64,000 bases of DNA from Mesorhizobium sp. M3A.F.Ca.ET.080.04.2.1 (GTDB lineage: Bacteria > Pseudomonadota > Alphaproteobacteria > Rhizobiales > Rhizobiaceae), in assembly GCF_003952525.1 (NCBI RefSeq), contig NZ_CP034451.1, positions 5,804,501 to 5,868,500 of the forward strand. The letters run 5' to 3'. Under the pieces are notes generated by a model that saw only the letters and a list, made by a program, of their open reading frames with translations, did not search any database and was not told the origin of the DNA. Made by a program: the position numbers and the translations under genes. Positions 1 through 64,000 of the stretch are shown in pieces; position 1 is the first letter of the stretch; every line of letters starts with the position of its first letter.

Positions 1-264
1 GTTTGGCGTCGAGATCGAGGTCGGGTGCAGTTTCGGCGGCTGTTTCTCGCCCGGACACTCGTCCTCGACCTTTGTCCAGGACGTATTGTTGAGAACCATG
101 TCGCAACGGGCGAGGTGGCTTTCGCCGGCAATCGTCAGGCAAGCCGTCTCGCCGACCTTGAACGACTTGCCGTTGGCAAGACATGCCTGCGCGGCGAGGA
201 CCGGCGTCGGCGCGGCAAACGCCAACACAAGGCCGACCGGGCAAAGAACAAATCGCATCGCCAT
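1..264 (-). CDS. Secreted small cysteine-containing protein, C-terminus outside window
   Basis: The reading frame opens at an ATG at 264 and is still open at base 1, so only the first 88 codons are visible. The first 24 residues form a typical Sec signal peptide (MAMRF, a hydrophobic stretch, then a cleavage-like VLA-A). The mature part carries four cysteines (in QACL, TACL, RCDM and DECP), suggesting disulfides in the periplasm. A second in-frame ATG at 258 is an alternative start. I do not recognise a family, and no catalytic motif is visible. It lies downstream of xthA on the same strand with a gap of about 70 bp, so cotranscription is possible but unproven. Confidence 0.6.
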   Translation of the reverse strand, partial: MAMRFVLCPVGLVLAFAAPTPVLAAQACLANGKSFKVGETACLTIAGESHLARCDMVLNNTSWTKVEDECPGEKQPPKLHPTSISTPN

Positions 265-335
265 GAAACCCCGCAACAACGCGCATTGAACGCGCGATTT
301 GTGGCGAGATCAGGGATGTGGCGTGAGCAGTACCG

Positions 336-1130
336 TCAGGCGGGATGAAGGCTGAGATCGATCGCCACCGGCACGTGATCGGACGGCTTTTCCCAGGCCC
401 GCACGTGCTTTTCGACCGACGCCGAGGAAAAGCGGCTGGCGGCTTCGGGCGACAGCAGCAGATGATCGATGCGGATGCCGTTGTTCTTCTGCCAGGCGCC
501 GGCCTGATAGTCCCAGAATGTATAAACCTCGGGAGAGTCGGTGACGGCGCGGACCGCTTCCGTGAAGCCAAGATTCTTCAGCCGCCGGAAGGCCTGCCTG
601 GACTGCGGCTGGAACAGCGCGTCGTTCCGCCAGTTCTCTGGGAACCGGGCGTCGGCGGGCTCGGGGATGACATTGTAGTCGCCGGCCAGCACCAGAGCTT
701 CCTCGAGCCTGAGCCGTTCCTCCGCCCAGCGCTCGAGTCTCGCCATCCATGCGAGCTTGTAGGGAAACTTCCTTTCGTCGTCGATCGGATTGCCGTTCGG
801 CAGATAGAGCGACGCAACGCGCAGAGCACCCTTGTCGGTTGAGAAGACACCTTCGATGAAGCGCGCGTGGTCGTCGGCATCGTCGCCCGGCAGGCCGCGA
901 TTGACCTCGTCGAAGGGAAGCTTCGACAGAAGGGCAACGCCGTTGAAGCTCTTCTGGCCGTTGGTCTCCACATTGTAGCCCAGCGCCTCGATCTCGGCGC
1001 GCGGGAACTGCTCGTCGACGGTCTTGATCTCCTGCAGGCAGACGATATCCGGAGCGCTTTCGGTCAGCCAGTGGGTGAGGTTGCCGATGCGGGCGCGAAC
1101 ACCGTTGATGTTCCAGGTGACGATCTTCAT
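336..1130 (-). CDS. xthA: Exodeoxyribonuclease III
   Basis: This 264-aa protein is an exonuclease III / AP endonuclease of the EEP nuclease superfamily, which incises DNA at abasic sites and degrades 3' ends in base excision repair. Visible family motifs are the N-terminal TWNINGVRAR (Asn7), the metal-binding Glu34 in LQEIK, the GDYNVIPEPAD segment in the middle and the C-terminal SDHVPVAIDL containing the catalytic Asp-His. The length matches the family. It starts at an ATG with MKIVTWNING, the usual family N-terminus. It lies 7 bp upstream of the VOC gene's stop codon on the same strand, so erpA, the VOC gene and xthA probably form one transcript. Confidence 0.96.
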   Translation of the reverse strand: MKIVTWNINGVRARIGNLTHWLTESAPDIVCLQEIKTVDEQFPRAEIEALGYNVETNGQKSFNGVALLSKLPFDEVNRGLPGDDADDHARFIEGVFSTDKGALRVASLYLPNGNPIDDERKFPYKLAWMARLERWAEERLRLEEALVLAGDYNVIPEPADARFPENWRNDALFQPQSRQAFRRLKNLGFTEAVRAVTDSPEVYTFWDYQAGAWQKNNGIRIDHLLLSPEAASRFSSASVEKHVRAWEKPSDHVPVAIDLSLHPA

Positions 1131-1137
1131 GCGGGCC

Positions 1138-1530
1138 TCAATGCTGTTCCGGGGGAAGGCGTTCGACGAGGCCGATCGTATTGCCGGCTGGGTCCTTTAG
1201 AAAGGCCATCCATTCGCTTTCCCCTGCTCGACCGAACTGGCCCTCGGTGTCGCGGTGGACCAGCGCCGGCGGCGCGGTGAAGGGAATGCCGGCGGCCTTG
1301 GCCTCGGCGTGGAAGGCTTCCAGCCCGGCGATGTCGAGATAGACCGTGCCGGCCGGCACGCCGTCGGCAAAGAACAGGCGCACGTCACCTGCCATGATAA
1401 AGGCGATGCCCGGCGGATCGTAGCGCGCATGCACGCCCAGGCCGAGCACGCCCTGCCAGAAGGCGAGCGTGGTGTCGAGATCGCGCCCGGCCGACAGCGC
1501 GACCTGGCGGACCGCGCCGATCGTGGGCAT
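1138..1530 (-). CDS. VOC (glyoxalase/bleomycin resistance) family protein
   Basis: A 130-aa single-domain protein of the vicinal oxygen chelate fold. The repeated beta-alpha-beta-beta pattern is recognisable, with FWQGVLGLGV in the first half and an ending of MAFLKDPAGNTIGLVE, the typical final strand with a metal-ligand Glu. Substrate cannot be deduced; family members range from glyoxalase I to fosfomycin resistance enzymes. I chose the ATG at 1530 (MPTIGAV) because it falls 7 bp after the erpA stop. The longer in-frame start at 1575 would overlap the erpA C-terminus. The tight spacing suggests an operon with erpA and xthA. Confidence 0.85.
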   Translation of the reverse strand: MPTIGAVRQVALSAGRDLDTTLAFWQGVLGLGVHARYDPPGIAFIMAGDVRLFFADGVPAGTVYLDIAGLEAFHAEAKAAGIPFTAPPALVHRDTEGQFGRAGESEWMAFLKDPAGNTIGLVERLPPEQH

Positions 1531-1537
1531 CGCGGCC

Positions 1538-1885
1538 CTAGATGGAAAAGCTGGTGCCGCAGCCGCAGGAGGCAACGGCGTTCGGGTTTCTGATCTGGAA
1601 GGATTGACCCATCAGGTCGTCGACGAAGTCGATCACCGAGCCGCCCATATAGACCAGCGAGAGGTCGTCGATCAGGACCGTCGCGCCATCCTTCTCGATG
1701 GCGACGTCGTCATCGTTCGCAGCTTCGACGAGATCGAACTTGTAGGAGAAGCCGGAGCAGCCGCCGCCTTCGACGGAAACGCGCAAAGCCGTCTTGCCGG
1801 GCTCGGCGGCGAGGATCTTGGCGATCCGCTGCGCGGCAGCGTCGGTCATCTCGACTTTCATTGCAGTCTTGGCATCCGCGCCCAT
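1538..1885 (-). CDS. erpA: Iron-sulfur cluster insertion protein ErpA (HesB/IscA family)
   Basis: An A-type Fe-S carrier of 115 aa that accepts clusters from the SUF/ISC machinery and delivers them to apo-proteins. The three ligand cysteines are present: one in GGGCSGFSY (about residue 43) and two in the C-terminal CGCG (107 and 109). I prefer the ATG at 1885 because AAGGTGA lies at good spacing upstream. A GTG at 1894 and an ATG at 1861 (MKVEMTD) are in-frame alternatives. It is divergent from dgt, with only about 70 bp for both promoters. The erpA-dgt-argS order is common in rhizobia. Confidence 0.92.
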
Positions 1886-1955
1886 CGGCGTCACCTTGCT
1901 TTGCGTCTCAGATCATAGGTATGAAGCAGGCGGGGCCAAGTCAACTGGTGGGCAA

Positions 1956-3185
1956 ATGGACGAGCGGCAGGGCAAGGGTGCTCTCGGCGATATCGGGTTC
2001 GGCTATCGGCCGCGCGCCGCCTATGCCTGCGATCCGGCCCATTCGCGCGGCCGGCTGTTCGATGAGCCCGAAAGCCCGACGCGCACGCCGTTCCAGCGCG
2101 ACCGCGACCGGATCATCCATTCCACCGCCTTTCGCCGGCTGAAGCACAAGACGCAGGTGTTCGTCGCGCATGAGGGCGATCACTACCGCACGCGGTTGAC
2201 GCATTCGATCGAGGTGGCGCAGATCGCCCGCGCCTTGGTGCGGGCGCTGCGCGGCGACGAGGACCTCGCCGAGGCAGTCGCGTTGGTCCACGATTTCGGC
2301 CACACGCCCTTTGGCCATACCGGAGAGGATGCGCTGAACGACAAGATGACCGCTTGGGGCGGTTTCGACCACAACGCGCAGTCTTTGCGCGTGGTGACGC
2401 GGCTCGAGCGGCGCTATGCCGAGTTCGACGGGCTGAACCTCACCTGGGAAACGCTGGAAGGGCTGGTCAAGCACAATGGGCCGCTGACCGATGCGCGCGG
2501 GAAGGGGCTCAAGGGTTTGGTGCCGCAAGCGATCCGCGATTATTCCGAACTGCACGACCTCGAACTCGATCGCTTCGCCGGCATCGAGGCGCAGTGCGCG
2601 GCGATCGCCGACGACATCGCCTACAACAGCCACGACATCGATGACGGTTTGCGCTCCGGTTTTCTCACTCTAAACATGCTGGAAGAGGTCGGCTTGCCGG
2701 GCTCGATCCTGGAGGGGGTGCGCGCGCGCTACCCGCGGCTCGACGACGTGCGCACTTGCCATGAGCTGATGCGCCGGCAGATCACCATGATGGTCGAGGA
2801 TGTCATTGCTTCCACCGCCGCCAATATTGATCGATTCAAGCCGGACAACGCCGACGCCGTGAGAGCGGCAAATGAGACCATGGTGACATTTTCCGCCGAA
2901 ATGGCGGCGGCCGAGAAGGAATTGAAGGCGTTTCTCTACAAGCACCTCTATCGTCATCCCGAAGTGATGCGCGTGCGCGTCGATGCCGATCGGATCGTCC
3001 GCGACCTATTCGACGTCTATTTCGCCGATCCGCGCGCCATGCCGGAGGGTTGGCGGGAAGGCCTCGACCGGGCGGAAGACCGGATCAAAGCCCGCAGTGT
3101 CGCCGATTTCCTGGCCAGCATGACCGACACCTACGCGCTCAAGGAGCACAGGCGCCTGTTTGACCATACGCCGGATTTAAGCTAG
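1956..3185 (+). CDS. dgt: Deoxyguanosinetriphosphate triphosphohydrolase-like protein
   Basis: A 409-aa HD-domain phosphohydrolase that cleaves dNTPs to deoxynucleosides plus triphosphate. The HD metal ligands are visible: His83 in LTHSIEVAQ, His112-Asp113 in [13 protein letters not shown], and a later Asp in the [12 protein letters not shown] stretch. An early [17 protein letters not shown] segment is typical of the type 2 (Dgt-like) subfamily. The start is the ATG at 1956 (MDERQ); the upstream in-frame extension would run into divergent erpA. The size fits alphaproteobacterial homologues, which are shorter than E. coli Dgt. It is about 60 bp upstream of argS and probably cotranscribed. Confidence 0.94.
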
Positions 3186-3246
3186 GGCGGGCGCGATTTG
3201 CCGGCCAAGCAGCCGGTCCTCCTGATAGCCGCAAGAAGCCCTGCTC

Positions 3247-5004
3247 ATGAACATCTTCGCCGATTTCAACGCGCGAGTCACAAAAGCTGTCGAAGCCCTT
3301 GATCTGAAAGATAAGGATGGCGCAACGCTGGACCTGTCGCGCATTGCCGTCGAGCCGCCCCGCGACGCCAGCCATGGCGACCTCGCCACCAATGCGGCGA
3401 TGGTGCTGGCCAAGCCCACCGGCCAGAACCCGCGCGTGCTGGCGGAAAGGCTGGCGGCTGCGCTGCGTGGCAACGCTGATATCGCCTCGGCCGAAATCGC
3501 CGGGCCGGGCTTCGTCAATCTGCGGCTCAAGGACGGGTTCTGGCAGGCGCATCTGGCAGCGCTGCTCGGCGAGGGCCGCGACTATGGCCGCTCCAGGATC
3601 GGCGGCGGCCGCAAGGCCAATGTCGAATATGTCTCGGCCAACCCGACCGGGCCCATGCATGTCGGACATTGCCGGGGCGCCGTGGTTGGCGACACGCTCG
3701 CCAACCTGATGGCCTTTGCCGGCTACGACGTGACCAAGGAATATGTCATCAACGATGCCGGCTCGCAGATCGATGTGCTCGGGCGCTCGGCGATGCTGCG
3801 CTATCGCCAGGCGCTCGGCGAAGAAATCGGCGAGATTCCGCCCGGCCTCTATCCGGGCGACTATCTGATCCCGGTCGGCCAGGCGCTGGCCAGCGAGTTC
3901 GGCCGCGGTCTGCTGGAGATGCCGGAAGAGGAAGCGCTGGCGATCGTCAAGGACCGCACGGTCGACGCGATGATGGCGATGATCCGCGAGGATCTGGCGC
4001 TGCTCAACGTGCACCACGACGTGTTCTTCTCCGAGCGCACGCTGCACGGCGACAATGCCAAGAAGATCCGTGCGGCGATCGCCGACCTGACGCTGAAGGG
4101 CCATATCTACAAGGGCAAGCTGCCGCCGCCAAAGGGCGAGAAGCCGGACGACTGGGAAGACCGCGAGCAGACGCTGTTCCGCTCGACCGCCGTGGGCGAC
4201 GACATGGACCGGGCGCTGGTGAAGTCGGACGGCTCGTTCACCTATTTCGCCGCCGACGTCGCCTATCTCAAGGACAAGGTCGAGCGCGGCTTCGCCGACC
4301 TGATCTATGTGCTCGGCGCCGACCATGGCGGCTACGTCAAGCGGCTGGAAGCTTTGGCGCGCGCCGTTGCGGGCGATGAGGTCAAACTGACGGTTCTGCT
4401 CTGCCAGTTGGTGAAGCTGTTCCGTGACGGCGAGCCGGTGCGGATGTCGAAGCGGTCAGGCGATTTCGTCACGCTGCGCGACGTGGTGGAGGAGGTCGGC
4501 CGCGATCCCATCCGCTTCATGATGCTCTATCGCAAGAACGACGCGCCGCTCGATTTCGACTTCGCCAAGGTCACGGAGCAGTCCAAGGACAATCCGGTAT
4601 TCTACGTGCAATACGCTTCGGCGCGCTGCCATTCGGTGTTCCGGCAGGCAAGCGAGCAGCTTGACGAAGCCAACTTCGACCGCAACCGCCTGGTGGGCTC
4701 GGTTTCTGCGCTGACGGACGAGGGTGAGATCGGTCTGATCCGGAAGTTGGCTGAATATCCACGGCTAATCGAATCCGCGGCCCTTGCGCTGGAGCCGCAC
4801 AGGCTGGCATTCTACCTCCACGATCTGGCTTCAAGCTTCCACGCACACTGGAACCGGGGCACGGACAACCCTGACTTACGTTTTGTTAAGGTTAACGACC
4901 GACAATTGACTTATGCCAGACTAGGGCTGGTGCAGGCTGTTTCGGATGTTTTGACGTCCGGCCTGGCGCTGATAGGAGCTGATGCGCCTACCGAAATGCG
5001 TTAG
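3247..5004 (+). CDS. argS: Arginyl-tRNA synthetase
   Basis: A 585-aa class I aminoacyl-tRNA synthetase that charges tRNA-Arg with arginine. It has the N-terminal Add-1-like domain, the HIGH signature as HVGH at residues 138-141 in [14 protein letters not shown], the KMSKS counterpart as RMSKR at 399-403, and a C-terminal DALR anticodon-binding domain with QYASARCHS. The length is normal. The start ATG precedes [11 protein letters not shown], as in relatives. The last 120 bp are richer in A+T and contain two close GTTAA motifs near 4887-4896. This may reflect promoter function for the downstream SPOR gene, which starts 103 bp later. Confidence 0.97.
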
Positions 5005-5107
5005 GTTTGACTAAAAAACCTGTCACCTTTTGCCCACATTGCGCTGGTAAGGGCCAACCCTGCGCGACGTCCGTGGCGTCCGACTGTGTGCGAGTTCGGG
5101 AACAATA

Positions 5108-8100
5108 ATGGCAGACAGAACCCAGCTGAGAGTAGCCGACAACAACGACATTTCCGACGATGATCCGTTCGCGGAACTGACCCGGATTATGGGTTTCGAT
5201 CCGCGTCAGCCGGCCCGGCCGCAGACGCCGGCGGTCGACAAGGCTGCACCGGGAAACCAAGCCGCGGAAGAGCCCGACTTCGGGATTGATCTCGAAAAGG
5301 AGTTGATGGGCGATCTCGGCGCCGAAGAGGAGCACGCGACTGTCGCATTTGAGCCTGTCTCGAGCGCGTCGGCTCATGAAACCGCTGTTGCCGCCACGGA
5401 CGAAGAGCTTGCCGCAGCCCTCGAGCAGGATTTCATTTTCGATGATGCGGCGGATCACGCCCATTTCGCCACGGGCCGCGCTCCTGAGCTGGAAGCCGAC
5501 ATCGCCTTCGACGATGATTTCGATCAGGCGGTCGCCAACTCGCTGGAGGTGTCGCCGGTCGAGGACGACCTTTCCATAGATCAAGACATCGCCGCTTCAC
5601 TGGACGAGGGCTTCCATGCCGACCACGAAGCCGGCGCTGATCGTGGCATCGTTGAAGCCGCTGCGGCATCAGCGGCCGAAGCCGCGTTCGACGCTGATTT
5701 CGACAATGCTGTGCGGGTGTCGCTCGAGGACGAGCTGGCGTTTGACGATCGCATGCCCGAGCGGGACGCCGTGGCCACTGAAGCCGAGCTGGTCGAGGCC
5801 GAGCCCATTGCCGATCAGCCGGCTTCTGAAGACGATTTTGCAGGCCATCTCGAGGATGCGATGGCCGACGTCGAGATGGAGTTCGACCACTCGCCGGATC
5901 AGCTTCCGGAACAGCAACTGGCGGTTGACGAGGAGCAGCCGCAAACCAACGAGGTGCCTGCCGAAGTCGTACATTTCGCCGCCGCTCCGGAACCCGGCTT
6001 CGATGCCGAGCCCGCGTTCGATGCCGAACCCGCCGTTGATCCCGAACCCGTCGCCGCCCAGGAGGCTGCTGCCGATCAGGACGCCGGCGTCGACCACGAG
6101 ACCGCGGCCCTGGTTGCCGAAGACGATTTCGAACTCAGCTTCCGTGATGGGCTTGCCGAGGAGCCGGAAGCTCCGGCTGTCGAGCCTGCCGCCGCAGCCC
6201 AGACGCCGTTTGCGGAAGCTCCTGCTCCAACTGCAGCAGCTTCGGTTGCGGCTGTTGAGCCTGAGATGCCGGCCGCTGAGCCTGAGATGCCGGCCGCGGC
6301 CAGCGGCGAGCGCAGCCTGGAAGACGAACTCAACGCGCTGCTGGGTGCCATGACCGCGCGGCCGATGCCCAAGGAAGCAGCCCCGACGCCACAGCCGGTT
6401 GCGCAGCCGACAAGCCACATCGTCCAGGACGTTGCACCCGCCGCCTGGGCTATCGATGGGCAGGAGCCGGCGCAGGACGAGCCGGTTGTCGAGCCGGCAG
6501 GCGACGCTGATCTCCACGCATTGCTCGCGGGCGACCTCGATCAAGACGATGCGCCAAGCGCCACCACTTCGAACCAAGCCGAACCGAGCATCGATTTCGA
6601 CGACGAGGCGTTCGACGCGGCGTTTTCCAAGGGTCTCGAGCTCGATGCGCCGCGCAACGAACCTGCGCGGTCCTGGAGCCGCGTGACCCCGGTCGCGGCG
6701 CCCGAGCCCTCTTATGCCGCGCAGCCGACGATCCAGCCGGTGTTTTCGGTGCCGCATATGTCGGCTCCCTCCTATCACGAGGAATCTCTCGAGGATTATT
6801 CCGCTGCGGCTTCCGAACCTGTCTATCATGGCCATTCCACGCCAGCGCCGGAACCTGTCGAGGATTATGCTGCGCCGGCTGCGGCGACACAGTCTCGCCA
6901 GGACGACGAGGTTCCCGATGTCGAGACCATCGACGTGCCGGAGCGTGTGGTGGCGCTCGCCGACGATCTCGACATTCCCGAGCTCAATTTCGAGGAAGAC
7001 CAGCCGTCGGCTCCGGCCTACGACGATCTCGACGCCGAGTTCGCCAGCCTGCTCACCGAGATGAACTCAACCGAGATCGCTGCGGCGCCCGTGCAGAGCC
7101 GCGCCTATGACGACGACTCCTACGGTTCGGGTTTCAAGACGGGCTACGATCGTCGCGAGTTGCGGGCCGAGACGCAGGCCGCCCCGGCAGCCGCTTCCCA
7201 CGCCGCGGTGATGCGCGATTTCGATGCCGACGATTTGCCTGGCAGCCGCCCGGTTTCGCAGGCGGATGAGTTCGCCACGGATGAACTGGACTACGATCCG
7301 GAGCTCGACGAGGCGATCACCGTACCCGGCCTCGGCGAGAGCCAGGCTGCCAAGCCACGAGGTCGCGGCTTCATGATGGCCGCGCTTGTTGGTGCGGTGG
7401 TGATCGCCGGCGGGCTTGGCGCTCTTGCCTTCTCGTTTGGCGGCAAAGGTGGTGCCGAAGCGCCGGTGCTCGTCAAGGCCGACAATTCACCGATCAAGGT
7501 CAAACCGCAGAATCCGGGTGGCGCGGTGGTGCCGAACCAGGACAACAAGGTATATGACGCGGTGGTCAAGGGTGGCACCGCCAAGACCGCCGAGCCGGTC
7601 CAGGAAAAACTGGTCACCAACACCGAGGAACCGGTCGACGTGGCGTCGAAGGAGCCGCCGCAAAGCCGTGTCGTCGACCTTTCCCCCGACGAGAACGATG
7701 CTGCTCCTGGCAGCGGCGCCGCCGCCAACCCAGAAGCGGCAGCACCGGGGGCGGCCGCAGTGCCTGGCGCGGATGAAGCAGCGCCGGGTCCGGACGCGGT
7801 GGTGCCGGGCAAAGCTCAGGCGGCTGCGCCCGAAGGCGCCCAGCCCGCCGCTCCGGCGCCGAAGTCCGAAGACCGCATCGCCCAAGTGCTGCAGCAGGAT
7901 GCCGAGTCCGAGGCCAAGGCCGATGTCGTCGCCGTGGCGCCGCGAAAAGTGAAGACCATGATGGTGAAGCCTGATGGTTCGCTGGTGCCGCGCGAGGATC
8001 CGGCTCCCGCCGCGCCGAAGGTTGCCGCGGCAGAGCCGACCGATCCGGCGCCGCAGCATGTCGCGCCGGCAGGGCAGGCCGACCCCCAGCCGACGGCGAC

Positions 8101-8584
8101 CGTGAGCGCCAACCAATCTACCGATCAGACCGATGCCGATCAGGGCGATACGGCCCAGCCCACTGCGGCAGTGAAGCCGGTTGCTGCGCCGAAGACCGAG
8201 GCCAAGGTCCAGTCGGCCAAGACGCCCGCGAAGGTGCCCGTGGCGCCGCCGCGCCCGTCCGACCAGCCGGTCGACATCGTCGGCGAGGTCAAGCCGGACC
8301 AGGTCGCTTCCATCGACGCGGCCACTGCTTCGGCCGGCGCAGGTTCGTGGTCGATGCAGATCGCCTCCCAGCCGACGGTTGAAAGTGCGCAGTCGACTTA
8401 TCAGGACCTGCAGCGCCGCTACGGCAGCGTGCTTGCCGGGCGTTCCGCCAACATCGTCAAGGCCGAGATCGCCGGCAAGGGCACCTTCTACCGTGTCCGC
8501 GTTCCTGCGAAGTCGCGCAACGACGCGATCAACCTTTGCACCAGCTACAAGGCGGCGGGCGGCAACTGCTTCGTGTCGCACTGA
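5108..8584 (+). CDS. Giant acidic SPOR-domain membrane protein
   Basis: A 1158-aa protein with an extremely acidic, Ala/Pro/Glu-rich cytoplasmic region (about residues 1-750). It contains many FDDDFD-like stretches and short tandem repeats (FDAEPAFDAEP near 298; PEMPAAEPEMPAA near 385). One transmembrane helix follows at about 752-776 (MMAALVGAVVIAGGLGALAFSF). A Pro/Ala-rich periplasmic linker leads to a SPOR domain at about 1078-1158 (SWSMQIASQP ... FYRVRVPAKSRNDA). SPOR domains bind septal peptidoglycan lacking stem peptides, so a cell-division or envelope role is expected. SPOR genes between argS and nagZ are usual in rhizobia. The low-complexity half probably evolves fast; its function is unknown. 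Confidence 0.9.
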   Translation: MADRTQLRVADNNDISDDDPFAELTRIMGFDPRQPARPQTPAVDKAAPGNQAAEEPDFGIDLEKELMGDLGAEEEHATVAFEPVSSASAHETAVAATDEELAAALEQDFIFDDAADHAHFATGRAPELEADIAFDDDFDQAVANSLEVSPVEDDLSIDQDIAASLDEGFHADHEAGADRGIVEAAAASAAEAAFDADFDNAVRVSLEDELAFDDRMPERDAVATEAELVEAEPIADQPASEDDFAGHLEDAMADVEMEFDHSPDQLPEQQLAVDEEQPQTNEVPAEVVHFAAAPEPGFDAEPAFDAEPAVDPEPVAAQEAAADQDAGVDHETAALVAEDDFELSFRDGLAEEPEAPAVEPAAAAQTPFAEAPAPTAAASVAAVEPEMPAAEPEMPAAASGERSLEDELNALLGAMTARPMPKEAAPTPQPVAQPTSHIVQDVAPAAWAIDGQEPAQDEPVVEPAGDADLHALLAGDLDQDDAPSATTSNQAEPSIDFDDEAFDAAFSKGLELDAPRNEPARSWSRVTPVAAPEPSYAAQPTIQPVFSVPHMSAPSYHEESLEDYSAAASEPVYHGHSTPAPEPVEDYAAPAAATQSRQDDEVPDVETIDVPERVVALADDLDIPELNFEEDQPSAPAYDDLDAEFASLLTEMNSTEIAAAPVQSRAYDDDSYGSGFKTGYDRRELRAETQAAPAAASHAAVMRDFDADDLPGSRPVSQADEFATDELDYDPELDEAITVPGLGESQAAKPRGRGFMMAALVGAVVIAGGLGALAFSFGGKGGAEAPVLVKADNSPIKVKPQNPGGAVVPNQDNKVYDAVVKGGTAKTAEPVQEKLVTNTEEPVDVASKEPPQSRVVDLSPDENDAAPGSGAAANPEAAAPGAAAVPGADEAAPGPDAVVPGKAQAAAPEGAQPAAPAPKSEDRIAQVLQQDAESEAKADVVAVAPRKVKTMMVKPDGSLVPREDPAPAAPKVAAAEPTDPAPQHVAPAGQADPQPTATVSANQSTDQTDADQGDTAQPTAAVKPVAAPKTEAKVQSAKTPAKVPVAPPRPSDQPVDIVGEVKPDQVASIDAATASAGAGSWSMQIASQPTVESAQSTYQDLQRRYGSVLAGRSANIVKAEIAGKGTFYRVRVPAKSRNDAINLCTSYKAAGGNCFVSH

Positions 8585-8602
8585 TCAATCCAGCCTCTGA
8601 CA

Positions 8603-8640
8603 GCCGGCGTTGCCGCGAGGCCACGCCGGCTTCTTCTTTG
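8603..8640 (+). terminator. Rho-independent terminator after the SPOR gene
   Basis: A perfect 8-bp stem, GCCGGCGT at 8603-8610 with ACGCCGGC at 8623-8630, encloses a 12-nt loop and is followed by TTCTTCTTT. It lies 18 bp after the SPOR stop codon and separates that gene from nagZ. Confidence 0.75.
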
Positions 8641-8717
8641 TGGATGGGTTTGCACGCGCGGGCGTTGGCAGGCAGGGGTGATTCCCTTTGCGCCCTCAAA
8701 GCCCTAAGCTCAGGTCC

Positions 8718-9737
8718 ATGACCGAATCAAAATCCATGATCCTCGGCTGCGCCGGGAAATCGCTCACCCCTGAGGAAATCCGCTTTTATCAAAGCGAACA
8801 TCCCTGGGGCTTCATCCTGTTTGCGCGCAACATCGGCGAACCCGAGCAGATCCGCGATCTGGTCGCGTCCATGCGCGATTGCGTCCGGCGTCCGGACGCT
8901 CCGGTCTTCATCGACCAGGAAGGCGGCCGGGTGCAGCGCCTGCGGCCGCCGCTGGCGCCGAACTATCCCGCCGGCGGAGCGCTTGGGGCGCTCTGGCGTG
9001 AGGATCGTGAAGCGGGCCGCCGCGCTGCATGGCTGCTGGCTCGCCTTCACGCCTTCGATCTTCTGCGGTTCGGCATCAGCGCCGATTGCCTGCCGGTGCT
9101 CGACGTGCCGGTGGAAGGCGCCAGCGATGTGATCGGCGCGCGCGCCTATGGCAAGGAGCCCAATGCCGTGATCGAACTGGGCCGGGCTTCCGCGGAGGGC
9201 TTGATGTCGGGCGGCGTGCTGCCGGTGATGAAGCACATTCCCGGTCATGGCCGCGCCTCTGCCGACACCCATTTCGCGCTGCCGACCGTCGATGCCCCGC
9301 TGGAAGAGCTGCGAGCGCACGATTTCGCCCCGTTCAAGGCGCTCAACGACCTGCCCATGGCGATGACGGCGCATGTCGTCTACAGCGCCGTCGACCCCGA
9401 AAATCCGGCGACGACCTCGGCCAAGGTCGTCAACGAGGTGATCCGCGGCGAGATCGGCTTCGATGGGCTGTTGATGAGCGACGACACTTCGATGAAGGCA
9501 CTTTCTGGGGATTTCCCGACAAAGGCGGCCGCAATCCTTGCGGCGGGCTGCGATCTCGTCCTTCACTGCAATGGGGTTTTCGAGGAAATGTCGGGCATCG
9601 CGTCGCGCAGCAGGCCGCTCGAAGGCAAGTCTTTGCAGCGGGCAGAGCGGGCGCTGACCTATATAAGAGGCCGCGACGGGGCCGACGAAACAGCGATACG
9701 CGCGGAATTTGCCACCTATTTCGAAGCGGTGGCCTGA
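8718..9737 (+). CDS. nagZ: Beta-N-acetylhexosaminidase NagZ
   Basis: A 339-aa glycoside hydrolase family 3 enzyme that removes N-acetylglucosamine from 1,6-anhydromuropeptides during cytoplasmic peptidoglycan recycling. The family signature KHIPGHGRASADTHFALP begins near residue 172 and contains the catalytic Asp-x-His loop. The SDDTSMKAL motif near residue 254 carries the nucleophilic aspartate. EGGRVQRLRPP near residue 75 binds substrate. I chose the ATG at 8718 (MTESKSMIL). A TTG at 8688 is in frame but less likely, and a second ATG lies at MILGC. It is followed after 20 bp by scpA and probably shares its transcript. Confidence 0.94.
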   Translation: MTESKSMILGCAGKSLTPEEIRFYQSEHPWGFILFARNIGEPEQIRDLVASMRDCVRRPDAPVFIDQEGGRVQRLRPPLAPNYPAGGALGALWREDREAGRRAAWLLARLHAFDLLRFGISADCLPVLDVPVEGASDVIGARAYGKEPNAVIELGRASAEGLMSGGVLPVMKHIPGHGRASADTHFALPTVDAPLEELRAHDFAPFKALNDLPMAMTAHVVYSAVDPENPATTSAKVVNEVIRGEIGFDGLLMSDDTSMKALSGDFPTKAAAILAAGCDLVLHCNGVFEEMSGIASRSRPLEGKSLQRAERALTYIRGRDGADETAIRAEFATYFEAVA

Positions 9738-9757
9738 ACCGAAAGGCAGAAAGGCAA

Positions 9758-10600
9758 GTGGCGGAGACATTGGACAGCAAGGCCGCGAAGGCCGCACCGA
9801 TGGACCGTCTGTGGGCCGAGAATGACGATTCACGCCTTACCGGCGATCCATCGCTGGTGGTGGACGTCGCCGGCTTTGAAGGACCGCTCGATCTTCTCCT
9901 GCATCTGGCGCGCAACCAGAAGGTCGACCTTGCGCGAATTTCCATCCTGGCTCTCGCCGAGCAGTATCTGGCCTTTATCGAGAAGGTGAGGGCGCTGAGA
10001 CTGGAATTGGCGGCCGACTACCTGGTGATGGCGGCCTGGCTTGCCTTCCTCAAGTCGAAGCTTCTGATCCCGAAGCAGCCCGGCGAAGAGGGCGAGAGCG
10101 GTGAGGAACTGGCGGCGGTGCTGCAGTTCCGGCTGAAGCGGCTGGAAGCCATGCGCGATGCCGCCGCGAGGCTGGTCAACCGCAACCGGCTCGGACGCGA
10201 CGTCTTCGCGCGCGGCATGCCTGAAATGGTGATCGTCGAAAAGCGCAACGCCTATTCGGCCTCGCTCTACGATCTGTTGACCGCCTACGCACAACAGCGC
10301 CAGAGGCAGGCGATCAACAATGTGACGATCGCCAGGCGCGCCGTCTGGTCGCTGAAGGATGCGCGCCAGGTGCTGGCAAGGCTGGTCGGCACGTTGAGCG
10401 ACTGGACCGCGTTGGACAGCTTCCTCATCGAATATCTGGCGAGCCGGGAAGAAACCCGCACGGCGGTCGCAAGTTCCTTCGCGGCGACGCTCGAAATGGT
10501 GCGCGAGGGCAAACTGGAAGTGCGGCAGGATCAGGTTTTCGCGCCAATTTACCTGCGCGGCCGCGCGCAAGGGGTCAGGGCAGTCGAGGTGGTCTCATGA
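9758..10600 (+). CDS. scpA: Segregation and condensation protein A
   Basis: This 280-aa kleisin bridges SMC heads and ScpB in the bacterial condensin complex that compacts and segregates the chromosome. Recognisable stretches are FEGPLDLLLHLARNQKVDLARISI, LADYLVMAAWLAFLKSKLLIP and the C-terminal winged helix ending in QDQVFAPIYLRGR. The start is a GTG at 9758 preceded by GAAAGGCAGAAAGGCAA; an ATG at 9800 (MDRLW) is the alternative. The stop overlaps the scpB start by 4 bp, indicating translational coupling of the two condensin subunits. Confidence 0.93.
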   Translation: MAETLDSKAAKAAPMDRLWAENDDSRLTGDPSLVVDVAGFEGPLDLLLHLARNQKVDLARISILALAEQYLAFIEKVRALRLELAADYLVMAAWLAFLKSKLLIPKQPGEEGESGEELAAVLQFRLKRLEAMRDAAARLVNRNRLGRDVFARGMPEMVIVEKRNAYSASLYDLLTAYAQQRQRQAINNVTIARRAVWSLKDARQVLARLVGTLSDWTALDSFLIEYLASREETRTAVASSFAATLEMVREGKLEVRQDQVFAPIYLRGRAQGVRAVEVVS

Positions 10601-11352
10601 GCGAACGCGCCAATGCTTCGGTCATCCCGTTCAAGGTCGAAGACGAACCCGAGGACGAGATGGTCGAACAAGGTTCCATCGAGAACCCTGCCGAACGGCT
10701 GCAACTGGCGGAGGCCGTCCGCATGGCCGAGGCGATCGTCTTCGCCAGCGCGGAGCCTGTAAGCGAGAAACAGCTCACGGCGCGCCTTCCGGAGGGGGTC
10801 AATATCGCGGCGGCAATGGCCGACCTGCAGGAGATCTATTCCAAGCGCGGGGTCAATCTGGTTCGCGTCGGCGATGCCTGGGCGTTCCGGACCGCGGGCG
10901 ATCTCGCCTTCCTGATGAGCCGGGACACGGTGCAGCAGCGAAAGCTTTCGCGCGCGGCACTCGAGGTGCTGGCGATCATCGCCTATCACCAGCCGGTGAC
11001 GCGTGCCGAGATCGAGGACATCAGGGGCGTCGAGACCTCGAAGGGGACGCTGGACACGCTGCTGGAGACGGAATGGGTCCGGATGCGCGGACGCCGCCGC
11101 ACGCCCGGCCGCCCGGTGACCTACGGCACGACCGACGCTTTCCTCGACCATTTCGCGCTTGAGGAAATCCGCGATCTGCCCGGCATGGAAGAACTGAAGG
11201 GCGCCGGCCTGCTGTCGACGCGCATGCCGTCCAATTTCTCGATACCGCTGCCGCCGGCCGATCCCGAGGCGCTCGCAGAAGACGAAGATGCGCTGACCGA
11301 TATCGACCTCGAGGAACTGGGGCTGCTGACCCCGCGCGTCACGGAAGACTGA
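10597..11352 (+). CDS. scpB: Segregation and condensation protein B
   Basis: A 251-aa ScpB. Two winged-helix domains are expected: residues 35-120 contain LAEAVRMAEAIVFASAEPVSEKQL, and residues 120-200 contain LEVLAIIAYHQPVTRAEIEDIRGV and GRPVTYGTTDAFLDHFAL, a highly conserved ScpB block. It overlaps scpA by ATGA. The C-terminal 50 residues are acidic (EALAEDEDALTDIDLEELG) and are probably disordered. It acts as a dimer with ScpA and SMC on DNA. Confidence 0.94.
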   Translation: MSERANASVIPFKVEDEPEDEMVEQGSIENPAERLQLAEAVRMAEAIVFASAEPVSEKQLTARLPEGVNIAAAMADLQEIYSKRGVNLVRVGDAWAFRTAGDLAFLMSRDTVQQRKLSRAALEVLAIIAYHQPVTRAEIEDIRGVETSKGTLDTLLETEWVRMRGRRRTPGRPVTYGTTDAFLDHFALEEIRDLPGMEELKGAGLLSTRMPSNFSIPLPPADPEALAEDEDALTDIDLEELGLLTPRVTED

Positions 11353-11532
11353 CGCAAAAAAGCCGCTGTTCGGTCGTTAACGGCAGGTGTGCGCGGATTC
11401 GTAGCAAGCTGCTCACGCCGAAAATGCGTGACATCCGCCAGCCATTTTATCAACTTCACTGCAGTTGTGTTTGAATCCCTAAGCGAAAACGCATAGATCA
11501 TCGCCAGGGAAAACATTCGAGAGAGATGTGCA

Positions 11533-11754
11533 ATGGGTTCACTATCGATATGGCACTGGCTGATCGTGCTGGTCATCGTGCTGCTGCTGTTCGGCCGCGG
11601 CAAGCTGCCGGAGCTGATGGGCGACATGGCCAAGGGCATCAAGAGCTTCAAGAAGGGCATGGCCGACGACGACACCGCCGAGGACAAGCGTACCGTCGAG
11701 CATCGCGCCGACGAGACCGTTTCGCCGGGCAAGGAAAAGGTCAGCAAAAGCTGA
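11533..11754 (+). CDS. tatA: Sec-independent protein translocase TatA
   Basis: A 73-aa Tat pore subunit that transports folded, often cofactor-bearing proteins across the inner membrane. It has one N-terminal transmembrane helix ([15 protein letters not shown]), the FGRGKLPEL hinge, an amphipathic helix ([15 protein letters not shown]) and a charged tail. The ATG at 11533 follows GAGAGATGTGCA. The 180 bp upstream hold no gene and presumably the tat promoter; I can see no unambiguous -35/-10 pair. It is the first gene of tatABC. Confidence 0.95.
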
Positions 11755-11770
11755 GCTCGGTTGTTGCTTT

Positions 11771-11819
11771 GTGCATGTCGTTGTCCCAAAACCGCTTCGA
11801 ACTTTTGGGCGACATGCAC
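11771..11819. repeat. RIME-like intergenic palindrome (tatA-tatB)
   Basis: An inverted repeat has arms GTGCATGTCG (11771-11780) and CGACATGCAC (11810-11819), with an inner CCCAAAA/TTTTGGG pair. It belongs to the same family as the elements at 13510, 23276, 32833 and 45982. Such palindromes (RIME/ABC type) are abundant between rhizobial genes. In the RNA it would form a hairpin inside the tat mRNA and could affect tatA versus tatB levels. Confidence 0.8.
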
Positions 11820-11837
11820 TAGTCGGAATAAATAGCC

Positions 11838-12563
11838 ATGTTTGAAGTCGGCTGGACCGAAATGCTGGTGATCGCGGTCGTCATGATCGTGGTCGTCGGG
11901 CCTAAGGATTTGCCCAACATGCTGCGCACCTTCGGCCGCACGACGTCGAAGTTGCGCGCCATGGCCGCCGATTTCCAGAAGCAGTTCAACGAGGCTTTGA
12001 AAGAAGCCGAACTCGACGACGTCAAGAAGTCGGTGGACACGTTGAGAGGCCTCAACCCGGCGACTGAGATCCGCAAGCAGCTCAATCCGTTCGAGCAGGC
12101 CGCGGCGGATGTTCGCGCCGGCGTCGACACGATGATGAAGCCCAAGCCCGCCGCGGATCCGGCACAGGAGGCCGCGGCGACGCCGGAAGCTGCGGAGCCG
12201 CTCAAGAACGGCGCGACCGAAATGCCCGGTATCAACGGAGCTGAGGTGACGCCGGCCACGCCAACCTTCCCGGTCATGACAGACGCTTCGGTGACCGCGC
12301 CGGTTTCGGAAATCGCCAAGCCCGCGGAGCCGGCCAAAAAGGCGGCGACATCCAAGGCGAAGACAGCTCCCGGCGTGGCGAAAGCGACAACGGCCAAGGC
12401 GCCGGTCGCGGCCGCCTCTGCAAAGGCCTCGCCGGCGGCAAAGGCTGCAACGCCAGCCAAGAAGGCAGCGCCCAAAGCAGAGCCCAAAGCGGTGGCCACG
12501 GTCAGGAAGCCAGCCGTGAAAAAGCCCTCTGATGCCAAGAAGACGGCGGGAGCCGCCAAGTGA
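11838..12563 (+). CDS. tatB: Sec-independent protein translocase TatB
   Basis: A 241-aa TatB, the twin-arginine signal receptor partner of TatC. The N-terminal helix MFEVGWTEMLVIAVVMIVVVGPKDLP shows the TatB-typical Glu in the membrane segment and the GPKDLP hinge, followed by an amphipathic helix (MLRTFGRTTSKLRAMAADFQKQF). The last 120 residues are a long Ala/Lys/Pro-rich tail (repeated KAATPAKKAAPKAEPKA pattern), as common in rhizobial TatB and probably disordered. The stop overlaps the tatC start by 4 bp. Confidence 0.94.
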   Translation: MFEVGWTEMLVIAVVMIVVVGPKDLPNMLRTFGRTTSKLRAMAADFQKQFNEALKEAELDDVKKSVDTLRGLNPATEIRKQLNPFEQAAADVRAGVDTMMKPKPAADPAQEAAATPEAAEPLKNGATEMPGINGAEVTPATPTFPVMTDASVTAPVSEIAKPAEPAKKAATSKAKTAPGVAKATTAKAPVAAASAKASPAAKAATPAKKAAPKAEPKAVATVRKPAVKKPSDAKKTAGAAK

Positions 12564-13423
12564 GCGTTTCGGATCAGGAAAGAGATGAGATCGAGAAGTC
12601 CTCGGCGCCGCTGATCGAGCATCTCATCGAGCTGCGCCGCCGGCTGATCTGGTCACTCGGCGGCTTTTTCATCGCCTTTCTCGCGTGCTTCTTCTTCGCC
12701 AAGCGGCTCTTCAACCTACTGGTCATACCCTTCAAATGGGCGACACAATGGGCCGGGCTCGATCCGCATAAGGTCGAGCTGATCTACACCGCGCCGCAGG
12801 AGTTCTTCTTCACCCAGGTGAAGCTCGCCATGTTCGGCGGCATGGTCATCGCGTTCCCGCTGATCGCCACCCAAATCTACAAATTCATCGCGCCAGGCCT
12901 CTACAAGAATGAGCGCAGCGCCTTCCTGCCGTTCCTGATCGCATCGCCCATCTTGTTCCTGATGGGCGCCTCGCTGGTCTATTTCTTCTTCACCCCGATG
13001 GTGATGTGGTTCTTCCTCGCCATGCAGCAGGTCGGCACCAACGACCAGGTGCAGATTTCGCTGCTGCCGAAAGTGTCGGAATATCTCAGCCTGATCATGA
13101 CGCTGATCTTCTCCTTCGGCCTGGTGTTCCAGCTGCCGGTAGTGACCAGCCTGCTGACGCGTGTCGGCCTGCTGTCGTCGAGGGGACTGGCGGAAAAGCG
13201 CAAATGGGCGATCGTCATCGCCTTCGTCGTCGCCGCGGTGCTGACCCCGCCCGATCCCATGAGCCAGATCGGCCTCGCGATTCCGACCATCCTGCTCTAC
13301 GAGGTCGCCATCTTCTCCTCGCGCCTAATCGAGCGCAACCAGGAGCGCGACCGCTTGGCGCGTGAGCGGAAAGAGAGCGCAAGCACGGTCGCCGACAAGG
13401 CGCCGGACGCGTCCTCGAGCTGA
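12560..13423 (+). CDS. tatC: Sec-independent protein translocase TatC
   Basis: A 287-aa polytopic TatC, the core receptor for twin-arginine signal peptides. The conserved cytoplasmic LIEHLIELRRRLIWSLG precedes the first of six membrane helices. The periplasmic segment and FLPFLIASPILFLMGASLVYFFF are typical. The C-terminal tail (ERNQERDRLARERKES) is charged. It completes the tatABC operon; a RIME-type palindrome and serS follow. Confidence 0.96.
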   Translation: MSVSDQERDEIEKSSAPLIEHLIELRRRLIWSLGGFFIAFLACFFFAKRLFNLLVIPFKWATQWAGLDPHKVELIYTAPQEFFFTQVKLAMFGGMVIAFPLIATQIYKFIAPGLYKNERSAFLPFLIASPILFLMGASLVYFFFTPMVMWFFLAMQQVGTNDQVQISLLPKVSEYLSLIMTLIFSFGLVFQLPVVTSLLTRVGLLSSRGLAEKRKWAIVIAFVVAAVLTPPDPMSQIGLAIPTILLYEVAIFSSRLIERNQERDRLARERKESASTVADKAPDASSS

Positions 13424-13509
13424 TCGCCACATCGGGAAAGCCGGAAAAACGCCGCAGCCGCGGCCGCCTGTCTTGCATCAATCAAGGATGCGGTTTACGC
13501 CCTCTGGCC

Positions 13510-13600
13510 TGAAATGCGTCGCCTCATGCGATGCGTTTCAGCTTTTGTTTTGAGCATGTCGCTGTCCCAAAATCGCAATGCATTTTTGGGCGGCATGCTT
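13510..13600. repeat. Composite RIME-like palindrome (tatC-serS)
   Basis: Two adjacent hairpins. The first is at 13510-13540 (TGAAATGCGTCGC with GCGATGCGTTTCA, paired apart from G-U positions). The second is at 13554-13598 (GCATGTCG / CGGCATGC, inner CCCAAAAT / ATTTTTGGG). They are joined by TTTTGTTTTGA. The two-part layout recurs at 45982-46080, showing that the dispersed unit is composite. Confidence 0.75.
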
Positions 13601-13619
13601 AGCCGAGGACCGACAAACC

Positions 13620-14924
13620 ATGCTTGATATCAAATGGATTCGCGACAACCCGAAGGCTCTGGTCGAAGCGCTCGTGAAGCGCTCGTGGTCGGCCGGTGAG
13701 GCGCAGTCCACCGTCGACGAGCTGATCGCCAGGGACGAAGCGCGGCGTGCGCATCTGAGCGAATTGCAGGTCAAGCAGGAGCGTCGCAACGCCGCCTCGA
13801 AAGAGATCGGCAACGCGATGCGATCGGGCGATGCGGCGCTTGCAGAAAAGTTGAAGGCCGAAGTCAGCGAGATCAAGGCATTCATCCAGAATGGCGAGGC
13901 ACGCGAGCGCGAGCTCGACAAGGCGCTGAACGACGGGCTAGCGGTGCTGCCCAACGTACCGCTCGACGACGTTCCCGTCGGCAAGGACGAGCACGACAAT
14001 GTCGTCAAGCGCATCGTCGGCGAGGTGCCGCCGCGCCCGAACTGGGTGAAGGAGCATTTCGAGATCGGCGAAGCTCTCGGCATGATGGATTTCGAGCGGG
14101 CGGCGAAGCTATCCGGCTCGCGCTTCACGGTGCTGAAGAGTCAGCTCGCCCGCATGGAGCGCGCGCTCGGCCAGTTCATGCTCGACCTGCACACCGCCGA
14201 GCATGGGTATGAGGAAATCCAGCCGCCGCTGATGGTACGCGACGAGGTGCTTTTCGGCACCAACCAGCTGCCGAAGTTCGAACTGGACCTCTTCTTTACC
14301 CCGCATGGGGACGGGCGCCTGGGACTTATTCCGACGGCCGAAGTGCCGCTCACCAACCTCGTGCGCGAGGAGATCACGGCGCACGAAAGGCTGCCGCTGC
14401 GCTACACCGCGCTGACGCCATGCTTCCGCTCGGAGGCGGGCTCGGCGGGGCGCGACACGCGCGGCATGCTGCGTCAGCACCAGTTCTATAAGGTCGAGCT
14501 GGTCTCGATCACCGACCAGGAGAGCTCGCTTGCCGAGCACGAGCGCATGACCCAATGCGCCGAAGAGGTGCTAAAGCGGCTCCGCCTGCCGTTCCGCACG
14601 GTGACGCTCTGCACCGGCGACATGGGGTTCGGCGCACGCAAGACCTACGACATCGAGGTCTGGCTGCCGGGTCAGAACGCCTATCGCGAGATCTCGTCCT
14701 GCTCGGTGTGCGGCGACTTCCAGGCCCGGCGCATGGATGCCCGCTACAAGGACAAGGACGGCAAGGGCAACCGCTTCGTGCATACGCTCAACGGCTCGGG
14801 CACTGCGGTCGGCCGCGCGCTTATCGCGGTCATCGAAAACTACCAAAACGAGGACGGCAGCGTAACCATTCCTGAAGCGCTTCGGCCTTACATGGGTGGT
14901 CTCGCGAAGATCGAATCCAAATGA
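13620..14924 (+). CDS. serS: Seryl-tRNA synthetase
   Basis: A 434-aa class II synthetase that charges tRNA-Ser and also supplies the substrate for selenocysteine where used. The N-terminal antiparallel coiled coil (about residues 30-105) is followed by the catalytic domain: motif 2 in [19 protein letters not shown] with the [13 protein letters not shown] run, and motif 3 in [15 protein letters not shown]. The ATG at 13620 (MLDIKWIRD) is the family start; the upstream in-frame ATG at 13578 lies inside the palindromic repeat. surE starts 4 bp after the stop. Confidence 0.97.
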
Positions 14925-14928
14925 GCTC

Positions 14929-15687
14929 ATGCGCATCCTGCTGACCAATGATGACGGCATCCATGCCGAAGGGCTGGCGTCGCTGGAGCGCATCGCCCGG
15001 ACGCTGTCGGATGACGTCTGGGTGGTGGCACCGGAGCAGGACCAGTCCGGCTACGCCCATTCACTGTCGATCTCGGAGCCGCTCAGGCTGAGGAAGATCG
15101 GCGAAAAGCACTATGCCGTGCGCGGCACGCCGACCGACTGCGTCATCATGGGCGCGAAGAAGATACTGCCCGGGCCGCCGGATCTCATCCTGTCGGGCGT
15201 CAATTCCGGCGCCAACATCGCCGACGACGTCACTTATTCGGGCACCGTCGCGGGCGCCATGGAAGGCGCGCTGCTCGGCGTGCGCTCCATCGCCGTCAGC
15301 CAGGCTTATTCCTACGTCGGCGAGGACCGCGTTGTCCCCTACGAGACGACCGAAGCGCTGGCGCCGGCACTGCTGAAGAAGCTGATTGCGACGCCGTTGC
15401 CGGAAGGGGTGCTGCTCAACGTCAATTTTCCGAACTGCGCGCCCGACGAGATCGAAGGGACGGTCGTCACCTCGCAAGGCAAGCTGGTGCACAGCCTGTG
15501 GGTCGAAGAGCGGCGCGACGGGCGTGGCTTGCCTTATTACTGGCTGCGCTTCGGCCGCGAGCCGGTCGAAGGCAAGAAAGGCACCGACCTTCACGCGATG
15601 CGCAATCGGCTGGTGTCGGTGACGCCGCTGCAGCTTGACCTCACCGCCCATGAACTCCGCGACCAGCTGACCAAGGCGCTCTCATGA
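14929..15687 (+). CDS. surE: 5'/3'-nucleotidase SurE
   Basis: A 252-aa SurE nucleoside monophosphatase implicated in stationary-phase survival. The metal-binding pair Asp8-Asp9 lies in [11 protein letters not shown], and the conserved [22 protein letters not shown] block begins near residue 89. The start ATG ([10 protein letters not shown]) lies 4 bp after the serS stop, and the gene overlaps pcm by 4 bp. The surE-pcm pairing is widely conserved among proteobacteria. Confidence 0.96.
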
Positions 15688-16337
15688 ACATGGCCCTCGA
15701 CGACCGCGAAGGATTTGCTGCTTTCCTGCTTCGCCTGCGCGGCCGGGGCACTGCGCCGAAGCCGCTGGTCGCCGCTTTCGAGGCGACGCCGCGGCGCGGC
15801 TTCCTGTCTGCGCAGTTCCATTCGATCGCCTGGTCGGAAGGCATGCTGCCGATCGACTGCGGCGAGGCGATCGAGGGCGCGGACCTGCAGGCGGCGGTGC
15901 TCGCGGCGCTGGCCATCGAGCCGGGAAACCGCGTGCTCGAGATCGGCACCGGATCGGGCTACACCGCTGCCGTGATGTCGCGGCTGGCCGCCCGCGTCGT
16001 CACCATCGACCGCTACAAGACCCTGACCGAACAGGCAAAGCAGCGCTTCGAGGCGCTGGGCATCAGCAACGCCATCGCGCGCCAGGCAGATGGCTCCAAC
16101 GGCCTGGCCAATGAAGGGCCGTTCGACCGCATCCTCGCCTGGGCTGCTTTCGACAGCCTGCCGCGCTTTCTGCTCGACCAGTTGTCGAGCGGCGGCATCG
16201 TCATCGCGCCGATCGGCCCGGAAGAGGGCGAGCAGGTGCTGGCCAAGCTGACCAAGGTCGGCAGCCGTTTCGAACGCGAGGACATCGGCATGGTCAGGCT
16301 GCAGCCGATATTGCGAAGCGTCGCCGCGGTGATTTAG
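15684..16337 (+). CDS. pcm: Protein-L-isoaspartate O-methyltransferase
   Basis: A 217-aa SAM-dependent methyltransferase that repairs isoaspartyl residues in aged proteins. The SAM-binding motif [18 protein letters not shown] is clear, and [23 protein letters not shown] is the typical substrate-side N-terminal region. It starts in the ATGA overlap with surE. After the stop, 226 bp without a gene precede the lipoprotein gene. That gap includes TTAACC and TTAA repeats at 16493-16525 that could be regulatory. Confidence 0.93.
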
Positions 16338-16563
16338 CCGGGTTGGATTCATGGGAGGCCAGCCGGCAACTGGCGGCTTCCACGCTTCCGATGCTCACGT
16401 CACGCTCCGCTCTCGTCTCCGGCTGACCTGAATCTCGGCCCACCGCCTCCGATCGAAAATGTTTTAAGAAAATTTTTGACGGATTCTAATGGGTTAACCG
16501 GCCAGTAACATTAACGCGCTTTAATCATGACCAGTTTGTACCGGGTCTGTGCGGGTTAGTGCG

Positions 16564-18090
16564 ATGCAATTCAATGTTTTGAAGGCAAACGGACGGAATC
16601 TGGCGCGTGGCTGCGCCGTCCTCGTGATCGCCGGCGCCGCCGCCGGCTGCAGTTCCCAGGCCATGCGCTTCAACGGCGTCGACGACGTTTTCACCTCATC
16701 GACCAACAATCAGCGCGCCATCATCGACAAGCAAAATGTCGATCAGCCCTATCCGGGCGACACGGTCGCGCCGGCCCCCGTCGACGGCAGCCACACACAG
16801 TCGGTGAGTCGCTCGAGCCTCGAGCCGGTTACGGCACAGCAGTTGCCGCCACCCTCGGCGCCGGCCGCAGCGCCCGCCAAGCCGATGCGCACCGCCTCGG
16901 CGCCGACGCTCGCTCCTGCCGCGCCGCGTGTCGACAAGACGACCACCGGCACCGTCGCGCCGAAGCCGTTCAAGACCGCCGCCCCCGACGCCGTACGCAA
17001 CGCAAGTGCGGCTTCGCACGCGACCGAGATTGTCGTCAGGGAAGGCGAGACCATTTCCGGTTTGGCGCGGCAATATCATGTACCGGCCGATGCGATCGTC
17101 AAGGTGAATGGCCTGGACGCCAAAAAGGGGCTGAGAATCGGTCAGAAGATCGTCATCCCCGCCTATGCCTATTCGAGAAAAGGTGAGCCCAGGGTTGCCG
17201 ACGCCGCCAAGCCCGCCAACACGCCGAAGCCTGCCGGCGCGCCGGAGAAGGTCGCTGTGCTGCCGCAGCAGCCGAAGCTCAAGGATGGCAAGTCGGCTGC
17301 GCAGGTCGATGCATCCGCTGCGGCCAGCGGCTCGAAGAATGCCAAGCCCGCGCCACAGCTGGCCGACGCCAAGCCGGCCGGAGCCGGCGGCACCTATACC
17401 GTCCAGCAGGGCGACTCGCTGTCTTCGATCGCCCGCAAGACCGGTGTCGACGTCGCGGCGCTGAAGCAGGCCAACGGCATGGAGAACGGCCTGCTGAAGA
17501 TCGGCCAGACCCTGAAAGTTCCTGCCGGAGGCACCGTCGCGATGGCCGCCGCCAAGCCGGCCGCGACGACCGGCGCGAAGCCGGCTGTCGATCCGGTGAC
17601 GACGGCGACCACGCCGCCGCCGGCAAAGACCACGCCGTCTGAAACGCTCGCCTCCTACACACCGCCGAAAAAGGACAAGGTCATCCAGCAGGCCGAGGAC
17701 GACGATGCCGTGGCGCCGGACGCGACCGGCATCGGCAAGATGCGCTGGCCGGTTCGGGGCCGCGTCATCTCCGGCTTCGGCGCCGGCAAAGACGGCGTCG
17801 ACATCGCAGTGCCAGAGGGAACGCCGATCAAGGCGGCTGAGAACGGGGTGGTCATCTATGCCGGCGACGGTCTGAAGGAATTCGGCAACACCGTCCTGGT
17901 GCGCCACGAGAACGGCCTGGTCACCGTCTATGGTCATGCCAGCTCGATCGAGGTGCAGCGCGGCCAAAAGGTCAAGCGCGGCCAGGAGATCGCGGTTTCG
18001 GGCATGAGCGGCACGACGGACTCGCCGAAGCTGCACTTCGAGGTGCGCAAGAATTCGGCCCCGGTCGACCCATCGACCTATCTCGAATAG
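16564..18090 (+). CDS. NlpD-like lipoprotein with two LysM domains and a degenerate M23 domain
   Basis: A 508-aa envelope protein. The signal peptide ends in a lipobox (AAGC, lipidated Cys29). Two LysM peptidoglycan-binding domains lie at about residues 154-198 and 276-321, joined by Pro/Ala-rich linkers, with a C-terminal LytM/M23 domain at about 394-505. The canonical first zinc ligand of M23 enzymes (HxGxD) is replaced here (GKDGVDIA), while YGHAS and LHFEVR remain. This suggests a non-catalytic amidase activator like NlpD/EnvC, acting at the septum. The ATG at 16564 is preferred; a GTG at 16549 is in frame. Its position after surE-pcm matches the nlpD locus of other proteobacteria. Confidence 0.9.
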   Translation: MQFNVLKANGRNLARGCAVLVIAGAAAGCSSQAMRFNGVDDVFTSSTNNQRAIIDKQNVDQPYPGDTVAPAPVDGSHTQSVSRSSLEPVTAQQLPPPSAPAAAPAKPMRTASAPTLAPAAPRVDKTTTGTVAPKPFKTAAPDAVRNASAASHATEIVVREGETISGLARQYHVPADAIVKVNGLDAKKGLRIGQKIVIPAYAYSRKGEPRVADAAKPANTPKPAGAPEKVAVLPQQPKLKDGKSAAQVDASAAASGSKNAKPAPQLADAKPAGAGGTYTVQQGDSLSSIARKTGVDVAALKQANGMENGLLKIGQTLKVPAGGTVAMAAAKPAATTGAKPAVDPVTTATTPPPAKTTPSETLASYTPPKKDKVIQQAEDDDAVAPDATGIGKMRWPVRGRVISGFGAGKDGVDIAVPEGTPIKAAENGVVIYAGDGLKEFGNTVLVRHENGLVTVYGHASSIEVQRGQKVKRGQEIAVSGMSGTTDSPKLHFEVRKNSAPVDPSTYLE

Positions 18091-18140
18091 AACAAGAATA
18101 ATTTGCGGGCCGCCTGACCTCCAGTCCGGCCCGCCGGCTT

Positions 18141-18167
18141 GCCCGTTCCGTCAGGGGCGGGCTTTTT
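18141..18167 (+). terminator. Rho-independent terminator after the NlpD-like gene
   Basis: GCCCG (18141-18145) pairs with CGGGC (18158-18162), followed by TTTTT. It lies about 50 bp after the stop codon, downstream of a second GC-rich inverted segment. Confidence 0.6.
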
Positions 18168-18303
18168 CAATAGTTTTGCGCTGGACGAACCGTCCTTGCC
18201 GGATCAACGCTGGCCTTTCAGGCTTTCCTCGATCCGGTAAAGAAACCTTCCAGTTCGGCGAAGCCCATGGCTTCCTGCGAGAACCGGAAACTTCCCTCCG
18301 ATC

Positions 18304-19042
18304 TCATCTCACGGGCGGCGCGGACGAAACTGCCAAAGCCAGACGTGCCAGCGCCGAGCCGACGCTGATCCGCTTGACGCCGGCATCGGCCAGTTCGCCC
18401 AGATCAAAGGTGGCGCCCGGCATGCCCATCACGATATTGACCGGTTTCGTCACGGCGCCGCAGACAGTGCGGATCACGCCGAGGTCATGCAGGCCGGGCG
18501 CATAGAGAACGTCGGCTCCAGCCTTCTCGAAAGCCTGCAATCGTCGAATGGTATCGTCCAGGTCGGGACGTCCCCACAAGAAGTTCTCGCAGCGTGCCGT
18601 CAACACGAAATCATCCGACAGCGTGCGGCATGCCTGTGCTGCCGCCTCGATCCGCTCGACCGCAAGGGTGAAGTCGTAGATCGGATCCTCGCGTCTTCCA
18701 GTATGATCTTCCAGGGAACATCCGGCCAGGCCGATGCCTGCCGCCGCCCGGATCGTTTCGGCAGCGCTCTCGGGACTGTCGCCGAAGCCTTTTTCGAGAT
18801 CAGCGGAAACAGGGAGCGGCGTCGCAGCCACAATGGCCCGGCAGTGGTCCATCGTATCTTCTCTGGAAACCTGCCCTTCGGCGACGCCGAGGCAAAAAGG
18901 CCATGCCGGCGCTTGTGGTGGCCAGGGCGGTAAAACCCATGGCTGCCAGGATCCGCGCCGTGCCGGCATCCCAGGGGTTCGGGATGATGAACGCGCCTGG
19001 CTCGTGATGGAGCCTGCGAAACGCTGCGCCTTTGCTTTTCAA
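18304..19042 (-). pseudogene. Isocitrate lyase / PEP mutase family protein, frameshifted
   Basis: Two overlapping minus-strand frames together encode one protein of the ICL/PEPM superfamily. The N-terminal frame starts at a TTG at 19042 after GGGGG and reads AFRRLHHEPGAFIIPNPWDAG and then TSAGMAF. The continuation in another frame reads CLGVAEGQVSREDT, VSADLEKGFGDSPE, and LTARCENFLWGRPDLDDTIRRL. The frames join exactly if one T is removed from the five-T run at 18894-18898, so there is a +1 homopolymer frameshift (mutation or sequencing error). A restored protein would have about 245 aa. Relatives include 2-methylisocitrate lyase-like and oxaloacetate hydrolase-like enzymes; the substrate is not deducible. 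Confidence 0.85.
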
Positions 19043-19157
19043 TCGCGTTTCCCCCAACTCATGAGTCCTGGGAAAATGGCACAATGGATGGAACAGATAA
19101 AGAACATTCAGCGCTCGACCCGGCAGGGCGGCTGCATGTTTCGATTTCTATCGGCAG

Positions 19158-20030
19158 CTAGTCCTTGAGCGCCTTGCCGAGTCGTCCCGCCAGGTCCTGC
19201 GTGAACTGCCAGGCGACACGGCCTGAGCGGCTGCCGCGCGTCGTCGCCCACTCGAGCGCCTCGGCGCGCAACGTTTCGGGGTGGACGGTCAGGCCGTGAT
19301 AGCGGACATAGCCGTCGATCATGTCCAGATATTCGTCCTGCGAGCATTTGTGGAAGCCCAGCCACAGGCCAAAGCGGTCGGAGAGCGAAACCTTTTCCTC
19401 CACCGCTTCCGACGGGTTGATGGCGGTCGAGCGCTCATTGTCGATCATGTCGCGCGGCAACAGGTGCCGCCGGTTCGACGTGGCGTAGAAGATGACATTG
19501 GCCGGCCGCCCCTCGACGCCACCTTCGAGCGCCGCCTTCAGCGATTTGTAGGAGGTGTCGTCATGATCAAAGGAGAGGTCGTCGCAAAACAGGATGAAAC
19601 GATAGGGCGCGGCCTTCAGCAGGCTCATCAGCTTCGGCAGCGTATCGATGTCCTCGCGATGGATCTCGATCAGCTTGAGCGCGCGGTCGAGCTTGTCGGA
19701 GGCATTGACTGCCGCGTGCACGGCCTTGACCAGCGACGACTTGCCCATGCCGCGCGCACCCCACAGCAGCACGTTGTTTGCCGCATAGCCGGAGGCGAAG
19801 CGTTGGGTGTTGTCGAGCAGGATGTCGCGGACCCGGTCGACGCCGCGGATCAGGCCAATGTCGACCCGATTGACCTTGCGGACCGGCTCCAGGTAGCCGG
19901 GATCGGCCTGCCAGACGAAGCAGTCGGCCGCGCCGAGGTCGGTCTGCGGCACAGGCGGAGCGGCAAGACGGGAGACTGCCTCGATCAAGCGTTCCAGCTT
20001 CTTGTTCAGGGCGTCCAGGCTGTCGGTCAT
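19158..20030 (-). CDS. DUF815-family AAA+ ATPase
   Basis: A 290-aa P-loop ATPase of the DUF815 family, widespread in alphaproteobacteria and of unknown cellular role. Walker A is GARGMGKS at residues 91-98, and Walker B-like ILFCDDLSFD follows near residue 155. The sensor region FYATSNRRHLLPRDM is typical of this family. The N-terminal 25 residues form a short coiled coil (LDALNKKLERLIEAVSRL). I start it at the ATG at 20030; a longer in-frame start at 20150 has no support. It is convergent with the pseudogene region and divergent from yajC. Confidence 0.88.
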   Translation of the reverse strand: MTDSLDALNKKLERLIEAVSRLAAPPVPQTDLGAADCFVWQADPGYLEPVRKVNRVDIGLIRGVDRVRDILLDNTQRFASGYAANNVLLWGARGMGKSSLVKAVHAAVNASDKLDRALKLIEIHREDIDTLPKLMSLLKAAPYRFILFCDDLSFDHDDTSYKSLKAALEGGVEGRPANVIFYATSNRRHLLPRDMIDNERSTAINPSEAVEEKVSLSDRFGLWLGFHKCSQDEYLDMIDGYVRYHGLTVHPETLRAEALEWATTRGSRSGRVAWQFTQDLAGRLGKALKD

Positions 20031-20272
20031 CTGAGGTCTTTTTGTTCTCGCTTCTCGGGACGTGGGAGCAGCTTCCGTTGGGGCGCCGCAAGAACCAGCT
20101 TTCGGCAGCCTCCAAGGCGCTTCCCGCTGCGACGCTCTAGCACGCGGCAAACGGCTGGAAAAGCAACGGATTCGCCGGATCCCGCAGTTGCATTGGCAAC
20201 TTTACCGACTATATTCCGGCCAAATTTCGCGGGGCCGCCCCGGCGGTTTGTCACCTTCCAGGAGTTTTCTTG

Positions 20273-20611
20273 ATGTTCGTCACACCGGCATACGCCCAGG
20301 GCGTTGGCACCTCGCCAGACATGTTCGTCAGCATTTTGCCGTTTGTCCTGATTTTCGTGATCATGTATTTTCTGATCATCCGGCCGCAGCGCACGCAGCT
20401 GAAGAAGCGCCAGGAGATGCTGGCTGCGGTGCGCCGCGGCGATACGGTGGTGACCGGCGGCGGCTTCGTCGGCAAGGTGACCAAGGTGATCGACGACAAT
20501 GAGCTGGAGATCGACCTTGGCGGTGGAACCAAGGTGACGGCGCTGCGCTCGACGCTCACGGACGTGCGCGTCAAGGGCGAGCCGGTGGCGAACCAGAACG
20601 CGAAGAAGTAA
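20273..20611 (+). CDS. yajC: Preprotein translocase subunit YajC
   Basis: A 112-aa YajC, the small accessory subunit of the SecDF-YajC holotranslocon. It has one N-terminal membrane helix (FVSILPFVLIFVIMYFLIIRPQ) and the family signature IIRPQRTQLKKRQEML, then a small basic cytosolic domain (GDTVVTGGGFVGKVTKV). The ATG at 20273 follows CCAGGAG at good spacing. It lies 56 bp upstream of secDF, the standard operon order. Confidence 0.96.
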   Translation: MFVTPAYAQGVGTSPDMFVSILPFVLIFVIMYFLIIRPQRTQLKKRQEMLAAVRRGDTVVTGGGFVGKVTKVIDDNELEIDLGGGTKVTALRSTLTDVRVKGEPVANQNAKK

Positions 20612-20666
20612 TCCAGATCTCGCTGGCGCAACGCTGCCGCTTGTACGCCTGAACGGATAAGAACGA

Positions 20667-23216
20667 ATGCTTTATTTCTCGCGCCTGAAGATGATCCTGA
20701 TCTGGCTCGCCGTGGCCATAACAGTGATCCTCGCCGCGCCCAACCTGTTCCCGGCAAGCACGCTGGCGCAGCTGCCGAGCTGGGTGCCGAAGCGGCAGAT
20801 GACGCTCGGCCTCGACCTTCAGGGCGGTTCGCACATCCTGCTCCAGATGGATCAGAACGACTTGATCAAAGATCAGCTGGAGACGACGCGCGACGAGATC
20901 AGGACCCTGCTGCGCGAAGCCAAGATCCAATATACCGGGCTTTCCGGCACCGGGCGCACCGTGCAGGTGCGCATCAACGACCAGAGCCAGCTCGATGCGG
21001 CCAAAGCTGCGCTGAAACCGATTACAAATCCGGTAAATGCCAGCCTATTCACCGGCGGTTCCGTTCAATCGATGGCACTGGATGATTCAGAGCCGGGGCT
21101 GTTGAGATTTACCGTTACGGATGCCGGTCTCAAGTACCGGACCTCGACGGCTTTGTCGCAGGCAATCGAAGTTGTCGAACGGCGCGTCAATGCGCTGGGT
21201 ACTACCGAGCCGATCGTGCAGCGGCAGGGCGACGACCGCATCCTTGTCCAGGTGCCCGGTCTCCAGAACCCTCAGCGGCTTAAAGACATTATCGGCCAGA
21301 CCGCCAAGCTGACGTTCCAAATGGTCGATACCTCGGTGCCGGTCCAGGATGCCATGAAAGGCCGGCCGCCGGCGGGCGATTCCATCCTGTATTCCCAGGA
21401 CGATCCTCCAGTTCCCTATTTGGTGGAGAACCGCGTCATCGTGTCGGGCGAAGACCTGTCGCAGGCGACGCCGACTTATAATTCGCAAACAAACGAGCCG
21501 GTGGTTTCGTTCACATTCAATTCGCGGGGCGCCACCCGGTTCGGTCAAGCGACCCAGCAGAATGTCGGTAAACCTTTCGCCATCGTCCTCGACAATCAGG
21601 TCATTTCGGCGCCCGTCATCCGTGAGCCTATTCTCGGCGGCACGGGGCAGATTTCCGGCAACTTCACAGCAGAGAGCGCCAACGATCTCGCCGTGCTGCT
21701 GCGCGCCGGCGCCTTGCCGGCAAAGCTCACCATCATTGAAGAGCGCACGGTGGGTCCGGGCCTCGGCCAGGACTCCATCCACGCCGGCAAGATCGCGGGC
21801 GTGATCGGGTCGATCCTGGTCGTCGCCTTCATGTTCGTCGCTTACGGCTTCCTCGGTTTCCTCGCCAATGTGGCCTTGGCGGTGCACGTCGCGATGATCG
21901 TGGCGCTGCTGTCGCTGCTGGGAGCGACGCTCACCTTGCCCGGCATCGCCGGCATCGTGCTCACCATCGGCATGGCGGTCGACTCCAACGTTCTGATCTA
22001 TGAACGCATCCGCGAGGAGCGGCGAAACGGCCGCTCAGTCATCCAATCGATCGACACCGGCTTCTCCAAGGCGCTGGCAACCATCGTCGATTCCAACGTC
22101 ACCTCGCTGATCGCGACGGTGGTGCTGTTCTGGCTGGGCACCGGTCCGGTCAAGGGCTTCGCCATCACCTACGCGATTGGCATCCTGACCACTGTGTTCA
22201 CCGCCTTCACCTTCACGCGCATGCTGGTGTCCATTTGGCTGCGTCGGGCTCGTCCGAAGGAATTGCCGCGCGCGCCGGTCACTTTCATTCCGCCGGGCAC
22301 CAGGATTCCCTTCATGGGTATCCGACGCTGGACATTTGCTTTGTCCAGCCTGTTGTCGGTCCTGTCGGTCGTCGGGTTCCTGACCATCGACATCAACTAC
22401 GGCATCGACTTCAGGGGCGGTTCGATAATCGAAGTGCAGTCCAAGCAGGGCGACGCCGATCTCGGCGATATCCGCAGCAGGCTGTCGGAACTCAACATCG
22501 GCGAAATCCAGGTACAGCAGTTCGGCGCGCCGAACGACGTGCTGATCCGGGTCGGCACGCAGGACGCCGGCGAGAACGCCGAGCAGACCGTCATCGACAA
22601 GGTGAGGGGCGAGCTCCAGGACCAGTACGACTTCCGCCGTGTCGAGGTGGTGGGGCCGACGGTTTCCGGAGAGCTCGCCAAACAGGGCACGATCGCCATG
22701 CTGATCGCGCTGGTCGGCATCCTGCTCTATGTCTGGTTCCGCTTCGAATGGCAGTTCGCGGTGGGCGCCATCATTGCGACGATCCACGACGTGGTGATGA
22801 CGATCGGCTTCTTCGTCATAACAGGGCTGGAATTCAACCAGTCTTCATTGGCGGCGATCCTCACCATCATCGGCTATTCGCTGAACGACACCATCGTCGT
22901 CTATGACCGCGTCCGCGAGGACCTGCGCAAATACAAGAAGATGCCGCTGCCGCAGCTGTTGAACAACGCCATCAACGAGACGCTGTCGAGAACGACGCTG
23001 ACGTCGGTGACCACGATCCTGGCGCTGCTGGCGCTCGTGCTGTTCGGCGGCGAGGTGATCCGATCCTTCACGCTGGCGATGCTGTTCGGCGTGGTGTTCG
23101 GCACCTATTCGTCGATCTTCATCGCCGCGCCGCTGCTGATCCTGTTCAAGTTGCGGCCGCAGGCCGCGAGCGCCGAAGGGGATAAGCCGGTGAACGGCAA
23201 GGCCGTGGCGACCTGA
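20667..23216 (+). CDS. secDF: Fused protein translocase subunit SecDF
   Basis: An 849-aa fusion of SecD and SecF, RND-type proton-driven proteins that pull preproteins through SecYEG. The SecD half (about 1-520) has the D1 motif LGLDLQGGSHILL near residue 47, a large periplasmic loop and D5/D6-type helices (IGMAVDSNVLIYERIREE). The SecF half (about 545-849) restarts with a membrane helix and NYGIDFRGGSIIEV near 575, and ends with ILTIIGYSLNDTIVVYDRVRE and membrane helices. Twelve membrane helices are expected in total. Fusion is common in rhizobia. A RIME palindrome follows the stop. Confidence 0.96.
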   Translation: MLYFSRLKMILIWLAVAITVILAAPNLFPASTLAQLPSWVPKRQMTLGLDLQGGSHILLQMDQNDLIKDQLETTRDEIRTLLREAKIQYTGLSGTGRTVQVRINDQSQLDAAKAALKPITNPVNASLFTGGSVQSMALDDSEPGLLRFTVTDAGLKYRTSTALSQAIEVVERRVNALGTTEPIVQRQGDDRILVQVPGLQNPQRLKDIIGQTAKLTFQMVDTSVPVQDAMKGRPPAGDSILYSQDDPPVPYLVENRVIVSGEDLSQATPTYNSQTNEPVVSFTFNSRGATRFGQATQQNVGKPFAIVLDNQVISAPVIREPILGGTGQISGNFTAESANDLAVLLRAGALPAKLTIIEERTVGPGLGQDSIHAGKIAGVIGSILVVAFMFVAYGFLGFLANVALAVHVAMIVALLSLLGATLTLPGIAGIVLTIGMAVDSNVLIYERIREERRNGRSVIQSIDTGFSKALATIVDSNVTSLIATVVLFWLGTGPVKGFAITYAIGILTTVFTAFTFTRMLVSIWLRRARPKELPRAPVTFIPPGTRIPFMGIRRWTFALSSLLSVLSVVGFLTIDINYGIDFRGGSIIEVQSKQGDADLGDIRSRLSELNIGEIQVQQFGAPNDVLIRVGTQDAGENAEQTVIDKVRGELQDQYDFRRVEVVGPTVSGELAKQGTIAMLIALVGILLYVWFRFEWQFAVGAIIATIHDVVMTIGFFVITGLEFNQSSLAAILTIIGYSLNDTIVVYDRVREDLRKYKKMPLPQLLNNAINETLSRTTLTSVTTILALLALVLFGGEVIRSFTLAMLFGVVFGTYSSIFIAAPLLILFKLRPQAASAEGDKPVNGKAVAT

Positions 23217-23275
23217 CGCCGCAAGAGCCGGATGATTGCAGGTCTAGTCCTGACGCCGGCTCCAAATCAAAGAGA

Positions 23276-23328
23276 TAGAGCATGATGTCGTCCGAAAACC
23301 GCACCACACTTTTCGGCATCATGCTCTA
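23276..23328. repeat. RIME-like palindrome (secDF-Mth938 gene)
   Basis: The best-preserved copy in the window. The 12-bp terminal inverted repeats TAGAGCATGATG (23276-23287) and CATCATGCTCTA (23317-23328) are perfect, with inner CCGAAAA (23292-23298) and TTTTCGG (23310-23316). It could fold in the mRNA between secDF and the next gene. Confidence 0.85.
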
Positions 23329-23333
23329 GACCC

Positions 23334-23723
23334 ATGGTCAAAGGCATCATCATTCGCGAGGCGCATTTCCCGGGCAAGGCGCCGATCGAGGCTTATGGCA
23401 ATGGCGGCTTCCGCTTTGCCGACATGTCGCATCGCGGCTCGCTTCTGTGCCTACCGTCCGGCATCCATGGCTGGGAGCCGGCCGATCCGCTGGCGCTGAA
23501 GGCGTCGGACTTCGACAAGCTTTTCGCCCAGGCCGACAGGATAGAGATCCTGCTGGTCGGCACCGGCAAGGATCTTCGGCCCTTGCCTGCCGCGTTGCGC
23601 GCAGCACTCAAGCAGGCGGGCATCTCGGCCGACCCGATGTCGACGGGAGCGGCCGTGCGGACCTACAACGTGCTGCTGGCCGAGGACCGTGCCGTGGCTG
23701 CAGCATTGATCGCCGTCGATTGA
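23334..23723 (+). CDS. Mth938-domain protein (NDUFAF3 homologue)
   Basis: A 129-aa single-domain protein of the Mth938/DUF498 family, whose human member NDUFAF3 helps assemble respiratory complex I. The family pattern is visible: an early GNGGFRFADMSHRGSLLCLPSG, a central EILLVGTGKDLRPLPAALRAAL, and STGAAVRTYNVLLAEDRAVAAALI at the C-terminus. Known bacterial homologues often sit beside secDF, as here. The stop codon abuts the start of the next gene (23723/23724), indicating translational coupling. The bacterial function is not firmly established; assembly of an inner-membrane complex is a reasonable inference. Confidence 0.85.
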   Translation: MVKGIIIREAHFPGKAPIEAYGNGGFRFADMSHRGSLLCLPSGIHGWEPADPLALKASDFDKLFAQADRIEILLVGTGKDLRPLPAALRAALKQAGISADPMSTGAAVRTYNVLLAEDRAVAAALIAVD

Positions 23724-24572
23724 ATGGCGGGCTCATCCAACCTCGTCATGGAGGCGGTACGTGCCGCTGACCATGACCGCTATCTTTCGGCTCTCTACGC
23801 GCCAGCCGACAAACGCGACGCGCTGCTCGCGCTCTATGCCTTCAACGCTGAGATCGCCGGCGTGCGCGACCGCATCCACGAGCCGTTGCCGGGCGAAGTC
23901 AGGCTGCAGTGGTGGCGCGACGTCATCGCGAGCGAAGATGGGGCTGATACCGGTCACCCGACCGCCGATGCGCTGAAGGCGACGATCACCGCCAACCGGC
24001 TGCCCAAGGCCGCCTTCGAGAACATGCTAGATGCGCGCATCTTCGATCTTTACGACGATCCGATGCCGTCGCGGACCGACCTCGAAGGTTACTGCGGGGA
24101 AACGGCCGCCGCACTCATCCAACTGGTGGCGATGGCGCTCGATCCGATAGCCGCGCCTGGCTTTGCCGAATTCGCGGGCAGGGCAGGCTGCGCACAGGCC
24201 ATCACCGGCTTGCTGCTGTTGTTGCCGCTGCATCGTCGGCGTGGACAGTGCTACGTCCCGGCCGACATACTGGCGGCCGCCGGCTCTTCGCCGGAAGAGT
24301 TCGTCAAGGGGGAGGGCGGGGCCGCGGAGCAGCGAGCAGCGGCCGCGATGATCGCGCTGGCGCGGGACCACCTCAGCGCCTTTGAGAAGGGCGCGCCAGC
24401 GCTTCCCGTGTCACTGCGCCCCGCCTTCCTTCCGCTGGCGCTCACACGCGGCTATCTCGACAAGATGGAAAAGACCGGCCGGTCGCCACTCGACGGCGCT
24501 GTGGTGCTCTCGACCTTGCGGCGGCACTGGCTGCTCTTGCGTCACGCAATGCGAGGTTGGGCAGGTCTTTGA
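23724..24572 (+). CDS. Phytoene/squalene synthase-like protein (NDUFAF6-type)
   Basis: A 282-aa protein with the trans-isoprenyl diphosphate synthase fold. The N-terminal YLSALYAPADKRDALLALYAFNAEI and LQWWRDVI are characteristic of the NDUFAF6/HpnC-like branch. I cannot find the paired Asp-rich DXXXD motifs that bind prenyl diphosphates in true phytoene synthases. A non-catalytic assembly role like human NDUFAF6 (complex I) is therefore more likely than terpenoid synthesis. It begins directly at the end of the NDUFAF3-type gene. Confidence 0.8.
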   Translation: MAGSSNLVMEAVRAADHDRYLSALYAPADKRDALLALYAFNAEIAGVRDRIHEPLPGEVRLQWWRDVIASEDGADTGHPTADALKATITANRLPKAAFENMLDARIFDLYDDPMPSRTDLEGYCGETAAALIQLVAMALDPIAAPGFAEFAGRAGCAQAITGLLLLLPLHRRRGQCYVPADILAAAGSSPEEFVKGEGGAAEQRAAAAMIALARDHLSAFEKGAPALPVSLRPAFLPLALTRGYLDKMEKTGRSPLDGAVVLSTLRRHWLLLRHAMRGWAGL

Positions 24573-24581
24573 CCCATCCCA

Positions 24582-24724
24582 TCAGGACGGTTCGCCATTG
24601 CCACGCACCAGCGCTTCATAATCGCGGCCGCCATGGAGGACATTAACGATGCGTACGACGTCGCTATCGACGATTAGGCAATGACGGCGGAATGCTCGAA
24701 CGGAACTGTCCTTAGTCCCGGCAT
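24582..24724 (-). pseudogene. Remnant of a ParE/RelE-type toxin
   Basis: Reading on the minus strand from an ATG at 24724 gives MPGLRTVPFEHSAVIA; after a frame change it continues LIVDSDVVRIVNVLHGGRDYEAL and ends near 24582. This is the C-terminal half of a ParE-family ribosome-independent toxin (R.....H...Y.....I.I.RVLHGRRD pattern). The N-terminal half and any antitoxin gene are absent, and the frame is broken, so it is a decayed toxin-antitoxin fragment between convergent genes. Confidence 0.7.
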
Positions 24725-24817
24725 GATATCGTCACGCGGCGTCCGCCGCGAGGCGCGTTGCTGATGCTCTGGCAGCGGTCCTCAATATGCAGGACTGTCC
24801 AACCGCAATCGAAAGGC

Positions 24818-26227
24818 CTATTCCGCCGCTTGCGCCCGCGGAGGCAGCCCCAGCCACTCACGGCAATCGGACAGAGCGCGCGCCGTGATCGCGCGGCGTT
24901 TGGTAACCGTCTTGTCCTTGCCGCGCAGGCGCTTGCCCTCGATCCTGGGTGCTTCCACCGGAGGGAACAGGCCGAAATTAATGTTCATCGGCTGGAAGGA
25001 ACGCTTGCCCGGCTCGTCATCCGACACGAGGTGGCCGCCGATGATGTGGTTGAGCAGCGCGCCGAAAGCCGTTGTGAGGGGCGGCAGCGACAGTGCTTGG
25101 CCGAGCCGCTCGGCGGCGGCGAAACGGCCGGCGAGCAAGCCGATTGCCGCACTCTCGACATAGCCTTCGCAGCCGGTGATCTGACCGGCGAAGCGCAGGC
25201 CAGGACGCGATTTCAGTTGCAGCGACGGATCGAGCAGCGTCGGCGAGTTGATGTAGGTGTTGCGGTGCAAGCCGCCGAGACGCGCGAACTCGGCATTCTC
25301 GAGCCCCGGAATGGTGCGGAAGATGCGCACCTGCTCGGCATGCTTCAGTTTGGTCTGGAAGCCGACCATGTTGTAGAGCGTGCCCAGCGCATTGTCCTGG
25401 CGAAGCTGCACGACCGCATAGGCCTTGACCGAGGGATTGTGGACATTGGTCAGGCCCATCGGTTTCATCGGTCCATAGCGAAGCGTCTCGACGCCGCGCT
25501 CGGCCATCACTTCAATCGGCAGGCAGCCGTCGAAATAGGGTGTGCCTTCCCAATGCTTGAACTCGGTCTTTTGCCCCTCCAGCAGAGCCGCCACGAAGGC
25601 GAGATACTGCTCCTTGTCCATCGGGCAGTTGATGTAGTCCTTGCCGGTGCCGCCGGGGCCGACCTTGTCGTAGCGCGACTGGAACCAGCAGGTCGTCATG
25701 TCGATCGTATCGAAATGCACGATCGGCGCGATGGCGTCGAAGAAGGCGAGCGCGTCGGCGCCGGTGGCTTCGGCGATCGACTGCGCCAACGAAGGCGCCG
25801 TCAACGGACCGGTGGCGACGATCGCCTGGTCCCAGTCCTTGGGCGGCAGGCCGGGCACTTCCTCGCGCTGGATGGTGATCAGCGGATGCGCCTTGATTTT
25901 GGCAGTGACCGCATCGGAAAAGCCGTCCCGGTCTACGGCAAGCGCGCCACCCGCAGGCACCTGGTGCGCATCGCCGGCACTCATGATCAGCGAGCCGGCG
26001 AGCCTCATCTCGGCATGCAGCAGTCCGACGGCGTTGGCCTCGGCATCGTCGGAGCGGAAGGAGTTGGAACAGACGAGTTCGGCCAGCCCATCGGTCTTGT
26101 GCGCGTCGGTGCCGCGCACCGGCCGCATTTCATGCAGCACGACGGGGACTCCGGCCTCGGCGATCTGCCATGCCGCTTCGGAGCCGGCGAGGCCGCCGCC
26201 GATGACGTGGACGGGATTTTTCTCCAT
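24818..26227 (-). CDS. trmFO: Methylenetetrahydrofolate-tRNA-(uracil-5-)-methyltransferase TrmFO
   Basis: A 469-aa folate/FAD-dependent enzyme that makes 5-methyluridine-54 in the T-loop of tRNA. The N-terminal FAD-binding [18 protein letters not shown] is clear, followed by VVLHEMRP and [20 protein letters not shown], both diagnostic of TrmFO/GidA relatives. The C-terminal [11 protein letters not shown] and [20 protein letters not shown] blocks match the family. The ATG at 26227 ([12 protein letters not shown]) is the natural start. It is about 70 bp downstream of the terminator of the hairpin array on the same strand. Confidence 0.95.
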
Positions 26228-26300
26228 GAGCGCCGCAATAGTCGCTTAGCGCAGCGATTGCAATTGCCGGCCGCGAGAAGTGGATCTGGGAAAACGCGCC

Positions 26301-26342
26301 AAAAAACACAACACCCGCCGGGGGAGGAGGTCCGGCGGGTGT
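26301..26342 (-). terminator. Intrinsic terminator formed by the last anti-SD hairpin
   Basis: On the minus strand the 11-bp stem ACACCCGCCGG / CCGGCGGGTGT (26342-26332 with 26321-26311) is followed by TGTTGTGTTTTTT. Hairpin six of the array therefore doubles as the Rho-independent end of the transcript, before trmFO. Confidence 0.8.
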
Positions 26343-26572
26343 CGTTTTGTTGGTCGATCCTCGGGAGGAGGTGAAGATCGGCCTATTCGTCATTGCCGGG
26401 GAGGAGGTCGGCTTTGACGAAATTCCTTTTTGCCTGGAAGACGAACTGCGTTCGCTTCGGGAACAACGCCCGCCGGGGGAGGAGGTCCGGCGGGCGCCGT
26501 TTCGATGGTCAGCCCCTGGGAGGAGGTAGGGGTTGACCGTATCCGTCAGGGTCGGGGAGGAGGTCGACCCTG
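26311..26572 (-). ncRNA. Array of six anti-Shine-Dalgarno hairpins (cuckoo/CcsR-type sRNAs)
   Basis: Six stem-loops share one 10-nt loop, GGGAGGAGGT on the plus strand and ACCUCCUCCC in the minus-strand RNA. Loops lie at 26555-26564 (A), 26518-26527 (B), 26477-26486 (C), 26399-26408 (D), 26363-26372 (E) and 26322-26331 (F). Stems are 8-11 bp and differ in sequence between neighbours, while the loop is invariant. A, B, C correspond in order to D, E, F with a period of 155-156 bp, and GGAATTTCG precedes each triplet. They follow two DUF1127 genes on the same strand. This is the arrangement known for CcaF1 and CcsR1-4 in Rhodobacter, whose CCUCCUCCC loops resemble anti-SD sequence. Processing into separate sRNAs is inferred. 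Confidence 0.85.
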
Positions 26573-26584
26573 GCGAAATTCCTC

Positions 26585-26725
26585 TTAGACCGCCTTGCGG
26601 GCGATCATCTTGATCTCGTCGCGAACGATGCCGAGATCATTGAGCTGGCGGTTCGAAAGCCGACCCAACTCGGTAACCGTGTCGCGATAAACGCGCCAGT
26701 TGCGGTAGCTGCGGATCAGGTTCAT
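26585..26725 (-). CDS. DUF1127 small protein (second of pair)
   Basis: A 46-aa Arg-rich protein starting MNLIRSYRNWRVYRDTVTEL and ending RDEIKMIARKAV, with GRLSNRQLNDLGI in the middle. This is a complete DUF1127 domain. DUF1127 proteins in alphaproteobacteria include CcaF1, an RNA-binding protein that influences maturation and turnover of the sRNAs encoded downstream. Here the stop at 26585 is only 13 bp from the first anti-SD hairpin. It is 36 of 46 residues identical to its neighbour by eye, so the pair is a tandem duplicate. Confidence 0.92.
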   Translation of the reverse strand: MNLIRSYRNWRVYRDTVTELGRLSNRQLNDLGIVRDEIKMIARKAV

Positions 26726-26776
26726 GGTCTTGTCACTCTTCAAAACTGGTTCGGACCATTCGCGGTCCGAAGCGGA

Positions 26777-26917
26777 TTAGACCGCCTTGCGGGCGACGTA
26801 ATGAATGTCGCTGCGGCTGATGCCGAGGTCGGTCAGTTCACGGTTCGACAGGCGGCTCAGTTCCGAGACGGTGTCCCGGTAACGGCGCCAGTTGCGGTAG
26901 TTGCGGATCAGGTTCAT
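26777..26917 (-). CDS. DUF1127 small protein (first of pair)
   Basis: A 46-aa DUF1127 protein: MNLIRNYRNWRRYRDTVSEL, then SRLSNRELTDLGISRSDI, ending HYVARKAV. I use the ATG at 26917 because the domain begins there and the same start is used by the downstream copy; a longer in-frame start at 26986 lacks support. The 51-bp gap to the second copy suggests a dicistronic message continuing into the hairpin array. In Brucella and Agrobacterium, DUF1127 genes are controlled by the LysR regulator VtlR, and a LysR-type palindrome lies 100 bp upstream at 27018-27038. Confidence 0.92.
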   Translation of the reverse strand: MNLIRNYRNWRRYRDTVSELSRLSNRELTDLGISRSDIHYVARKAV

Positions 26918-27017
26918 GGTAGTGCTCGTTTCGTCTTTCGTTCGGATTATTCCGTCTGCGTACGAACAGGAAATAAGTGGGGTCATATCGGTTTAAAAGT
27001 GCCATTGGCGCATGGCA

Positions 27018-27038
27018 GCAATGCAAATTGTGCATTGC
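27018..27038. promoter_or_regulatory. Perfect palindrome with LysR T-N11-A spacing upstream of DUF1127 genes
   Basis: GCAATGCA (27018-27025), AATTG, TGCATTGC (27031-27038): a perfect 8-bp inverted repeat with 5-bp spacer. T27022 to A27034 gives the T-N11-A pattern of LysR-type operators. It sits between the divergent DUF1127 pair and the DUF2157 gene and could serve either. The regulator is not identified in the window. Confidence 0.5.
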
Positions 27039-27151
27039 ACCATTAACGGCCATTCACGCTTGGGACACAAAGAAGACAGAATCGGAAAATGCCGCAACGT
27101 CAACGGCTTGAGACACGCGGCTGAAAAAAAGACCGAGCTTGGGGGAAACGC

Positions 27152-28270
27152 ATGGCGGGCTATGCGGCTAGGGTGAGGGCGGATATCGTCCGATGGCAGG
27201 AAGCGGGCCTGCTCGATGGGGCGACGGCCGACGCATTGACGCGCGACATTGCCGCCAAGGAGCGGGGCTCGCTCAGTTTCGGCTCGATCCTTGCGATGAT
27301 GGCGGCACTTCTGTTCGGCGCCGCCGTCCTGATCTTCGTCGCCGCCAACTGGGAAGCCATTCCGCGTCTCGCACGGGTGGTGGCGCTGTTTGCCGTCATC
27401 CTCGGCGGCTATGTCGGCGGCGCGATGTTGAAGACACGCGATCATCCGGCAATCGGCGAGGCGCTGTGGATCGTTGCCGCGGCGGCCTTCGGCGGCTCGA
27501 TCGCGCTGATCGGCCAAATGTATCATCTGTCGGGCGACGAGGCGTCGGCACTGGTCACCTGGTGCGGCGGCACGGCCCTGGCGGCGATCGCATTGCGTTC
27601 GAACCCGCTCACCGTGGCCGCAGTCGGCCTTGCCGACGCCTGGCTGGTCCTCAAGGGATTCGGGTTTTACTGGCGTGCGGGCTTTCCGCATTTCTTCATC
27701 GCCATGGCGATCGTTCTGTTCGCAATCTCATTCTGGACGCGCAGCCGGGCGGCGCGCCACCTGATCATCCTGTCGACCATACTTTATCTCCTGCTCCTCG
27801 GGATGGAGCATGACGTGTTGCGGGTTTCCGTGCCGCTGGCGATCGTCTCGGCGGGGGTGTTCGCGGCATCAGTCTATGCGGCCGATCCCGTCGACCGGAT
27901 CGTACAGCTTGGCGGCCGGCTACCCTTGCACGCCTTGGCCGGCTTCCTCGCCGGCATCGCCATGGTCCAGTTCGAGGTCGCCGACGAAAGCACTTACAAC
28001 AGCGGCTTCGGTGTGGCTTCCATCATAGCCTTGGCCGGCATCGTAGCGGCGATCATGCTGGGCGGCGCCAAGAGCCGCGGACTGCGCTGGCTGGCCTATG
28101 CCGGCTTCGCCTTCGAACTCGCCATCATCTATGTGGTGATGCTGCAATCGATGCTCGGCACCGCCGGCTTCTTCCTGGCGGCGGCCGTGCTGCTCGGCGT
28201 GCTGGCGCTCGCAATCATCCGCATCGAGAAGCGCATGAGAGCACCAGCCGGGGGAGGAGCAGCGGCATGA
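27152..28270 (+). CDS. DUF2157 polytopic membrane protein
   Basis: A 372-aa inner-membrane protein. A soluble N-terminal stretch (ADIVRWQEAGLLDGATADALTRDI) is typical of DUF2157, followed by about ten hydrophobic helices beginning with FGSILAMMAALLFGAAVLIFVAANW. A GQMYHLSGDEASALVTWCG segment in the middle is a conserved family block. Function is unknown. The gene overlaps the next one by 4 bp; DUF2157 proteins are commonly encoded with GDYXXLXY proteins, as here. Confidence 0.85.
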   Translation: MAGYAARVRADIVRWQEAGLLDGATADALTRDIAAKERGSLSFGSILAMMAALLFGAAVLIFVAANWEAIPRLARVVALFAVILGGYVGGAMLKTRDHPAIGEALWIVAAAAFGGSIALIGQMYHLSGDEASALVTWCGGTALAAIALRSNPLTVAAVGLADAWLVLKGFGFYWRAGFPHFFIAMAIVLFAISFWTRSRAARHLIILSTILYLLLLGMEHDVLRVSVPLAIVSAGVFAASVYAADPVDRIVQLGGRLPLHALAGFLAGIAMVQFEVADESTYNSGFGVASIIALAGIVAAIMLGGAKSRGLRWLAYAGFAFELAIIYVVMLQSMLGTAGFFLAAAVLLGVLALAIIRIEKRMRAPAGGGAAA

Positions 28271-28848
28271 GCGGCAAAAGACTGATCATCTCCGCGCTGG
28301 TGCTGGCGCTTGTCCAGACCGGCTTCCTCAGTTGGATCATCGCCGGCCGCGCGGCGATGCTACGCCATGGCAAGGAAGTGGTCTTGAAGGTCGAGCCGGT
28401 GGACCCGCGCGATCTGCTGCGCGGCGACTACATATCGCTCGGCTATGACATATCGCGGATCCCGGTAAAGCTCATCGCCAACATTCCGCAAGGCAAGTTC
28501 TCGAGTGACGACACCTCGATCGTGGTGCGGCTGAAGAAGGGTGCCGACGCCTATTGGCAGCCGGCGGCGGCATGGTTCGGCCAGGCACCGACGCCGGCGG
28601 CTCCGGACGAGGCCGACATAAGAGGACACGTCGCCGAGGGGTGGGATCTGCGTTCGCCCGACATGACGATCACGCCGGAATACGGGATCGAGCGGTTCTA
28701 TCTGCCGGAAGGCGAGGGCATGGCGATCCAGAACGACATGCGCGTGCGGCCGTTTGGCATCAAGCTGGCGCTCTCGGCCAACGGCACGGCGCAGATCAAG
28801 GCGCTGATGGATGGCGACAGGATTCTGTTCGAGGAGCCGCTCTATTAG
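28267..28848 (+). CDS. GDYXXLXY-domain protein
   Basis: A 193-aa protein with an N-terminal membrane anchor (LIISALVLALVQTGFLSWIIAG) and a periplasmic domain carrying the naming motif GDYISLGYD in VDPRDLLRGDYISLGYDIS. A second block, EGWDLRSPDMTITPEYGIERFYLPEGEG, is conserved in the family. Function unknown; it is translationally coupled (ATGA) to the DUF2157 gene and presumably acts with it in the membrane. The stop codon lies inside a 13-bp tandem repeat. Confidence 0.85.
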   Translation: MSGKRLIISALVLALVQTGFLSWIIAGRAAMLRHGKEVVLKVEPVDPRDLLRGDYISLGYDISRIPVKLIANIPQGKFSSDDTSIVVRLKKGADAYWQPAAAWFGQAPTPAAPDEADIRGHVAEGWDLRSPDMTITPEYGIERFYLPEGEGMAIQNDMRVRPFGIKLALSANGTAQIKALMDGDRILFEEPLY

Positions 28849-28871
28849 AGTATAGGGTTAGAGTATAGGGT
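28846..28871. repeat. 13-bp perfect tandem repeat
   Basis: TAGAGTATAGGGT occurs twice in a row (28846-28858 and 28859-28871), starting at the stop codon of the GDYXXLXY gene. It is probably a slippage duplication. Confidence 0.9.
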
Positions 28872-28896
28872 CTCGGCGTCGGCGCAACGGTCGGCG

Positions 28897-29968
28897 TTAA
28901 CGGTGGTCCCGGTTATCGCTGAACACTGCTGTCTCTGCGATAATTTTTGGATAAGCACCGATCGAAATCGTGTAGCTGAAGTTTGCTGCGCCTTTTTCCT
29001 GCTTGTGTATCGAGGGGCTGCGCACAACCCAGTCATAGACGCCCGAGACCTTGCAGCGATCGTCAGCGCAGGTGACCACAATGCTGTCATTGCGGACGCT
29101 ATATCCGCGTTCAGGCCAACGCCGGTAGTAGCTCCTCTTGCCCTGAATGATCGAACCCAGATTCGTCAACTTGCCATAATACTCAACCGTGGGAGCGTAG
29201 GACGCCTGGGCTTGAGCAAGAGCGAAATCGTCGTTGTCGCCATGATGCTCGATGAGATCCCTGATGAAGGCGACCGCAACGCTTTCCGGCTGTTGCACGG
29301 CATCTGGTGCGCGAGCAGGCGCGGGCGCCGGGTTTACCCTCGTAGACAGCTGCGATGTATCTGCGGGCGATTGGTCCGCTGTGGCATTGGTCACCCGCAA
29401 CTCAGCCATTTCGCTGGCCGACAGGTATCTTATGTCATGCTGGTCATAGCTCGAAGCCAATTCCATCAGGCTGGGATCCACTCCCATCTCGATGACATAG
29501 GATATGATTGCGGCCGTTCCGAGCTGGACACGGGCCGCCGCTTCTTCGATGGACATCCCGTCCGCCGGTTTCAAAAAAGCCCGATGAACGCCGATAGAAC
29601 CCGGTTCTGCAACCCGGTGGACGCCGCCCAAGAAAGCCAGTGAACAGGCCGAAGCGCACTGCAATTGGTGAACCTGAAGGATCCAACCCTGCCGCGCGGA
29701 TCATACGCCCTAGACGCATCGCACTGCCGACGTTGCCGCCGGGGGAGTTGAATACAATTACCCTGGCCCCGCTGCTCGCAACCGCGTTGCCAAAGGCGTT
29801 CACGGGCTCATTGGCGCCAAATTCACCGGAGACAACAAGCATGGGCTGCCCGCCTGGAGAGGTAGCCGGAGTGAACTCCAGAGCCTCACCCTGACACGTC
29901 GCTGCCAAGACAACTGACCCAATCCCCAGAACCAGAGAAACTGCGCGCACAACCTGACAGAGCCCCAA
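28897..29968 (-). pseudogene. COG3904-like periplasmic protease-fold protein, frameshifted
   Basis: The N-terminal frame (from a TTG at 29968 or GTG at 29950) gives a signal peptide, then VIVFNSPGGNVGSAMRLGRMIRAAGLD, a ClpP/crotonase-like motif. The continuation in another frame is CASACSLAFLGGVHRVAEPGSIGVHRAF, containing the SxxC/CASAC block that holds the nucleophile region in COG3904 proteins. Removing one C from the CC at 29683-29684 joins them seamlessly. The C-terminal 130 residues form an extra domain (AVAFIRDLIEHHGDN ... KVSGVYDWVVRSP) resembling secreted NTF2-like folds. The full protein would have about 355 aa. Mutation or assembly error cannot be told apart. Confidence 0.75.
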
Positions 29969-30168
29969 CCCGCCTGTTGCAACTAAGAACCTGTTATCGG
30001 ACTATTTCAAGTGTATCGGAAACGCAAAAGCGAATTGTCTTCGCGAACGTAAGGACTTGCTTGCGCCGCCAGGAGTTGATGGCTCCGATCTTTCCCAAGG
30101 CTTCGGCGAGGCCCCTTCGTCCATCCATCTTCAGGTGGCCTGCCACCCGAAGCTCGAAGAGCGAAGGG

Positions 30169-30253
30169 TGGTGCGGATGAAGGGACTCGAACCCCCACGC
30201 CTTTCGGCACTGGAACCTAAATCCAGGGCGTCTACCAATTCCGCCACATCCGC
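30169..30253 (-). tRNA. tRNA-Leu (anticodon TAG)
   Basis: Reading from 30253 down, the acceptor GCGGATG pairs with CATCCGC, and the encoded CCA ends at 30169. The D arm contains GGAATTGGTAGACG. The anticodon stem CTGGA/TCCAG surrounds the loop TTTAGGT with anticodon TAG (reads CUA/CUG). A long class II variable arm (TGCCGAAAGGCG) and T arm GGGGGTTCGAGTCCC follow. The structure is complete and fits a leucine tRNA. Confidence 0.95.
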
Positions 30254-30595
30254 GTTCCCCCGGCAATCCCATGTAGTCATCATTCTGTCAATGTCGGGGT
30301 CCAAATGGCCGACATTCGGCTAATCGCGAAGATGGTTGAAAATTAGGCTCGCCTGTGACAAAAGGCGTGTCGAATGTGACGGGACGCGACGATCCGCTTC
30401 TGTAGAATGTGAAAAGAAGTAGGAAAAACAAAGACTTATTCACATTTTGGATGCGTAGTTCAGGAGAGTTTGAGCCGCTCGGCGGTCAAATCACCCGGTT
30501 CCGTACCAAAAGCCATTTCCGGCAAGATTGTACCGGCAGGCTGTAAACGGGTGAGCCCGTTTGGCAGCCTCATTGGTGAAAACAAAGGTTTTAGG
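30254..30595 (+). other. Gene-free leader between tRNA-Leu and tig
   Basis: These 342 bp hold no supported gene. Short in-frame extension of tig to 30470 is possible but lacks a conserved N-terminus. The A+T-rich stretch at 30395-30455 is the most promoter-like part. I see no clear terminator or riboswitch. Confidence 0.5.
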
Positions 30596-32080
30596 ATGCA
30601 GGTCACCGAAACGCTCAACTCCGGTCTCAAGCGCGAGATCAAGATCACCGTGCCGGCCGGTGACATGGAAGCCAAGCTGATGGCCCGGCTCAACGATGCG
30701 CGCGGCAAGGTGCGGATCAACGGCTTCCGCCCCGGCAAGGTCCCGGTGCAGCACCTGCGCAAAGTCTACGGCAAGTCGTTCATGGCCGAGGTCGTCAACG
30801 AGATCCTCAATGACTCGACCCGCTCGATCATCTCGGGCCGCGGCGAGAAGGCCGCCATGCAGCCCGAAGTGATCATGACCGAGGACGAGAAGGAGGCCGA
30901 GAAGATCCTGGCGGGCGGCGCCGACTTCGAATTCAGCCTCAATTACGAAATCATCCCGGCAATCGAAATCAAGGATTTTTCCGACATCAAGGTGACGCGT
31001 CAGGTCTACGACGTGCCGGAGTCGGAGATCGACGAGCAGGTCAAGCGCGTGGCGGAGTCGGCCCGCGGCTACGAGCCGAAGACCGGCAAGGCCGCCGAAG
31101 GCGACCGCGTGACCATCGATTATGTCGGCAAGATCGGCGGCGAGGCTTTTGCTGGCGGCGCCGGCACCGACCAGCCGCTGGTGCTCGGCTCCAAGGAGTT
31201 CATTCCGGGCTTCGAGGACCAGTTGATTGGTGCCAAGGCCGGCGACGAGAAGCTGGTCACGGTCACGTTCCCGGAAAACTACCAGGCCGCGCATCTCGCC
31301 GGCAAGGAAGCCACCTTCGACGTGACCGTCAAGGAAGTGGCGAAGCCGGGCGAACTCGAGATCAATGATGAGACGGCCAAGAATCTCGGCCTGGAATCGC
31401 TCGAGCGACTGCGCGAGATTGTGCGCGGCCAGATCGAAAACCAGTTCGGCTCAATGACCCGTCAGAAGGTGAAGCGTCAACTGCTCGACCAACTCGACGC
31501 GTCTTATTCGTTCGAGGCGCCGTCGAAGCTCGTCGAGGCCGAGTTCAACAACATCTGGGCCCAGGTCAATCGCGACCTCGAGGCGGCCGGACGCAGTTTT
31601 GCCGACGAAGAGACGACGGAAGAAGAGGCGCGTGCCGAATATATGCGCCTGGCCGAACGCCGCGTGCGCCTCGGCCTCGTGCTTGCCGAGATCGGCGAGA
31701 AGGCCGGCGTGAGTGTGTCCGATGAGGAATTGCAGCGTGGCCTCTTCGAACAGATCCGCCGCGTCCCGGCCAACCAGCAACAGGAAGCCTTCGAGTTTTA
31801 CCGCAACAATCCAGATGCGCTGAATTCGTTGCGCGCGCCGATGTTCGAAGAGAAGGTCGTCGATCACCTGCTCGGCCAGATCTCGGTCACCGACCTCAAG
31901 GTCAGCAAGGAAGAGCTGATGGCTGACGACGAGGAAGCAGAAAGCAAGTCCAAGGCAAAGCCGGCCAAAAAGGCTGCGTCGAAGAAGGCCGAGGCCAAGG
32001 CAAGTGAAGCGGCCGAGGAGACAGAGGAGCCCAAGAAGAAGGCCGCTCCGAAGAAGAAGGCCGCCAAGGACGCCGAGTAA
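30596..32080 (+). CDS. tig: Trigger factor
   Basis: A 494-aa ribosome-associated chaperone and peptidyl-prolyl isomerase. The ribosome-binding signature lies in [16 protein letters not shown] (about residues 44-60). The central FKBP domain is marked by [17 protein letters not shown] and the block [20 protein letters not shown], and a helical C-terminal domain follows. The last 50 residues are a Lys/Ala/Glu tail ([21 protein letters not shown]). The ATG at 30596 follows TTTTAGG and gives the family N-terminus [15 protein letters not shown]. An intrinsic terminator follows. Confidence 0.96.
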
Positions 32081-32100
32081 AGGTTCAGCAAGCTGATTTC

Positions 32101-32130
32101 AAAAGGCCGCCCAAGAGGCGGCCTTTTTTG
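32101..32130 (+). terminator. Rho-independent terminator of tig
   Basis: GGCCGCC (32105-32111) and GGCGGCC (32117-32123) form a 7-bp stem with loop CAAGA; AAAA precedes and TTTTTT follows, so it could act in both directions. Confidence 0.9.
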
Positions 32131-32276
32131 TTGCCAGCTGCTATCATTGTGGCAAGGCGGCAACACGACCAAGTTCAGATGCTTGCCCGCCGCTGGAGAT
32201 ACCGGACGTTGATGATTATCTGCGCGATAATGCGTTTCGCAGGTCGTTGGAGGCACCGGTGGGGCTGGCATTCAAT

Positions 32277-32777
32277 ATGAGGGGCGTGGTCGCGGCCGCA
32301 GCGTTCTTGGTTGCCACCGCGGCCCAGGCCGGGCCCGATCTCGGCGATTGGCGCATCGATACCGGCAGCGACGGCCAGGTCACGGCTTCGCTCCATGCTA
32401 CCAACAAGCTGCTCACCGGCGGCGGTGCGCTGGGCTACAGCCCTGTGCTGACGCTGGCCTGCCGCACTGAGGGCGAGCCGCGCTGGAGCGAATGGCTGCA
32501 GCTTAGCGACGCCGTATCGGCCAGCCGCAAGATTACCATGTCGGTCATGGTCGACGACGGCAGGAAGTTCGATGAAAGCTGGTCAGTAGGGCCGCGCGGC
32601 AGGATGCTGGTCCGGGAGGGAGCCGACGGCATCAGACGGCTGGCATCGGCGAGCCGGCTTTCACTTTCGTGGCGCTTTGGCCTGCTTTCGGGGCGGGGCG
32701 AGGCCGATTTCGAGCTGGCCGGACTGTCCGAGGCGGTCGGCCGGATGGCTGCGAGTTGCAACACCGATCCGCCCTGA
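32277..32777 (+). CDS. Secreted hypothetical protein, weakly TagO/VasI-like
   Basis: A 166-aa protein with a signal peptide (MRGVVAAAAFLVATAAQAG). The mature part opens with DWRIDTGSDGQVTASL and has LTLACRTEGEPRWSEWLQL, FDESWSVGPRGRMLV, FELAGLSEAVGRMAASC near the end. This pattern (W, strand with a Cys, late GL..A...L...C) resembles proteins associated with type VI secretion (TagO/VasI) and other rhizobial exported proteins. No T6SS genes are nearby, so I do not assign a function. An in-frame upstream start at 32247 is unlikely because it would precede the signal peptide. Confidence 0.65.
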   Translation: MRGVVAAAAFLVATAAQAGPDLGDWRIDTGSDGQVTASLHATNKLLTGGGALGYSPVLTLACRTEGEPRWSEWLQLSDAVSASRKITMSVMVDDGRKFDESWSVGPRGRMLVREGADGIRRLASASRLSLSWRFGLLSGRGEADFELAGLSEAVGRMAASCNTDPP

Positions 32778-32832
32778 GCCGGTCGGGCTTCGCGTTGCGC
32801 GGAGCGGGCTCAGGCTACCCAACAAGCTTTTG

Positions 32833-32884
32833 TTTGATGCACGTCGTCCCAGAACCGCTGCACACCTCTGGGTCAGAAGCATTA
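32833..32884. repeat. Degenerate RIME-like palindrome
   Basis: A decayed copy of the family found at 11771 and 23276: TTTGATGCACGTCG then TCCCAGAACCGC and CTCTGGGTCAGAAGCATTA. The inner TCCCAGA/TCTGGG pair is intact, while the outer arms are poorly matched. A GC-rich inverted segment lies just upstream at 32780-32815. Confidence 0.6.
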
Positions 32885-33044
32885 AACCTCGGCAAATCTT
32901 GGCTTTTCCTACCCGGGCGCCAAATTCCATGGTATGTAGGTAACGCAGTTCCACTGGGGAGATGCGGATATTCCGCTCTGCTGTGAAGGGCGCATGCCAC
33001 CGCGATTGGCACGCGCACCAACGGCGATCAGAAAAGGAAATGCC

Positions 33045-33425
33045 ATGCGCTCGATCGCGTTCTTTGCCATCATCCCTGCTGTCGTCTTCATTGTGCATCC
33101 GTCACAGGCACAGGATGCTGCGGCAGGTGAGAAGGTCTTTGTAAAATGCAAAGTCTGCCACGTTGCGGACGAGGACAAGAACAAGGTCGGGCCATCGCTG
33201 CATGGCGTGATCGGCCGGACCGCCGGCACACATCCGGATTTCAAATATTCCGAGGCGATGATCGCAGCCGGCAAATCCGGCGTGAAATGGGACGAAGCCA
33301 CGCTGGCCACCTATCTTCATGATCCCAAGGCGATGGTCAAAGGGACGAAAATGGCGTTTCCAGGCCTCAAGCAGGATGAAGACGTGGCCAACGTCATTGC
33401 CTATCTGAAGCAATTCTCCAACTAG
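33045..33425 (+). CDS. Class I c-type cytochrome
   Basis: A 126-aa periplasmic cytochrome c. A signal peptide (about residues 1-22) is followed by the heme attachment motif CKVCH at 35-39 and a probable axial methionine at Met103 in KGTKMAFPG. Size and motifs match cytochrome c550/c2-type electron carriers. It could donate electrons to the oxidase cluster at 36.2-40.7 kb, and ctaB, which makes heme O, lies 32 bp downstream. The start is the ATG at 33045 after AAAAGGAAATGCC. Confidence 0.9.
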
Positions 33426-33457
33426 TCGACTGTTCCTGCCTCATCGTTGGTAGCGCA

Positions 33458-34384
33458 ATGTCGGTGAAGGAAAGCGACCTTAGAGACACGCGCGTCGGCC
33501 TTTCGGAAGCGACGGCTGCCGATTTCTTCGCGCTGCTGAAACCGCGCGTCATGGCCCTGGCCGTTTTCACCGCTTTCGTCGGTCTCATGGTGGCGCCTGC
33601 TGGGATCAATCCGATCATCGCCATTATCGCGATCGGTGCGATCGCCGTGGGCGCCGGGGCGGCCGGCGCCCTCAACATGTGGTACGACGCGGACATCGAC
33701 GCCTTGATGTCGCGCACGTCCAAGCGGCCGGTGCCGTCCGGCCGCGTCGCGCCAGGCGAGGCGCTCGGCTTTGGGCTGGTGCTTTCGGCGCTTTCGGTCA
33801 TGACGCTTGGCGTGCTCGTGGATTGGCTTGCCGCGTCGCTCCTGGCTTTCACCATCTTCTTCTATGTCGTGATCTACACGATGTGGCTGAAGCGCTCGAC
33901 GCCGCAGAACATCGTGATTGGCGGAGCGGCGGGGGCGCTGCCACCCGTCATCGGCTGGGCGGCTGCCACCGGCGAGGTCGGCAGCGAAAGCCTCATCCTT
34001 TTCCTGATCGTGTTCCTCTGGACGCCTCCACATTTCTGGGCGTTGGCGTTGTTCAAGATTGGCGACTACGCCGCCGCCGGTGTCCCCATGATGCCGAACG
34101 TAGCCGGCCAGGCTTCGACGAAAAGACAGATCCTGGTTTATGCGCTGCTTCTTGCGCCGGTCGGCGTGCTGCCGTGGCCATTTGGATTTGCCAGCGGGTT
34201 TTACGCAATCGCCTCGGCTGTATTGGGCGGCGGCTTCATCTGGCGTGCCTGGAAGGTTCTGGCCGCTCCGGACCAGGACATGAGGCCGGCGAAAGCGCTG
34301 TTTGCCTATTCGATCGTCTACCTTTTCGCGCTGTTCGCGATGCTGCTCGCGGACACGATCGTTATGCGGCTGGCAGCGAACTGA
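33458..34384 (+). CDS. ctaB: Protoheme IX farnesyltransferase (heme O synthase)
   Basis: A 308-aa UbiA-superfamily prenyltransferase that farnesylates heme B to heme O, the precursor of heme A for heme-copper oxidases. The metal/prenyl-diphosphate motif [21 protein letters not shown] starts near residue 74. About eight membrane helices are visible, with [13 protein letters not shown] as the second conserved block. The neighbourhood (cytochrome c upstream, alternative oxidase genes downstream) fits. It starts at ATG 33458 ([10 protein letters not shown]). Confidence 0.95.
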
Positions 34385-34442
34385 CGGCCTGCGCGAGGTC
34401 GCCCGGAACTCAGGCCGGCAATTTTCGCGCCATGCCGTCGAC

Positions 34443-34523
34443 CTAGGCCGGCAGCGAATAGAAGCCCAGCACCAGCAGGGCGATTATGCCGATCCCCAGT
34501 ATGAGAAGCGTCCTTGAGTCCAT
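34443..34523 (-). CDS. 26-aa single-helix membrane peptide
   Basis: A minus-strand ATG at 34523 is preceded by the strong site AAGGAGAAGG and encodes MDSRTLLILGIGIIALLVLGFY followed by SLPA. It is one hydrophobic helix with a short polar start. It is convergent with ctaB. Many respiratory complexes have such tiny subunits, but none is assigned here. The support is the ribosome binding site and the hydrophobic profile only. Confidence 0.5.
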   Translation of the reverse strand: MDSRTLLILGIGIIALLVLGFYSLPA

Positions 34524-34743
34524 GACCTTCTCCTTCGGCTTCAAATAATATCCAAGAAAGGCCTTGCCTGCCAGCATCCCTGCGAGCCATGCGTGCTTTG
34601 CGCAGCTCGTCGACAACGCGCGACAAATGCCATGCAGAAGCGTATATTGGCACCGGTGCAGGTCGCGGTTTGCGTGGCCACCCATGCCAAACGGCAGCAC
34701 CATCGGCCGCGACCTTTGCCGGACCTGGTCTGGAGGAATGGTC

Positions 34744-35562
34744 ATGGCTAATTTCCATGTGATTGCAGGTGCCAGCGAGACGCTGGAGCACACGAAAGTC
34801 CGGAAAATCGGTGTGTCCGATCTTTTCGACGCACTCAGGCGCGGTGTGGACGATTTCATGGTGAAGCCGTCCCATATCGTGTTTCTATGCCTGATCTACC
34901 CCCTTGTCGGGGTGGTGCTTGCGGTGTGGACTTCCGGCGCCAATGCGTTGCCGCTGCTGTTTCCGCTTGTATCGGGCTTTGCGCTGATCGGTCCCTTCGC
35001 GGCGATCGGCCTCTACGAGATCAGCCGCAGACGCGAAGCCGGACTGGACGCATCCTGGCGCCACGCATTCGAAGTCCGGAACTCCCCGGCGCTGCCAGCA
35101 ATCGCCGCGGTCGGGATCATGCTGTTTGCCATCTTCATCACGTGGCTTTTGACGGCCAAGCTTTTCTACGAGCAGTTGTTCGGGCCCGAGCCTCCGGCGT
35201 CACTGTCCAGCTTCATCGACCAGATATTCGCGACCGGACGCGGCTGGACGCTGATCATCCTCGGACATGCCATCGGCTTCGTCTTCGCCGTGGTGGTGCT
35301 ATGCACAACCGTCGTGGCTTTCCCGCTGCTGCTCGATCGTGACGTAGGTGCCTACGAAGCCATTCACACCTCTGTGCGCGTGGTGCTGGCGAACCCGATC
35401 GTCATGGCGGTCTGGGGCTTGATCGTCGCTGTCGGATTGATCATCGGCTCGCTGCCGGTGTTCGCGGGGCTGGCGGTTGTTCTGCCTGTCCTCGGTCACG
35501 CAACCTGGCATGTCTACCGCAAGGTGGTGGAGCCGCCGGCCGCCCCCAGACCGGCGAGCTGA
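34744..35562 (+). CDS. DUF2189 membrane protein
   Basis: A 272-aa integral membrane protein of the DUF2189 family. The cytoplasmic N-terminus (VRKIGVSDLFDALRRGVDDFMVKPSH) is characteristic, followed by about six hydrophobic helices; YEISRRREAGLDASWRHAF lies in the second cytoplasmic loop. Function is unknown; members occur near cytochrome oxidase genes in alphaproteobacteria. ATG 34744 is 8 bp after GGAGGA, better spaced than the ATG at 34738. Confidence 0.85.
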   Translation: MANFHVIAGASETLEHTKVRKIGVSDLFDALRRGVDDFMVKPSHIVFLCLIYPLVGVVLAVWTSGANALPLLFPLVSGFALIGPFAAIGLYEISRRREAGLDASWRHAFEVRNSPALPAIAAVGIMLFAIFITWLLTAKLFYEQLFGPEPPASLSSFIDQIFATGRGWTLIILGHAIGFVFAVVVLCTTVVAFPLLLDRDVGAYEAIHTSVRVVLANPIVMAVWGLIVAVGLIIGSLPVFAGLAVVLPVLGHATWHVYRKVVEPPAAPRPAS

Positions 35563-35604
35563 GCGGTCCCTGCCTCGAACGCATCGGCGGGTGGGCCGGT
35601 GCGT

Positions 35605-36078
35605 TCAGTAGGCCGGGTGACTGAACCGCGCCTGGCGCGCGCCGGTGGTCAGGTTGTGGAAATCCTTGCCGCTGACATGCACCAGCGTCTTGTGATCGCC
35701 GCCCTCGAAATAGATATCGGCCGCATTGCCCAGGCTTTCGTCCAGAATCACTGGCACGTCATAGGCCGCGCCGATCGGCGGAATGGCACCGACGTCGCAA
35801 TCATCGAAGAGCGAGACCACCTCGTCTTCGGAAGCCAGCCCGAGGCGCTTGTCCATGACATCCTGCAGCTTGCCGAGCTCGATCCTGTGGGTGCTTGGGA
35901 CAACCGCCAGCGCATAGCCAAGCTCGTGGTGAACGACCACCGACTTGGCCATCATGCTGCCCGGCACATGCGCGGCAATGGCGGCCTGCCTGCTGGTGGA
36001 CGTGCGGTGATGCGCGACGGTGTCGTACGGGATGCCCTTGCCGTCGATAAAATCCCTCAGTCTGTTTGCTATCGTCAT
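35605..36078 (-). CDS. YbaK/EbsC-type aminoacyl-tRNA deacylase-like protein
   Basis: A 157-aa YbaK-fold protein. Such domains hydrolyse mischarged tRNAs (for example Cys-tRNA-Pro or Ala-tRNA-Pro). Visible family features are TSTSRQAAIAAHVPGSMMAKSVVVHHE near residue 27 (the conserved Lys of the family lies in MAKSVV), VVPSTHRIEL, and the GAIPPIGAAYDVPVILDESL loop. The start is ATG 36078 (MTIANRLRDF). The exact tRNA substrate is unknown. It sits between the DUF2189 gene and the oxidase cluster. Confidence 0.88.
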   Translation of the reverse strand: MTIANRLRDFIDGKGIPYDTVAHHRTSTSRQAAIAAHVPGSMMAKSVVVHHELGYALAVVPSTHRIELGKLQDVMDKRLGLASEDEVVSLFDDCDVGAIPPIGAAYDVPVILDESLGNAADIYFEGGDHKTLVHVSGKDFHNLTTGARQARFSHPAY

Positions 36079-36236
36079 TTTTCGCGTCCTTTTGCTTGGG
36101 TTCACGACGCATGCGCAAACGAGGGCGATCACTCTCGTGCCCCGGTTGCCACACCAGGAAAACTGGATCGACTGCCTATCGTTTCAAGGCGCCGGCATTC
36201 GCGGTCCCGGCCGCCGCGAACGGATTCGAACCGCGG

Positions 36237-36629
36237 TCAGGGGCCCGGCCCGAAAAACGCTATACGGGTCAGAAGCGTGTAGTCGGCTTCGAAGACCATC
36301 ATCGTCACGAAAACCAGCACCAGTATCGGCGGCAGGATGATCGCATACATCATTGCCAGCCGCTCCCAGGCCATGTGCATGAAGACGGCGACGATCAGGC
36401 CCGCCTTGAGCATCATGAAGATCAGGATCAGCGACCATCTCAGATAGCCATGGAGGCCGAAATAGTCGACCAAGTAGGAGCAGGTGCTGAGAATGAACAG
36501 CCATGCCCAGACCACAAGATAGAGCTTGATCGGGTGCTCCTGATGCGTGTCGGACTTGGAGACGGCCACTGCATCATGGGTGGTGTGCAGCGTGTGTTGT
36601 CCCAGACCGTTTGCGGTTGCTTCAGCCAT
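36237..36629 (-). CDS. Cytochrome oxidase subunit IV family protein
   Basis: A 130-aa protein with three membrane helices (LYLVVWAWLFILSTCSYLVDYF, a second with LILIFMMLKAGLIVAVFMHM, a third with IILPPILVLVFVTMMVF). The AVFMHMAWER segment is the signature of prokaryotic subunit IV (CyoD/CtaF type). It is the last gene of the five-gene oxidase operon, 9 bp after the subunit III gene. It probably stabilises subunit I. Confidence 0.88.
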   Translation of the reverse strand: MAEATANGLGQHTLHTTHDAVAVSKSDTHQEHPIKLYLVVWAWLFILSTCSYLVDYFGLHGYLRWSLILIFMMLKAGLIVAVFMHMAWERLAMMYAIILPPILVLVFVTMMVFEADYTLLTRIAFFGPGP

Positions 36630-36638
36630 GTCTGCCTC

Positions 36639-37358
36639 TCACCAAAGATAGAAGAAGGCGAAGATGAACACCCAGACCAGGTCGACGAAGTGCCAGTAGA
36701 GTCCCATGATCTCGACATTCTCGTAGCGGCCCCGGCGGCTGGTGAAAAAACCAGGCCGGCCGACGTCGAAGTCGCCGCGCCAGACCTTTCGCGCCACGAT
36801 GATCAGAAAGATGACGCCAATCGTGACGTGGGTGCCGTGGAAGCCGGTGATCATGAAGAAGCACGAACCGAATTGCGCGGCGCCCCAGGGATTGCCCCAT
36901 GGCCGTACCCCTTCGGTGATCAGCTTGGTCCATTCGAAGGCCTGCATGCCGACGAACGTCGCGCCGAGCGCTGCGGTCAAGAGCATCAGGATCGCGGTCT
37001 TGCGGCGGTCGCGGCGGTAGCCGAAATTGACCGCCATGGCCATGGTTCCGCTGCTCGAGATCAGCACGAAGGTCATGATGGCGATCAGGATCAGCGGGAT
37101 CTCCGAACCGCCAATGCGCAGCGCGAAGACCTCGCTCGGGTTGGGCCAGGGCACGCGCGTGGACATGCGGGCGGTCATGTAGGAGAGCAGGAAGCAGCCG
37201 AAGATGAAGGTGTCGCTGAGCAGAAAGATCCACATCATGGCCTTGCCCCAGGACACGTTCTTGAATGCTCTCTGATCCGACGCCCAGTCGGCGACGATGC
37301 CGTGCCAGCCCTCGGGCCGATCCATCTGGCCGCTATGCGTCACTGTCGTCTCAGCCAT
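36639..37358 (-). CDS. coxP: Heme-copper oxidase subunit III (coxP-like)
   Basis: A 239-aa subunit III with seven helices expected. Conserved blocks are WGKAMMWIFLLSDTFIFGCFL near the N-terminus, FEWTKLI, the FFMITGFHGTHVTIGVIFLI block with the TGFHGxHV signature, and the C-terminal YWHFVDLVWVFIFAFFYLW. It is the second of two consecutive subunit III genes, as in the Bradyrhizobium coxMNOP cluster, hence the symbol. It starts 10 bp after the preceding gene. Confidence 0.88.
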   Translation of the reverse strand: MAETTVTHSGQMDRPEGWHGIVADWASDQRAFKNVSWGKAMMWIFLLSDTFIFGCFLLSYMTARMSTRVPWPNPSEVFALRIGGSEIPLILIAIMTFVLISSSGTMAMAVNFGYRRDRRKTAILMLLTAALGATFVGMQAFEWTKLITEGVRPWGNPWGAAQFGSCFFMITGFHGTHVTIGVIFLIIVARKVWRGDFDVGRPGFFTSRRGRYENVEIMGLYWHFVDLVWVFIFAFFYLW

Positions 37359-37368
37359 CGCCGGTCTC

Positions 37369-38073
37369 CTAGGTCAGCAGCTGTCGGCAAATGTCGATGA
37401 AGGTCGCGGCCCAGCCGGCGAGCAGGGCAAAGATGGCCAGCCAGACGAAAAGCAGGAAATGCCAATACATGGCGCAGAGCTCGACGCTGAGGCGGAGCCT
37501 CTCGGGCCGTGCTCCGTTCCACGCGCCGATGCTCGTCCTGCCCAGGCCGACCAGACCGCCCACGATGTGCAGGCCATGCATTCCGGTGATCAGGTAGAAG
37601 AAGCTGTTGGCCGGGTTGGAGGCCAGCCAGTAGCCGTCTGCGGTCAGCTGCCGCCAGGCCATCAGCTGGCCGGCCAGGAAGGCGAGCGCCGTCAGCCCGG
37701 CGGTTGCCAGCCCGAGCCTGACCATATCCAACTGACCTTTGCGCGCGGCGACCACCGCGCATTGGAGAGCGATGCTGCTCAGCACCAGGACGCCGGTGTT
37801 GAGCCAAAGCAGGCGCGGCAGCGGCAGCGGCCGCCAGTCCGACAGGCCCATCCGCATGAAATAGGCACTGGTGAACAGCGAGAACAGGCAGCCGACGACG
37901 GCGAGGAAGACCCCGAGCCCGATTTTGGCGGTGGGCAGGGCGGACCGCTCGAGGCCGACGTAGTCCCCGGCCAGGCCTTGCTCCAGCCACGGCTTGGCCG
38001 TCAGCCGCTGGTGCGAAAGCCACCAGCCGGCAAAGCCGGCGATCACCAGCAGGAAGACCAGGATGACGCTCAT
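37369..38073 (-). CDS. coxO: Heme-copper oxidase subunit III-like protein (coxO-like)
   Basis: A 234-aa subunit III homologue with an N-terminal helix (VILVFLLVIAGFAGWWL) not seen in coxP. The usual blocks follow: TAKIGLGVFLAVVGCLFSLF, FFYLITGMHGLHIVGGLVGL, and CAMYWHFLLFVWLAIFALL. ATG 38073 overlaps the coxN stop by 4 bp, so the two are translationally coupled. Having two divergent subunit III genes in tandem is typical of the coxMNOP-type alternative oxidase. Confidence 0.85.
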   Translation of the reverse strand: MSVILVFLLVIAGFAGWWLSHQRLTAKPWLEQGLAGDYVGLERSALPTAKIGLGVFLAVVGCLFSLFTSAYFMRMGLSDWRPLPLPRLLWLNTGVLVLSSIALQCAVVAARKGQLDMVRLGLATAGLTALAFLAGQLMAWRQLTADGYWLASNPANSFFYLITGMHGLHIVGGLVGLGRTSIGAWNGARPERLRLSVELCAMYWHFLLFVWLAIFALLAGWAATFIDICRQLLT

Positions 38074-39839
38074 GCCGGTTCCTTGGTCGGGCCGAAGTCG
38101 CCCGGGACGTTTTGTGGAATGAAGTCCTCCTTGGCGCCCGGCACGCTGTAGTCGTAGGCCCAGCGGTAGACGATCGGCAGTTCCTTGCCGAAATTGCCGT
38201 GAGCCGGCGGCGTCTGCGGCGTCTGCCACTCGAGCGTCGTGGCCCGCCAAGGATTGCCGCCTGCCTCGCGCCCGTGGCGGATGCTCCAGATCAGGTTGAA
38301 CAGGAAGACCATCTGGGCGAAGCCGACCATGAAGGCCATGATGCTGATGAACGAGTTCAGATGGTGGGCTGACTCCGTCATTATCGTCATGTCCGTCAGT
38401 TCGGCGTAGCGCCGCGGCACACCCATCAGGCCGATATAGTGCATGGGGAAGAAGATCAGGTAAGCGCCGAGGAATGTGACCCAGAAGTGGAACCTGCCGA
38501 GCGTCTCGTCCAGCATCCGTCCGGTGACCTTTGGATACCAGTGGTAGATTGCGCCGAAGATCACCAGGATCGGCGCGACACCCATCACCATGTGGAAATG
38601 GGCGACGACGAACATCGTGTCCGACAGGGGGACGTCGACGACGACATTGCCGAGGAACAGCCCGGTCAAGCCGCCATTGACGAAGGTGACGATGAAGGCG
38701 AGCGCGAAAAGCATCGGGATGGTGAGGTGGATGTCGCCGCGCCACAGCGTCAGCACCCAGTTGTAGACCTTGATGGCGGTGGGAACGGCTATGATCAACG
38801 TCGTGGTGGCGAAGAAGAAGCCGAAATAAGGATGCATGCCGCTGACATACATGTGGTGCGCCCAGACCACGAAGCTCAGGGCGCCGATGGCGATGATCGC
38901 CCACACCATCATCCGGTAGCCGAAGATGTTCTTGCGCGCATGCGTGCTGATCAGGTCTGACACGATGCCGAAGGCCGGAAGGGCGACGATGTAGACTTCC
39001 GGGTGACCGAAGAACCAGAACAGATGCTGGAACAGGATCGGGCTGCCGCCATTGTGCTGCAACTGCTCGCCCATCTCGACGATCGCCGGCATGAAGAAGG
39101 AGGTGCCGAGCAGGCGGTCAAGCAGCATCATGACACAGGCGACAAACAGGGCCGGGAAGGCAAGCAGCGCCATGACCGTGGCGGTGAAGATGCCCCAGAC
39201 GGTGAGCGGCAGGCGCATCAGGGTCATGCCGCGGGTGCGGCCCTGCAGCACCGTCACCACATAGTTCAGGCCGCCCATGGTGAAGCCGATGATGAACAGG
39301 ATGAGGGAAGAGAGCATCAGGATGATGCCCCAGTCCTGGCCTCCCGGCGTTCCGGTCATGATCGCCTGCGGCGGATAGAGCGTCCAGCCGGCGCCGGTCG
39401 GACCGCCCGGCGCGAAGAAGCTCGCCACCAGAACGAGCACGGCGAGCAGATAGACCCAGTAGCTCAGCATGTTGGCATAGGGAAAGACCATGTCGCGGGC
39501 GCCCACCATCAGCGGAATGAGGTAGTTGCCGAAGCCACCGAGGAAGAGGGCGGTGAGCAGGTAGATCACCATGATCATGCCGTGCATGGTGATGAACTGG
39601 TAATAGGCCTCCGGGGTGATGAAGTCGAAAGTGCCGGGAAAGCCGAGTTGCAGGCGCATCAGCCAGGACAGGACCAGGGCCACAAGGCCGATTGCCGTCG
39701 CCGTTGCCGAATACTGCACCGCGATGACCTTGGCGTCCTGTGAAAAGACGTATTTCGTCCACCAGCTGTGCGGATGGTAGAGTTCCATCTCGCCCACTTC
39801 GGCGGGTGGAACGGCATCGGCGGGTGTGACGTCGACCAT
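38070..39839 (-). CDS. coxN: Cytochrome c oxidase subunit I (coxN-like)
   Basis: A 589-aa catalytic subunit with twelve helices binding heme A, the binuclear heme/CuB centre and CuB histidines. FFGHPEVYIVALPAFG contains the CuB ligand His with the A1-type Glu proton residue. HHMYVSGMHPYFG holds further CuB histidines, and VAHFHMVMG the heme ligand pair. The N-terminal YYQFITMHGMIMVI contains a low-spin heme ligand. It is an A-type cytochrome oxidase. Order and content match coxN of coxMNOP. Confidence 0.94.
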   Translation of the reverse strand: MVDVTPADAVPPAEVGEMELYHPHSWWTKYVFSQDAKVIAVQYSATATAIGLVALVLSWLMRLQLGFPGTFDFITPEAYYQFITMHGMIMVIYLLTALFLGGFGNYLIPLMVGARDMVFPYANMLSYWVYLLAVLVLVASFFAPGGPTGAGWTLYPPQAIMTGTPGGQDWGIILMLSSLILFIIGFTMGGLNYVVTVLQGRTRGMTLMRLPLTVWGIFTATVMALLAFPALFVACVMMLLDRLLGTSFFMPAIVEMGEQLQHNGGSPILFQHLFWFFGHPEVYIVALPAFGIVSDLISTHARKNIFGYRMMVWAIIAIGALSFVVWAHHMYVSGMHPYFGFFFATTTLIIAVPTAIKVYNWVLTLWRGDIHLTIPMLFALAFIVTFVNGGLTGLFLGNVVVDVPLSDTMFVVAHFHMVMGVAPILVIFGAIYHWYPKVTGRMLDETLGRFHFWVTFLGAYLIFFPMHYIGLMGVPRRYAELTDMTIMTESAHHLNSFISIMAFMVGFAQMVFLFNLIWSIRHGREAGGNPWRATTLEWQTPQTPPAHGNFGKELPIVYRWAYDYSVPGAKEDFIPQNVPGDFGPTKEPA

Positions 39840-39860
39840 GGGAGCACCTCCGTGCCCTGT

Positions 39861-40745
39861 TCAGCGGGCCTCGACAGATTCGACTTTTGCCGCGACGTCC
39901 AAACCGGACGCCACCTTCTTTCCCGGCAACTGGTTCGCCGAGCCTGTTTGCTGCGGCGCCGACAATTGCGCAAAAGTCTGCTGCTGGCCGAGCCAGGCCA
40001 GATAATCCTGCTCGCTGTCGACCATGACCACGCCATGCATCAGCGGATGTCCCTGGCCGCAGAGCTCGGCGCACAAGACTTGGAAGGTTCCGGTTCTGGT
40101 TGGAGTGAACCAGAAATAAGTGACGGATCCCGGGATCATATCCATCTTGGCGCGGAATTCCGGGATGTAGAAGTCATGCAGCACGTCGATCGAACGCAGC
40201 AGCACCTTGACCGGCTTGCCGACCGGCAGGTGCAGGTCGGCGGCCTCGACCACGACGTCGTCCTGGCCGTTGGGATCCTTGGGCGCGATGCCTAACGGGT
40301 TCTCAGCCGTCACGTCGCGCGTGTCCGAAGTGCCGAGCTTGCCGTCCTTGCCTGGCAAGCGGTAGCTCCACTGCCATTGCTGGGCGATGACCTCAATTTC
40401 TGTCGCATCGGTTGGAACGTTGACGAAGCGGCTCCAGACAAACAGACCTGGAACCAGCAAGGCGGTGACACCGACCGCGGTGACGATCGTCAGCCACGAT
40501 TCGAGCCGCTTGTTTTCCGGCTCGTATACAGCGCGATTGCCTTCCCGATGGCGGAAGCGGAAGACGCAATAGGCCATAAAGAGCACGACAGCCGAAAAGA
40601 CGACGCCGGTGATCCAGAAGCTGATGATGATGGTGTGGTCGATATAGTCCCAATTCGAGGCAATGGGCGTCCACCACCATGGGCTCAGGAAGTGGAACAA
40701 CACCGAGCCCACGACGACCAAAACGAGTACAAGCGCAACGGCCAT
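39861..40745 (-). CDS. coxM: Cytochrome c oxidase subunit II (coxM-like)
   Basis: A 294-aa subunit II with two N-terminal helices (ALVLVLVVVGSVLFHFL; ISFWITGVVFSAVVLFMAYCVF) and a periplasmic cupredoxin domain. The CuA motif CAELCGQGHPLMHG gives both cysteines, the Glu, a His and the Met ligand, and QQWQWSYRLPG is the aromatic electron-entry patch. No C-terminal heme-c domain is present, so it is not a caa3 subunit. ATG 40745 follows GGAGGAACGGGAC. First gene of the minus-strand oxidase operon. Confidence 0.93.
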   Translation of the reverse strand: MAVALVLVLVVVGSVLFHFLSPWWWTPIASNWDYIDHTIIISFWITGVVFSAVVLFMAYCVFRFRHREGNRAVYEPENKRLESWLTIVTAVGVTALLVPGLFVWSRFVNVPTDATEIEVIAQQWQWSYRLPGKDGKLGTSDTRDVTAENPLGIAPKDPNGQDDVVVEAADLHLPVGKPVKVLLRSIDVLHDFYIPEFRAKMDMIPGSVTYFWFTPTRTGTFQVLCAELCGQGHPLMHGVVMVDSEQDYLAWLGQQQTFAQLSAPQQTGSANQLPGKKVASGLDVAAKVESVEAR

Positions 40746-40887
40746 GTCCCGTTCCTCCGGGCATTCGCGACGCACGAAACATCCGCGAAAGCCAGAGCGC
40801 ATCATGCTCGATTTCCAGTTGAAATTCCAGAGCCGACTGTCTGAAGGGGAAAACGTTGCTGCGGCGCTGCTGTATCGCCTGCAGCAG

Positions 40888-41829
40888 CTATGAGATGTCC
40901 AGCCGCAATATTGGGCGCAAGGCTTTCAACTCGGCTTGCATCTCGGCGATCATCCAGGCGCAGATATCGGAGACGACGGGCCGTACCGGCCGCGAGCGCG
41001 GCGCAACCAGTTGATGGATCCGACCCGTATTGATCTGTCGGTCCGACGCCGGGACAAGTGTTCCCTGGAGCAATGCTCTCGAAACGTTGCTCAGCCAGCC
41101 GAGCGCGACGCCTTCGCCGTTCATCGCCGCTTGGAGGACGACAGCATAATCAGAGAATTCGAGCCGCTTTGCCTTGCTGATCTTGCGATCGGCAACGCTG
41201 CCCCAGGCGTCCAGCCACTGCAACCTGGCGTCTGTGAGATGAAGCAGGACATGACCCTGGCCGTCCGATTCATGCATCAGCCGACCGTGGGCCGACAAAT
41301 AGGACGGGCTGCACACCGGAACGATGATTTCCGGTGAGAACGGCCAGCTGTGATAGTGCATGTCGTCATCGGCCAGAATTCTTGTAGCAAGGTCGACATT
41401 CTCGGCAGGTCCTCGCAAAACGCCCGCAATGAGTTCGAACCTCAGGTCCACATCTGGAAACCTCGTGTTGAACACACCCAATCGCGGAACGAACCAATGC
41501 GTTACCAGCGAACTCGAAAGTGAGAGTGTAACCACCGGTCTTGCAGCGCTGTTCTGCTTGAATCTCCGGATCACTTCCGCGATGCCGTCGAATCCTTCCC
41601 GTACAGCCGAATAGAGCGCACGGCCGTCGGCGGTCACGGTCAATCCAGTCGGCCCTCGGGCGAAAAGAGCGACACCAAAATCAGCCTCGAGCTGGGCAAT
41701 GCTGCGGCTGATGGAAGGTTGCGTGACGTTGAATTCTCGGGCGGCGGCCGTAAAGCTTCCCAGACGGACAGCCGCCTCAAACACAAGAAGTCCGCGCGCG
41801 CAGGGAACGAGTTTCGCGAAACCAGCCAT
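40888..41829 (-). CDS. LysR-family transcriptional regulator
   Basis: A 313-aa LysR-type regulator. The winged HTH at about residues 15-75 reads AAVRLGSFTAAAREFNVTQPSISRSIAQLE, followed by a two-lobe periplasmic-binding-like effector domain. The GcvA-like subgroup is suggested by LPR-type VTHWFVPRLGVFNTRFP. It is divergent from the flavoenzyme gene with 92 bp between the starts, so it probably regulates that gene and itself. The effector is unknown. Confidence 0.9.
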   Translation of the reverse strand: MAGFAKLVPCARGLLVFEAAVRLGSFTAAAREFNVTQPSISRSIAQLEADFGVALFARGPTGLTVTADGRALYSAVREGFDGIAEVIRRFKQNSAARPVVTLSLSSSLVTHWFVPRLGVFNTRFPDVDLRFELIAGVLRGPAENVDLATRILADDDMHYHSWPFSPEIIVPVCSPSYLSAHGRLMHESDGQGHVLLHLTDARLQWLDAWGSVADRKISKAKRLEFSDYAVVLQAAMNGEGVALGWLSNVSRALLQGTLVPASDRQINTGRIHQLVAPRSRPVRPVVSDICAWMIAEMQAELKALRPILRLDIS

Positions 41830-41921
41830 ACGTCCAGCGTATAGCTACCCCAAGAATTTTCAAGCTTTCTCAATCTTTCAAAATGGCGGACCATAACTCC
41901 CATGAATGGCTCGGAGTGGAC

Positions 41922-43976
41922 ATGAACATCACGTCGCCTCAGGCAGGGGAGACAAGCACTGATCCGATACTCCAGCCGTTTCACCTAAAAGGTCTGATGC
42001 TGCGCAACCGCATCGTCAGCACCAGCCACGCTTCGATGCTCGACGATGGTGGCCTGCCGCTCGAACGCTATCAGCGCTACCATGAGGAGAAGGCGCGCGG
42101 CGGCCTGGCCATGACGATGGCGGGCGGCTCAGCGATGACGTCAGCTGACTCGAGTTGGGGCGGCGGTCAGCTGGACATTTCGAGCGATCGCATCGTGCCG
42201 CATCTGCAATCGCTGTCGCAGCGGGTCCATCGCCACGGCGCGGCCGTCATGTGCCAGGTGTCGCATCTCGGCCGGCGCGCAACTGCCTATGCCGGCAATT
42301 GGCTTGCACCGGTCGCGCCATCGCGCGTTCGCGAGACGCGAAACCGGAATTTTCCGAAGGAGATGGATGCGGCGGACATCAGCAGGATCGTCAACGATTA
42401 TGCAAATGCTGCCAGACGCTGCCGTGAGGGCGATCTCGACGGCATCGAAACGGTCACCGGCGGGCATCTGATCGGTCAATTCCTTTCGCGCAGGACCAAC
42501 AGGCGGACGGATGGCTTCGGTGGGTCGCTCGAAAACCGCGCGCGCTTCGGCCTCATGGTGCACGAGGCGATCCGTCGCGCGGTGGGTGACGACTTCGCTG
42601 TCGGCATCCGGTTCGTCATCGACGAGGCGGTCGACGACGGTTCGGATTTCGAGGAATGCCTAGCCTTCGCCAGACTGTTCGAGCGGGAAGGCCATATCGA
42701 TTTCTTCAATTGCATTTTTGGCCGCATGGACACCGACCTGGCGCTGGCCGAGGAGAACATGCCCGGCATGTTCAGCCGGAGCGCGCCGTTTCTGCCGCTG
42801 GTCGGCCAGTTCAAGCGGGAAATCAGGCTGCCCGTCATCCACGCCGGGGGCATTCGCGACATTGCCACCGCGCGGCATGCCATCCGCGAGAACCTTGTCG
42901 ACCTGGTCGGCATGACGCGGGCGCATATTGCCGACCCGCATATCGTCAACAAGGTGATGCGGGGAGAAGAAGACCGCATCCGCCCATGCGTCGGCGCCTC
43001 CTACTGCCTCTACAAGAAGGTGCATTGCATTCACAACCCGGCCAGCGGCCACGAAACGACCGTCAGCCACGTCATCAGCCGAGCCGAAACGCCAAGACGC
43101 GTGGTTGTGGTCGGCGGTGGCCCGGGCGGAATGGAAGCGGCCAGGGTCGCCGCCGAGCGCGGGCACCACGTGACCCTGCTCGAAGCCGGCGCGCGGCTTG
43201 GCGGCCAGGTGCTCGTCGCGGCCTCGGCCTCCGATCGCAAGGATCTGATCGGCATCGTGGACTGGCGCAGCGATGAACTCGCCCGCCTTGGCGTCGATAT
43301 CCGCCTCAACGCCTATGCGGATGCGGAAGTCGTGCTAGCCGCGAAACCTGAAGCGGTGATCGTCGCCACCGGAGGCATTCCCGATCTGGAATGGCTGGAT
43401 GGCGCCGAACACTGCGACAGCGTCTGGGACGTGCTGACGGGCGTCGTGCCGGCGAAGGACGATGTGCTTGTCTATGACGAGACCGGACGCCAGGCCGCCG
43501 TTTCCTGCGCCCTGCATTTGGCCAGACTGGGCCATGCGGTCAGCCTGGCCATCGTGGACGATACGCTGGCGGTCGAGACTCCCTATCCAGATCGGGTAAG
43601 TTTCCGCAAGCGCATATCGGAACTCGGCATCCGGATCGTCAGCGATGTCCGCCTGGTTCGGGCGGTGCGCCAATCAAGCGGAATCGTCGCCAGATTTCGC
43701 CATGAGCTCACCGGCAGGGAAATTGAGATGAGCACGGCCCAACTCATCGTCGAGCGTGGCACGGCACCGGTAGAGGACGTCTATCAGGAATTGCGCCCCC
43801 GCTCCTCCAATGACGGCGTCACCGACATCGCGCTCATGACGGGAGCAAGCACGGAGGGCGGCGAAAATCCCCCAGCTACAGGATCGTTCATACTGCACCG
43901 CATAGGAGACGCGGTCGCGAGCAGAGATATCTACTCGTCAATCTATGAGGCCTATCGACTCTGCTCGCGCTTGTAG
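41922..43976 (+). CDS. FAD/FMN and 4Fe-4S oxidoreductase, N-methylproline demethylase-like
   Basis: A 684-aa protein of the Old Yellow Enzyme/2,4-dienoyl-CoA reductase group. A TIM-barrel FMN domain (about 1-350; FLSRRTNRRTDGFGGSLENR) is followed by Fe-S cysteines at 356, 362 and 369 and further downstream. An FAD domain follows, with GGGPGG at 398-403 and a second NAD(P)-type domain. The closest known types are stachydrine/N-methylproline demethylases (StcD) and trimethylamine dehydrogenases of rhizobia, which remove N-methyl groups. ATG 41922 is preferred: GGAG lies 7 bp upstream; ATG 41883 is the alternative. The substrate is inferred only. Confidence 0.85.
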   Translation: MNITSPQAGETSTDPILQPFHLKGLMLRNRIVSTSHASMLDDGGLPLERYQRYHEEKARGGLAMTMAGGSAMTSADSSWGGGQLDISSDRIVPHLQSLSQRVHRHGAAVMCQVSHLGRRATAYAGNWLAPVAPSRVRETRNRNFPKEMDAADISRIVNDYANAARRCREGDLDGIETVTGGHLIGQFLSRRTNRRTDGFGGSLENRARFGLMVHEAIRRAVGDDFAVGIRFVIDEAVDDGSDFEECLAFARLFEREGHIDFFNCIFGRMDTDLALAEENMPGMFSRSAPFLPLVGQFKREIRLPVIHAGGIRDIATARHAIRENLVDLVGMTRAHIADPHIVNKVMRGEEDRIRPCVGASYCLYKKVHCIHNPASGHETTVSHVISRAETPRRVVVVGGGPGGMEAARVAAERGHHVTLLEAGARLGGQVLVAASASDRKDLIGIVDWRSDELARLGVDIRLNAYADAEVVLAAKPEAVIVATGGIPDLEWLDGAEHCDSVWDVLTGVVPAKDDVLVYDETGRQAAVSCALHLARLGHAVSLAIVDDTLAVETPYPDRVSFRKRISELGIRIVSDVRLVRAVRQSSGIVARFRHELTGREIEMSTAQLIVERGTAPVEDVYQELRPRSSNDGVTDIALMTGASTEGGENPPATGSFILHRIGDAVASRDIYSSIYEAYRLCSRL

Positions 43977-44043
43977 ACAGCACAGGGCCTCCGCATCTCT
44001 TCTCGGGCTTTGGCCTACGAGGGCGGTCGATGGAGCCTTTGAA

Positions 44044-44805
44044 TTAGATCAGGAGCAGGCCCTTCATCGACGCATTGCCTTTGCGGCCGATAATGATGTG
44101 GTCATGCACGGCAATGCCGAGCGGCTTGGCCGTATCGATGATCTGCTTGGTCATCTCGATGTCCGCGCGGGAAGGGGTGGGATCCCCAGACGGATGGTTG
44201 TGCACCAGGATGATCGCGCTGGCGGAGAGTTCGAGCGCGCGCTTGACGACCTCGCGCGGATAGACCGGCGTGTGGTCGACGGTGCCGGTCTGCTGCACCT
44301 CGTCGGCGATCAGCCCGTTCTTCTTGTCGAGGAACAGGATGCGAAATTGCTCGCGGGCCTCGAACGCCATGGCCGAGCGGCAATAGTCGAGAAGTTGCGG
44401 CCAGTTGGACAGCACCTCGCGGCCGCGCACTTCGCCGCGCGCCATGCGCTGCGCGGTGGCCGCGATCACCTTGAGATCGGTCGCCACCGCCGGGCCGATG
44501 CCTTTCACCTCCTCGAGCAGGGATGCCGGCGCGCCGAGCACCTCGGCGAGCGAGCCGAAGCGGGCGATCAGCGCCTTGGCGATCGGCTTGGTGTCGACGC
44601 GCGGGATCAGCCGGAAAAGCAGGAGCTCGAGCAGCTCGTAGTCGGGCAGAGCATCCGGGCCGGCCGAAACGAAGCGTTCGCGCAGGCGATCGCGGTGGCC
44701 GTGATAATGCGGCTTCTCCGCCTCTGCAGTGCTTTTCTGTGATTTCTGCGGTGGCGAGCTCCAGGCCTCGGAAAAGAACGCCCGCTCGTTATCGGTCTTT
44801 CCCAT
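44044..44805 (-). CDS. radC: RadC-family JAB domain protein
   Basis: A 253-aa RadC-like protein: N-terminal helix-hairpin-helix region ([23 protein letters not shown] and [13 protein letters not shown]), then the JAB/MPN metalloprotease-like domain with the zinc motif [19 protein letters not shown]. The name DNA repair protein RadC is historical and its role in repair is doubtful. In rhizobia radC commonly follows map, as here (33 bp after the map stop). Confidence 0.93.
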
Positions 44806-44837
44806 TGCCGCCTGTCCCTCCGAGCTTCCGTTGAAGC

Positions 44838-45665
44838 CTAGGCCGGCAGGCCAGGACGGTCGAGCTTTTTCGGCGACAGCGTGAATATCTCGCAGCCGGT
44901 GTCGGTGACGCCGATGGTGTGCTCGTATTGCGCCGACAGCGAGCGGTCGCGCGTCACCGCCGTCCAGCCGTCCGACAGCACCTTCACATGCGGCCGGCCG
45001 AGATTGATCATCGGCTCGACGGTGAAGATCATGCCGGGCCGCATCTCGACGCCTTCGGCGGCGGTGCCGTAGTGCAGGATGTTTGGGGCGTCATGGAATA
45101 GCTGGCCGACGCCGTGGCCGCAGAAGTCGCGGACCACCGAGCAGCGCTCGGCCTCGGCATAGGTCTGGATCGCCGCGCCGATGACGCCGGTACGGGCGCC
45201 GGGCCTGATCGCGGCAATGCCGCGCATCAAACATTCGTAAGTCACTTCGAGCAGGCGTTCGGCGGCGCGCTTGATCGTGCCAACCGGGTACATGCGCGAG
45301 GAATCGCCGTGCCAGCCGTCGAGGATGAAGGTCACGTCGATGTTGACGATGTCTCCGTCCTTCAACGGCTTGTTATCGGGAATGCCGTGGCAGACGACAT
45401 GATTGATCGAGGTGCAGGACGACTTGGTGTAGCCGCGATAGTTGAGCGTGGCGGGCAGGGCGCCATGATCCATGCCGAACTCGAAGACGAAGCGGTCGAT
45501 GGCCTCGGTGGTGACGCCGGGCTTCACCATCGGCACAAGCTCGTCGAGACAGCGCGCAGTGAGGTCGCAAGCCTTGCGCATGCCAGCAAAGCCGTCCTCG
45601 CCATAGAGGCGGATCTGGCCGGTGTTTCTCAGGGGAGCCGTAGCGGCGTCGAGGTAAGTGACCAT
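44838..45665 (-). CDS. map: Methionine aminopeptidase, type I
   Basis: A 275-aa cytosolic metalloprotease that removes the initiator methionine. Metal ligands are recognisable: the Asp pair in [18 protein letters not shown], His in [16 protein letters not shown], Glu in [10 protein letters not shown] and Glu in YEHTIGVTD. The substrate loop [14 protein letters not shown] is intact. I use ATG 45665 ([14 protein letters not shown]); the longer frame to 45743 lacks homology. Upstream, 469 bp carry no supported gene. Confidence 0.95.
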
Positions 45666-46134
45666 TTGTCCGTTTTTGCCGGGTGTGGCTGCTGAAGCGA
45701 GCCGATGCTGAAATCTCCCCAGATTTGGCACCGGAAGCCGCAACGTTCAAGGACGAAGTGCCCGCAGAACGGAATGCCGCGACTTTCTTCAGTCCATCGC
45801 CTGGGCGAGTCCCCGTACCCGCGCGATATCGGCCGCGCATGGCAAGGACGGCCGCGCTCATTCTGGGCGCGGGCTTTGCCCGGCCGTCGGCCCATGTGCT
45901 GATGCGCCGCATGGCCTTTCAAGCCGTGGAAGCCGGGCTCCGGTTGATCGCACTGACGTCACATTCCTGGGTCAGAAACCCAAAGCGTCGCGCTGAAACG
46001 GGGTTCAGGCGACGCGCTTTGGTTTTGTGGATGCATATGCCGCCCCAGAACCGCCGCACGCCTCCGGATGCCATGCATTGCAAGTTTTCAGAATGAATGA
46101 CGTTCTCACGCGACGATCGTTCGGGAGACAGGGA
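45666..46134. other. Gene-free stretch upstream of map
   Basis: About 470 bp between map and the DUF982 gene. Several long open frames exist on both strands but none shows a family motif or good ribosome binding site. The right half is occupied by a composite RIME-like palindrome at 45982-46080. Confidence 0.5.
45982..46080. repeat. Composite RIME-like palindrome (map-DUF982)
   Basis: A first hairpin has AAAGCGTCG (45982-45990) against CGACGCGCTTT (46010-46020). Then TTTTGTGG leads to a second hairpin bounded by ATGCAT (46031-46036) and ATGCAT (46073-46078) with the CCCCAGAACCGC core. It is the same two-part design as 13510-13600. Confidence 0.7.
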
Positions 46135-46449
46135 ATGGACAGACTGCAATTTCAGGTGCCGGTGCGCATTACGTCCACGCCCGGCCTGCCTGTCGAGGAA
46201 ATCTACAGCGTCGAGCAGGCGCTTGATTTCCTGCAGAACTGGCCGGCGCGCCGGCAAGGCAAGGTCCACGAAGCCGCCTTCAACGCCTGCTTCGGGGCGA
46301 CGGTCGACGTCGTCAGCACAGAGGACGCCTGCCGCGCATTCATGGCTTTCTGCCGTGTCAGCGGCCTGCTCGCCAGGGACATGATGATTCCCGGCAAGCG
46401 CGGCGGCGGCAAGGCATTTCGCCAAGCGCGCGCCATGCATTCAAGCTGA
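46135..46449 (+). CDS. DUF982-family small protein
   Basis: A 104-aa protein of the DUF982 family, nearly restricted to rhizobia and often present in many copies. The conserved pattern is visible: EIYSVEQALDFLQNWPARRQG (start near residue 21), then a segment with AFNACFGATVDVVSTEDACRAF. No function is known. The start is ATG 46135 after GGAGACAGGGA; longer in-frame starts lie inside the palindrome. Confidence 0.8.
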   Translation: MDRLQFQVPVRITSTPGLPVEEIYSVEQALDFLQNWPARRQGKVHEAAFNACFGATVDVVSTEDACRAFMAFCRVSGLLARDMMIPGKRGGGKAFRQARAMHSS

Positions 46450-46481
46450 ACTTGGTATTCCATCCTTGGCTGCATTCTGCG

Positions 46482-46512
46482 AGCTAGGCGTGGCCCGCCA
46501 CGTGGCCTAGCT
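46482..46512. terminator. Hairpin between DUF982 and VanZ genes
   Basis: AGCTAGGCGTGG (46482-46493) and CCAC / GCCTAGCT (46498-46501 and 46505-46512) form a strong stem with a 3-nt bulge. It sits between convergent genes and could end both transcripts, but no T run follows. Confidence 0.4.
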
Positions 46513-46523
46513 GCTGCCGGCAT

Positions 46524-46871
46524 CTAGCCCGTGGCGCGTGGCGCCCGCGCGATAGCAAGGATGACGCGTGCGACGGCAATCCCGATGACGCCCGCTGCCG
46601 CTTTGAGAAGCGCATCAGTGAGGCGCGCATGCCGGCCTGGATCAAAGGCTTGGAGGAATTCCAATACGCCGGCGACGGCGCAGACAAACAGCAATGTCTG
46701 CAGCAATCGGGCGGGGAACCCGAAGGCTAGGGCGATCCCCAAGAGGACGTAAGCCAAGCCACGTTCGACATTCGCATCACCGAGGTGAGGCCGCATCTGG
46801 ATCGGTGAGAGCGTCGCGAAGGTGATCGCCACCAACAGCATAAGCGCGACAAAACGGGAGATCGAGGTCAT
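46524..46871 (-). CDS. VanZ-like small membrane protein
   Basis: A 115-aa protein with four hydrophobic segments (FVALMLLVAITFATLSP; AYVLLGIALAFGFP; TLLFVCAVAGVLEFLQAF; LKAAAGVIGIAVARVIL). The GVLEFLQAFDPGRHARLTDALLKAAAG stretch, with Glu and Asp in this spacing, is the VanZ-family motif (ELLQ...GR..D..DLL.N..G). Function unknown. It is the last chromosomal gene before the att repeat at 46910. Confidence 0.8.
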   Translation of the reverse strand: MTSISRFVALMLLVAITFATLSPIQMRPHLGDANVERGLAYVLLGIALAFGFPARLLQTLLFVCAVAGVLEFLQAFDPGRHARLTDALLKAAAGVIGIAVARVILAIARAPRATG

Positions 46872-46909
46872 GCCCGCTCATACAGGAGCGCGAGATGTTT
46901 GTCGAAGAC

Positions 46910-46964
46910 CTTGAAAAGACTGGTACGCCCAAGGGGAATCGAACCCCTGTTACCGCCGTGAAAG
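46910..46964. repeat. Attachment-site repeat, copy 1 (3' half of tRNA-Glu)
   Basis: On the minus strand the sequence gives anticodon loop CTTTCAC (TTC anticodon), GGCGG anticodon stem strand, T arm CAGGGGTTCGATTCCCCT, acceptor strand and CCA ending at 46921. The 5' half is not tRNA: AAGCC replaces the CCGCC needed to pair with GGCGG. So this is a displaced 3' fragment, not a functional gene. Identity with the second copy is exactly 55 bp and ends on both sides. Confidence 0.9.
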
Positions 46965-47047
46965 GGCTTCTAAGCCGTCTAGCGCCGTCCAGCCGAATTT
47001 TCTGAAAGCCTTGCACCATAAGGGTTTGCGTCCTGTTATGTTTGTGC

Positions 47048-47092
47048 TTGTCCAATAGCATCTAAGCCGGTATATTGGACAAATAGTTGGAC
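47048..47092. promoter_or_regulatory. Inverted repeat TTGTCCAATA in front of integrase 1
   Basis: TTGTCCAATA (47048-47057) and TATTGGACAA (47073-47082) are perfect inverted copies separated by 15 bp; another TTGGAC follows at 47087. It sits just upstream of the integrase start and near the att site, so it may be an operator or integrase arm site. Confidence 0.45.
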
Positions 47093-47110
47093 ACGACAGG
47101 CGGGAACATC

Positions 47111-48385
47111 ATGGCCAAACGAGTTCGGGACGCAACGTTAGACAGCAAGGATGCGCGCAAGAAGCTCAAGCCGCGCGGCAAGCCCTATTACCGCAGCATC
47201 GGGCCCGGCCTTCATGTCGGCTATCGCAAGGGCAAAGACGCCGGCCGCTGGGTGGTGCGGATGTATGTCGGAAACCAGGACTACCGCGTCGAGACGATCG
47301 CTGATGCGGACGACCAGTTGGACGCGAATGGCTCGACCACCCTGACGTTCTGGCAGGCGCAGGACAAGGCGAGGGAAGTCCACAAGGCCATGTCTGGCGA
47401 CGGCGGCAAGGTGGCTGGCGTCTACACGGTCAAGGATGCGATCGACGATTACCTCCTGTGGATGGAAGGCAACCGCAAATCATCTAGGGATGCTCGCTGG
47501 CGCGCCGAGGCGCTGATCCTTCCCGAACTTGGCGAAATCGATCTTGCCAAGCTCGACGCCAAGCGGATTAGGAAATGGCATAGCGGGGTCGCAACAACCG
47601 CGCCGCGTGTACGTACAAAGGCCGGGAAGGAACAAAGGTTCAGAGAACTCGGGGAGGACTCGGAATCGGTTAGGCAGCGTCGTGCAACGGCCAATCGCGT
47701 TCTCACGACGCTTAAGGCCGCGCTCAATTATGCCTGGAGGGAAGGGAAGGCGGCTTCCGATCGGGAATGGCGGCGCGTCGAGCCGTTCGAAGACGTCGAG
47801 AGCGCCCGCGTCCATTATCTCTCGATCGCCGAGGCTCAGCGGCTTGTGAACGCCGCATCGGGCAAGTTCCGGGATCTCGTACAAGCCGCGCTGCAGACAG
47901 GTGCTCGCTATAGCGAACTCGCTCGCCTTAAGCGCGAAGACTTCAACGCCGACGTGTCAACGTTGACGATCCGCGAGAGTAAATCTGGGAAGGCGCGTCA
48001 CATCATCCTGACCGACGAGGGCGCCGACCTGTTCACACAACTGGTGCGCGGCAAGAATCGCGGCGATTTGATCCTGACGACGGAGGCCGGCGGCATTTGG
48101 GAGAAGTCTCACCAGTTCCGGCCGATGAAAGAGGCCTGCAAGAACGCCAAGATATCGTCGGCCATCGGCTTCCATGGCTTGCGTCATACCTGGGCGAGCC
48201 TCTCGGTCATGAATGGAATGCCGCTAATGGTGGTGGCGAAGAATCTGGGGCACACAGACACTCGGATGGTGGAGAAGCATTACGGGCACCTGTCGCCGTC
48301 CTACATTGCCGAAGCGGTGAGGGCTGGTGCGCCGAGGTTCGGCACCGTCAAGGCTGACAACGTGGCTCAGATGGGAGGCGCATGA
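47111..48385 (+). CDS. Tyrosine site-specific integrase (element 1)
   Basis: A 424-aa tyrosine recombinase. The N-terminal DUF4102-like arm-binding region contains LHVGYRKGKDAGRWVVRMYVG, then a SAM-like core-binding domain, then the catalytic domain. Catalytic residues are Arg266 (TGARYSEL), His355 and Arg358 (FHGLRHTW), His381 (LGHTD) and nucleophile Tyr391 (KHYGHL). It is closely similar to the integrase of element 2. ATG 47111 (MAKRVRDATL) is preferred to 47087. It lies next to the att repeat and overlaps the next gene by 4 bp. Target: 3' end of tRNA-Glu. Confidence 0.95.
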   Translation: MAKRVRDATLDSKDARKKLKPRGKPYYRSIGPGLHVGYRKGKDAGRWVVRMYVGNQDYRVETIADADDQLDANGSTTLTFWQAQDKAREVHKAMSGDGGKVAGVYTVKDAIDDYLLWMEGNRKSSRDARWRAEALILPELGEIDLAKLDAKRIRKWHSGVATTAPRVRTKAGKEQRFRELGEDSESVRQRRATANRVLTTLKAALNYAWREGKAASDREWRRVEPFEDVESARVHYLSIAEAQRLVNAASGKFRDLVQAALQTGARYSELARLKREDFNADVSTLTIRESKSGKARHIILTDEGADLFTQLVRGKNRGDLILTTEAGGIWEKSHQFRPMKEACKNAKISSAIGFHGLRHTWASLSVMNGMPLMVVAKNLGHTDTRMVEKHYGHLSPSYIAEAVRAGAPRFGTVKADNVAQMGGA

Positions 48386-48903
48386 TGGTGAACTTTGTCC
48401 CACCCGGGCATGTGGAACTGCGAACCGTCATCCAGGAGCACGGCGGCGACGTTGAGGCCGTTCGGAGGAAGCTTTTCAGCGGTGAGCTGGAGGCTGTGCG
48501 ATATGATGAGTACGCCGGACGCCGCTATCAGATATTCCCCGACGACTGGTCACAACTCGCCGCGACGTACTGGCTGGAGACGGGACGATGGAGCACTTCG
48601 GCACTCGATCATGTCCGTGAACCGATCTTGGTTGTCAAACCGAAGGAAGAGGCACAAGCGGCGGTGCCATCGCTGGATGGCATCTATCTATCCCCCTTTA
48701 TGGTGGTGATGATCGAGGCCATCAAAAAATTTGACATCCAACCAGATCGGCCGCCGCCCCTAGTGAAAACGCTTGAGCACTTCTTTTTGAGCCAACCACT
48801 ACCGGGGGGCAAAAAGGTTACTCGCCGAATGGCGGAGGCGATGGCAACCGCTGTTCGGCCCTTAGAAGCGATGGGCGGGGGCAACCCGAAACGTAAGGGG
48901 TGA
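48382..48903 (+). CDS. Hypothetical protein coupled to integrase 1
   Basis: A 173-aa protein whose ATG overlaps the integrase stop. It opens with VELRTVIQEHGGDVEAVRRKLFSGEL and YEYAGRRYQIFPDDWSQ-like residues, a pattern found in small phage/ICE proteins that may bind DNA. The C-terminal half has SPFMVVMIEAIKKFDI. The family is not recognised. Its position directly after int matches the 135-aa gene after integrase 2, although the sequences look unrelated. Confidence 0.65.
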   Translation: MMVNFVPPGHVELRTVIQEHGGDVEAVRRKLFSGELEAVRYDEYAGRRYQIFPDDWSQLAATYWLETGRWSTSALDHVREPILVVKPKEEAQAAVPSLDGIYLSPFMVVMIEAIKKFDIQPDRPPPLVKTLEHFFLSQPLPGGKKVTRRMAEAMATAVRPLEAMGGGNPKRKG

Positions 48904-48996
48904 ACCCTTTACCCCATCACTGCGGACCCCTTCAACCGTAGAGCGAAATTCCAAACGCATCCATCTTGGTCCTGTCCAAACACAGGAGCAACCCAG

Positions 48997-49188
48997 ATGG
49001 ACTACGCCTTCGAAGCCTACAGCATTCCTGAGTTTTGCGCGGCTCACCGCATCAGCCGCGCCACTTTCTACAACCTCATCAATGCGGGCACCGCACCACG
49101 CACCATGAAGGTTGGCGGTCGCGTTCTGATTTCCAAGGAAGCCGCCGCCGACTGGCGCAAGGCCTGCGAAACCAGCGAGGCCGCCTAA
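48997..49188 (+). CDS. AlpA/excisionase-like HTH protein (element 1)
   Basis: A 63-aa MerR-like winged helix protein: YSIPEFCAAHRISRATFYNL is the helix-turn-helix, and GTAPRTMKVGGRVLISKEAAADW is the wing with the RVLI-type motif of AlpA regulators. Such proteins activate integrase or act as excisionases in satellites and prophages. ATG 48997 follows ACAGGAGCAACCCAG. Its stop overlaps the next start (TAATG). Confidence 0.85.
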   Translation: MDYAFEAYSIPEFCAAHRISRATFYNLINAGTAPRTMKVGGRVLISKEAAADWRKACETSEAA

Positions 49189-49406
49189 TGAATCGGCGCC
49201 TTGTTGAAACGACTGATCATGCTTCGCCCGCGCACCTTGCCGACGCCATCGAATGGTATGCCGCGAACTATATGAGCTGTGAGCGGCCGATCGTGCCAGC
49301 CTTGCGCCGCCGGTTCGGTATCTCCGCACCTGAGGCTTGCCAGGTTATGCGCCTCGCCCTGCTTCGCCAGGATTGGCAGGGAGGCGCTCATGCACGCACC
49401 TCTTGA
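49188..49406 (+). CDS. Small hypothetical protein
   Basis: A 72-aa protein starting in the TAATG overlap with the AlpA-like gene. It contains ADAIEWYAANYMSCERPIVPALRRRFGISAPEACQVMRLAL, a compact helical pattern with HTH-like FGISAPEACQ. This kind of small regulator is often found in rhizobial prophages. No function can be assigned. Confidence 0.6.
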   Translation: MNRRLVETTDHASPAHLADAIEWYAANYMSCERPIVPALRRRFGISAPEACQVMRLALLRQDWQGGAHARTS

Positions 49407-49542
49407 ACGAGAAACCGCCGCCCCGACGGCAATCGGGAACGGCGGCAAGGAGAACATTTCACACCGCAAGTCTAGCCGTTCCAAGAACCCGCGGCAAGAG
49501 CGCTGGAAGCAAGCCAACCCGATAAAGGTATGGGCCCACTAA
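49390..49542 (+). CDS. Small basic hypothetical protein
   Basis: A 50-aa basic protein (ENISHRKSSRSKNPRQERWKQ) overlapping the previous gene by 17 bp. Coding support is weak: position in a packed operon and a suitable ATG at 49390 after GGGAGGCGCTC. It might bind nucleic acid. Confidence 0.4.
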   Translation: MHAPLERETAAPTAIGNGGKENISHRKSSRSKNPRQERWKQANPIKVWAH

Positions 49543-49557
49543 GCTCTCAGGAGCGCC

Positions 49558-49719
49558 GTGAGACGCGGCCTCGTCATCCAGGAATGTTGTGCGGAGTGTG
49601 GCGACCCGAACGCCGAAGCTCATCACGATGATTACGAGCGGCCAATGTCCGTTCGCTGGCTTTGTCGCCTTCACCATAAGGCTGAGCATCGCCGGCTGAA
49701 GTGCGAGGCGGAGGCATGA
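49558..49719 (+). CDS. Small CxxC/HH zinc-binding (HNH-like) phage protein
   Basis: A 53-aa protein from a GTG at 49558 after CTCAGGAGCGCC. It reads CCAECGDPNAEAHHDDYERP and then WLCRLHHKAEHR. The CxxC, HHDDY and CxxHH arrangement is known from small proteins of many prophages (HNH endonuclease relatives). The Cys/His set probably binds zinc. Its stop overlaps the next start by 4 bp. Confidence 0.7.
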   Translation: MRRGLVIQECCAECGDPNAEAHHDDYERPMSVRWLCRLHHKAEHRRLKCEAEA

Positions 49720-49991
49720 CCATTCGTCCGAACCTTCCGAGCATCGAGGAACTCTATATCGATGCAGCCGTCCGACATCTGACGGCGGCGCGCAACCACC
49801 TTCAATGCGCGGTGCTACGCTTCGATGATGCGGGCTACGAACATGACCCGAGCGCCCGGTCGTACAGCTTCGTCGCGGGCATCGTGGCCGAGTTCAATGG
49901 CAGGCCGTGGCGCCCGGCGCCGACGCCGGAATCCTCTCACATCGCGGAAGCGGCCAAGGAATATCGGCGCATGCGTAGGAGTTGCTACTGA
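49716..49991 (+). CDS. Small hypothetical protein before RepA (element 1)
   Basis: A 91-aa protein from ATG 49716 (MTIRPNLPSIEELYID), mainly helical with AAVRHLTAARNHLQCAVLRFDDAGYEHD. The stop overlaps the start of the RepA-like gene by one base, so it is likely coexpressed with replication. No family recognised. Confidence 0.6.
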   Translation: MTIRPNLPSIEELYIDAAVRHLTAARNHLQCAVLRFDDAGYEHDPSARSYSFVAGIVAEFNGRPWRPAPTPESSHIAEAAKEYRRMRRSCY

Positions 49992-51073
49992 TGAGCAAAC
50001 CCGAACCGCTCAAGATCCTCTCCTATGCCGACATGAAGGACCTTCCTGAGCCTGCATGGCTTATCGACGGGCTCATTCAGGAAAACACCACCGCCCTGAT
50101 GTTTGGCAAGTCGAACTCGTTCAAGTCCTTCCTGGCGATCGACATCGCCCTTTCCGTGGCCTCGCATCGGCCATGGCATAGCCATGAGGTCTTGCCCGAT
50201 TTCGACAACTCACACGCCTTGCCGACCGTTCTCATCGTGGCGACAGAGGGCGGCAACGGCGTCGGCCGCAAGCGCATTCCGGCATGGTACGACCACCACA
50301 ATGTCCCGGAGGCCGAACGAACTGCCTTCCTGTACCCAAGAGAAATTCGACTCGACGTGGCTGATGATGTCACAGCGCTGATTGATGCCGTCGACAAAGC
50401 CGAGTTTTCGCAGCATCCGATGTCGTACTATCCAGCTTTCCAATTGATCGTCATCGATATCTTCGGCGGCAGCATGGCCGGTAGCGAGATCGAGGATAAG
50501 ACCGCGCGGGCCTGGGTGCATGGTATCCAGCGCATCCTACGCGAAACCGGCGTGGCAGTTCTGGTGGTTGCCCACGCGCCATATCAGGACGACAGCCGCA
50601 TTCGTGGCCACTCTCACTTCTGGGGCTCGTTCGACACGCGCCTCAAGGTCGAGGGCGACAAAGGCGCCATGACGGCAACCTTGACCGTCGAGCGGCACAA
50701 GGACGCCGACAGCGCCGGCTCCTGGGGCTTCAGGTTGACACCATCGGGCGGCAGTCTCGTTCCTGAGATGGACAGCACAATCACGGCGGCGCGCAAGCAA
50801 TCGCTGTCGCCGAAGAACCGAGCGGCGCTGATCGCTCTCGATGATGCTCTCCAAGCTAGCGGCGTGCGCAAGTTCGGGCAGGACTGGCCACCATGCAACG
50901 TCGTCCAGGTCGAACAGTGGCGCCATCACTTCTACCTGCACTCTCACGAGGATGCTCCAGACACGAAACGCCAGGCGTTCAATCGAGCCAAGAACTTCCT
51001 TCGGGATGGTGGCCACATCCAGTTCTATGACGATCACGTATGGCGATGCTTCGACGGCAAGGCAGCAGCGTGA
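49991..51073 (+). CDS. RepA-like RecA-fold ATPase (element 1)
   Basis: A 360-aa hexameric-helicase-type ATPase of the AAA_25/RepA family. Walker A is GKSNSFKS at residues 39-46, Walker B is in FQLIVIDIFGGS near 155, and the sensor VLVVAHAPYQDD with GHSHFWGSFDTRLKV follows. The C-terminal 100 residues may be a winged helix. No primase domain is present, unlike the homologue in element 2. It is followed at once by the GTGAC/GTCAC cluster, suggesting it is a replication initiator or helicase. Confidence 0.85.
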   Translation: MSKPEPLKILSYADMKDLPEPAWLIDGLIQENTTALMFGKSNSFKSFLAIDIALSVASHRPWHSHEVLPDFDNSHALPTVLIVATEGGNGVGRKRIPAWYDHHNVPEAERTAFLYPREIRLDVADDVTALIDAVDKAEFSQHPMSYYPAFQLIVIDIFGGSMAGSEIEDKTARAWVHGIQRILRETGVAVLVVAHAPYQDDSRIRGHSHFWGSFDTRLKVEGDKGAMTATLTVERHKDADSAGSWGFRLTPSGGSLVPEMDSTITAARKQSLSPKNRAALIALDDALQASGVRKFGQDWPPCNVVQVEQWRHHFYLHSHEDAPDTKRQAFNRAKNFLRDGGHIQFYDDHVWRCFDGKAAA

Positions 51074-51166
51074 CATGTGACACCCTTATAAGGGGGTGTC
51101 ACGTCACGTCACGCTTGCATGCGCCGTGACGCACCGTGACATGTAACGCTCTGTCACGCTTGTCAC
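51070..51166. repeat. GTGAC/GTCAC iteron-like cluster, putative origin (element 1)
   Basis: Nine GTGAC or GTCAC pentamers in 97 bp: GTGAC at 51070, 51077, 51126, 51136; GTCAC at 51098, 51103, 51108, 51153, 51162. The left part forms an imperfect palindrome (GTGACACCC ... GGGTGTCAC, 51077-51102). Placement directly after the rep gene, with A+T-rich DNA following, fits a replication origin as in SaPI-type satellites. Function is inferred. Confidence 0.6.
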
Positions 51167-51203
51167 GCTGATTTCATATGAAAGGAATTGTGGCTCATAT
51201 TTC

Positions 51204-51356
51204 TGGTGGCATACTCGCTCCAACTACGGACTTTTTTCTGCCGCTGCTTCGAAGCACCTTGCCTCGAGCGTTCGGAATTGGTGGCATACTCGCTCCAACT
51301 ACGGACTTTTTTCTGCCGCTGCTTCGAAGCACCTTGCCTCGAGCGTTCGGAATTGG
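51204..51356. repeat. 75-bp tandem duplication
   Basis: Two perfect 75-bp copies (51204-51278 and 51279-51353) plus three bases of a third. Each carries the palindromes GCTTCGAAGC and CTCGAG and a run of six or seven T. The unit is 25 codons long and open on several frames, but no coding signal is convincing. It lies between the iteron cluster and the packaging genes. Confidence 0.9.
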
Positions 51357-51479
51357 CGTTAACGCCTGAGCAAAGCGGTAACTTGAACATAGCTAGACAG
51401 CAATAGAACAATAAATACAGTGAGTTAGTTTCTCACTTGCGCTATTATGTCCAACAGATGGACGATATGAGGCGCAAAA

Positions 51480-51890
51480 ATGCCCGAAGATACCGCCACG
51501 GTAGAGCCAGGTTCCCCGCCAGTTGCACCGTCGAAAGGCGGCAAGGTGAGGCTGCTTTCATTCGAGGACCTGGACAAGCGCACCAAGCCATATCAGCAGG
51601 CGGTCGAGCTAAGGGATGAGCTGATTGGCGAGCGTGGCGGGGAATCCGCTCTCGATGCCATGCGCATTCGGTTCATTGAAGACGTCGCCATCACGTCGGC
51701 CATGATCCGCGATGCTCAGGTTCGCTGGCTCAAGGGTGAGCAGATCGGCATCAGCGAGATAGCGACCCTACTCAACAGTCGGCGCCGCGATGCCGAGCAG
51801 ATAGGCGGACCCGAGCCGCGCGACGTCACGCCCGACATCACCACGTTCATGGCTTCCAGGGCCGCACAGAAGGCCAGCAGCGCAGCATGA
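51480..51890 (+). CDS. TerS-like small protein (element 1)
   Basis: A 136-aa protein placed directly before a terminase large-subunit gene and overlapping it by 4 bp. The pattern IRFIEDVAITSAMIRDAQVRWLKGE, then ISEIATLLNSRRRDAEQIG and RDVTPDIT parallels the gene before TerL in element 2 (ending RDITPTID). Therefore it is probably the terminase small subunit or its equivalent. ATG 51480 follows GGCGC only weakly. Confidence 0.65.
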   Translation: MPEDTATVEPGSPPVAPSKGGKVRLLSFEDLDKRTKPYQQAVELRDELIGERGGESALDAMRIRFIEDVAITSAMIRDAQVRWLKGEQIGISEIATLLNSRRRDAEQIGGPEPRDVTPDITTFMASRAAQKASSAA

Positions 51891-52198
51891 GCGCTCCCGC
51901 CTTCACCTATGCCGAGGCTTGCCAGGACCCTGACCTGTTCGGGCCATGGTTCGCTGCCGACAGCTGGGGTGTATGGCGCGTCATCGACAAGGCCCTGTTC
52001 GGCGAGCCGCTGGACGAGGCAGAGCTTGCCGTCTTCACCGAACTCACCGGCAGGGACGAGGCACCCACGGCACCAGTAACCGAGGGCTGGTTCGTCTGTG
52101 GCCGCCGCTCCGGCAAGGATGTGAAGGCGCCTAGCGGAGTTCTACGCCGCAGACGAGCGCATGCAAAGGGCATCGGACAAGACGTTCAAGATCGGTGA
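51887..52198 (+). pseudogene. Truncated terminase large subunit (element 1)
   Basis: A 103-aa open frame that matches the first 75 residues of the element 2 TerL: DLFGPWFAADSWGVW, ALFGEPLDEAELAVF, TGRDEAP, PVTEGWFVCGRRSGKD. It stops in the Walker A motif (GRRSGKD): the frame then goes out of homology (VKAPSGVLRRRR) and ends at 52198. The rest of the ATPase and the nuclease domain are absent. A deletion at about 52120 best explains this; it cannot package DNA. Confidence 0.85.
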
Positions 52199-52424
52199 GA
52201 AGCCCAAGCCCGACCTACCGCGCCTGCGCAAGGCCGAAGCCAGAGAGGAGAAGCTGTCGGCCAAGGCAGACCGCGCTTGGTATCGCGTGTGGAAGGCGCG
52301 GGCGACGAGCCTCAAAGGCCTAACTGCCAAGGCGAAGCTGCGGCGGCACTGGAACCTCGAAGACGAGGATAGCGAGATGATCATATTCAAAAGCATCATC
52401 GCCGACCTCGAACGCATGAGCTAG
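52161..52424 (+). CDS. Hypothetical protein, probably a joined remnant
   Basis: An 87-aa frame overlapping the truncated terminase. It is charged (KIGEKPKPDLPRLRKAEARE ... AWYRVWKARATSLKGLTAKAK). The same frame continues upstream to 52126 as LAEFYAADERMQ without a start codon. This suggests that it is the 3' end of a gene joined by the deletion that cut terL. A new start at ATG 52161 could be used. Confidence 0.45.
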   Translation: MQRASDKTFKIGEKPKPDLPRLRKAEAREEKLSAKADRAWYRVWKARATSLKGLTAKAKLRRHWNLEDEDSEMIIFKSIIADLERMS

Positions 52425-52447
52425 ACAGGCAACCACGCGGTTGCAAA

Positions 52448-52702
52448 GGCCCGGCTGCTGTGAGGTGGCCGGGCCTTGTGCTTCATAGGATCGGGCGTAT
52501 GATGAACGTCCCATAGGTTGAGATCTTCTCAGCTATTTCGGCCCGGCGGCTCCTCCTTGGCTTCCGGGCCCTTTCTTTGTCTGCGCAGTGGCCGGCTTTT
52601 GATTTGTGGGGTCGACGAGTTGGGAGTAAGCTGGCGGCGTTCAACTCCTTGTGGGTCAAAGTACCCATCGGCCCGGCGGCTCGCACTTCCGGGCCTTCTT
52701 TT
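52448..52702 (+). terminator. Three successive GGCCCGG hairpins
   Basis: Hairpins at 52448-52475 (GGCCCGGC/GCCGGGCC), 52540-52570 (GGCCCGG/CCGGGCC, then CTTTCTTTG) and 52670-52695 (GGCCCGG/CCGGGCC, then TTCTTTT). Copies 2 and 3 share the flanking CGGCCCGGCGGCTC. They lie on the plus strand with no gene between. The last two look like intrinsic terminators, possibly left from lost structural genes. Confidence 0.65.
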
Positions 52703-52770
52703 GTCAACCCGGGTTGACACCTCCCGCACTCGCAGCGCGTGACACTGGCAACGTTGCGGGAGGCTGGTTT

Positions 52771-53352
52771 CTATCGAGGCAGGTATCTTCCGACTTGCCC
52801 ATACGGCGACCAGGGAGGCTCCACATTGAGCTGAATCTGCTCATAGCGCTCCTTCAACTGATCCCGCATTGCCCAGATGCTGTCGATCACCTCGTAAACG
52901 TCGTTGGTGTTGCCGACCGGTCCAAGGACGATTCTCTTAGCGACGAGATTTCCATCCATGTGCTGAAAGAACTCAGTCCGAAATCGCTTCTGCCCGTTCC
53001 GAACTATCCATGCCAGTGCCGCTTGTTCAGACTGGCTCAAGATCTCCACATTCCTGAGAGCCTCCTGGTTTAGGAAGTCCCACTGCTGTTGCGTGTCCTT
53101 AATAGCCCGACGCGTCTCTGAGCGAGAAGCCGCCTTGTTAACGAAATAAGCCCCCAAGGATACAATGAGGATGGCAGCCCCGAAAACCGCAGCAATGCCA
53201 GCGACGGCGACCCAGCCGGTGTCGAGGCTCGCAAACGGACCAACCCCAAAATAATGCAGGCCGAGCACGGCCGTACCGGCAATGACCCAGGTCCAACCCT
53301 GCCTGGGATTTAGGCCCAGAACAGACTGCAGGAGACTCACAAGCTGATCCAT
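52771..53352 (-). CDS. Superinfection exclusion B (SieB)-like membrane protein
   Basis: A 193-aa protein with two N-terminal membrane helices (GWTWVIAGTAVLGLHYFGVG; WVAVAGIAAVFGAAILIVSLGAYFV) followed by a cytoplasmic domain (QSEQAALAWIVRNGQKRF, then DVYEVIDSIWAMRD). This layout and the LSxxEQAxLxxI block match the SieB family, which aborts infection by other phages. It is on the opposite strand at the right end of element 1, a typical place for cargo. A phage exclusion role is inferred from family. Confidence 0.65.
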   Translation of the reverse strand: MDQLVSLLQSVLGLNPRQGWTWVIAGTAVLGLHYFGVGPFASLDTGWVAVAGIAAVFGAAILIVSLGAYFVNKAASRSETRRAIKDTQQQWDFLNQEALRNVEILSQSEQAALAWIVRNGQKRFRTEFFQHMDGNLVAKRIVLGPVGNTNDVYEVIDSIWAMRDQLKERYEQIQLNVEPPWSPYGQVGRYLPR

Positions 53353-53430
53353 TGCACCCCCGCCGTGTCACTTGGACTCATTGGATATTGGCCAGAAACT
53401 GGACAGAGAAACGAGATTTGGAGCTAAGTG

Positions 53431-53485
53431 CTTGAAAAGACTGGTACGCCCAAGGGGAATCGAACCCCTGTTACCGCCGTGAAAG
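53431..53485. repeat. Attachment-site repeat, copy 2 (3' half of tRNA-Glu)
   Basis: Identical to 46910-46964 over 55 bp. Again only the 3' half of tRNA-Glu is present: the 5' side reads GGCCT rather than CCGCC, so no functional tRNA is formed. It marks the junction between element 1 and element 2. The intact tRNA-Glu should lie at the far end of element 2, beyond 64 kb. Confidence 0.9.
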
Positions 53486-53646
53486 AGGCCGATTAGCTCG
53501 TTTCTCCGAGCTAGCGCTGGCTAAGTCAAGCCTTTGATTGTTCGAAATTTTTCCCATTTTGATGAGCGCAGGGGCTAGCGCTGGCGCGCCCCGGATATTA
53601 CCCTACTTTTTACCTCGTCGTGGTGCGCGGTAACTGGAGGTGAAAC

Positions 53647-54969
53647 GTGGCAAGGACGGTCAGGGACTCGAAATTGGAGACGCGGGCGGCCCGGTCCAGG
53701 CTTCCGAAGAGTAAGGACCCCTACTGGCGAACGGTTGTTCCCGGCGAACTTCATCTGGGCTACCGAAAAAGGCGCGCCGATGCGCCAGGAAAGTGGGTCA
53801 TGCGTCGCTACTTGGGCGCGATGGGCGTGGGCAAGAGTCCCTACCATAAGGAAACGCTTGGATTTGCCGACGACTACCAGGACGCAGACGGATTGACAGT
53901 GCTGTCCTACGCCGACGCGCAGCGAGTTGCTCACGAGCGAGCGAAGCTCGCTTCGCCAATTACGTCGGGCGCGTTCCCCCAGCATCCGACAGTGCGCGAC
54001 GTCGTCGCGGACTATATCACCTTTCTAAAGGCGGAGCGGCGAAGCGGGCGTGACGCCGAGAGGCGCGCGAACAATTTCATCCTTCCCGAGCTGGGCGGCC
54101 TGAAAGTCGGCGAGCTGACCACCGACCGATTGGTCCAGTGGCGCGACGCGATGGCCATCAAACCAGCCCGCCTGAGAACGGGAAAGGACAGGGCCACCGG
54201 CGAGAGGAAAGAGCAGCGCTACCGGCCTGCACCGACCACCCCCGGCGAGGGTCGAGCGCGGCGCGCGACGGTCAATCGGACGCTGACTGTGCTCAAGGCA
54301 GCGCTGAACCGCGCGTTCGAGCATGGCCGGGTCAACGACGACCTCGCGTGGCGCCGACTGAAGCCATTTGACAAGGTTGATGTAGCCCGCCCCGGGCACC
54401 TTTCAGTCGCAGAGGCTCAGCGGCTCATCAAAGCCGCCGACGCCGACAGCGGCTTCCGTCACATAGCCCACGGCGCGCTCTTGACCGGTTGCCGCTATGG
54501 GGAGCTGTGCCGACTGCTGGTCGGCGACTTTGAACGCGGCCGCATCGTGGTGCGCGAATCGAAGAGTGGGAAGCCGCGCGACGTTCGACTGACCGACGAG
54601 GGGGTGGCCTTCTTCAAGTCACTCACGGCGGGCCGCCCGACGGATGGCCTGATGTTTGCGCACGCTGACGGCTCGGCGTGGGCCAAATCCCATCAGGCGA
54701 GGCCCATGCGCGACGCCTGCGCCGCCGCGAAGATCATTCCGGCCGTGGGCTTCCACCAGCTGCGCCACACGTGGGCCTCACTGGCTGTGATGAACGGGAT
54801 GCCGCTTATGATCGTGGCAGAGAACCTAGGCCACGCCGACACGCGCATGGTCGAGAAGCACTATGGCCATTTAACCGAGGACTATCGGGACCAAGCGATC
54901 CGCGTAAGTGGACCGCGCTTCGGGGTGACGATGGTGGGGAACGTCGTGCCAATGGAGATGCGACGGTGA
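53647..54969 (+). CDS. Tyrosine site-specific integrase (element 2)
   Basis: A 440-aa tyrosine recombinase. The same architecture as integrase 1 with an insertion in the core-binding domain. Catalytic residues: Arg283 (TGCRYGEL), His370 and Arg373 (FHQLRHTW), His396 (LGHAD), Tyr406 (KHYGHL). The GTG at 53647 has GGAGG upstream at proper spacing. It lies next to att copy 2, supporting integration into the same tRNA-Glu gene. The stop overlaps the next start (GTGA). Confidence 0.95.
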   Translation: MARTVRDSKLETRAARSRLPKSKDPYWRTVVPGELHLGYRKRRADAPGKWVMRRYLGAMGVGKSPYHKETLGFADDYQDADGLTVLSYADAQRVAHERAKLASPITSGAFPQHPTVRDVVADYITFLKAERRSGRDAERRANNFILPELGGLKVGELTTDRLVQWRDAMAIKPARLRTGKDRATGERKEQRYRPAPTTPGEGRARRATVNRTLTVLKAALNRAFEHGRVNDDLAWRRLKPFDKVDVARPGHLSVAEAQRLIKAADADSGFRHIAHGALLTGCRYGELCRLLVGDFERGRIVVRESKSGKPRDVRLTDEGVAFFKSLTAGRPTDGLMFAHADGSAWAKSHQARPMRDACAAAKIIPAVGFHQLRHTWASLAVMNGMPLMIVAENLGHADTRMVEKHYGHLTEDYRDQAIRVSGPRFGVTMVGNVVPMEMRR

Positions 54970-55373
54970 GTCACGTCCGGCGTGCTCACCCCGAAGGTCC
55001 GGCGTCGGAGCAAGAGAGCCTTTCGTCCATTGTTGATCGTATCTCGAAACTCAAGAGCGGGATCACGAAGGGCGAGCGCGACGCATACGCGGCCCTAGTT
55101 GCGAGTGGCAGGCCACTCACGGATAGAGATCGTGAGGCGATTGCGCTGATAGAAAATCCGCCGTCTGGTCGCCCACGAATGACCGATTGGCAGCGGGCCA
55201 ACAAAGCCCTGCGACGGGTGCTGTTTCGGTGCTTATTGCAGGAAGAGATTGCTCGAATGAAGGCTATTGGCGAGCGTCCGCGAGGCGGTCTTAGGACAGC
55301 AGCAATCCAGCGGTTGTCGGATCGTCATAGTGTTTCTGTCGATCAGATCCAGAACAGCCTCAAGGGCAAATAG
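54966..55373 (+). CDS. Hypothetical protein coupled to integrase 2
   Basis: A 135-aa basic protein from a GTG overlapping the integrase stop. Residues LSSIVDRISKLKSGITKGERDAYAALVAS suggest helices, and SGRPRMTDWQRANKALRRVLFRCLLQEEIARMK precedes a C-terminal segment with SDRHSVSVDQIQ, an HTH-like end. It could be a DNA-binding partner of the integrase. No family recognised. Confidence 0.65.
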   Translation: MSHVRRAHPEGPASEQESLSSIVDRISKLKSGITKGERDAYAALVASGRPLTDRDREAIALIENPPSGRPRMTDWQRANKALRRVLFRCLLQEEIARMKAIGERPRGGLRTAAIQRLSDRHSVSVDQIQNSLKGK

Positions 55374-55444
55374 ATACCCTTTTTTACCCTTATTTGCGGT
55401 GGCCCGCTTAGGCTATACCTGGCTAAGTAGCTGGAGTTAAGCCA

Positions 55445-55717
55445 ATGAAACATATGGATAAATCGGGGCACAACATAGACACGGCGATCTCGATTCCCGA
55501 GTTCTGTCGCCGCTTCGGGATCAGCACACCAACTTACTACTCTATACGCGCAAAAGGCCGGGGCCCACGCGAGGTTCGCATAGCTGGCTCGGTCGTGCGC
55601 ATAACGCCGGAGGCCATCTGCGACTGGCTCGCCGACGCCCAGGACGAAGAAAAGACGGCGGATCAGCGTGCCAGAATGAAGGCGCGCTCGAAGTATGCAC
55701 TCTCGGGCGGCCGGTAG
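55445..55717 (+). CDS. AlpA/excisionase-like HTH protein (element 2)
   Basis: A 90-aa MerR-type HTH protein: ISIPEFCRRFGISTPTYYSI is the helix-turn-helix and RGPREVRIAGSVVRITPEAICDWLAD the wing, closely parallel to the element 1 AlpA-like protein. Probable integrase activator or excisionase. ATG 55445 follows GGAGTTAAGCCA. Confidence 0.85.
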   Translation: MKHMDKSGHNIDTAISIPEFCRRFGISTPTYYSIRAKGRGPREVRIAGSVVRITPEAICDWLADAQDEEKTADQRARMKARSKYALSGGR

Positions 55718-55721
55718 AACC

Positions 55722-56183
55722 ATGAACAGGAGGGAAAGGGAGCGCACGCGTGTCGGCCGCCGTGTCGACGGTACATTGTTCGAGCGAGTGGCGGCTGCGG
55801 TGCGGGTTCAAGGCGGCGTTCGCGAGACGGTGTCGCTCAACAGCTTCGACGACCAAAGCCCGAGGTTCCGGGTGTACCGCCTGGACGATGCCGGGGTCGT
55901 GGTTCCGAAGGAGTGCGCCGCGCTCGCGCGTGGCATAGCAATCGAGGCTGGACTGCTGCGGCGAGCCCAGCTTGAGGCAGCAGCCGACCGCACGTGCAAG
56001 CGCGCCATCTTACGCGCGAATCCGGCAGCGCCAGCGGTTCAATTCAACCGGTACGAGGTCGCCCTGCTCTGGGCGATCGAAGAGGACGATTACGCCGTGC
56101 TGCAAGCCACCGGACACGACCCCGTGGCCGTGCTGGACATGGATAGCCTGCCTATTCCGGGAGATAGGCACGATGCCTTCTGA
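55722..56183 (+). CDS. Hypothetical protein before primase (element 2)
   Basis: A 153-aa protein from ATG 55722 (MNRRERERTRVGRR). Middle: VSLNSFDDQSPRFRVYRLDDAGVVVPKECAAL; end: EVALLWAIEEDDYAVLQATGHDP. No domain recognised. Its 3' end overlaps the primase gene by 11 bp, so expression is likely coupled. Confidence 0.6.
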   Translation: MNRRERERTRVGRRVDGTLFERVAAAVRVQGGVRETVSLNSFDDQSPRFRVYRLDDAGVVVPKECAALARGIAIEAGLLRRAQLEAAADRTCKRAILRANPAAPAVQFNRYEVALLWAIEEDDYAVLQATGHDPVAVLDMDSLPIPGDRHDAF

Positions 56184-58254
56184 TCCGATTTCGACACGAT
56201 CGAAGCCGGATCAGGCACAGCGCCTTCTAGATTTGTTCGCCGGCGCGCAGGATTACCACGGCACATACAACCATCTTGAGGTTGTGTCACCGAAGGCCGG
56301 CGTAAAGGTCGAGATAAAAAGCTCAGCTCGCACGGTCAAAACTGGACCGACGGTAGAGCTGTGGCGGAGGCACCTCGCCGGCGTCTATCCGCTGGGGGTG
56401 TCGCCGCATCGGTCGGATGACATGTGCATCTGGGGCGCGATCGACGTCGACGACTACATTGCCCCTTCATTGCTCTCTGACCTAAACGCGATCATCGAGC
56501 GAGACAAACTTCCTGTTACAATCTGCCGATCGAAGTCTGGAGGAGCACACCTGCTGTTGTTCGCGACCGATCCGGTTCCGGCGTCGCAGATGCAGGACTT
56601 CCTAAGGGCTACCGCTGCCTGCCTCGGCTTGCCCCCGAAGACAGAGGTATTTCCGAAGCAGCGAAGCCTAAGCCAACTGCCCCCTGACGACGACGGTCAT
56701 AAGTGGCCGAGCTGGCTAAACATGCCTTATTTCGGAGGCGACCAAACGGACCGCTTCGCCGTGAAGAGGGGCGGCCTGGCGATGACCGCCGAGGAGTTTC
56801 TGTACACGGCTGAGAGCCGAAAGGTCGCGCCTGGCCAGATAGCGGCTCCGCTGCCGACGCGGCAGAGCAAGCCGTCTGAAACCGCTCCAACGGTTTCCGA
56901 GTTCGATGAGTGGTTTGCTGCGAAGTTGCTCAAGCTGGCCGATGCTCCGCGGAAAGACGCTGACAACAGTCTATTTCGGCTAGCTATTGACCTAGGCCGA
57001 TGGGCGAATGCCGTCAATGTGGACCTTGACGCCGGCGAGCTGAAAGCGCGTGCGGCGTGGCATCAACGAGGAAAGAGCGACGCCGACTTCGACCAGTGCT
57101 GGCGATACAACCTGAACAAGGGCATGCGACTGGGCAATCCGCCGCGTCTCGTCAACGGGCGGGTGCTGCCGGTGGTTACGAATCTGTCAGAATTCACCAT
57201 CGTGCCAGTCGAGTGGCTATGGCCGGGACGAATCGCCGTCGGCAAGCTATCGATCGTTGCTGGCCACCCCGGCTTAGGAAAGTCGCAGCTGACGATGTAC
57301 ATTGCGGCGAAAGTCACGACCGGAGGCGCATGGCCGTTCGACGAGGGAGTCGCGAAGCTAGGAAGGGTTCTAGTCTTGTCGGCGGAGGACGATCCCGCCG
57401 ACACCATCCTGCCACGAATGCTTGCCGCAGGTGGTGACCCGGCTTCGGTCACGGTGCTGGAGGCAGTGAGGGCCAAAGAAGGCGACCGGACCTTCGATCT
57501 AAGTACGGACATCGACGCTCTAGACCGCGAACTCGACGATGGTGACTATGTGCTTGTAATCGTCGATCCAATATCAGCCTATCTCGGCAACACGGGCAGG
57601 ATGGACTCGAACAGTAACACGCACGTTCGCGGGGTCCTTGAGCCGCTTAAAAGACTGGCCGAAGCGCACCGGGTCGCAATCGTATGCGTGACTCATCTAA
57701 TCAAGGCCGGCGGTCGCGAGGCCATCGGAAGCGTGAACGGCAGTGTAGCCTTCGTTGCGGCGGCGCGGACAGTGCTGATCGTTTCGAAGGAGATCGAGGA
57801 GGTCGAAGACGAGGACGGCAGGAAGGAGAAGTTCGAAACCGGTCGGCGGTTGGTTGCGGTGGCAAAGAACAACATCGGTCCCGATAGTGCCGACCAGACG
57901 ATGGTTTACGAGGTTGCGACGCGCGAGATCTGCCAAGGGATCGTTGCCCCGTACGTCCACTGGGCCGAAAAGAAGCAGATGACCGCCGATGAGGCGATCG
58001 GTTATCGCAACGACACGAAGCCGGGGCCAAAGACGGCCAAGAAGGACAGGGCGGCTGCTCTACTGCGACGCATGCTGCGGGACGGACCGGTAGCGATGAC
58101 CGAGCTGGTCCGGTTCGCCGAGGCCGAGGGGATTGGCCGAGACACATTGGACAATGCCAAGAATCAGATAGGCGTGAAGAGCAACAAGACGCCGGGGAAG
58201 AACGGCGCTTGGCTCTGGTATCTGCCGGGGAGGCAGGAGGAGCTACCGATCTAG
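56173..58254 (+). CDS. AEP primase - RecA-fold helicase fusion (RepA-like, element 2)
   Basis: A 693-aa replication protein. An N-terminal archaeo-eukaryotic primase-type domain of the TOTE kind (WRRHLAGVYPLGVSPHR; catalytic Asp91 and Asp93 in GAIDVDD; SKSGGAH at 120-126) is followed by a small PriCT-like helical region and a RepA/RecA ATPase. The latter has Walker A GHPGLGKS at 364-371, Walker B LVIVDPISAYLG and VCVTHLIKAGG. The C-terminal 60 residues look like a winged helix. It resembles the pri-rep of satellites, allowing replication independent of a host primase. Direct repeats follow 3 bp after the stop. Confidence 0.85.
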   Translation: MPSDPISTRSKPDQAQRLLDLFAGAQDYHGTYNHLEVVSPKAGVKVEIKSSARTVKTGPTVELWRRHLAGVYPLGVSPHRSDDMCIWGAIDVDDYIAPSLLSDLNAIIERDKLPVTICRSKSGGAHLLLFATDPVPASQMQDFLRATAACLGLPPKTEVFPKQRSLSQLPPDDDGHKWPSWLNMPYFGGDQTDRFAVKRGGLAMTAEEFLYTAESRKVAPGQIAAPLPTRQSKPSETAPTVSEFDEWFAAKLLKLADAPRKDADNSLFRLAIDLGRWANAVNVDLDAGELKARAAWHQRGKSDADFDQCWRYNLNKGMRLGNPPRLVNGRVLPVVTNLSEFTIVPVEWLWPGRIAVGKLSIVAGHPGLGKSQLTMYIAAKVTTGGAWPFDEGVAKLGRVLVLSAEDDPADTILPRMLAAGGDPASVTVLEAVRAKEGDRTFDLSTDIDALDRELDDGDYVLVIVDPISAYLGNTGRMDSNSNTHVRGVLEPLKRLAEAHRVAIVCVTHLIKAGGREAIGSVNGSVAFVAAARTVLIVSKEIEEVEDEDGRKEKFETGRRLVAVAKNNIGPDSADQTMVYEVATREICQGIVAPYVHWAEKKQMTADEAIGYRNDTKPGPKTAKKDRAAALLRRMLRDGPVAMTELVRFAEAEGIGRDTLDNAKNQIGVKSNKTPGKNGAWLWYLPGRQEELPI

Positions 58255-58256
58255 CC

Positions 58257-58390
58257 GGTAAGGCGGTAGGGTAGGCCCCACACAATAATCCTACCCCCTT
58301 TACCGGGTTACCTTTTTTCAAACCGAAACAAGGTAAGGCGGTAAGGCGCTACCGGCCCTAGGGTCCTTAACCGCTTCCGGCCGCTTCCGG
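58257..58390. repeat. Direct repeats after the primase gene, putative origin (element 2)
   Basis: Two exact 12-bp copies of GGTAAGGCGGTA (58257-58268 and 58332-58343), the first 3 bp after the rep stop. Between them are inverted TACC/TTACC motifs and a T run (58313-58318). A tandem CCGCTTCCGG pair follows (58371-58380, 58381-58390). The position equals that of the iteron cluster in element 1. Origin function is inferred. Confidence 0.55.
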
Positions 58391-58502
58391 CGAAATGGGT
58401 CGTCGGATATGCTCCAAGTCGAAGTTACCTCTTTAATGTCTCTTGGAGCTGTGCTCACCCTCATAATATAGATAGTGCGTAGCTAAAGATTGGGGGTTCG
58501 GA

Positions 58503-59006
58503 ATGTATGTCTATCGCCTATCGTATTTGCTCGTCATGAGCGTCATCTCAGTTATGTCCTTTGGATATCCCGCTCGTGCGGACTGGCAGTTCACGCGGTG
58601 GGGCATGACTGAGCAGGAAGTGAGGGTTGCCACCGGCGGCACCGCTGCAAAGCCAAAAATCGTCGACGAGATCACTCGCAAAGGCGTCCATCATCTTCTG
58701 AGCAGTCCCTACGCGACCGAGGAGTTCAACTTCGAAGCTAGGTATATGTTCGACTCCAAAGGGTTGAGTGGGGTTAGGCTGGATGTGCAGAACGCATCAG
58801 AAGGAAAGTGCATGAGACTTAGGTACGTGTTGAAGGAAGCCTACGGAGCATCTGTCGACGATCGGGACGGCGAGGTTCTTCACACGACGGACTGGCGTGA
58901 CACAGCGAACCAAAATTCCATCTACTATAGATACTTCAAGCTCACTCCCACCTGCAGCATCGACTACGAAAAACTCCCAAAGGCCGGGGAATCGGGCGGT
59001 CTGTGA
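58503..59006 (+). CDS. Secreted hypothetical protein (element 2 cargo)
   Basis: A 167-aa protein with a signal peptide (YLLVMSVISVMSFGYPARA|DW). The mature part begins DWQFTRWGMTEQEVRVATGG, a pattern common in small exported proteins of alphaproteobacteria, and has cysteines in GKCMRLRY and PTCSIDY that may pair. It follows the origin-like repeats and precedes the minus-strand caspase gene. Function unknown. Confidence 0.75.
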   Translation: MYVYRLSYLLVMSVISVMSFGYPARADWQFTRWGMTEQEVRVATGGTAAKPKIVDEITRKGVHHLLSSPYATEEFNFEARYMFDSKGLSGVRLDVQNASEGKCMRLRYVLKEAYGASVDDRDGEVLHTTDWRDTANQNSIYYRYFKLTPTCSIDYEKLPKAGESGGL

Positions 59007-59234
59007 CACGCAGCGGCTCAAATCTTTGCTAACGCCCCACTCCCGTTATTCTCCTCCGTCGCAGCGTCGATTGGGCCGGCGCGCCCTCCGCCGCTCGGGC
59101 CGCAGGGACACCCTACACGATGGCGGTGGCAGCGACGGTGGCGCTAGTTCGGGCGCGCATAAGCGCCGCCTGGAGGGGCAGCGGCAGTCGGCGCCTAGTC
59201 TGCCGCGCCGAAGGACACAGTCATTCTCTCATAG

Positions 59235-60650
59235 CTATTCCGTAGAACTCCGGACCACCGCCTTGATGTGGCCGACCACTAGCTCTTTGAGCTGGTTGAA
59301 GATCAAATGTGCAACCTCGGTCGGCTCGGAGTTCCAACTTCTTTCAAACCATCTACGCTTCAGCTCAACTCCGACCGAATCATAAGCGTTCCAGTCGTTC
59401 AGAGAATGAATCCGAGGACCCTCGAAAATATAGCAATTATTAAGACTAGGTGCGCATGTAACGAGAAGTGTTATCTTCTTTATACTTCGAAAGAGCGGCG
59501 TCATGACTATTTGCATCTGTACTGAATCGAGCGAGCAGTTGAGATTTAGGGAAAATTTCTCGTCATACTCAGTTCCCGGTATTCGGCCAACAAACGCTGA
59601 CGCCATAATGGCAGAAAAATAATCTTTCTTGATCGGCGTTCTTATTATCTCCGCTGATACAAAATTGTCCGGTCGATTTTCCTTGTTCAAACATCTGACG
59701 ATGAATTCGTCATCTCTGTCGTCCGTATAATTCTTAAACTCAGAGAACTCAACGGTATAACAATCCCCAAAAGAGCTCCCGTTTGTAAATAAGCCTCTTA
59801 GTGTGGAAAAAAGTTTAGCAATGTAAGCCTCCATCTTCTGGCGGTCGGCATAGTCAGATTCGATAGCCTTTAATTTTGCAAGCAAGGATTCGTCACCACT
59901 TGAAATTTCTGACGAGGTATCATCCTTAGTTGGATTCAACGCAGGCGGCGCAAGAGTGGTTCTAACCAGCGCCAGCTTTGAGGCATCATCAACAAAGGTT
60001 TCCCGGCCGGTCCACTGACTGATAAAGTGTGGCGTTTGATCATTATTGTTGATGAATAAGTCTCTTAACGATCCAATTATGTCCATGTAGTATATAGGGC
60101 CGTCGTTTTTCTTAAGTAGAACGTTCATGAATTGCTGAGTAAAAAGGCTAAGAGGATCACCGGTTAAGCTATTCTGATTGTCCAGGCAAGATGCTATTTG
60201 GATCAGCTTTTTGAACGCTGCTTTATCGTCTCTCCAGAATGCATCCGACTTGATAAGCAGCGTACCGGAGTTGCAGGCGTCAATCAATTTGACCACCAAC
60301 CCCGGATCAGTGGCGCGCAAGAGTGAGTGTAAATCTGTATTAGATAACCCTGTCTCATTAGGACGATCTATATCGAAATCTCTTGCGCAATAGAAGAAGT
60401 CGGTTGTGTGATGGTACCCGTGTCCCGTAAAATAGAAGAATACTTCACCATTGCTCACAGGGGTGGAAAGTGCGTCGCGAAGTGCCTCTTTCATTTCGGC
60501 AGCGCTGACGTCAAGCAACTCTAGAACTCGGTCAAACTTTTGCGTTGCTACGATAGCTGACTTAATTGCAGCAACATCATGTTTGCAGCACGGGAGGTGC
60601 TTCTGTTTCTCGTACTGTGCATTGCCAATTAGGATTGCAATATTTGCCAC
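59235..60650 (-). CDS. Caspase-like (C14) peptidase with unknown C-terminal domain
   Basis: A 471-aa protein. The N-terminal caspase-hemoglobinase fold (about 1-230) has the catalytic His77 in FYFTGHGYHH and Cys126 in KLIDACNSG, with ILIGNAQY at the start as in metacaspase-like C14 domains. The C-terminal half (about 240-471) contains a possible coiled coil (LLAKLKAIESDYADRQKMEAYIAKL) and beta-rich segments, family unknown. The gene is visibly richer in A+T than its surroundings, indicating separate origin. Bacterial caspases occur in abortive-infection systems, so a defence role is inferred. No partner such as a NACHT or gasdermin gene is seen next to it. Confidence 0.85.
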   Translation of the reverse strand: MANIAILIGNAQYEKQKHLPCCKHDVAAIKSAIVATQKFDRVLELLDVSAAEMKEALRDALSTPVSNGEVFFYFTGHGYHHTTDFFYCARDFDIDRPNETGLSNTDLHSLLRATDPGLVVKLIDACNSGTLLIKSDAFWRDDKAAFKKLIQIASCLDNQNSLTGDPLSLFTQQFMNVLLKKNDGPIYYMDIIGSLRDLFINNNDQTPHFISQWTGRETFVDDASKLALVRTTLAPPALNPTKDDTSSEISSGDESLLAKLKAIESDYADRQKMEAYIAKLFSTLRGLFTNGSSFGDCYTVEFSEFKNYTDDRDDEFIVRCLNKENRPDNFVSAEIIRTPIKKDYFSAIMASAFVGRIPGTEYDEKFSLNLNCSLDSVQMQIVMTPLFRSIKKITLLVTCAPSLNNCYIFEGPRIHSLNDWNAYDSVGVELKRRWFERSWNSEPTEVAHLIFNQLKELVVGHIKAVVRSSTE

Positions 60651-60901
60651 AACCGGCCCTTGATTAATCTAACGACCAGAGTGCCCGTTTGGAGCCAACC
60701 TGGATTCGGGAACCGAATCCTAACGCGATTTTTGGACCGCCAGTCAATCCATCTAATCAGCCGCGTCCCATTTAACATTTAACAGGTTTCTCTGTCTGCC
60801 GCGCGGCTCGGGTGCGATGTGGTGGCTGTGCAAAAAGGGCTCGCACGAACCCCGCCGCCCCGGACGAACTTGAATTCTGATAACCGCATTCTCGCCCGAG
60901 A

Positions 60902-61519
60902 TTACATTTTGCAGCTTACCTGTTGAATGTCGCCGACCGCCAGCGGACCCTGCCATTGGCAATCAGCCTTGCCTTTTCGCGTTACCAAAACGATCGTCTC
61001 GCCCTCGTCCACGACGTATTCGCTTTGTTCGGTGGAGGGGGCAACCTCGCCATTTATCCGAACGACATAGTTCAACGGTGGCACTGGTTTCACAATGATC
61101 TTCACTCGGGGTCTATGGCTTATAATTCGCGAAACTGCAGCCGGGGAGAATGCTGCTTCTGCCCATTTCAGCTCTGCGCCCTCTACGGGGAGCCGGAGCT
61201 CCCCGTTGGTCCAAAATCCGGTTTTTCCCCCTGGGGTGGCAGTGATGTACCCTGTGTCCACCATCATGTCGTAAAGCTGCTTTACCTTGTCCGGGTTTAT
61301 TCCTGCTTCCATCCCGCTTTCTGGTAACTGTTGCGCGATCAAAAGCAGAAGAGTCTTTCTTGAAGCAGTTGTGACGACGATCCCGGTTTCCGCTGACCAA
61401 GTTGTTAGGGCGACGTCCGGCGAGAAACTGTATTTTTGATCCTCGGAGGCTGCGGTCAACGGGAATCCGAGTGCCAGCAAACCAATTGAAATAAGTTTCG
61501 CAAAACCTCTCTGCATCAT
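60902..61519 (-). CDS. Secreted hypothetical protein (cargo pair, second gene)
   Basis: A 205-aa protein with a signal peptide (LISIGLLALGFPLTAASE). Two parts are visible: a helical region (TLLLLIAQQLPESGMEAGINPDKVKQLYDMMVDTGYI) and a C-terminal beta-rich domain (VKIIVKPVPPLNYVVRINGE, CQWQGPLAVGDIQQVSC) with two cysteines. Its ATG overlaps the upstream membrane-protein stop by 4 bp, so they form an operon. Located 250 bp upstream of the caspase gene on the same strand. Confidence 0.7.
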   Translation of the reverse strand: MMQRGFAKLISIGLLALGFPLTAASEDQKYSFSPDVALTTWSAETGIVVTTASRKTLLLLIAQQLPESGMEAGINPDKVKQLYDMMVDTGYITATPGGKTGFWTNGELRLPVEGAELKWAEAAFSPAAVSRIISHRPRVKIIVKPVPPLNYVVRINGEVAPSTEQSEYVVDEGETIVLVTRKGKADCQWQGPLAVGDIQQVSCKM

Positions 61520-62019
61520 GTTTCCACCGTAGGATTGCCCATTCGCTCAAGGGCCTTTGCCAGGACTAGCAGGGCCAAGAAAAATATACCGACACCCATT
61601 GCCCAGAAATGAGCAACATAGGGGTTCTGTAGTGCCGCGGAATCTAGTTGACCCGCACAGCCGTCAAACCAGAGATTGGCGACAGCAAATTTCCACCATA
61701 TGGCATAGAATATTGCCTCGGACATCGCCAGAATGGCGAGGCCAATCAATATGAAGACTAGAGTGGTAATCCTGACCGCCGCTTGTATTCCAAGGAGTAT
61801 TGCCGCACACAGGCCGATTATCGCGGTGCACAGTGTTAGATCAAGGTCGATCACTTGATTTAGTATGTCGAAAGTCTGTTTTGTCTGCTCGCTAGAACTC
61901 GGCGCACAAATGCCACCTATCGGCGTGTGCCAAAAGCGGAAGATCGGAATCAACGAGAGTCCCATTGCGATCAATAAGACGATCAACGGCCAAATTCTGC
62001 CCCGTGCCACAACCACCAC
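61516..62019 (-). CDS. Four-helix membrane protein (cargo pair, first gene)
   Basis: A 167-aa inner-membrane protein with four helices: WPLIVLLIAMGLSLIPIF, LTLCTAIIGLCAAILLGIQA, TLVFILIGLAILAMSEAIFY, FWAMGVGIFFLALLVLA. Cysteines in GGICAPSS and FDGCAGQ lie in periplasmic loops. It is translationally coupled to the secreted protein gene. The start may be the GTG/ATG at 62019. No family recognised. Confidence 0.7.
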   Translation of the reverse strand: MVVVARGRIWPLIVLLIAMGLSLIPIFRFWHTPIGGICAPSSSEQTKQTFDILNQVIDLDLTLCTAIIGLCAAILLGIQAAVRITTLVFILIGLAILAMSEAIFYAIWWKFAVANLWFDGCAGQLDSAALQNPYVAHFWAMGVGIFFLALLVLAKALERMGNPTVET

Positions 62020-62314
62020 CCCGACGCCGTGTTTGATTTAGAGATACCGCCCCGACATCATTTCGGCAATGAGGTTGAAACAGTGGAGTAAACAGCAGAA
62101 GGGCGCCCTTGGGTCGCTAAGTAAAGGCCGCGAGTTTTCTGGGCCCATGCTCGCCGCTCGGCGCTACCCATCGATTAGATATTTTGGCGCGGGCGTCCGC
62201 CCCTACCGGGCGGAAACGGATAGCCCACGCTAGTCTCCAAAAGCTAAGATAATCAATTACTTAGATCGGATCGGCACGCTATACTTACCTTCGTCAGTTA
62301 ATATGGAGGTAAAT
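62020..62314. other. Divergent intergenic region of element 2
   Basis: About 295 bp between the minus-strand cargo pair and the plus-strand packaging genes. No gene is supported. It presumably holds both promoters; the A+T-rich part at 62235-62300 precedes the packaging operon. Confidence 0.5.
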
Positions 62315-62608
62315 ATGGCACGTACTTACCCCTCCGCTCGCCCCGATGTGGCATGGGGCAAACGCGGTAGGTCGCGGGGCGCTAGGCCCAGAGCGGCCGA
62401 AGGGCAGGGGATGTTGGTTTCAGGCGTTGGCGCCAACGATCTCATCCGGGTGCTGCATCCTCGCGCGGTCCGTTTGTATCACGACCGAATGACCGTCGGG
62501 GCTTTCGCCGAAGAGGTGGGAGATATTCGAGCTGCACTAAGGCAACTCCTTCGCAGTTACAGGGCTGGATGGATCGCGTTCCAAGCAGGAAGAGGAGCGC
62601 CGAAGTGA
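62315..62608 (+). CDS. Small basic protein at the head of the packaging operon
   Basis: A 97-aa protein from ATG 62315, preceded by GGAGGTAAAT (an upstream ATG at 62303 is less well placed). The N-terminus is strongly basic (WGKRGRSRGARPRA), the C-terminus helical (EEVGDIRAALRQLLRSYRAGW). The stop overlaps the GTG of the TerS-like gene. It may be a DNA-binding packaging or regulatory factor. Confidence 0.65.
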   Translation: MARTYPSARPDVAWGKRGRSRGARPRAAEGQGMLVSGVGANDLIRVLHPRAVRLYHDRMTVGAFAEEVGDIRAALRQLLRSYRAGWIAFQAGRGAPK

Positions 62609-63021
62609 CGAGCGCCGCCCCTTCGGGCGTGCGACCGGTCTATCCGGCGACCCATCGCTCGCGCGTCACGAACGGGAAGGACCTTCTGCCCGGCGTCGAT
62701 GGTCGTACGTTCTGGGTTCGCCGCATGCGCGACGTGATGGCTCTCCATGTCTCCGACCTTGGAGGCGTCGAAGCCTGCAGCGAGGCTGAGAAGAGCATTA
62801 TCAGGCGTGCCGCCGCTATAACGGTCGAGATGGAGCGGCTAGAGCGCTTCTTCGCGCTCGCCGGGGAGGCGGGGCCAGGCCTTGATAGCCTCAGCTTGTA
62901 CTCGCGCCTGGCAAATACCCTCCGCCGCCTGCTCGACATGAACGACCTTCAGCGAAGGTCGCGCGACATCACGCCAACGATCGATGAATACATACGCGCC
63001 GTCGCTCAGGAGGAGGCATGA
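62605..63021 (+). CDS. TerS-like protein (element 2)
   Basis: A 138-aa protein from a GTG at 62605 after GAGGAGCGCCGAA. A helical core (RRAAAITVEMERLERFFALAG, SLYSRLANTLRRLLDMN) and an ending RDITPTIDEYIRAV are like phage small-terminase-type proteins that precede TerL. It overlaps TerL by 4 bp. It parallels the 136-aa gene of element 1 in position and in the R-D-I/V-T-P motif. Confidence 0.7.
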   Translation: MTSAAPSGVRPVYPATHRSRVTNGKDLLPGVDGRTFWVRRMRDVMALHVSDLGGVEACSEAEKSIIRRAAAITVEMERLERFFALAGEAGPGLDSLSLYSRLANTLRRLLDMNDLQRRSRDITPTIDEYIRAVAQEEA

Positions 63022-64000
63022 ATATCCTGCAGGCGTGCGCCGATTCCAATTTGTTCGGCCCGTGGTTCCGCCGCCAGGCAAGTTGGAATGTGTGGTTTGT
63101 CTACCTAGCGGTGTTGTTCGGCTTGCCGTTGGACGACGAACAGTTGGCCCTGTTTCGGCATCACACCGGGCGGCTGAATCCGCCATCTGATCCAGTGACT
63201 GAATCTTGGCTCGTCGTTGGGCGACGCGGCGGGAAGAGCTTCGTAATGGCGCTGATTGCCGTATACCTTGCCTGCTTTCGCCAGTATCGCCATCACCTTC
63301 AGCCCGGTGAGCGTGCCACGATCCTTGTCATAGCTGCGGACCGGAAACAGGCCCGCATGATCATGCGCTATGTCCGGGGTCTTCTGACGAACATCCCAAT
63401 CCTATCGAGGATGGTGAAAAACGAGACGGCCGAGGCATTCGATCTCAACAACTCCGTGACGATCGAGGTTGGGACCGCTTCTCATCGTTCGACGCGAGGC
63501 TACACGCTGGCCGCCGTGCTGTGCGACGAGCTTGCGTTTTGGCGCACCGACGATAGCGCCGAGCCCGACTATGCCATCTTGGACGCTATCCGACCTGGCT
63601 TGGTGACTATACCCGGCGCCATGCTCTTGTGTGCGTCGAGCCCCTACGCGCGACGCGGTGCGCTGTGGGATGCATTCCGCCGGTACTGGGGACAGGAGGC
63701 CGGTCCACTTGTCTGGCGAGCCACCACGCTAGAAATGAACCCGTCAGTGCCGCCGTCCGTCATCGACGAGGCGATGAGTCGGGACGCTGTGTCCGCTCGC
63801 GCGGAATACTTGGCCGAGTTCCGCACTGATATGGAGATGCTACTCACTCGCGAGTCGGTCGCGGAATGCGTCTCCCCCGGCATACTGGAGCGTCCGCCGA
63901 TGGGGCATGCACGATACGCAGCCTTCGTCGATCCATCGGGGGGTAGCGCGGACAGCATGACGCTGGCAATCGCGCACGCGCACGGAGACGATGCTATTCT
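63018..64000 (+). CDS. Terminase large subunit, C-terminus outside window
   Basis: The first 327 codons of a phage-type DNA-packaging motor. Walker A is GRRGGKS at residues 68-74; VIAADRKQAR follows; Walker B is VLCDELAFW with Asp170-Glu171. ASSPYARRGALWDAF matches motif III (coupling). The nuclease domain begins in FVDPSGGSADSM near residue 311 with its first metal Asp. The full protein would have 450-500 aa. Homologue of the truncated gene in element 1. Portal and capsid genes probably follow beyond the window. Confidence 0.93.
   Translation, partial: MNILQACADSNLFGPWFRRQASWNVWFVYLAVLFGLPLDDEQLALFRHHTGRLNPPSDPVTESWLVVGRRGGKSFVMALIAVYLACFRQYRHHLQPGERATILVIAADRKQARMIMRYVRGLLTNIPILSRMVKNETAEAFDLNNSVTIEVGTASHRSTRGYTLAAVLCDELAFWRTDDSAEPDYAILDAIRPGLVTIPGAMLLCASSPYARRGALWDAFRRYWGQEAGPLVWRATTLEMNPSVPPSVIDEAMSRDAVSARAEYLAEFRTDMEMLLTRESVAECVSPGILERPPMGHARYAAFVDPSGGSADSMTLAIAHAHGDDAI

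Follow-up and report, generated by a model that had tools for sequence, protein, structure and literature searches.

The CcaF1-CcsR1-4 operon of Rhodobacter sphaeroides places a DUF1127 gene directly upstream, on the same strand, of repeated anti-Shine-Dalgarno (aSD) stem-loops and a terminator-like hairpin, and DUF1127 genes with CcsR-like small RNAs (sRNAs) have been named the CIN1 locus (PMC10253847). RSs0680a, which is CcsR1 (PMC5036791), is reported to contain two aSD stem-loops, and members of the family are on record whose RNAs contain two, three or four hairpins (PMC3927594). The S. meliloti RNAs SmelC201, SmelA075 and SmelA099 are built from the same hairpin module in varying number (two, three or four). 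S. meliloti NfeR1 (Rfam ar14, RF02344; the cuckoo/NfeR1 family) has three redundant aSD loops that silence ntrB, silencing being lost in a triple loop mutant, and its promoter carries an LsrB-bound motif at −72 to −60 and is repressed by NtrC (PMC10746234). S. meliloti has six NfeR1 copies, only one of which was detected on Northern blots under the tested conditions (PMC7143759), so that copies can be silent. In Brucella, VtlR activates three DUF1127 genes together with AbcR2 (PMC12595884); the parts of the literature available to us name AbcR2 and proteins in this VtlR/LsrB regulon, not ar14 arrays.

The Mesorhizobium locus analyzed here, which stands beside trmFO, unites ar14/NfeR1 sRNAs, DUF1127 proteins and putative LsrB/VtlR control, subjects that the same literature treats apart. 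With the Rhodobacter operon it shares the same-strand order of DUF1127 gene, repeated aSD stem-loops and terminator-like hairpin, but it carries ar14 trimers, two DUF1127 genes and an LsrB-type motif, whereas the Rhodobacter operon has two-hairpin RNAs and an RpoHI/RpoHII promoter. It resembles NfeR1 in the hairpin unit and in the LsrB-type promoter motif; published NfeR1, however, is a single unit behind its own promoter, and here two units follow two DUF1127 genes. The likeness to the Brucella regulon lies in DUF1127 genes under a (here presumed) LysR regulator with a related motif. Unlike in SmelC201, SmelA075 and SmelA099, the repeated element is the whole three-hairpin unit, of which genus members have two to four copies and one relative has six. 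The array is real, conserved and functional-looking, and is largely another example of the known ar14/NfeR1 kind. What may be new is the architecture, in which an LsrB-type motif and DUF1127 genes precede two to six ar14 units and the first unit has stayed distinct from those after it.

Two ar14 units behind two DUF1127 genes

Within the window, the whole 64-kb stretch of DNA that was analyzed, one strand carries in order two DUF1127 genes, ar14 unit 1, ar14 unit 2 and trmFO (Table 1); the closest named TrmFO proteins among the matches listed, which may leave out this genome itself, are from Mesorhizobium. An earlier sequence-only reading had reported six minus-strand stem-loops with identical loops downstream of two DUF1127 proteins. 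The stem-loops are real, every loop being ACCUCCUCCC, and both upstream ORFs match PF06568 (DUF1127; cut-off 23.3 bits). The corresponding forward-strand 10-mer, GGGAGGAGGT, has six exact copies in the window, all inside 26322-26564, against a mean of 0.08 in 100 shuffles, none of which reached six; with one mismatch allowed the count is 7 against an expected 3.5 and was equaled in 7 of 100 shuffles, which is unremarkable by itself. As a bare word the 10-mer is not enriched across the 6.17-Mb genome, where its 14 copies (six in the array, four in two other ar14 loci and four elsewhere) compare with 23 for the reversed pattern. Each of the six copies forms the loop of a stem with 4 to 15 contiguous pairs. 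The 306-nt strand spanning 26295-26600 folds at −139.8 kcal/mol (z = −7.0; none of 100 shuffles as good) with five of the six loops in local hairpins and hairpin 5 paired elsewhere, and folding 26301-26584, or each unit by itself, yields all six hairpins.

Table 1. Features of the trmFO-linked locus, listed in the direction of the minus strand.
Feature	Position	Strand	Details
TGCA-N6-GCAT, LsrB-type motif	27021..27034	-	upstream of operon
CATTGCTGCCATGCG	27009..27023	-	12 of 15 to VtlR motif CAATGCAGCCATGCA (by eye); overlaps LsrB-type motif
Putative promoter CTTTTA-N17-TTATTT	26971..26999	-	predicted start point about 26964
DUF1127 protein 1	26777..26917	-	46 aa; PF06568 61.8 bits; start region conserved across genus
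DUF1127 protein 2	26585..26725	-	46 aa; PF06568 54.4 bits
ar14 unit 1 (hairpins 1-3)	26461..26581	-	RF02344 89.6 bits
Hairpin 1	26547..26572	-	loop ACCUCCUCCC
Hairpin 2	26507..26538	-	core 26513-26532, extension over one mismatch
Hairpin 3	26462..26501	-	15-bp stem
ar14 unit 2 (hairpins 4-6)	26306..26425	-	RF02344 89.1 bits
Hairpin 4	26388..26419	-	core 26395-26412; 2x2 purine internal loop
Hairpin 5	26355..26380	-	forms in fold of 26301-26584, not of 26295-26600
Hairpin 6	26308..26345	-	14-bp stem, terminator-like
T6 run past hairpin 6	26301..26306	-	
trmFO, next downstream gene	24818..26227	-	NF003739 678.8 bits

The six hairpins are two tandem, complete three-hairpin ar14 units and not six equal modules. 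Both units match RF02344 in Infernal over the full model (positions 1-123 of 123; gathering score 58.8 bits), and they are 77.6% identical to each other. Besides the score, they have the other features of ar14 membership, namely three hairpins with CCUCCUCCC loops and stems that vary yet remain paired, which they share with NfeR1 along with a length of about 120 nt. The sequence-only reading had proposed a cuckoo/CcsR-type array; it found the right superfamily, aSD hairpins in a DUF1127 operon, but missed ar14/NfeR1. Its description of the system as little described does not fit a three-hairpin RNA that has an Rfam model and, in PMC10746234, published experimental work. Its comparison of six here with four in Rhodobacter sets hairpins against RNAs; four two-hairpin RNAs would amount to about eight hairpins.

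Four ar14 units in the genome score above the cut-off, two of them in the tandem array and two as isolated copies at other places, and there are ten DUF1127 matches, none of which lies within 1.5 kb of either single copy. One single copy (L120, 1719-1834) lies between a phasin gene and a tRNA gene. The other (L119, 1618-1734) is flanked by LacI-like and TetR-like regulators, both weak model matches, and has a 13-of-15 match, by eye, to the VtlR motif about 40-55 nt upstream.

Conservation within the genus and the family

The DUF1127-DUF1127-ar14 arrangement is present in 60 of 61 Mesorhizobium genomes, the genome under study included, and 61 loci were found in all, since G006 (86% complete, 6% contamination) gave two and G023 none. 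By a strict count, which requires the inner eight bases in all three loops of a trimer, 39 of these loci have two complete trimers, 16 have three, one has four, four have one and one has none, so that 56 of 61 carry two to four. The loci below two are those of G026, G019, G007, G005 and G050; G024 and G036 have a third trimer with a changed loop and were scored as two, and the G053 array spans two contigs, of which one was counted and L063 left out. With two trimers in 39 loci and three in 16, six hairpins as an exceptional number had to be rejected. The spacings within a trimer are 37 nt in 115 of 134 trimers and 41 nt in 123 of 134, and neighboring trimers are 52 to 148 nt apart; this near-constancy within and variability between trimers identifies the trimer as the unit. 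Decayed arrays, with one and no complete trimer, respectively, were seen in the 4.2- and 4.6-Mb genomes G005 (L038) and G050 (L061), where both DUF1127 matches are still present.

That the loop is under selection while the stems vary, as the sequence-only reading supposed, is borne out by near-invariant loops and by strong covariation in two of the stems, those of hairpins 2 and 3. Among 134 trimers, hairpin 1 keeps an exact loop 9-mer in 134, hairpin 2 in 133 and hairpin 3 in 127, figures that are upper bounds because trimers were picked by their inner eight bases and losses are under-counted; the check for loss of the loop in relatives that keep the flanks did not go against the reading, with the limit that five of the 61 loci have fewer than two complete trimers. 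In an alignment of 39 genus and family units, hand-picked from 64 loci, 19 of the 21 pairs of hairpins 2 and 3 changed on both sides, and 97.8% of cells were paired, where shuffling gave 78.1% (no shuffle among 500 came up to the observed value) and sliding gave 33-50%; for the number of pair types, which is the weakest of the measures, 7 of 500 shuffles did as well. RNAalifold did not predict hairpin 1 from this alignment, and hairpin 1 was counted within the genus only because its register is off by one between the genus and other genera. The proposal that the last hairpin serves as terminator is plausible here, where a T6 run follows it, but it is not conserved in a strict form, since a run of at least five T, 15-40 nt from where the last loop begins, was seen at 19 of the 61 genus loci.

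First and later units of an array form distinct classes. Mean identity is 0.882 among first trimers and 0.915 among last trimers of different species, and 0.792 between first and last trimers within one array (0.785 between arrays). In a tree of 132 units, which has few columns, weak inner forks and an unsettled bootstrap, a branch supported at 99/99 separates all 60 first copies from later ones; most middle copies form a further group, together with three copies labeled last, at least two of which belong to arrays in which the loop of the actual last trimer is altered. The separation of first from later copies both on the tree and by identity indicates that the doubling is old and that the classes have been kept apart. 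They also differ in structure: across the genus, a 2x2 purine internal loop in the first hairpin is found in 74 of 74 later copies and in none of 60 first copies, in which the positions mismatched in later copies pair in 59 and 60 of 60.

Outside the genus, a trimer-junction pattern was found in 88 of 394 family genomes and 33 of 109 genera, besides 102 of 146 genus genomes, with no hits of the reversed control among the rows listed. The pattern covers a limited spacing range and misses 44 of 146 genus genomes, some of them with wider-linker arrays. It also catches at least one single ar14 locus (G002, contig 55) and four-hairpin RNAs of the SmelA099 kind (L125, L126 and L130), so that the number for the family cannot be read as that of tandem trimers. 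A genome of another genus (G254; L133, 1445-2375) has six tandem full ar14 units with 16 exact loops behind two DUF1127 genes. This array is the longest regular one that we encountered. Among 80 listed trmFO loci from named records, two of which (L168 and L174) end shortly upstream of trmFO, a DUF1127 gene lies within 2.5 kb upstream in 72, two or more exact loops occur in 58, and the two features coincide in 57. In two Aurantimonas loci (L228 and L234) the stretch from a single DUF1127 gene to trmFO contains a long, irregular array of aSD loops, of which 7 and 8, respectively, are exact.

Promoter block and candidate regulator

A conserved block precedes the first DUF1127 gene. Of the 61 genus loci, 60 have within it TGCA-N6-GCAT, the LsrB-type motif as defined in PMC10746234, and in 39 the motif is at −117 from the ATG of that gene. 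Within the window the motif occurs, in either orientation, at five places. Relative to the predicted start point it would lie at about −70 to −57, beside the −72 to −60 reported for nfeR1. The VtlR motif CAATGCAGCCATGCA, as quoted in PMC12595884, has a partial match overlapping it (Table 1). The published NfeR1 has its own sigma-70 promoter with the LsrB motif right upstream of the sRNA, an arrangement not found here, the stretch from the first DUF1127 gene to the array being free of TGCA-N6-GCAT. The presence of the motif before the DUF1127 genes, and its absence between them and the array, favors a 3′-UTR origin of the sRNAs. Among the 72 listed trmFO-linked loci with a DUF1127 gene, 48 have the motif 40-200 nt before that gene and 24 do not. 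None of the 127 control stretches, which were drawn from trmFO and the sequence past it and are unmatched in composition, has the motif.

CTTG, the −35 core of RpoH promoters, does not occur in the 123 nt that precede the first DUF1127 gene at any of the 61 loci. An LsrB-type motif together with the lack of CTTG speaks for control of the LsrB type rather than Rhodobacter-like RpoH control, to the extent that promoter sequence can indicate it. Induction by heat or oxidative stress, as foreseen in the sequence-only reading, was carried over from the RpoHI/RpoHII promoter of Rhodobacter and does not suit a block of the LsrB/VtlR type without CTTG; an oxidative response may nonetheless occur, LsrB being reported to be redox responsive in Agrobacterium (PMC11975290). 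The NtrC motif TGC-N11-GCA, which the nfeR1 promoters of symbionts carry, is missing from the 240 nt upstream here, and just 4 of the 61 genus loci have it in the stretch from −200 to −120, so that only the LsrB half of the S. meliloti circuit is supported, and the nitrogen circuit may not carry over.

As for the regulator itself, lsrB stands behind trxB in Rhizobiales (PMC11975290), and in this genome a LysR ORF (L118, 2420-3316) lies directly behind trxB. No LsrB-specific model was among the matches listed for this ORF, and its identification as a candidate LsrB comes from its neighborhood.

Proposed action, alternatives and pairing

We consider it probable that one transcript gives rise both to DUF1127 proteins and to two NfeR1-like sRNAs, that it is activated by LsrB, and that the aSD loops block Shine-Dalgarno sites. 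LsrB would bind and activate transcription of a single RNA encoding the two DUF1127 proteins and carrying the two tandem ar14 sRNAs in its 3′ UTR, which would end at an intrinsic terminator. RNases would then cut the variable linkers between the three-hairpin units, and each freed unit could pair through its three aSD loops with many mRNAs, those of transporter genes included, at the ribosome binding site and so lower their translation. Silencing of mRNA through aSD loops has been shown for S. meliloti NfeR1 (PMC10746234) and would be expected to operate in the same way here; the targets, and any role of DUF1127 proteins in maturation at this locus, we infer. The locus itself contributes sequence, predicted structure, covariation, family membership, and conservation of layout and promoter motif. 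The reading predicts that Mesorhizobium makes DUF1127 proteins and aSD sRNAs together in response to LsrB. We found no description of tandem ar14 units in the titles, abstract beginnings and some passages that our search covered, the 2015 cuckoo work being beyond its reach, and the portion of an M. huakuii sRNA study (PMC5596092) available to us makes no mention of ar14, r14, DUF1127 or cuckoo.

More tentatively, and at present with less reason to believe than to doubt it, we speculate that in several genera of the family a DUF1127 operon with two to six polycistronic aSD units per transcript, whose positional classes have escaped homogenization, uses the number of units to set the dose of sRNA per LsrB activation and handles the first unit differently. 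A DUF1127 protein or a processing enzyme might, for instance, tell the first unit, with hairpin 1 paired through, from later ones. Natural arrays of 6, 9, 12 and 18 hairpins offer a test bed for sRNA dose by unit number.

The loops might instead mainly bind the DUF1127 protein, in the manner of CcaF1, with the array acting as a sponge or autoregulatory 3′ UTR and mRNA pairing being secondary. This we regard as unlikely, even though DUF1127 and the hairpins are linked in many Hyphomicrobiales, as in the 57 of 80 trmFO loci with both, CcaF1 is reported to be an RNA-binding protein active in CcsR maturation (PMC10253847), and long arrays with identical loops suit multivalent binding. The two single ar14 copies in the same genome have no DUF1127 match nearby, the loop sequence complements that of Shine-Dalgarno sites, and ntrB silencing was lost in the S. 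meliloti triple loop mutant (PMC10746234). Moreover, RNA binding by DUF1127 proteins is disputed, none being evident for Salmonella YjiS in the available account, in which the Agrobacterium DUF1127 proteins act on PhoR (PMC12501420); the present locus offers a clean system for this question.

Even less probable is that the hairpins merely form a stabilizing 3′ UTR and terminator of the DUF1127 mRNA and have no action in trans. Such a role is in keeping with the T run after the last hairpin and with the protection that GC-rich, strong stems can give to a 3′ end, but stability would not fix the letters of the loop while the stems change with compensation, and the loops of the unlinked ar14 copies are kept too. 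The reading to which we give least credence, a CcsR-type, RpoH-controlled stress array as in Rhodobacter, has the matching order of DUF1127 gene, aSD hairpins and terminator (PMC10253847) to recommend it, but RSs0680a/CcsR1 has two hairpins where the unit here has three and scores as ar14, for which reason we do not class the operon as CcsR, and the promoter block carries the LsrB-type motif and lacks CTTG.

Pairing with candidate targets can be given as illustration of the proposed silencing by NfeR1-like units, any strong Shine-Dalgarno site being able to pair with such loops, which makes it weak evidence. The likely ntrB start, called from its place after dusB and from its best model although the cut-off was missed (183 of 240 bits), forms six contiguous pairs with the loop at −9.7 kcal/mol, which is weaker than a plain Shine-Dalgarno sequence (−11.7 kcal/mol) and does not reach the eight nucleotides of the S. 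meliloti ntrB pairing. A screen for ten-base complements gave four sites outside ar14, two of them near a start codon, with ORFs of 3, 70 and 117 aa, and was unconvincing. With eight bases the screen found 37 sites, and the reversed pattern found 8, a difference that shows only likeness to Shine-Dalgarno sequences (20 of the 37 sites inspected). The DUF1127 starts pair with the loop at only −2.2 and −3.5 kcal/mol, which is near nil, so that silencing of the DUF1127 proteins by their own array is not expected. At the start of a periplasmic-binding-protein gene, a type of gene that NfeR1 is reported to target, the loop can form nine contiguous pairs at −17.4 kcal/mol.
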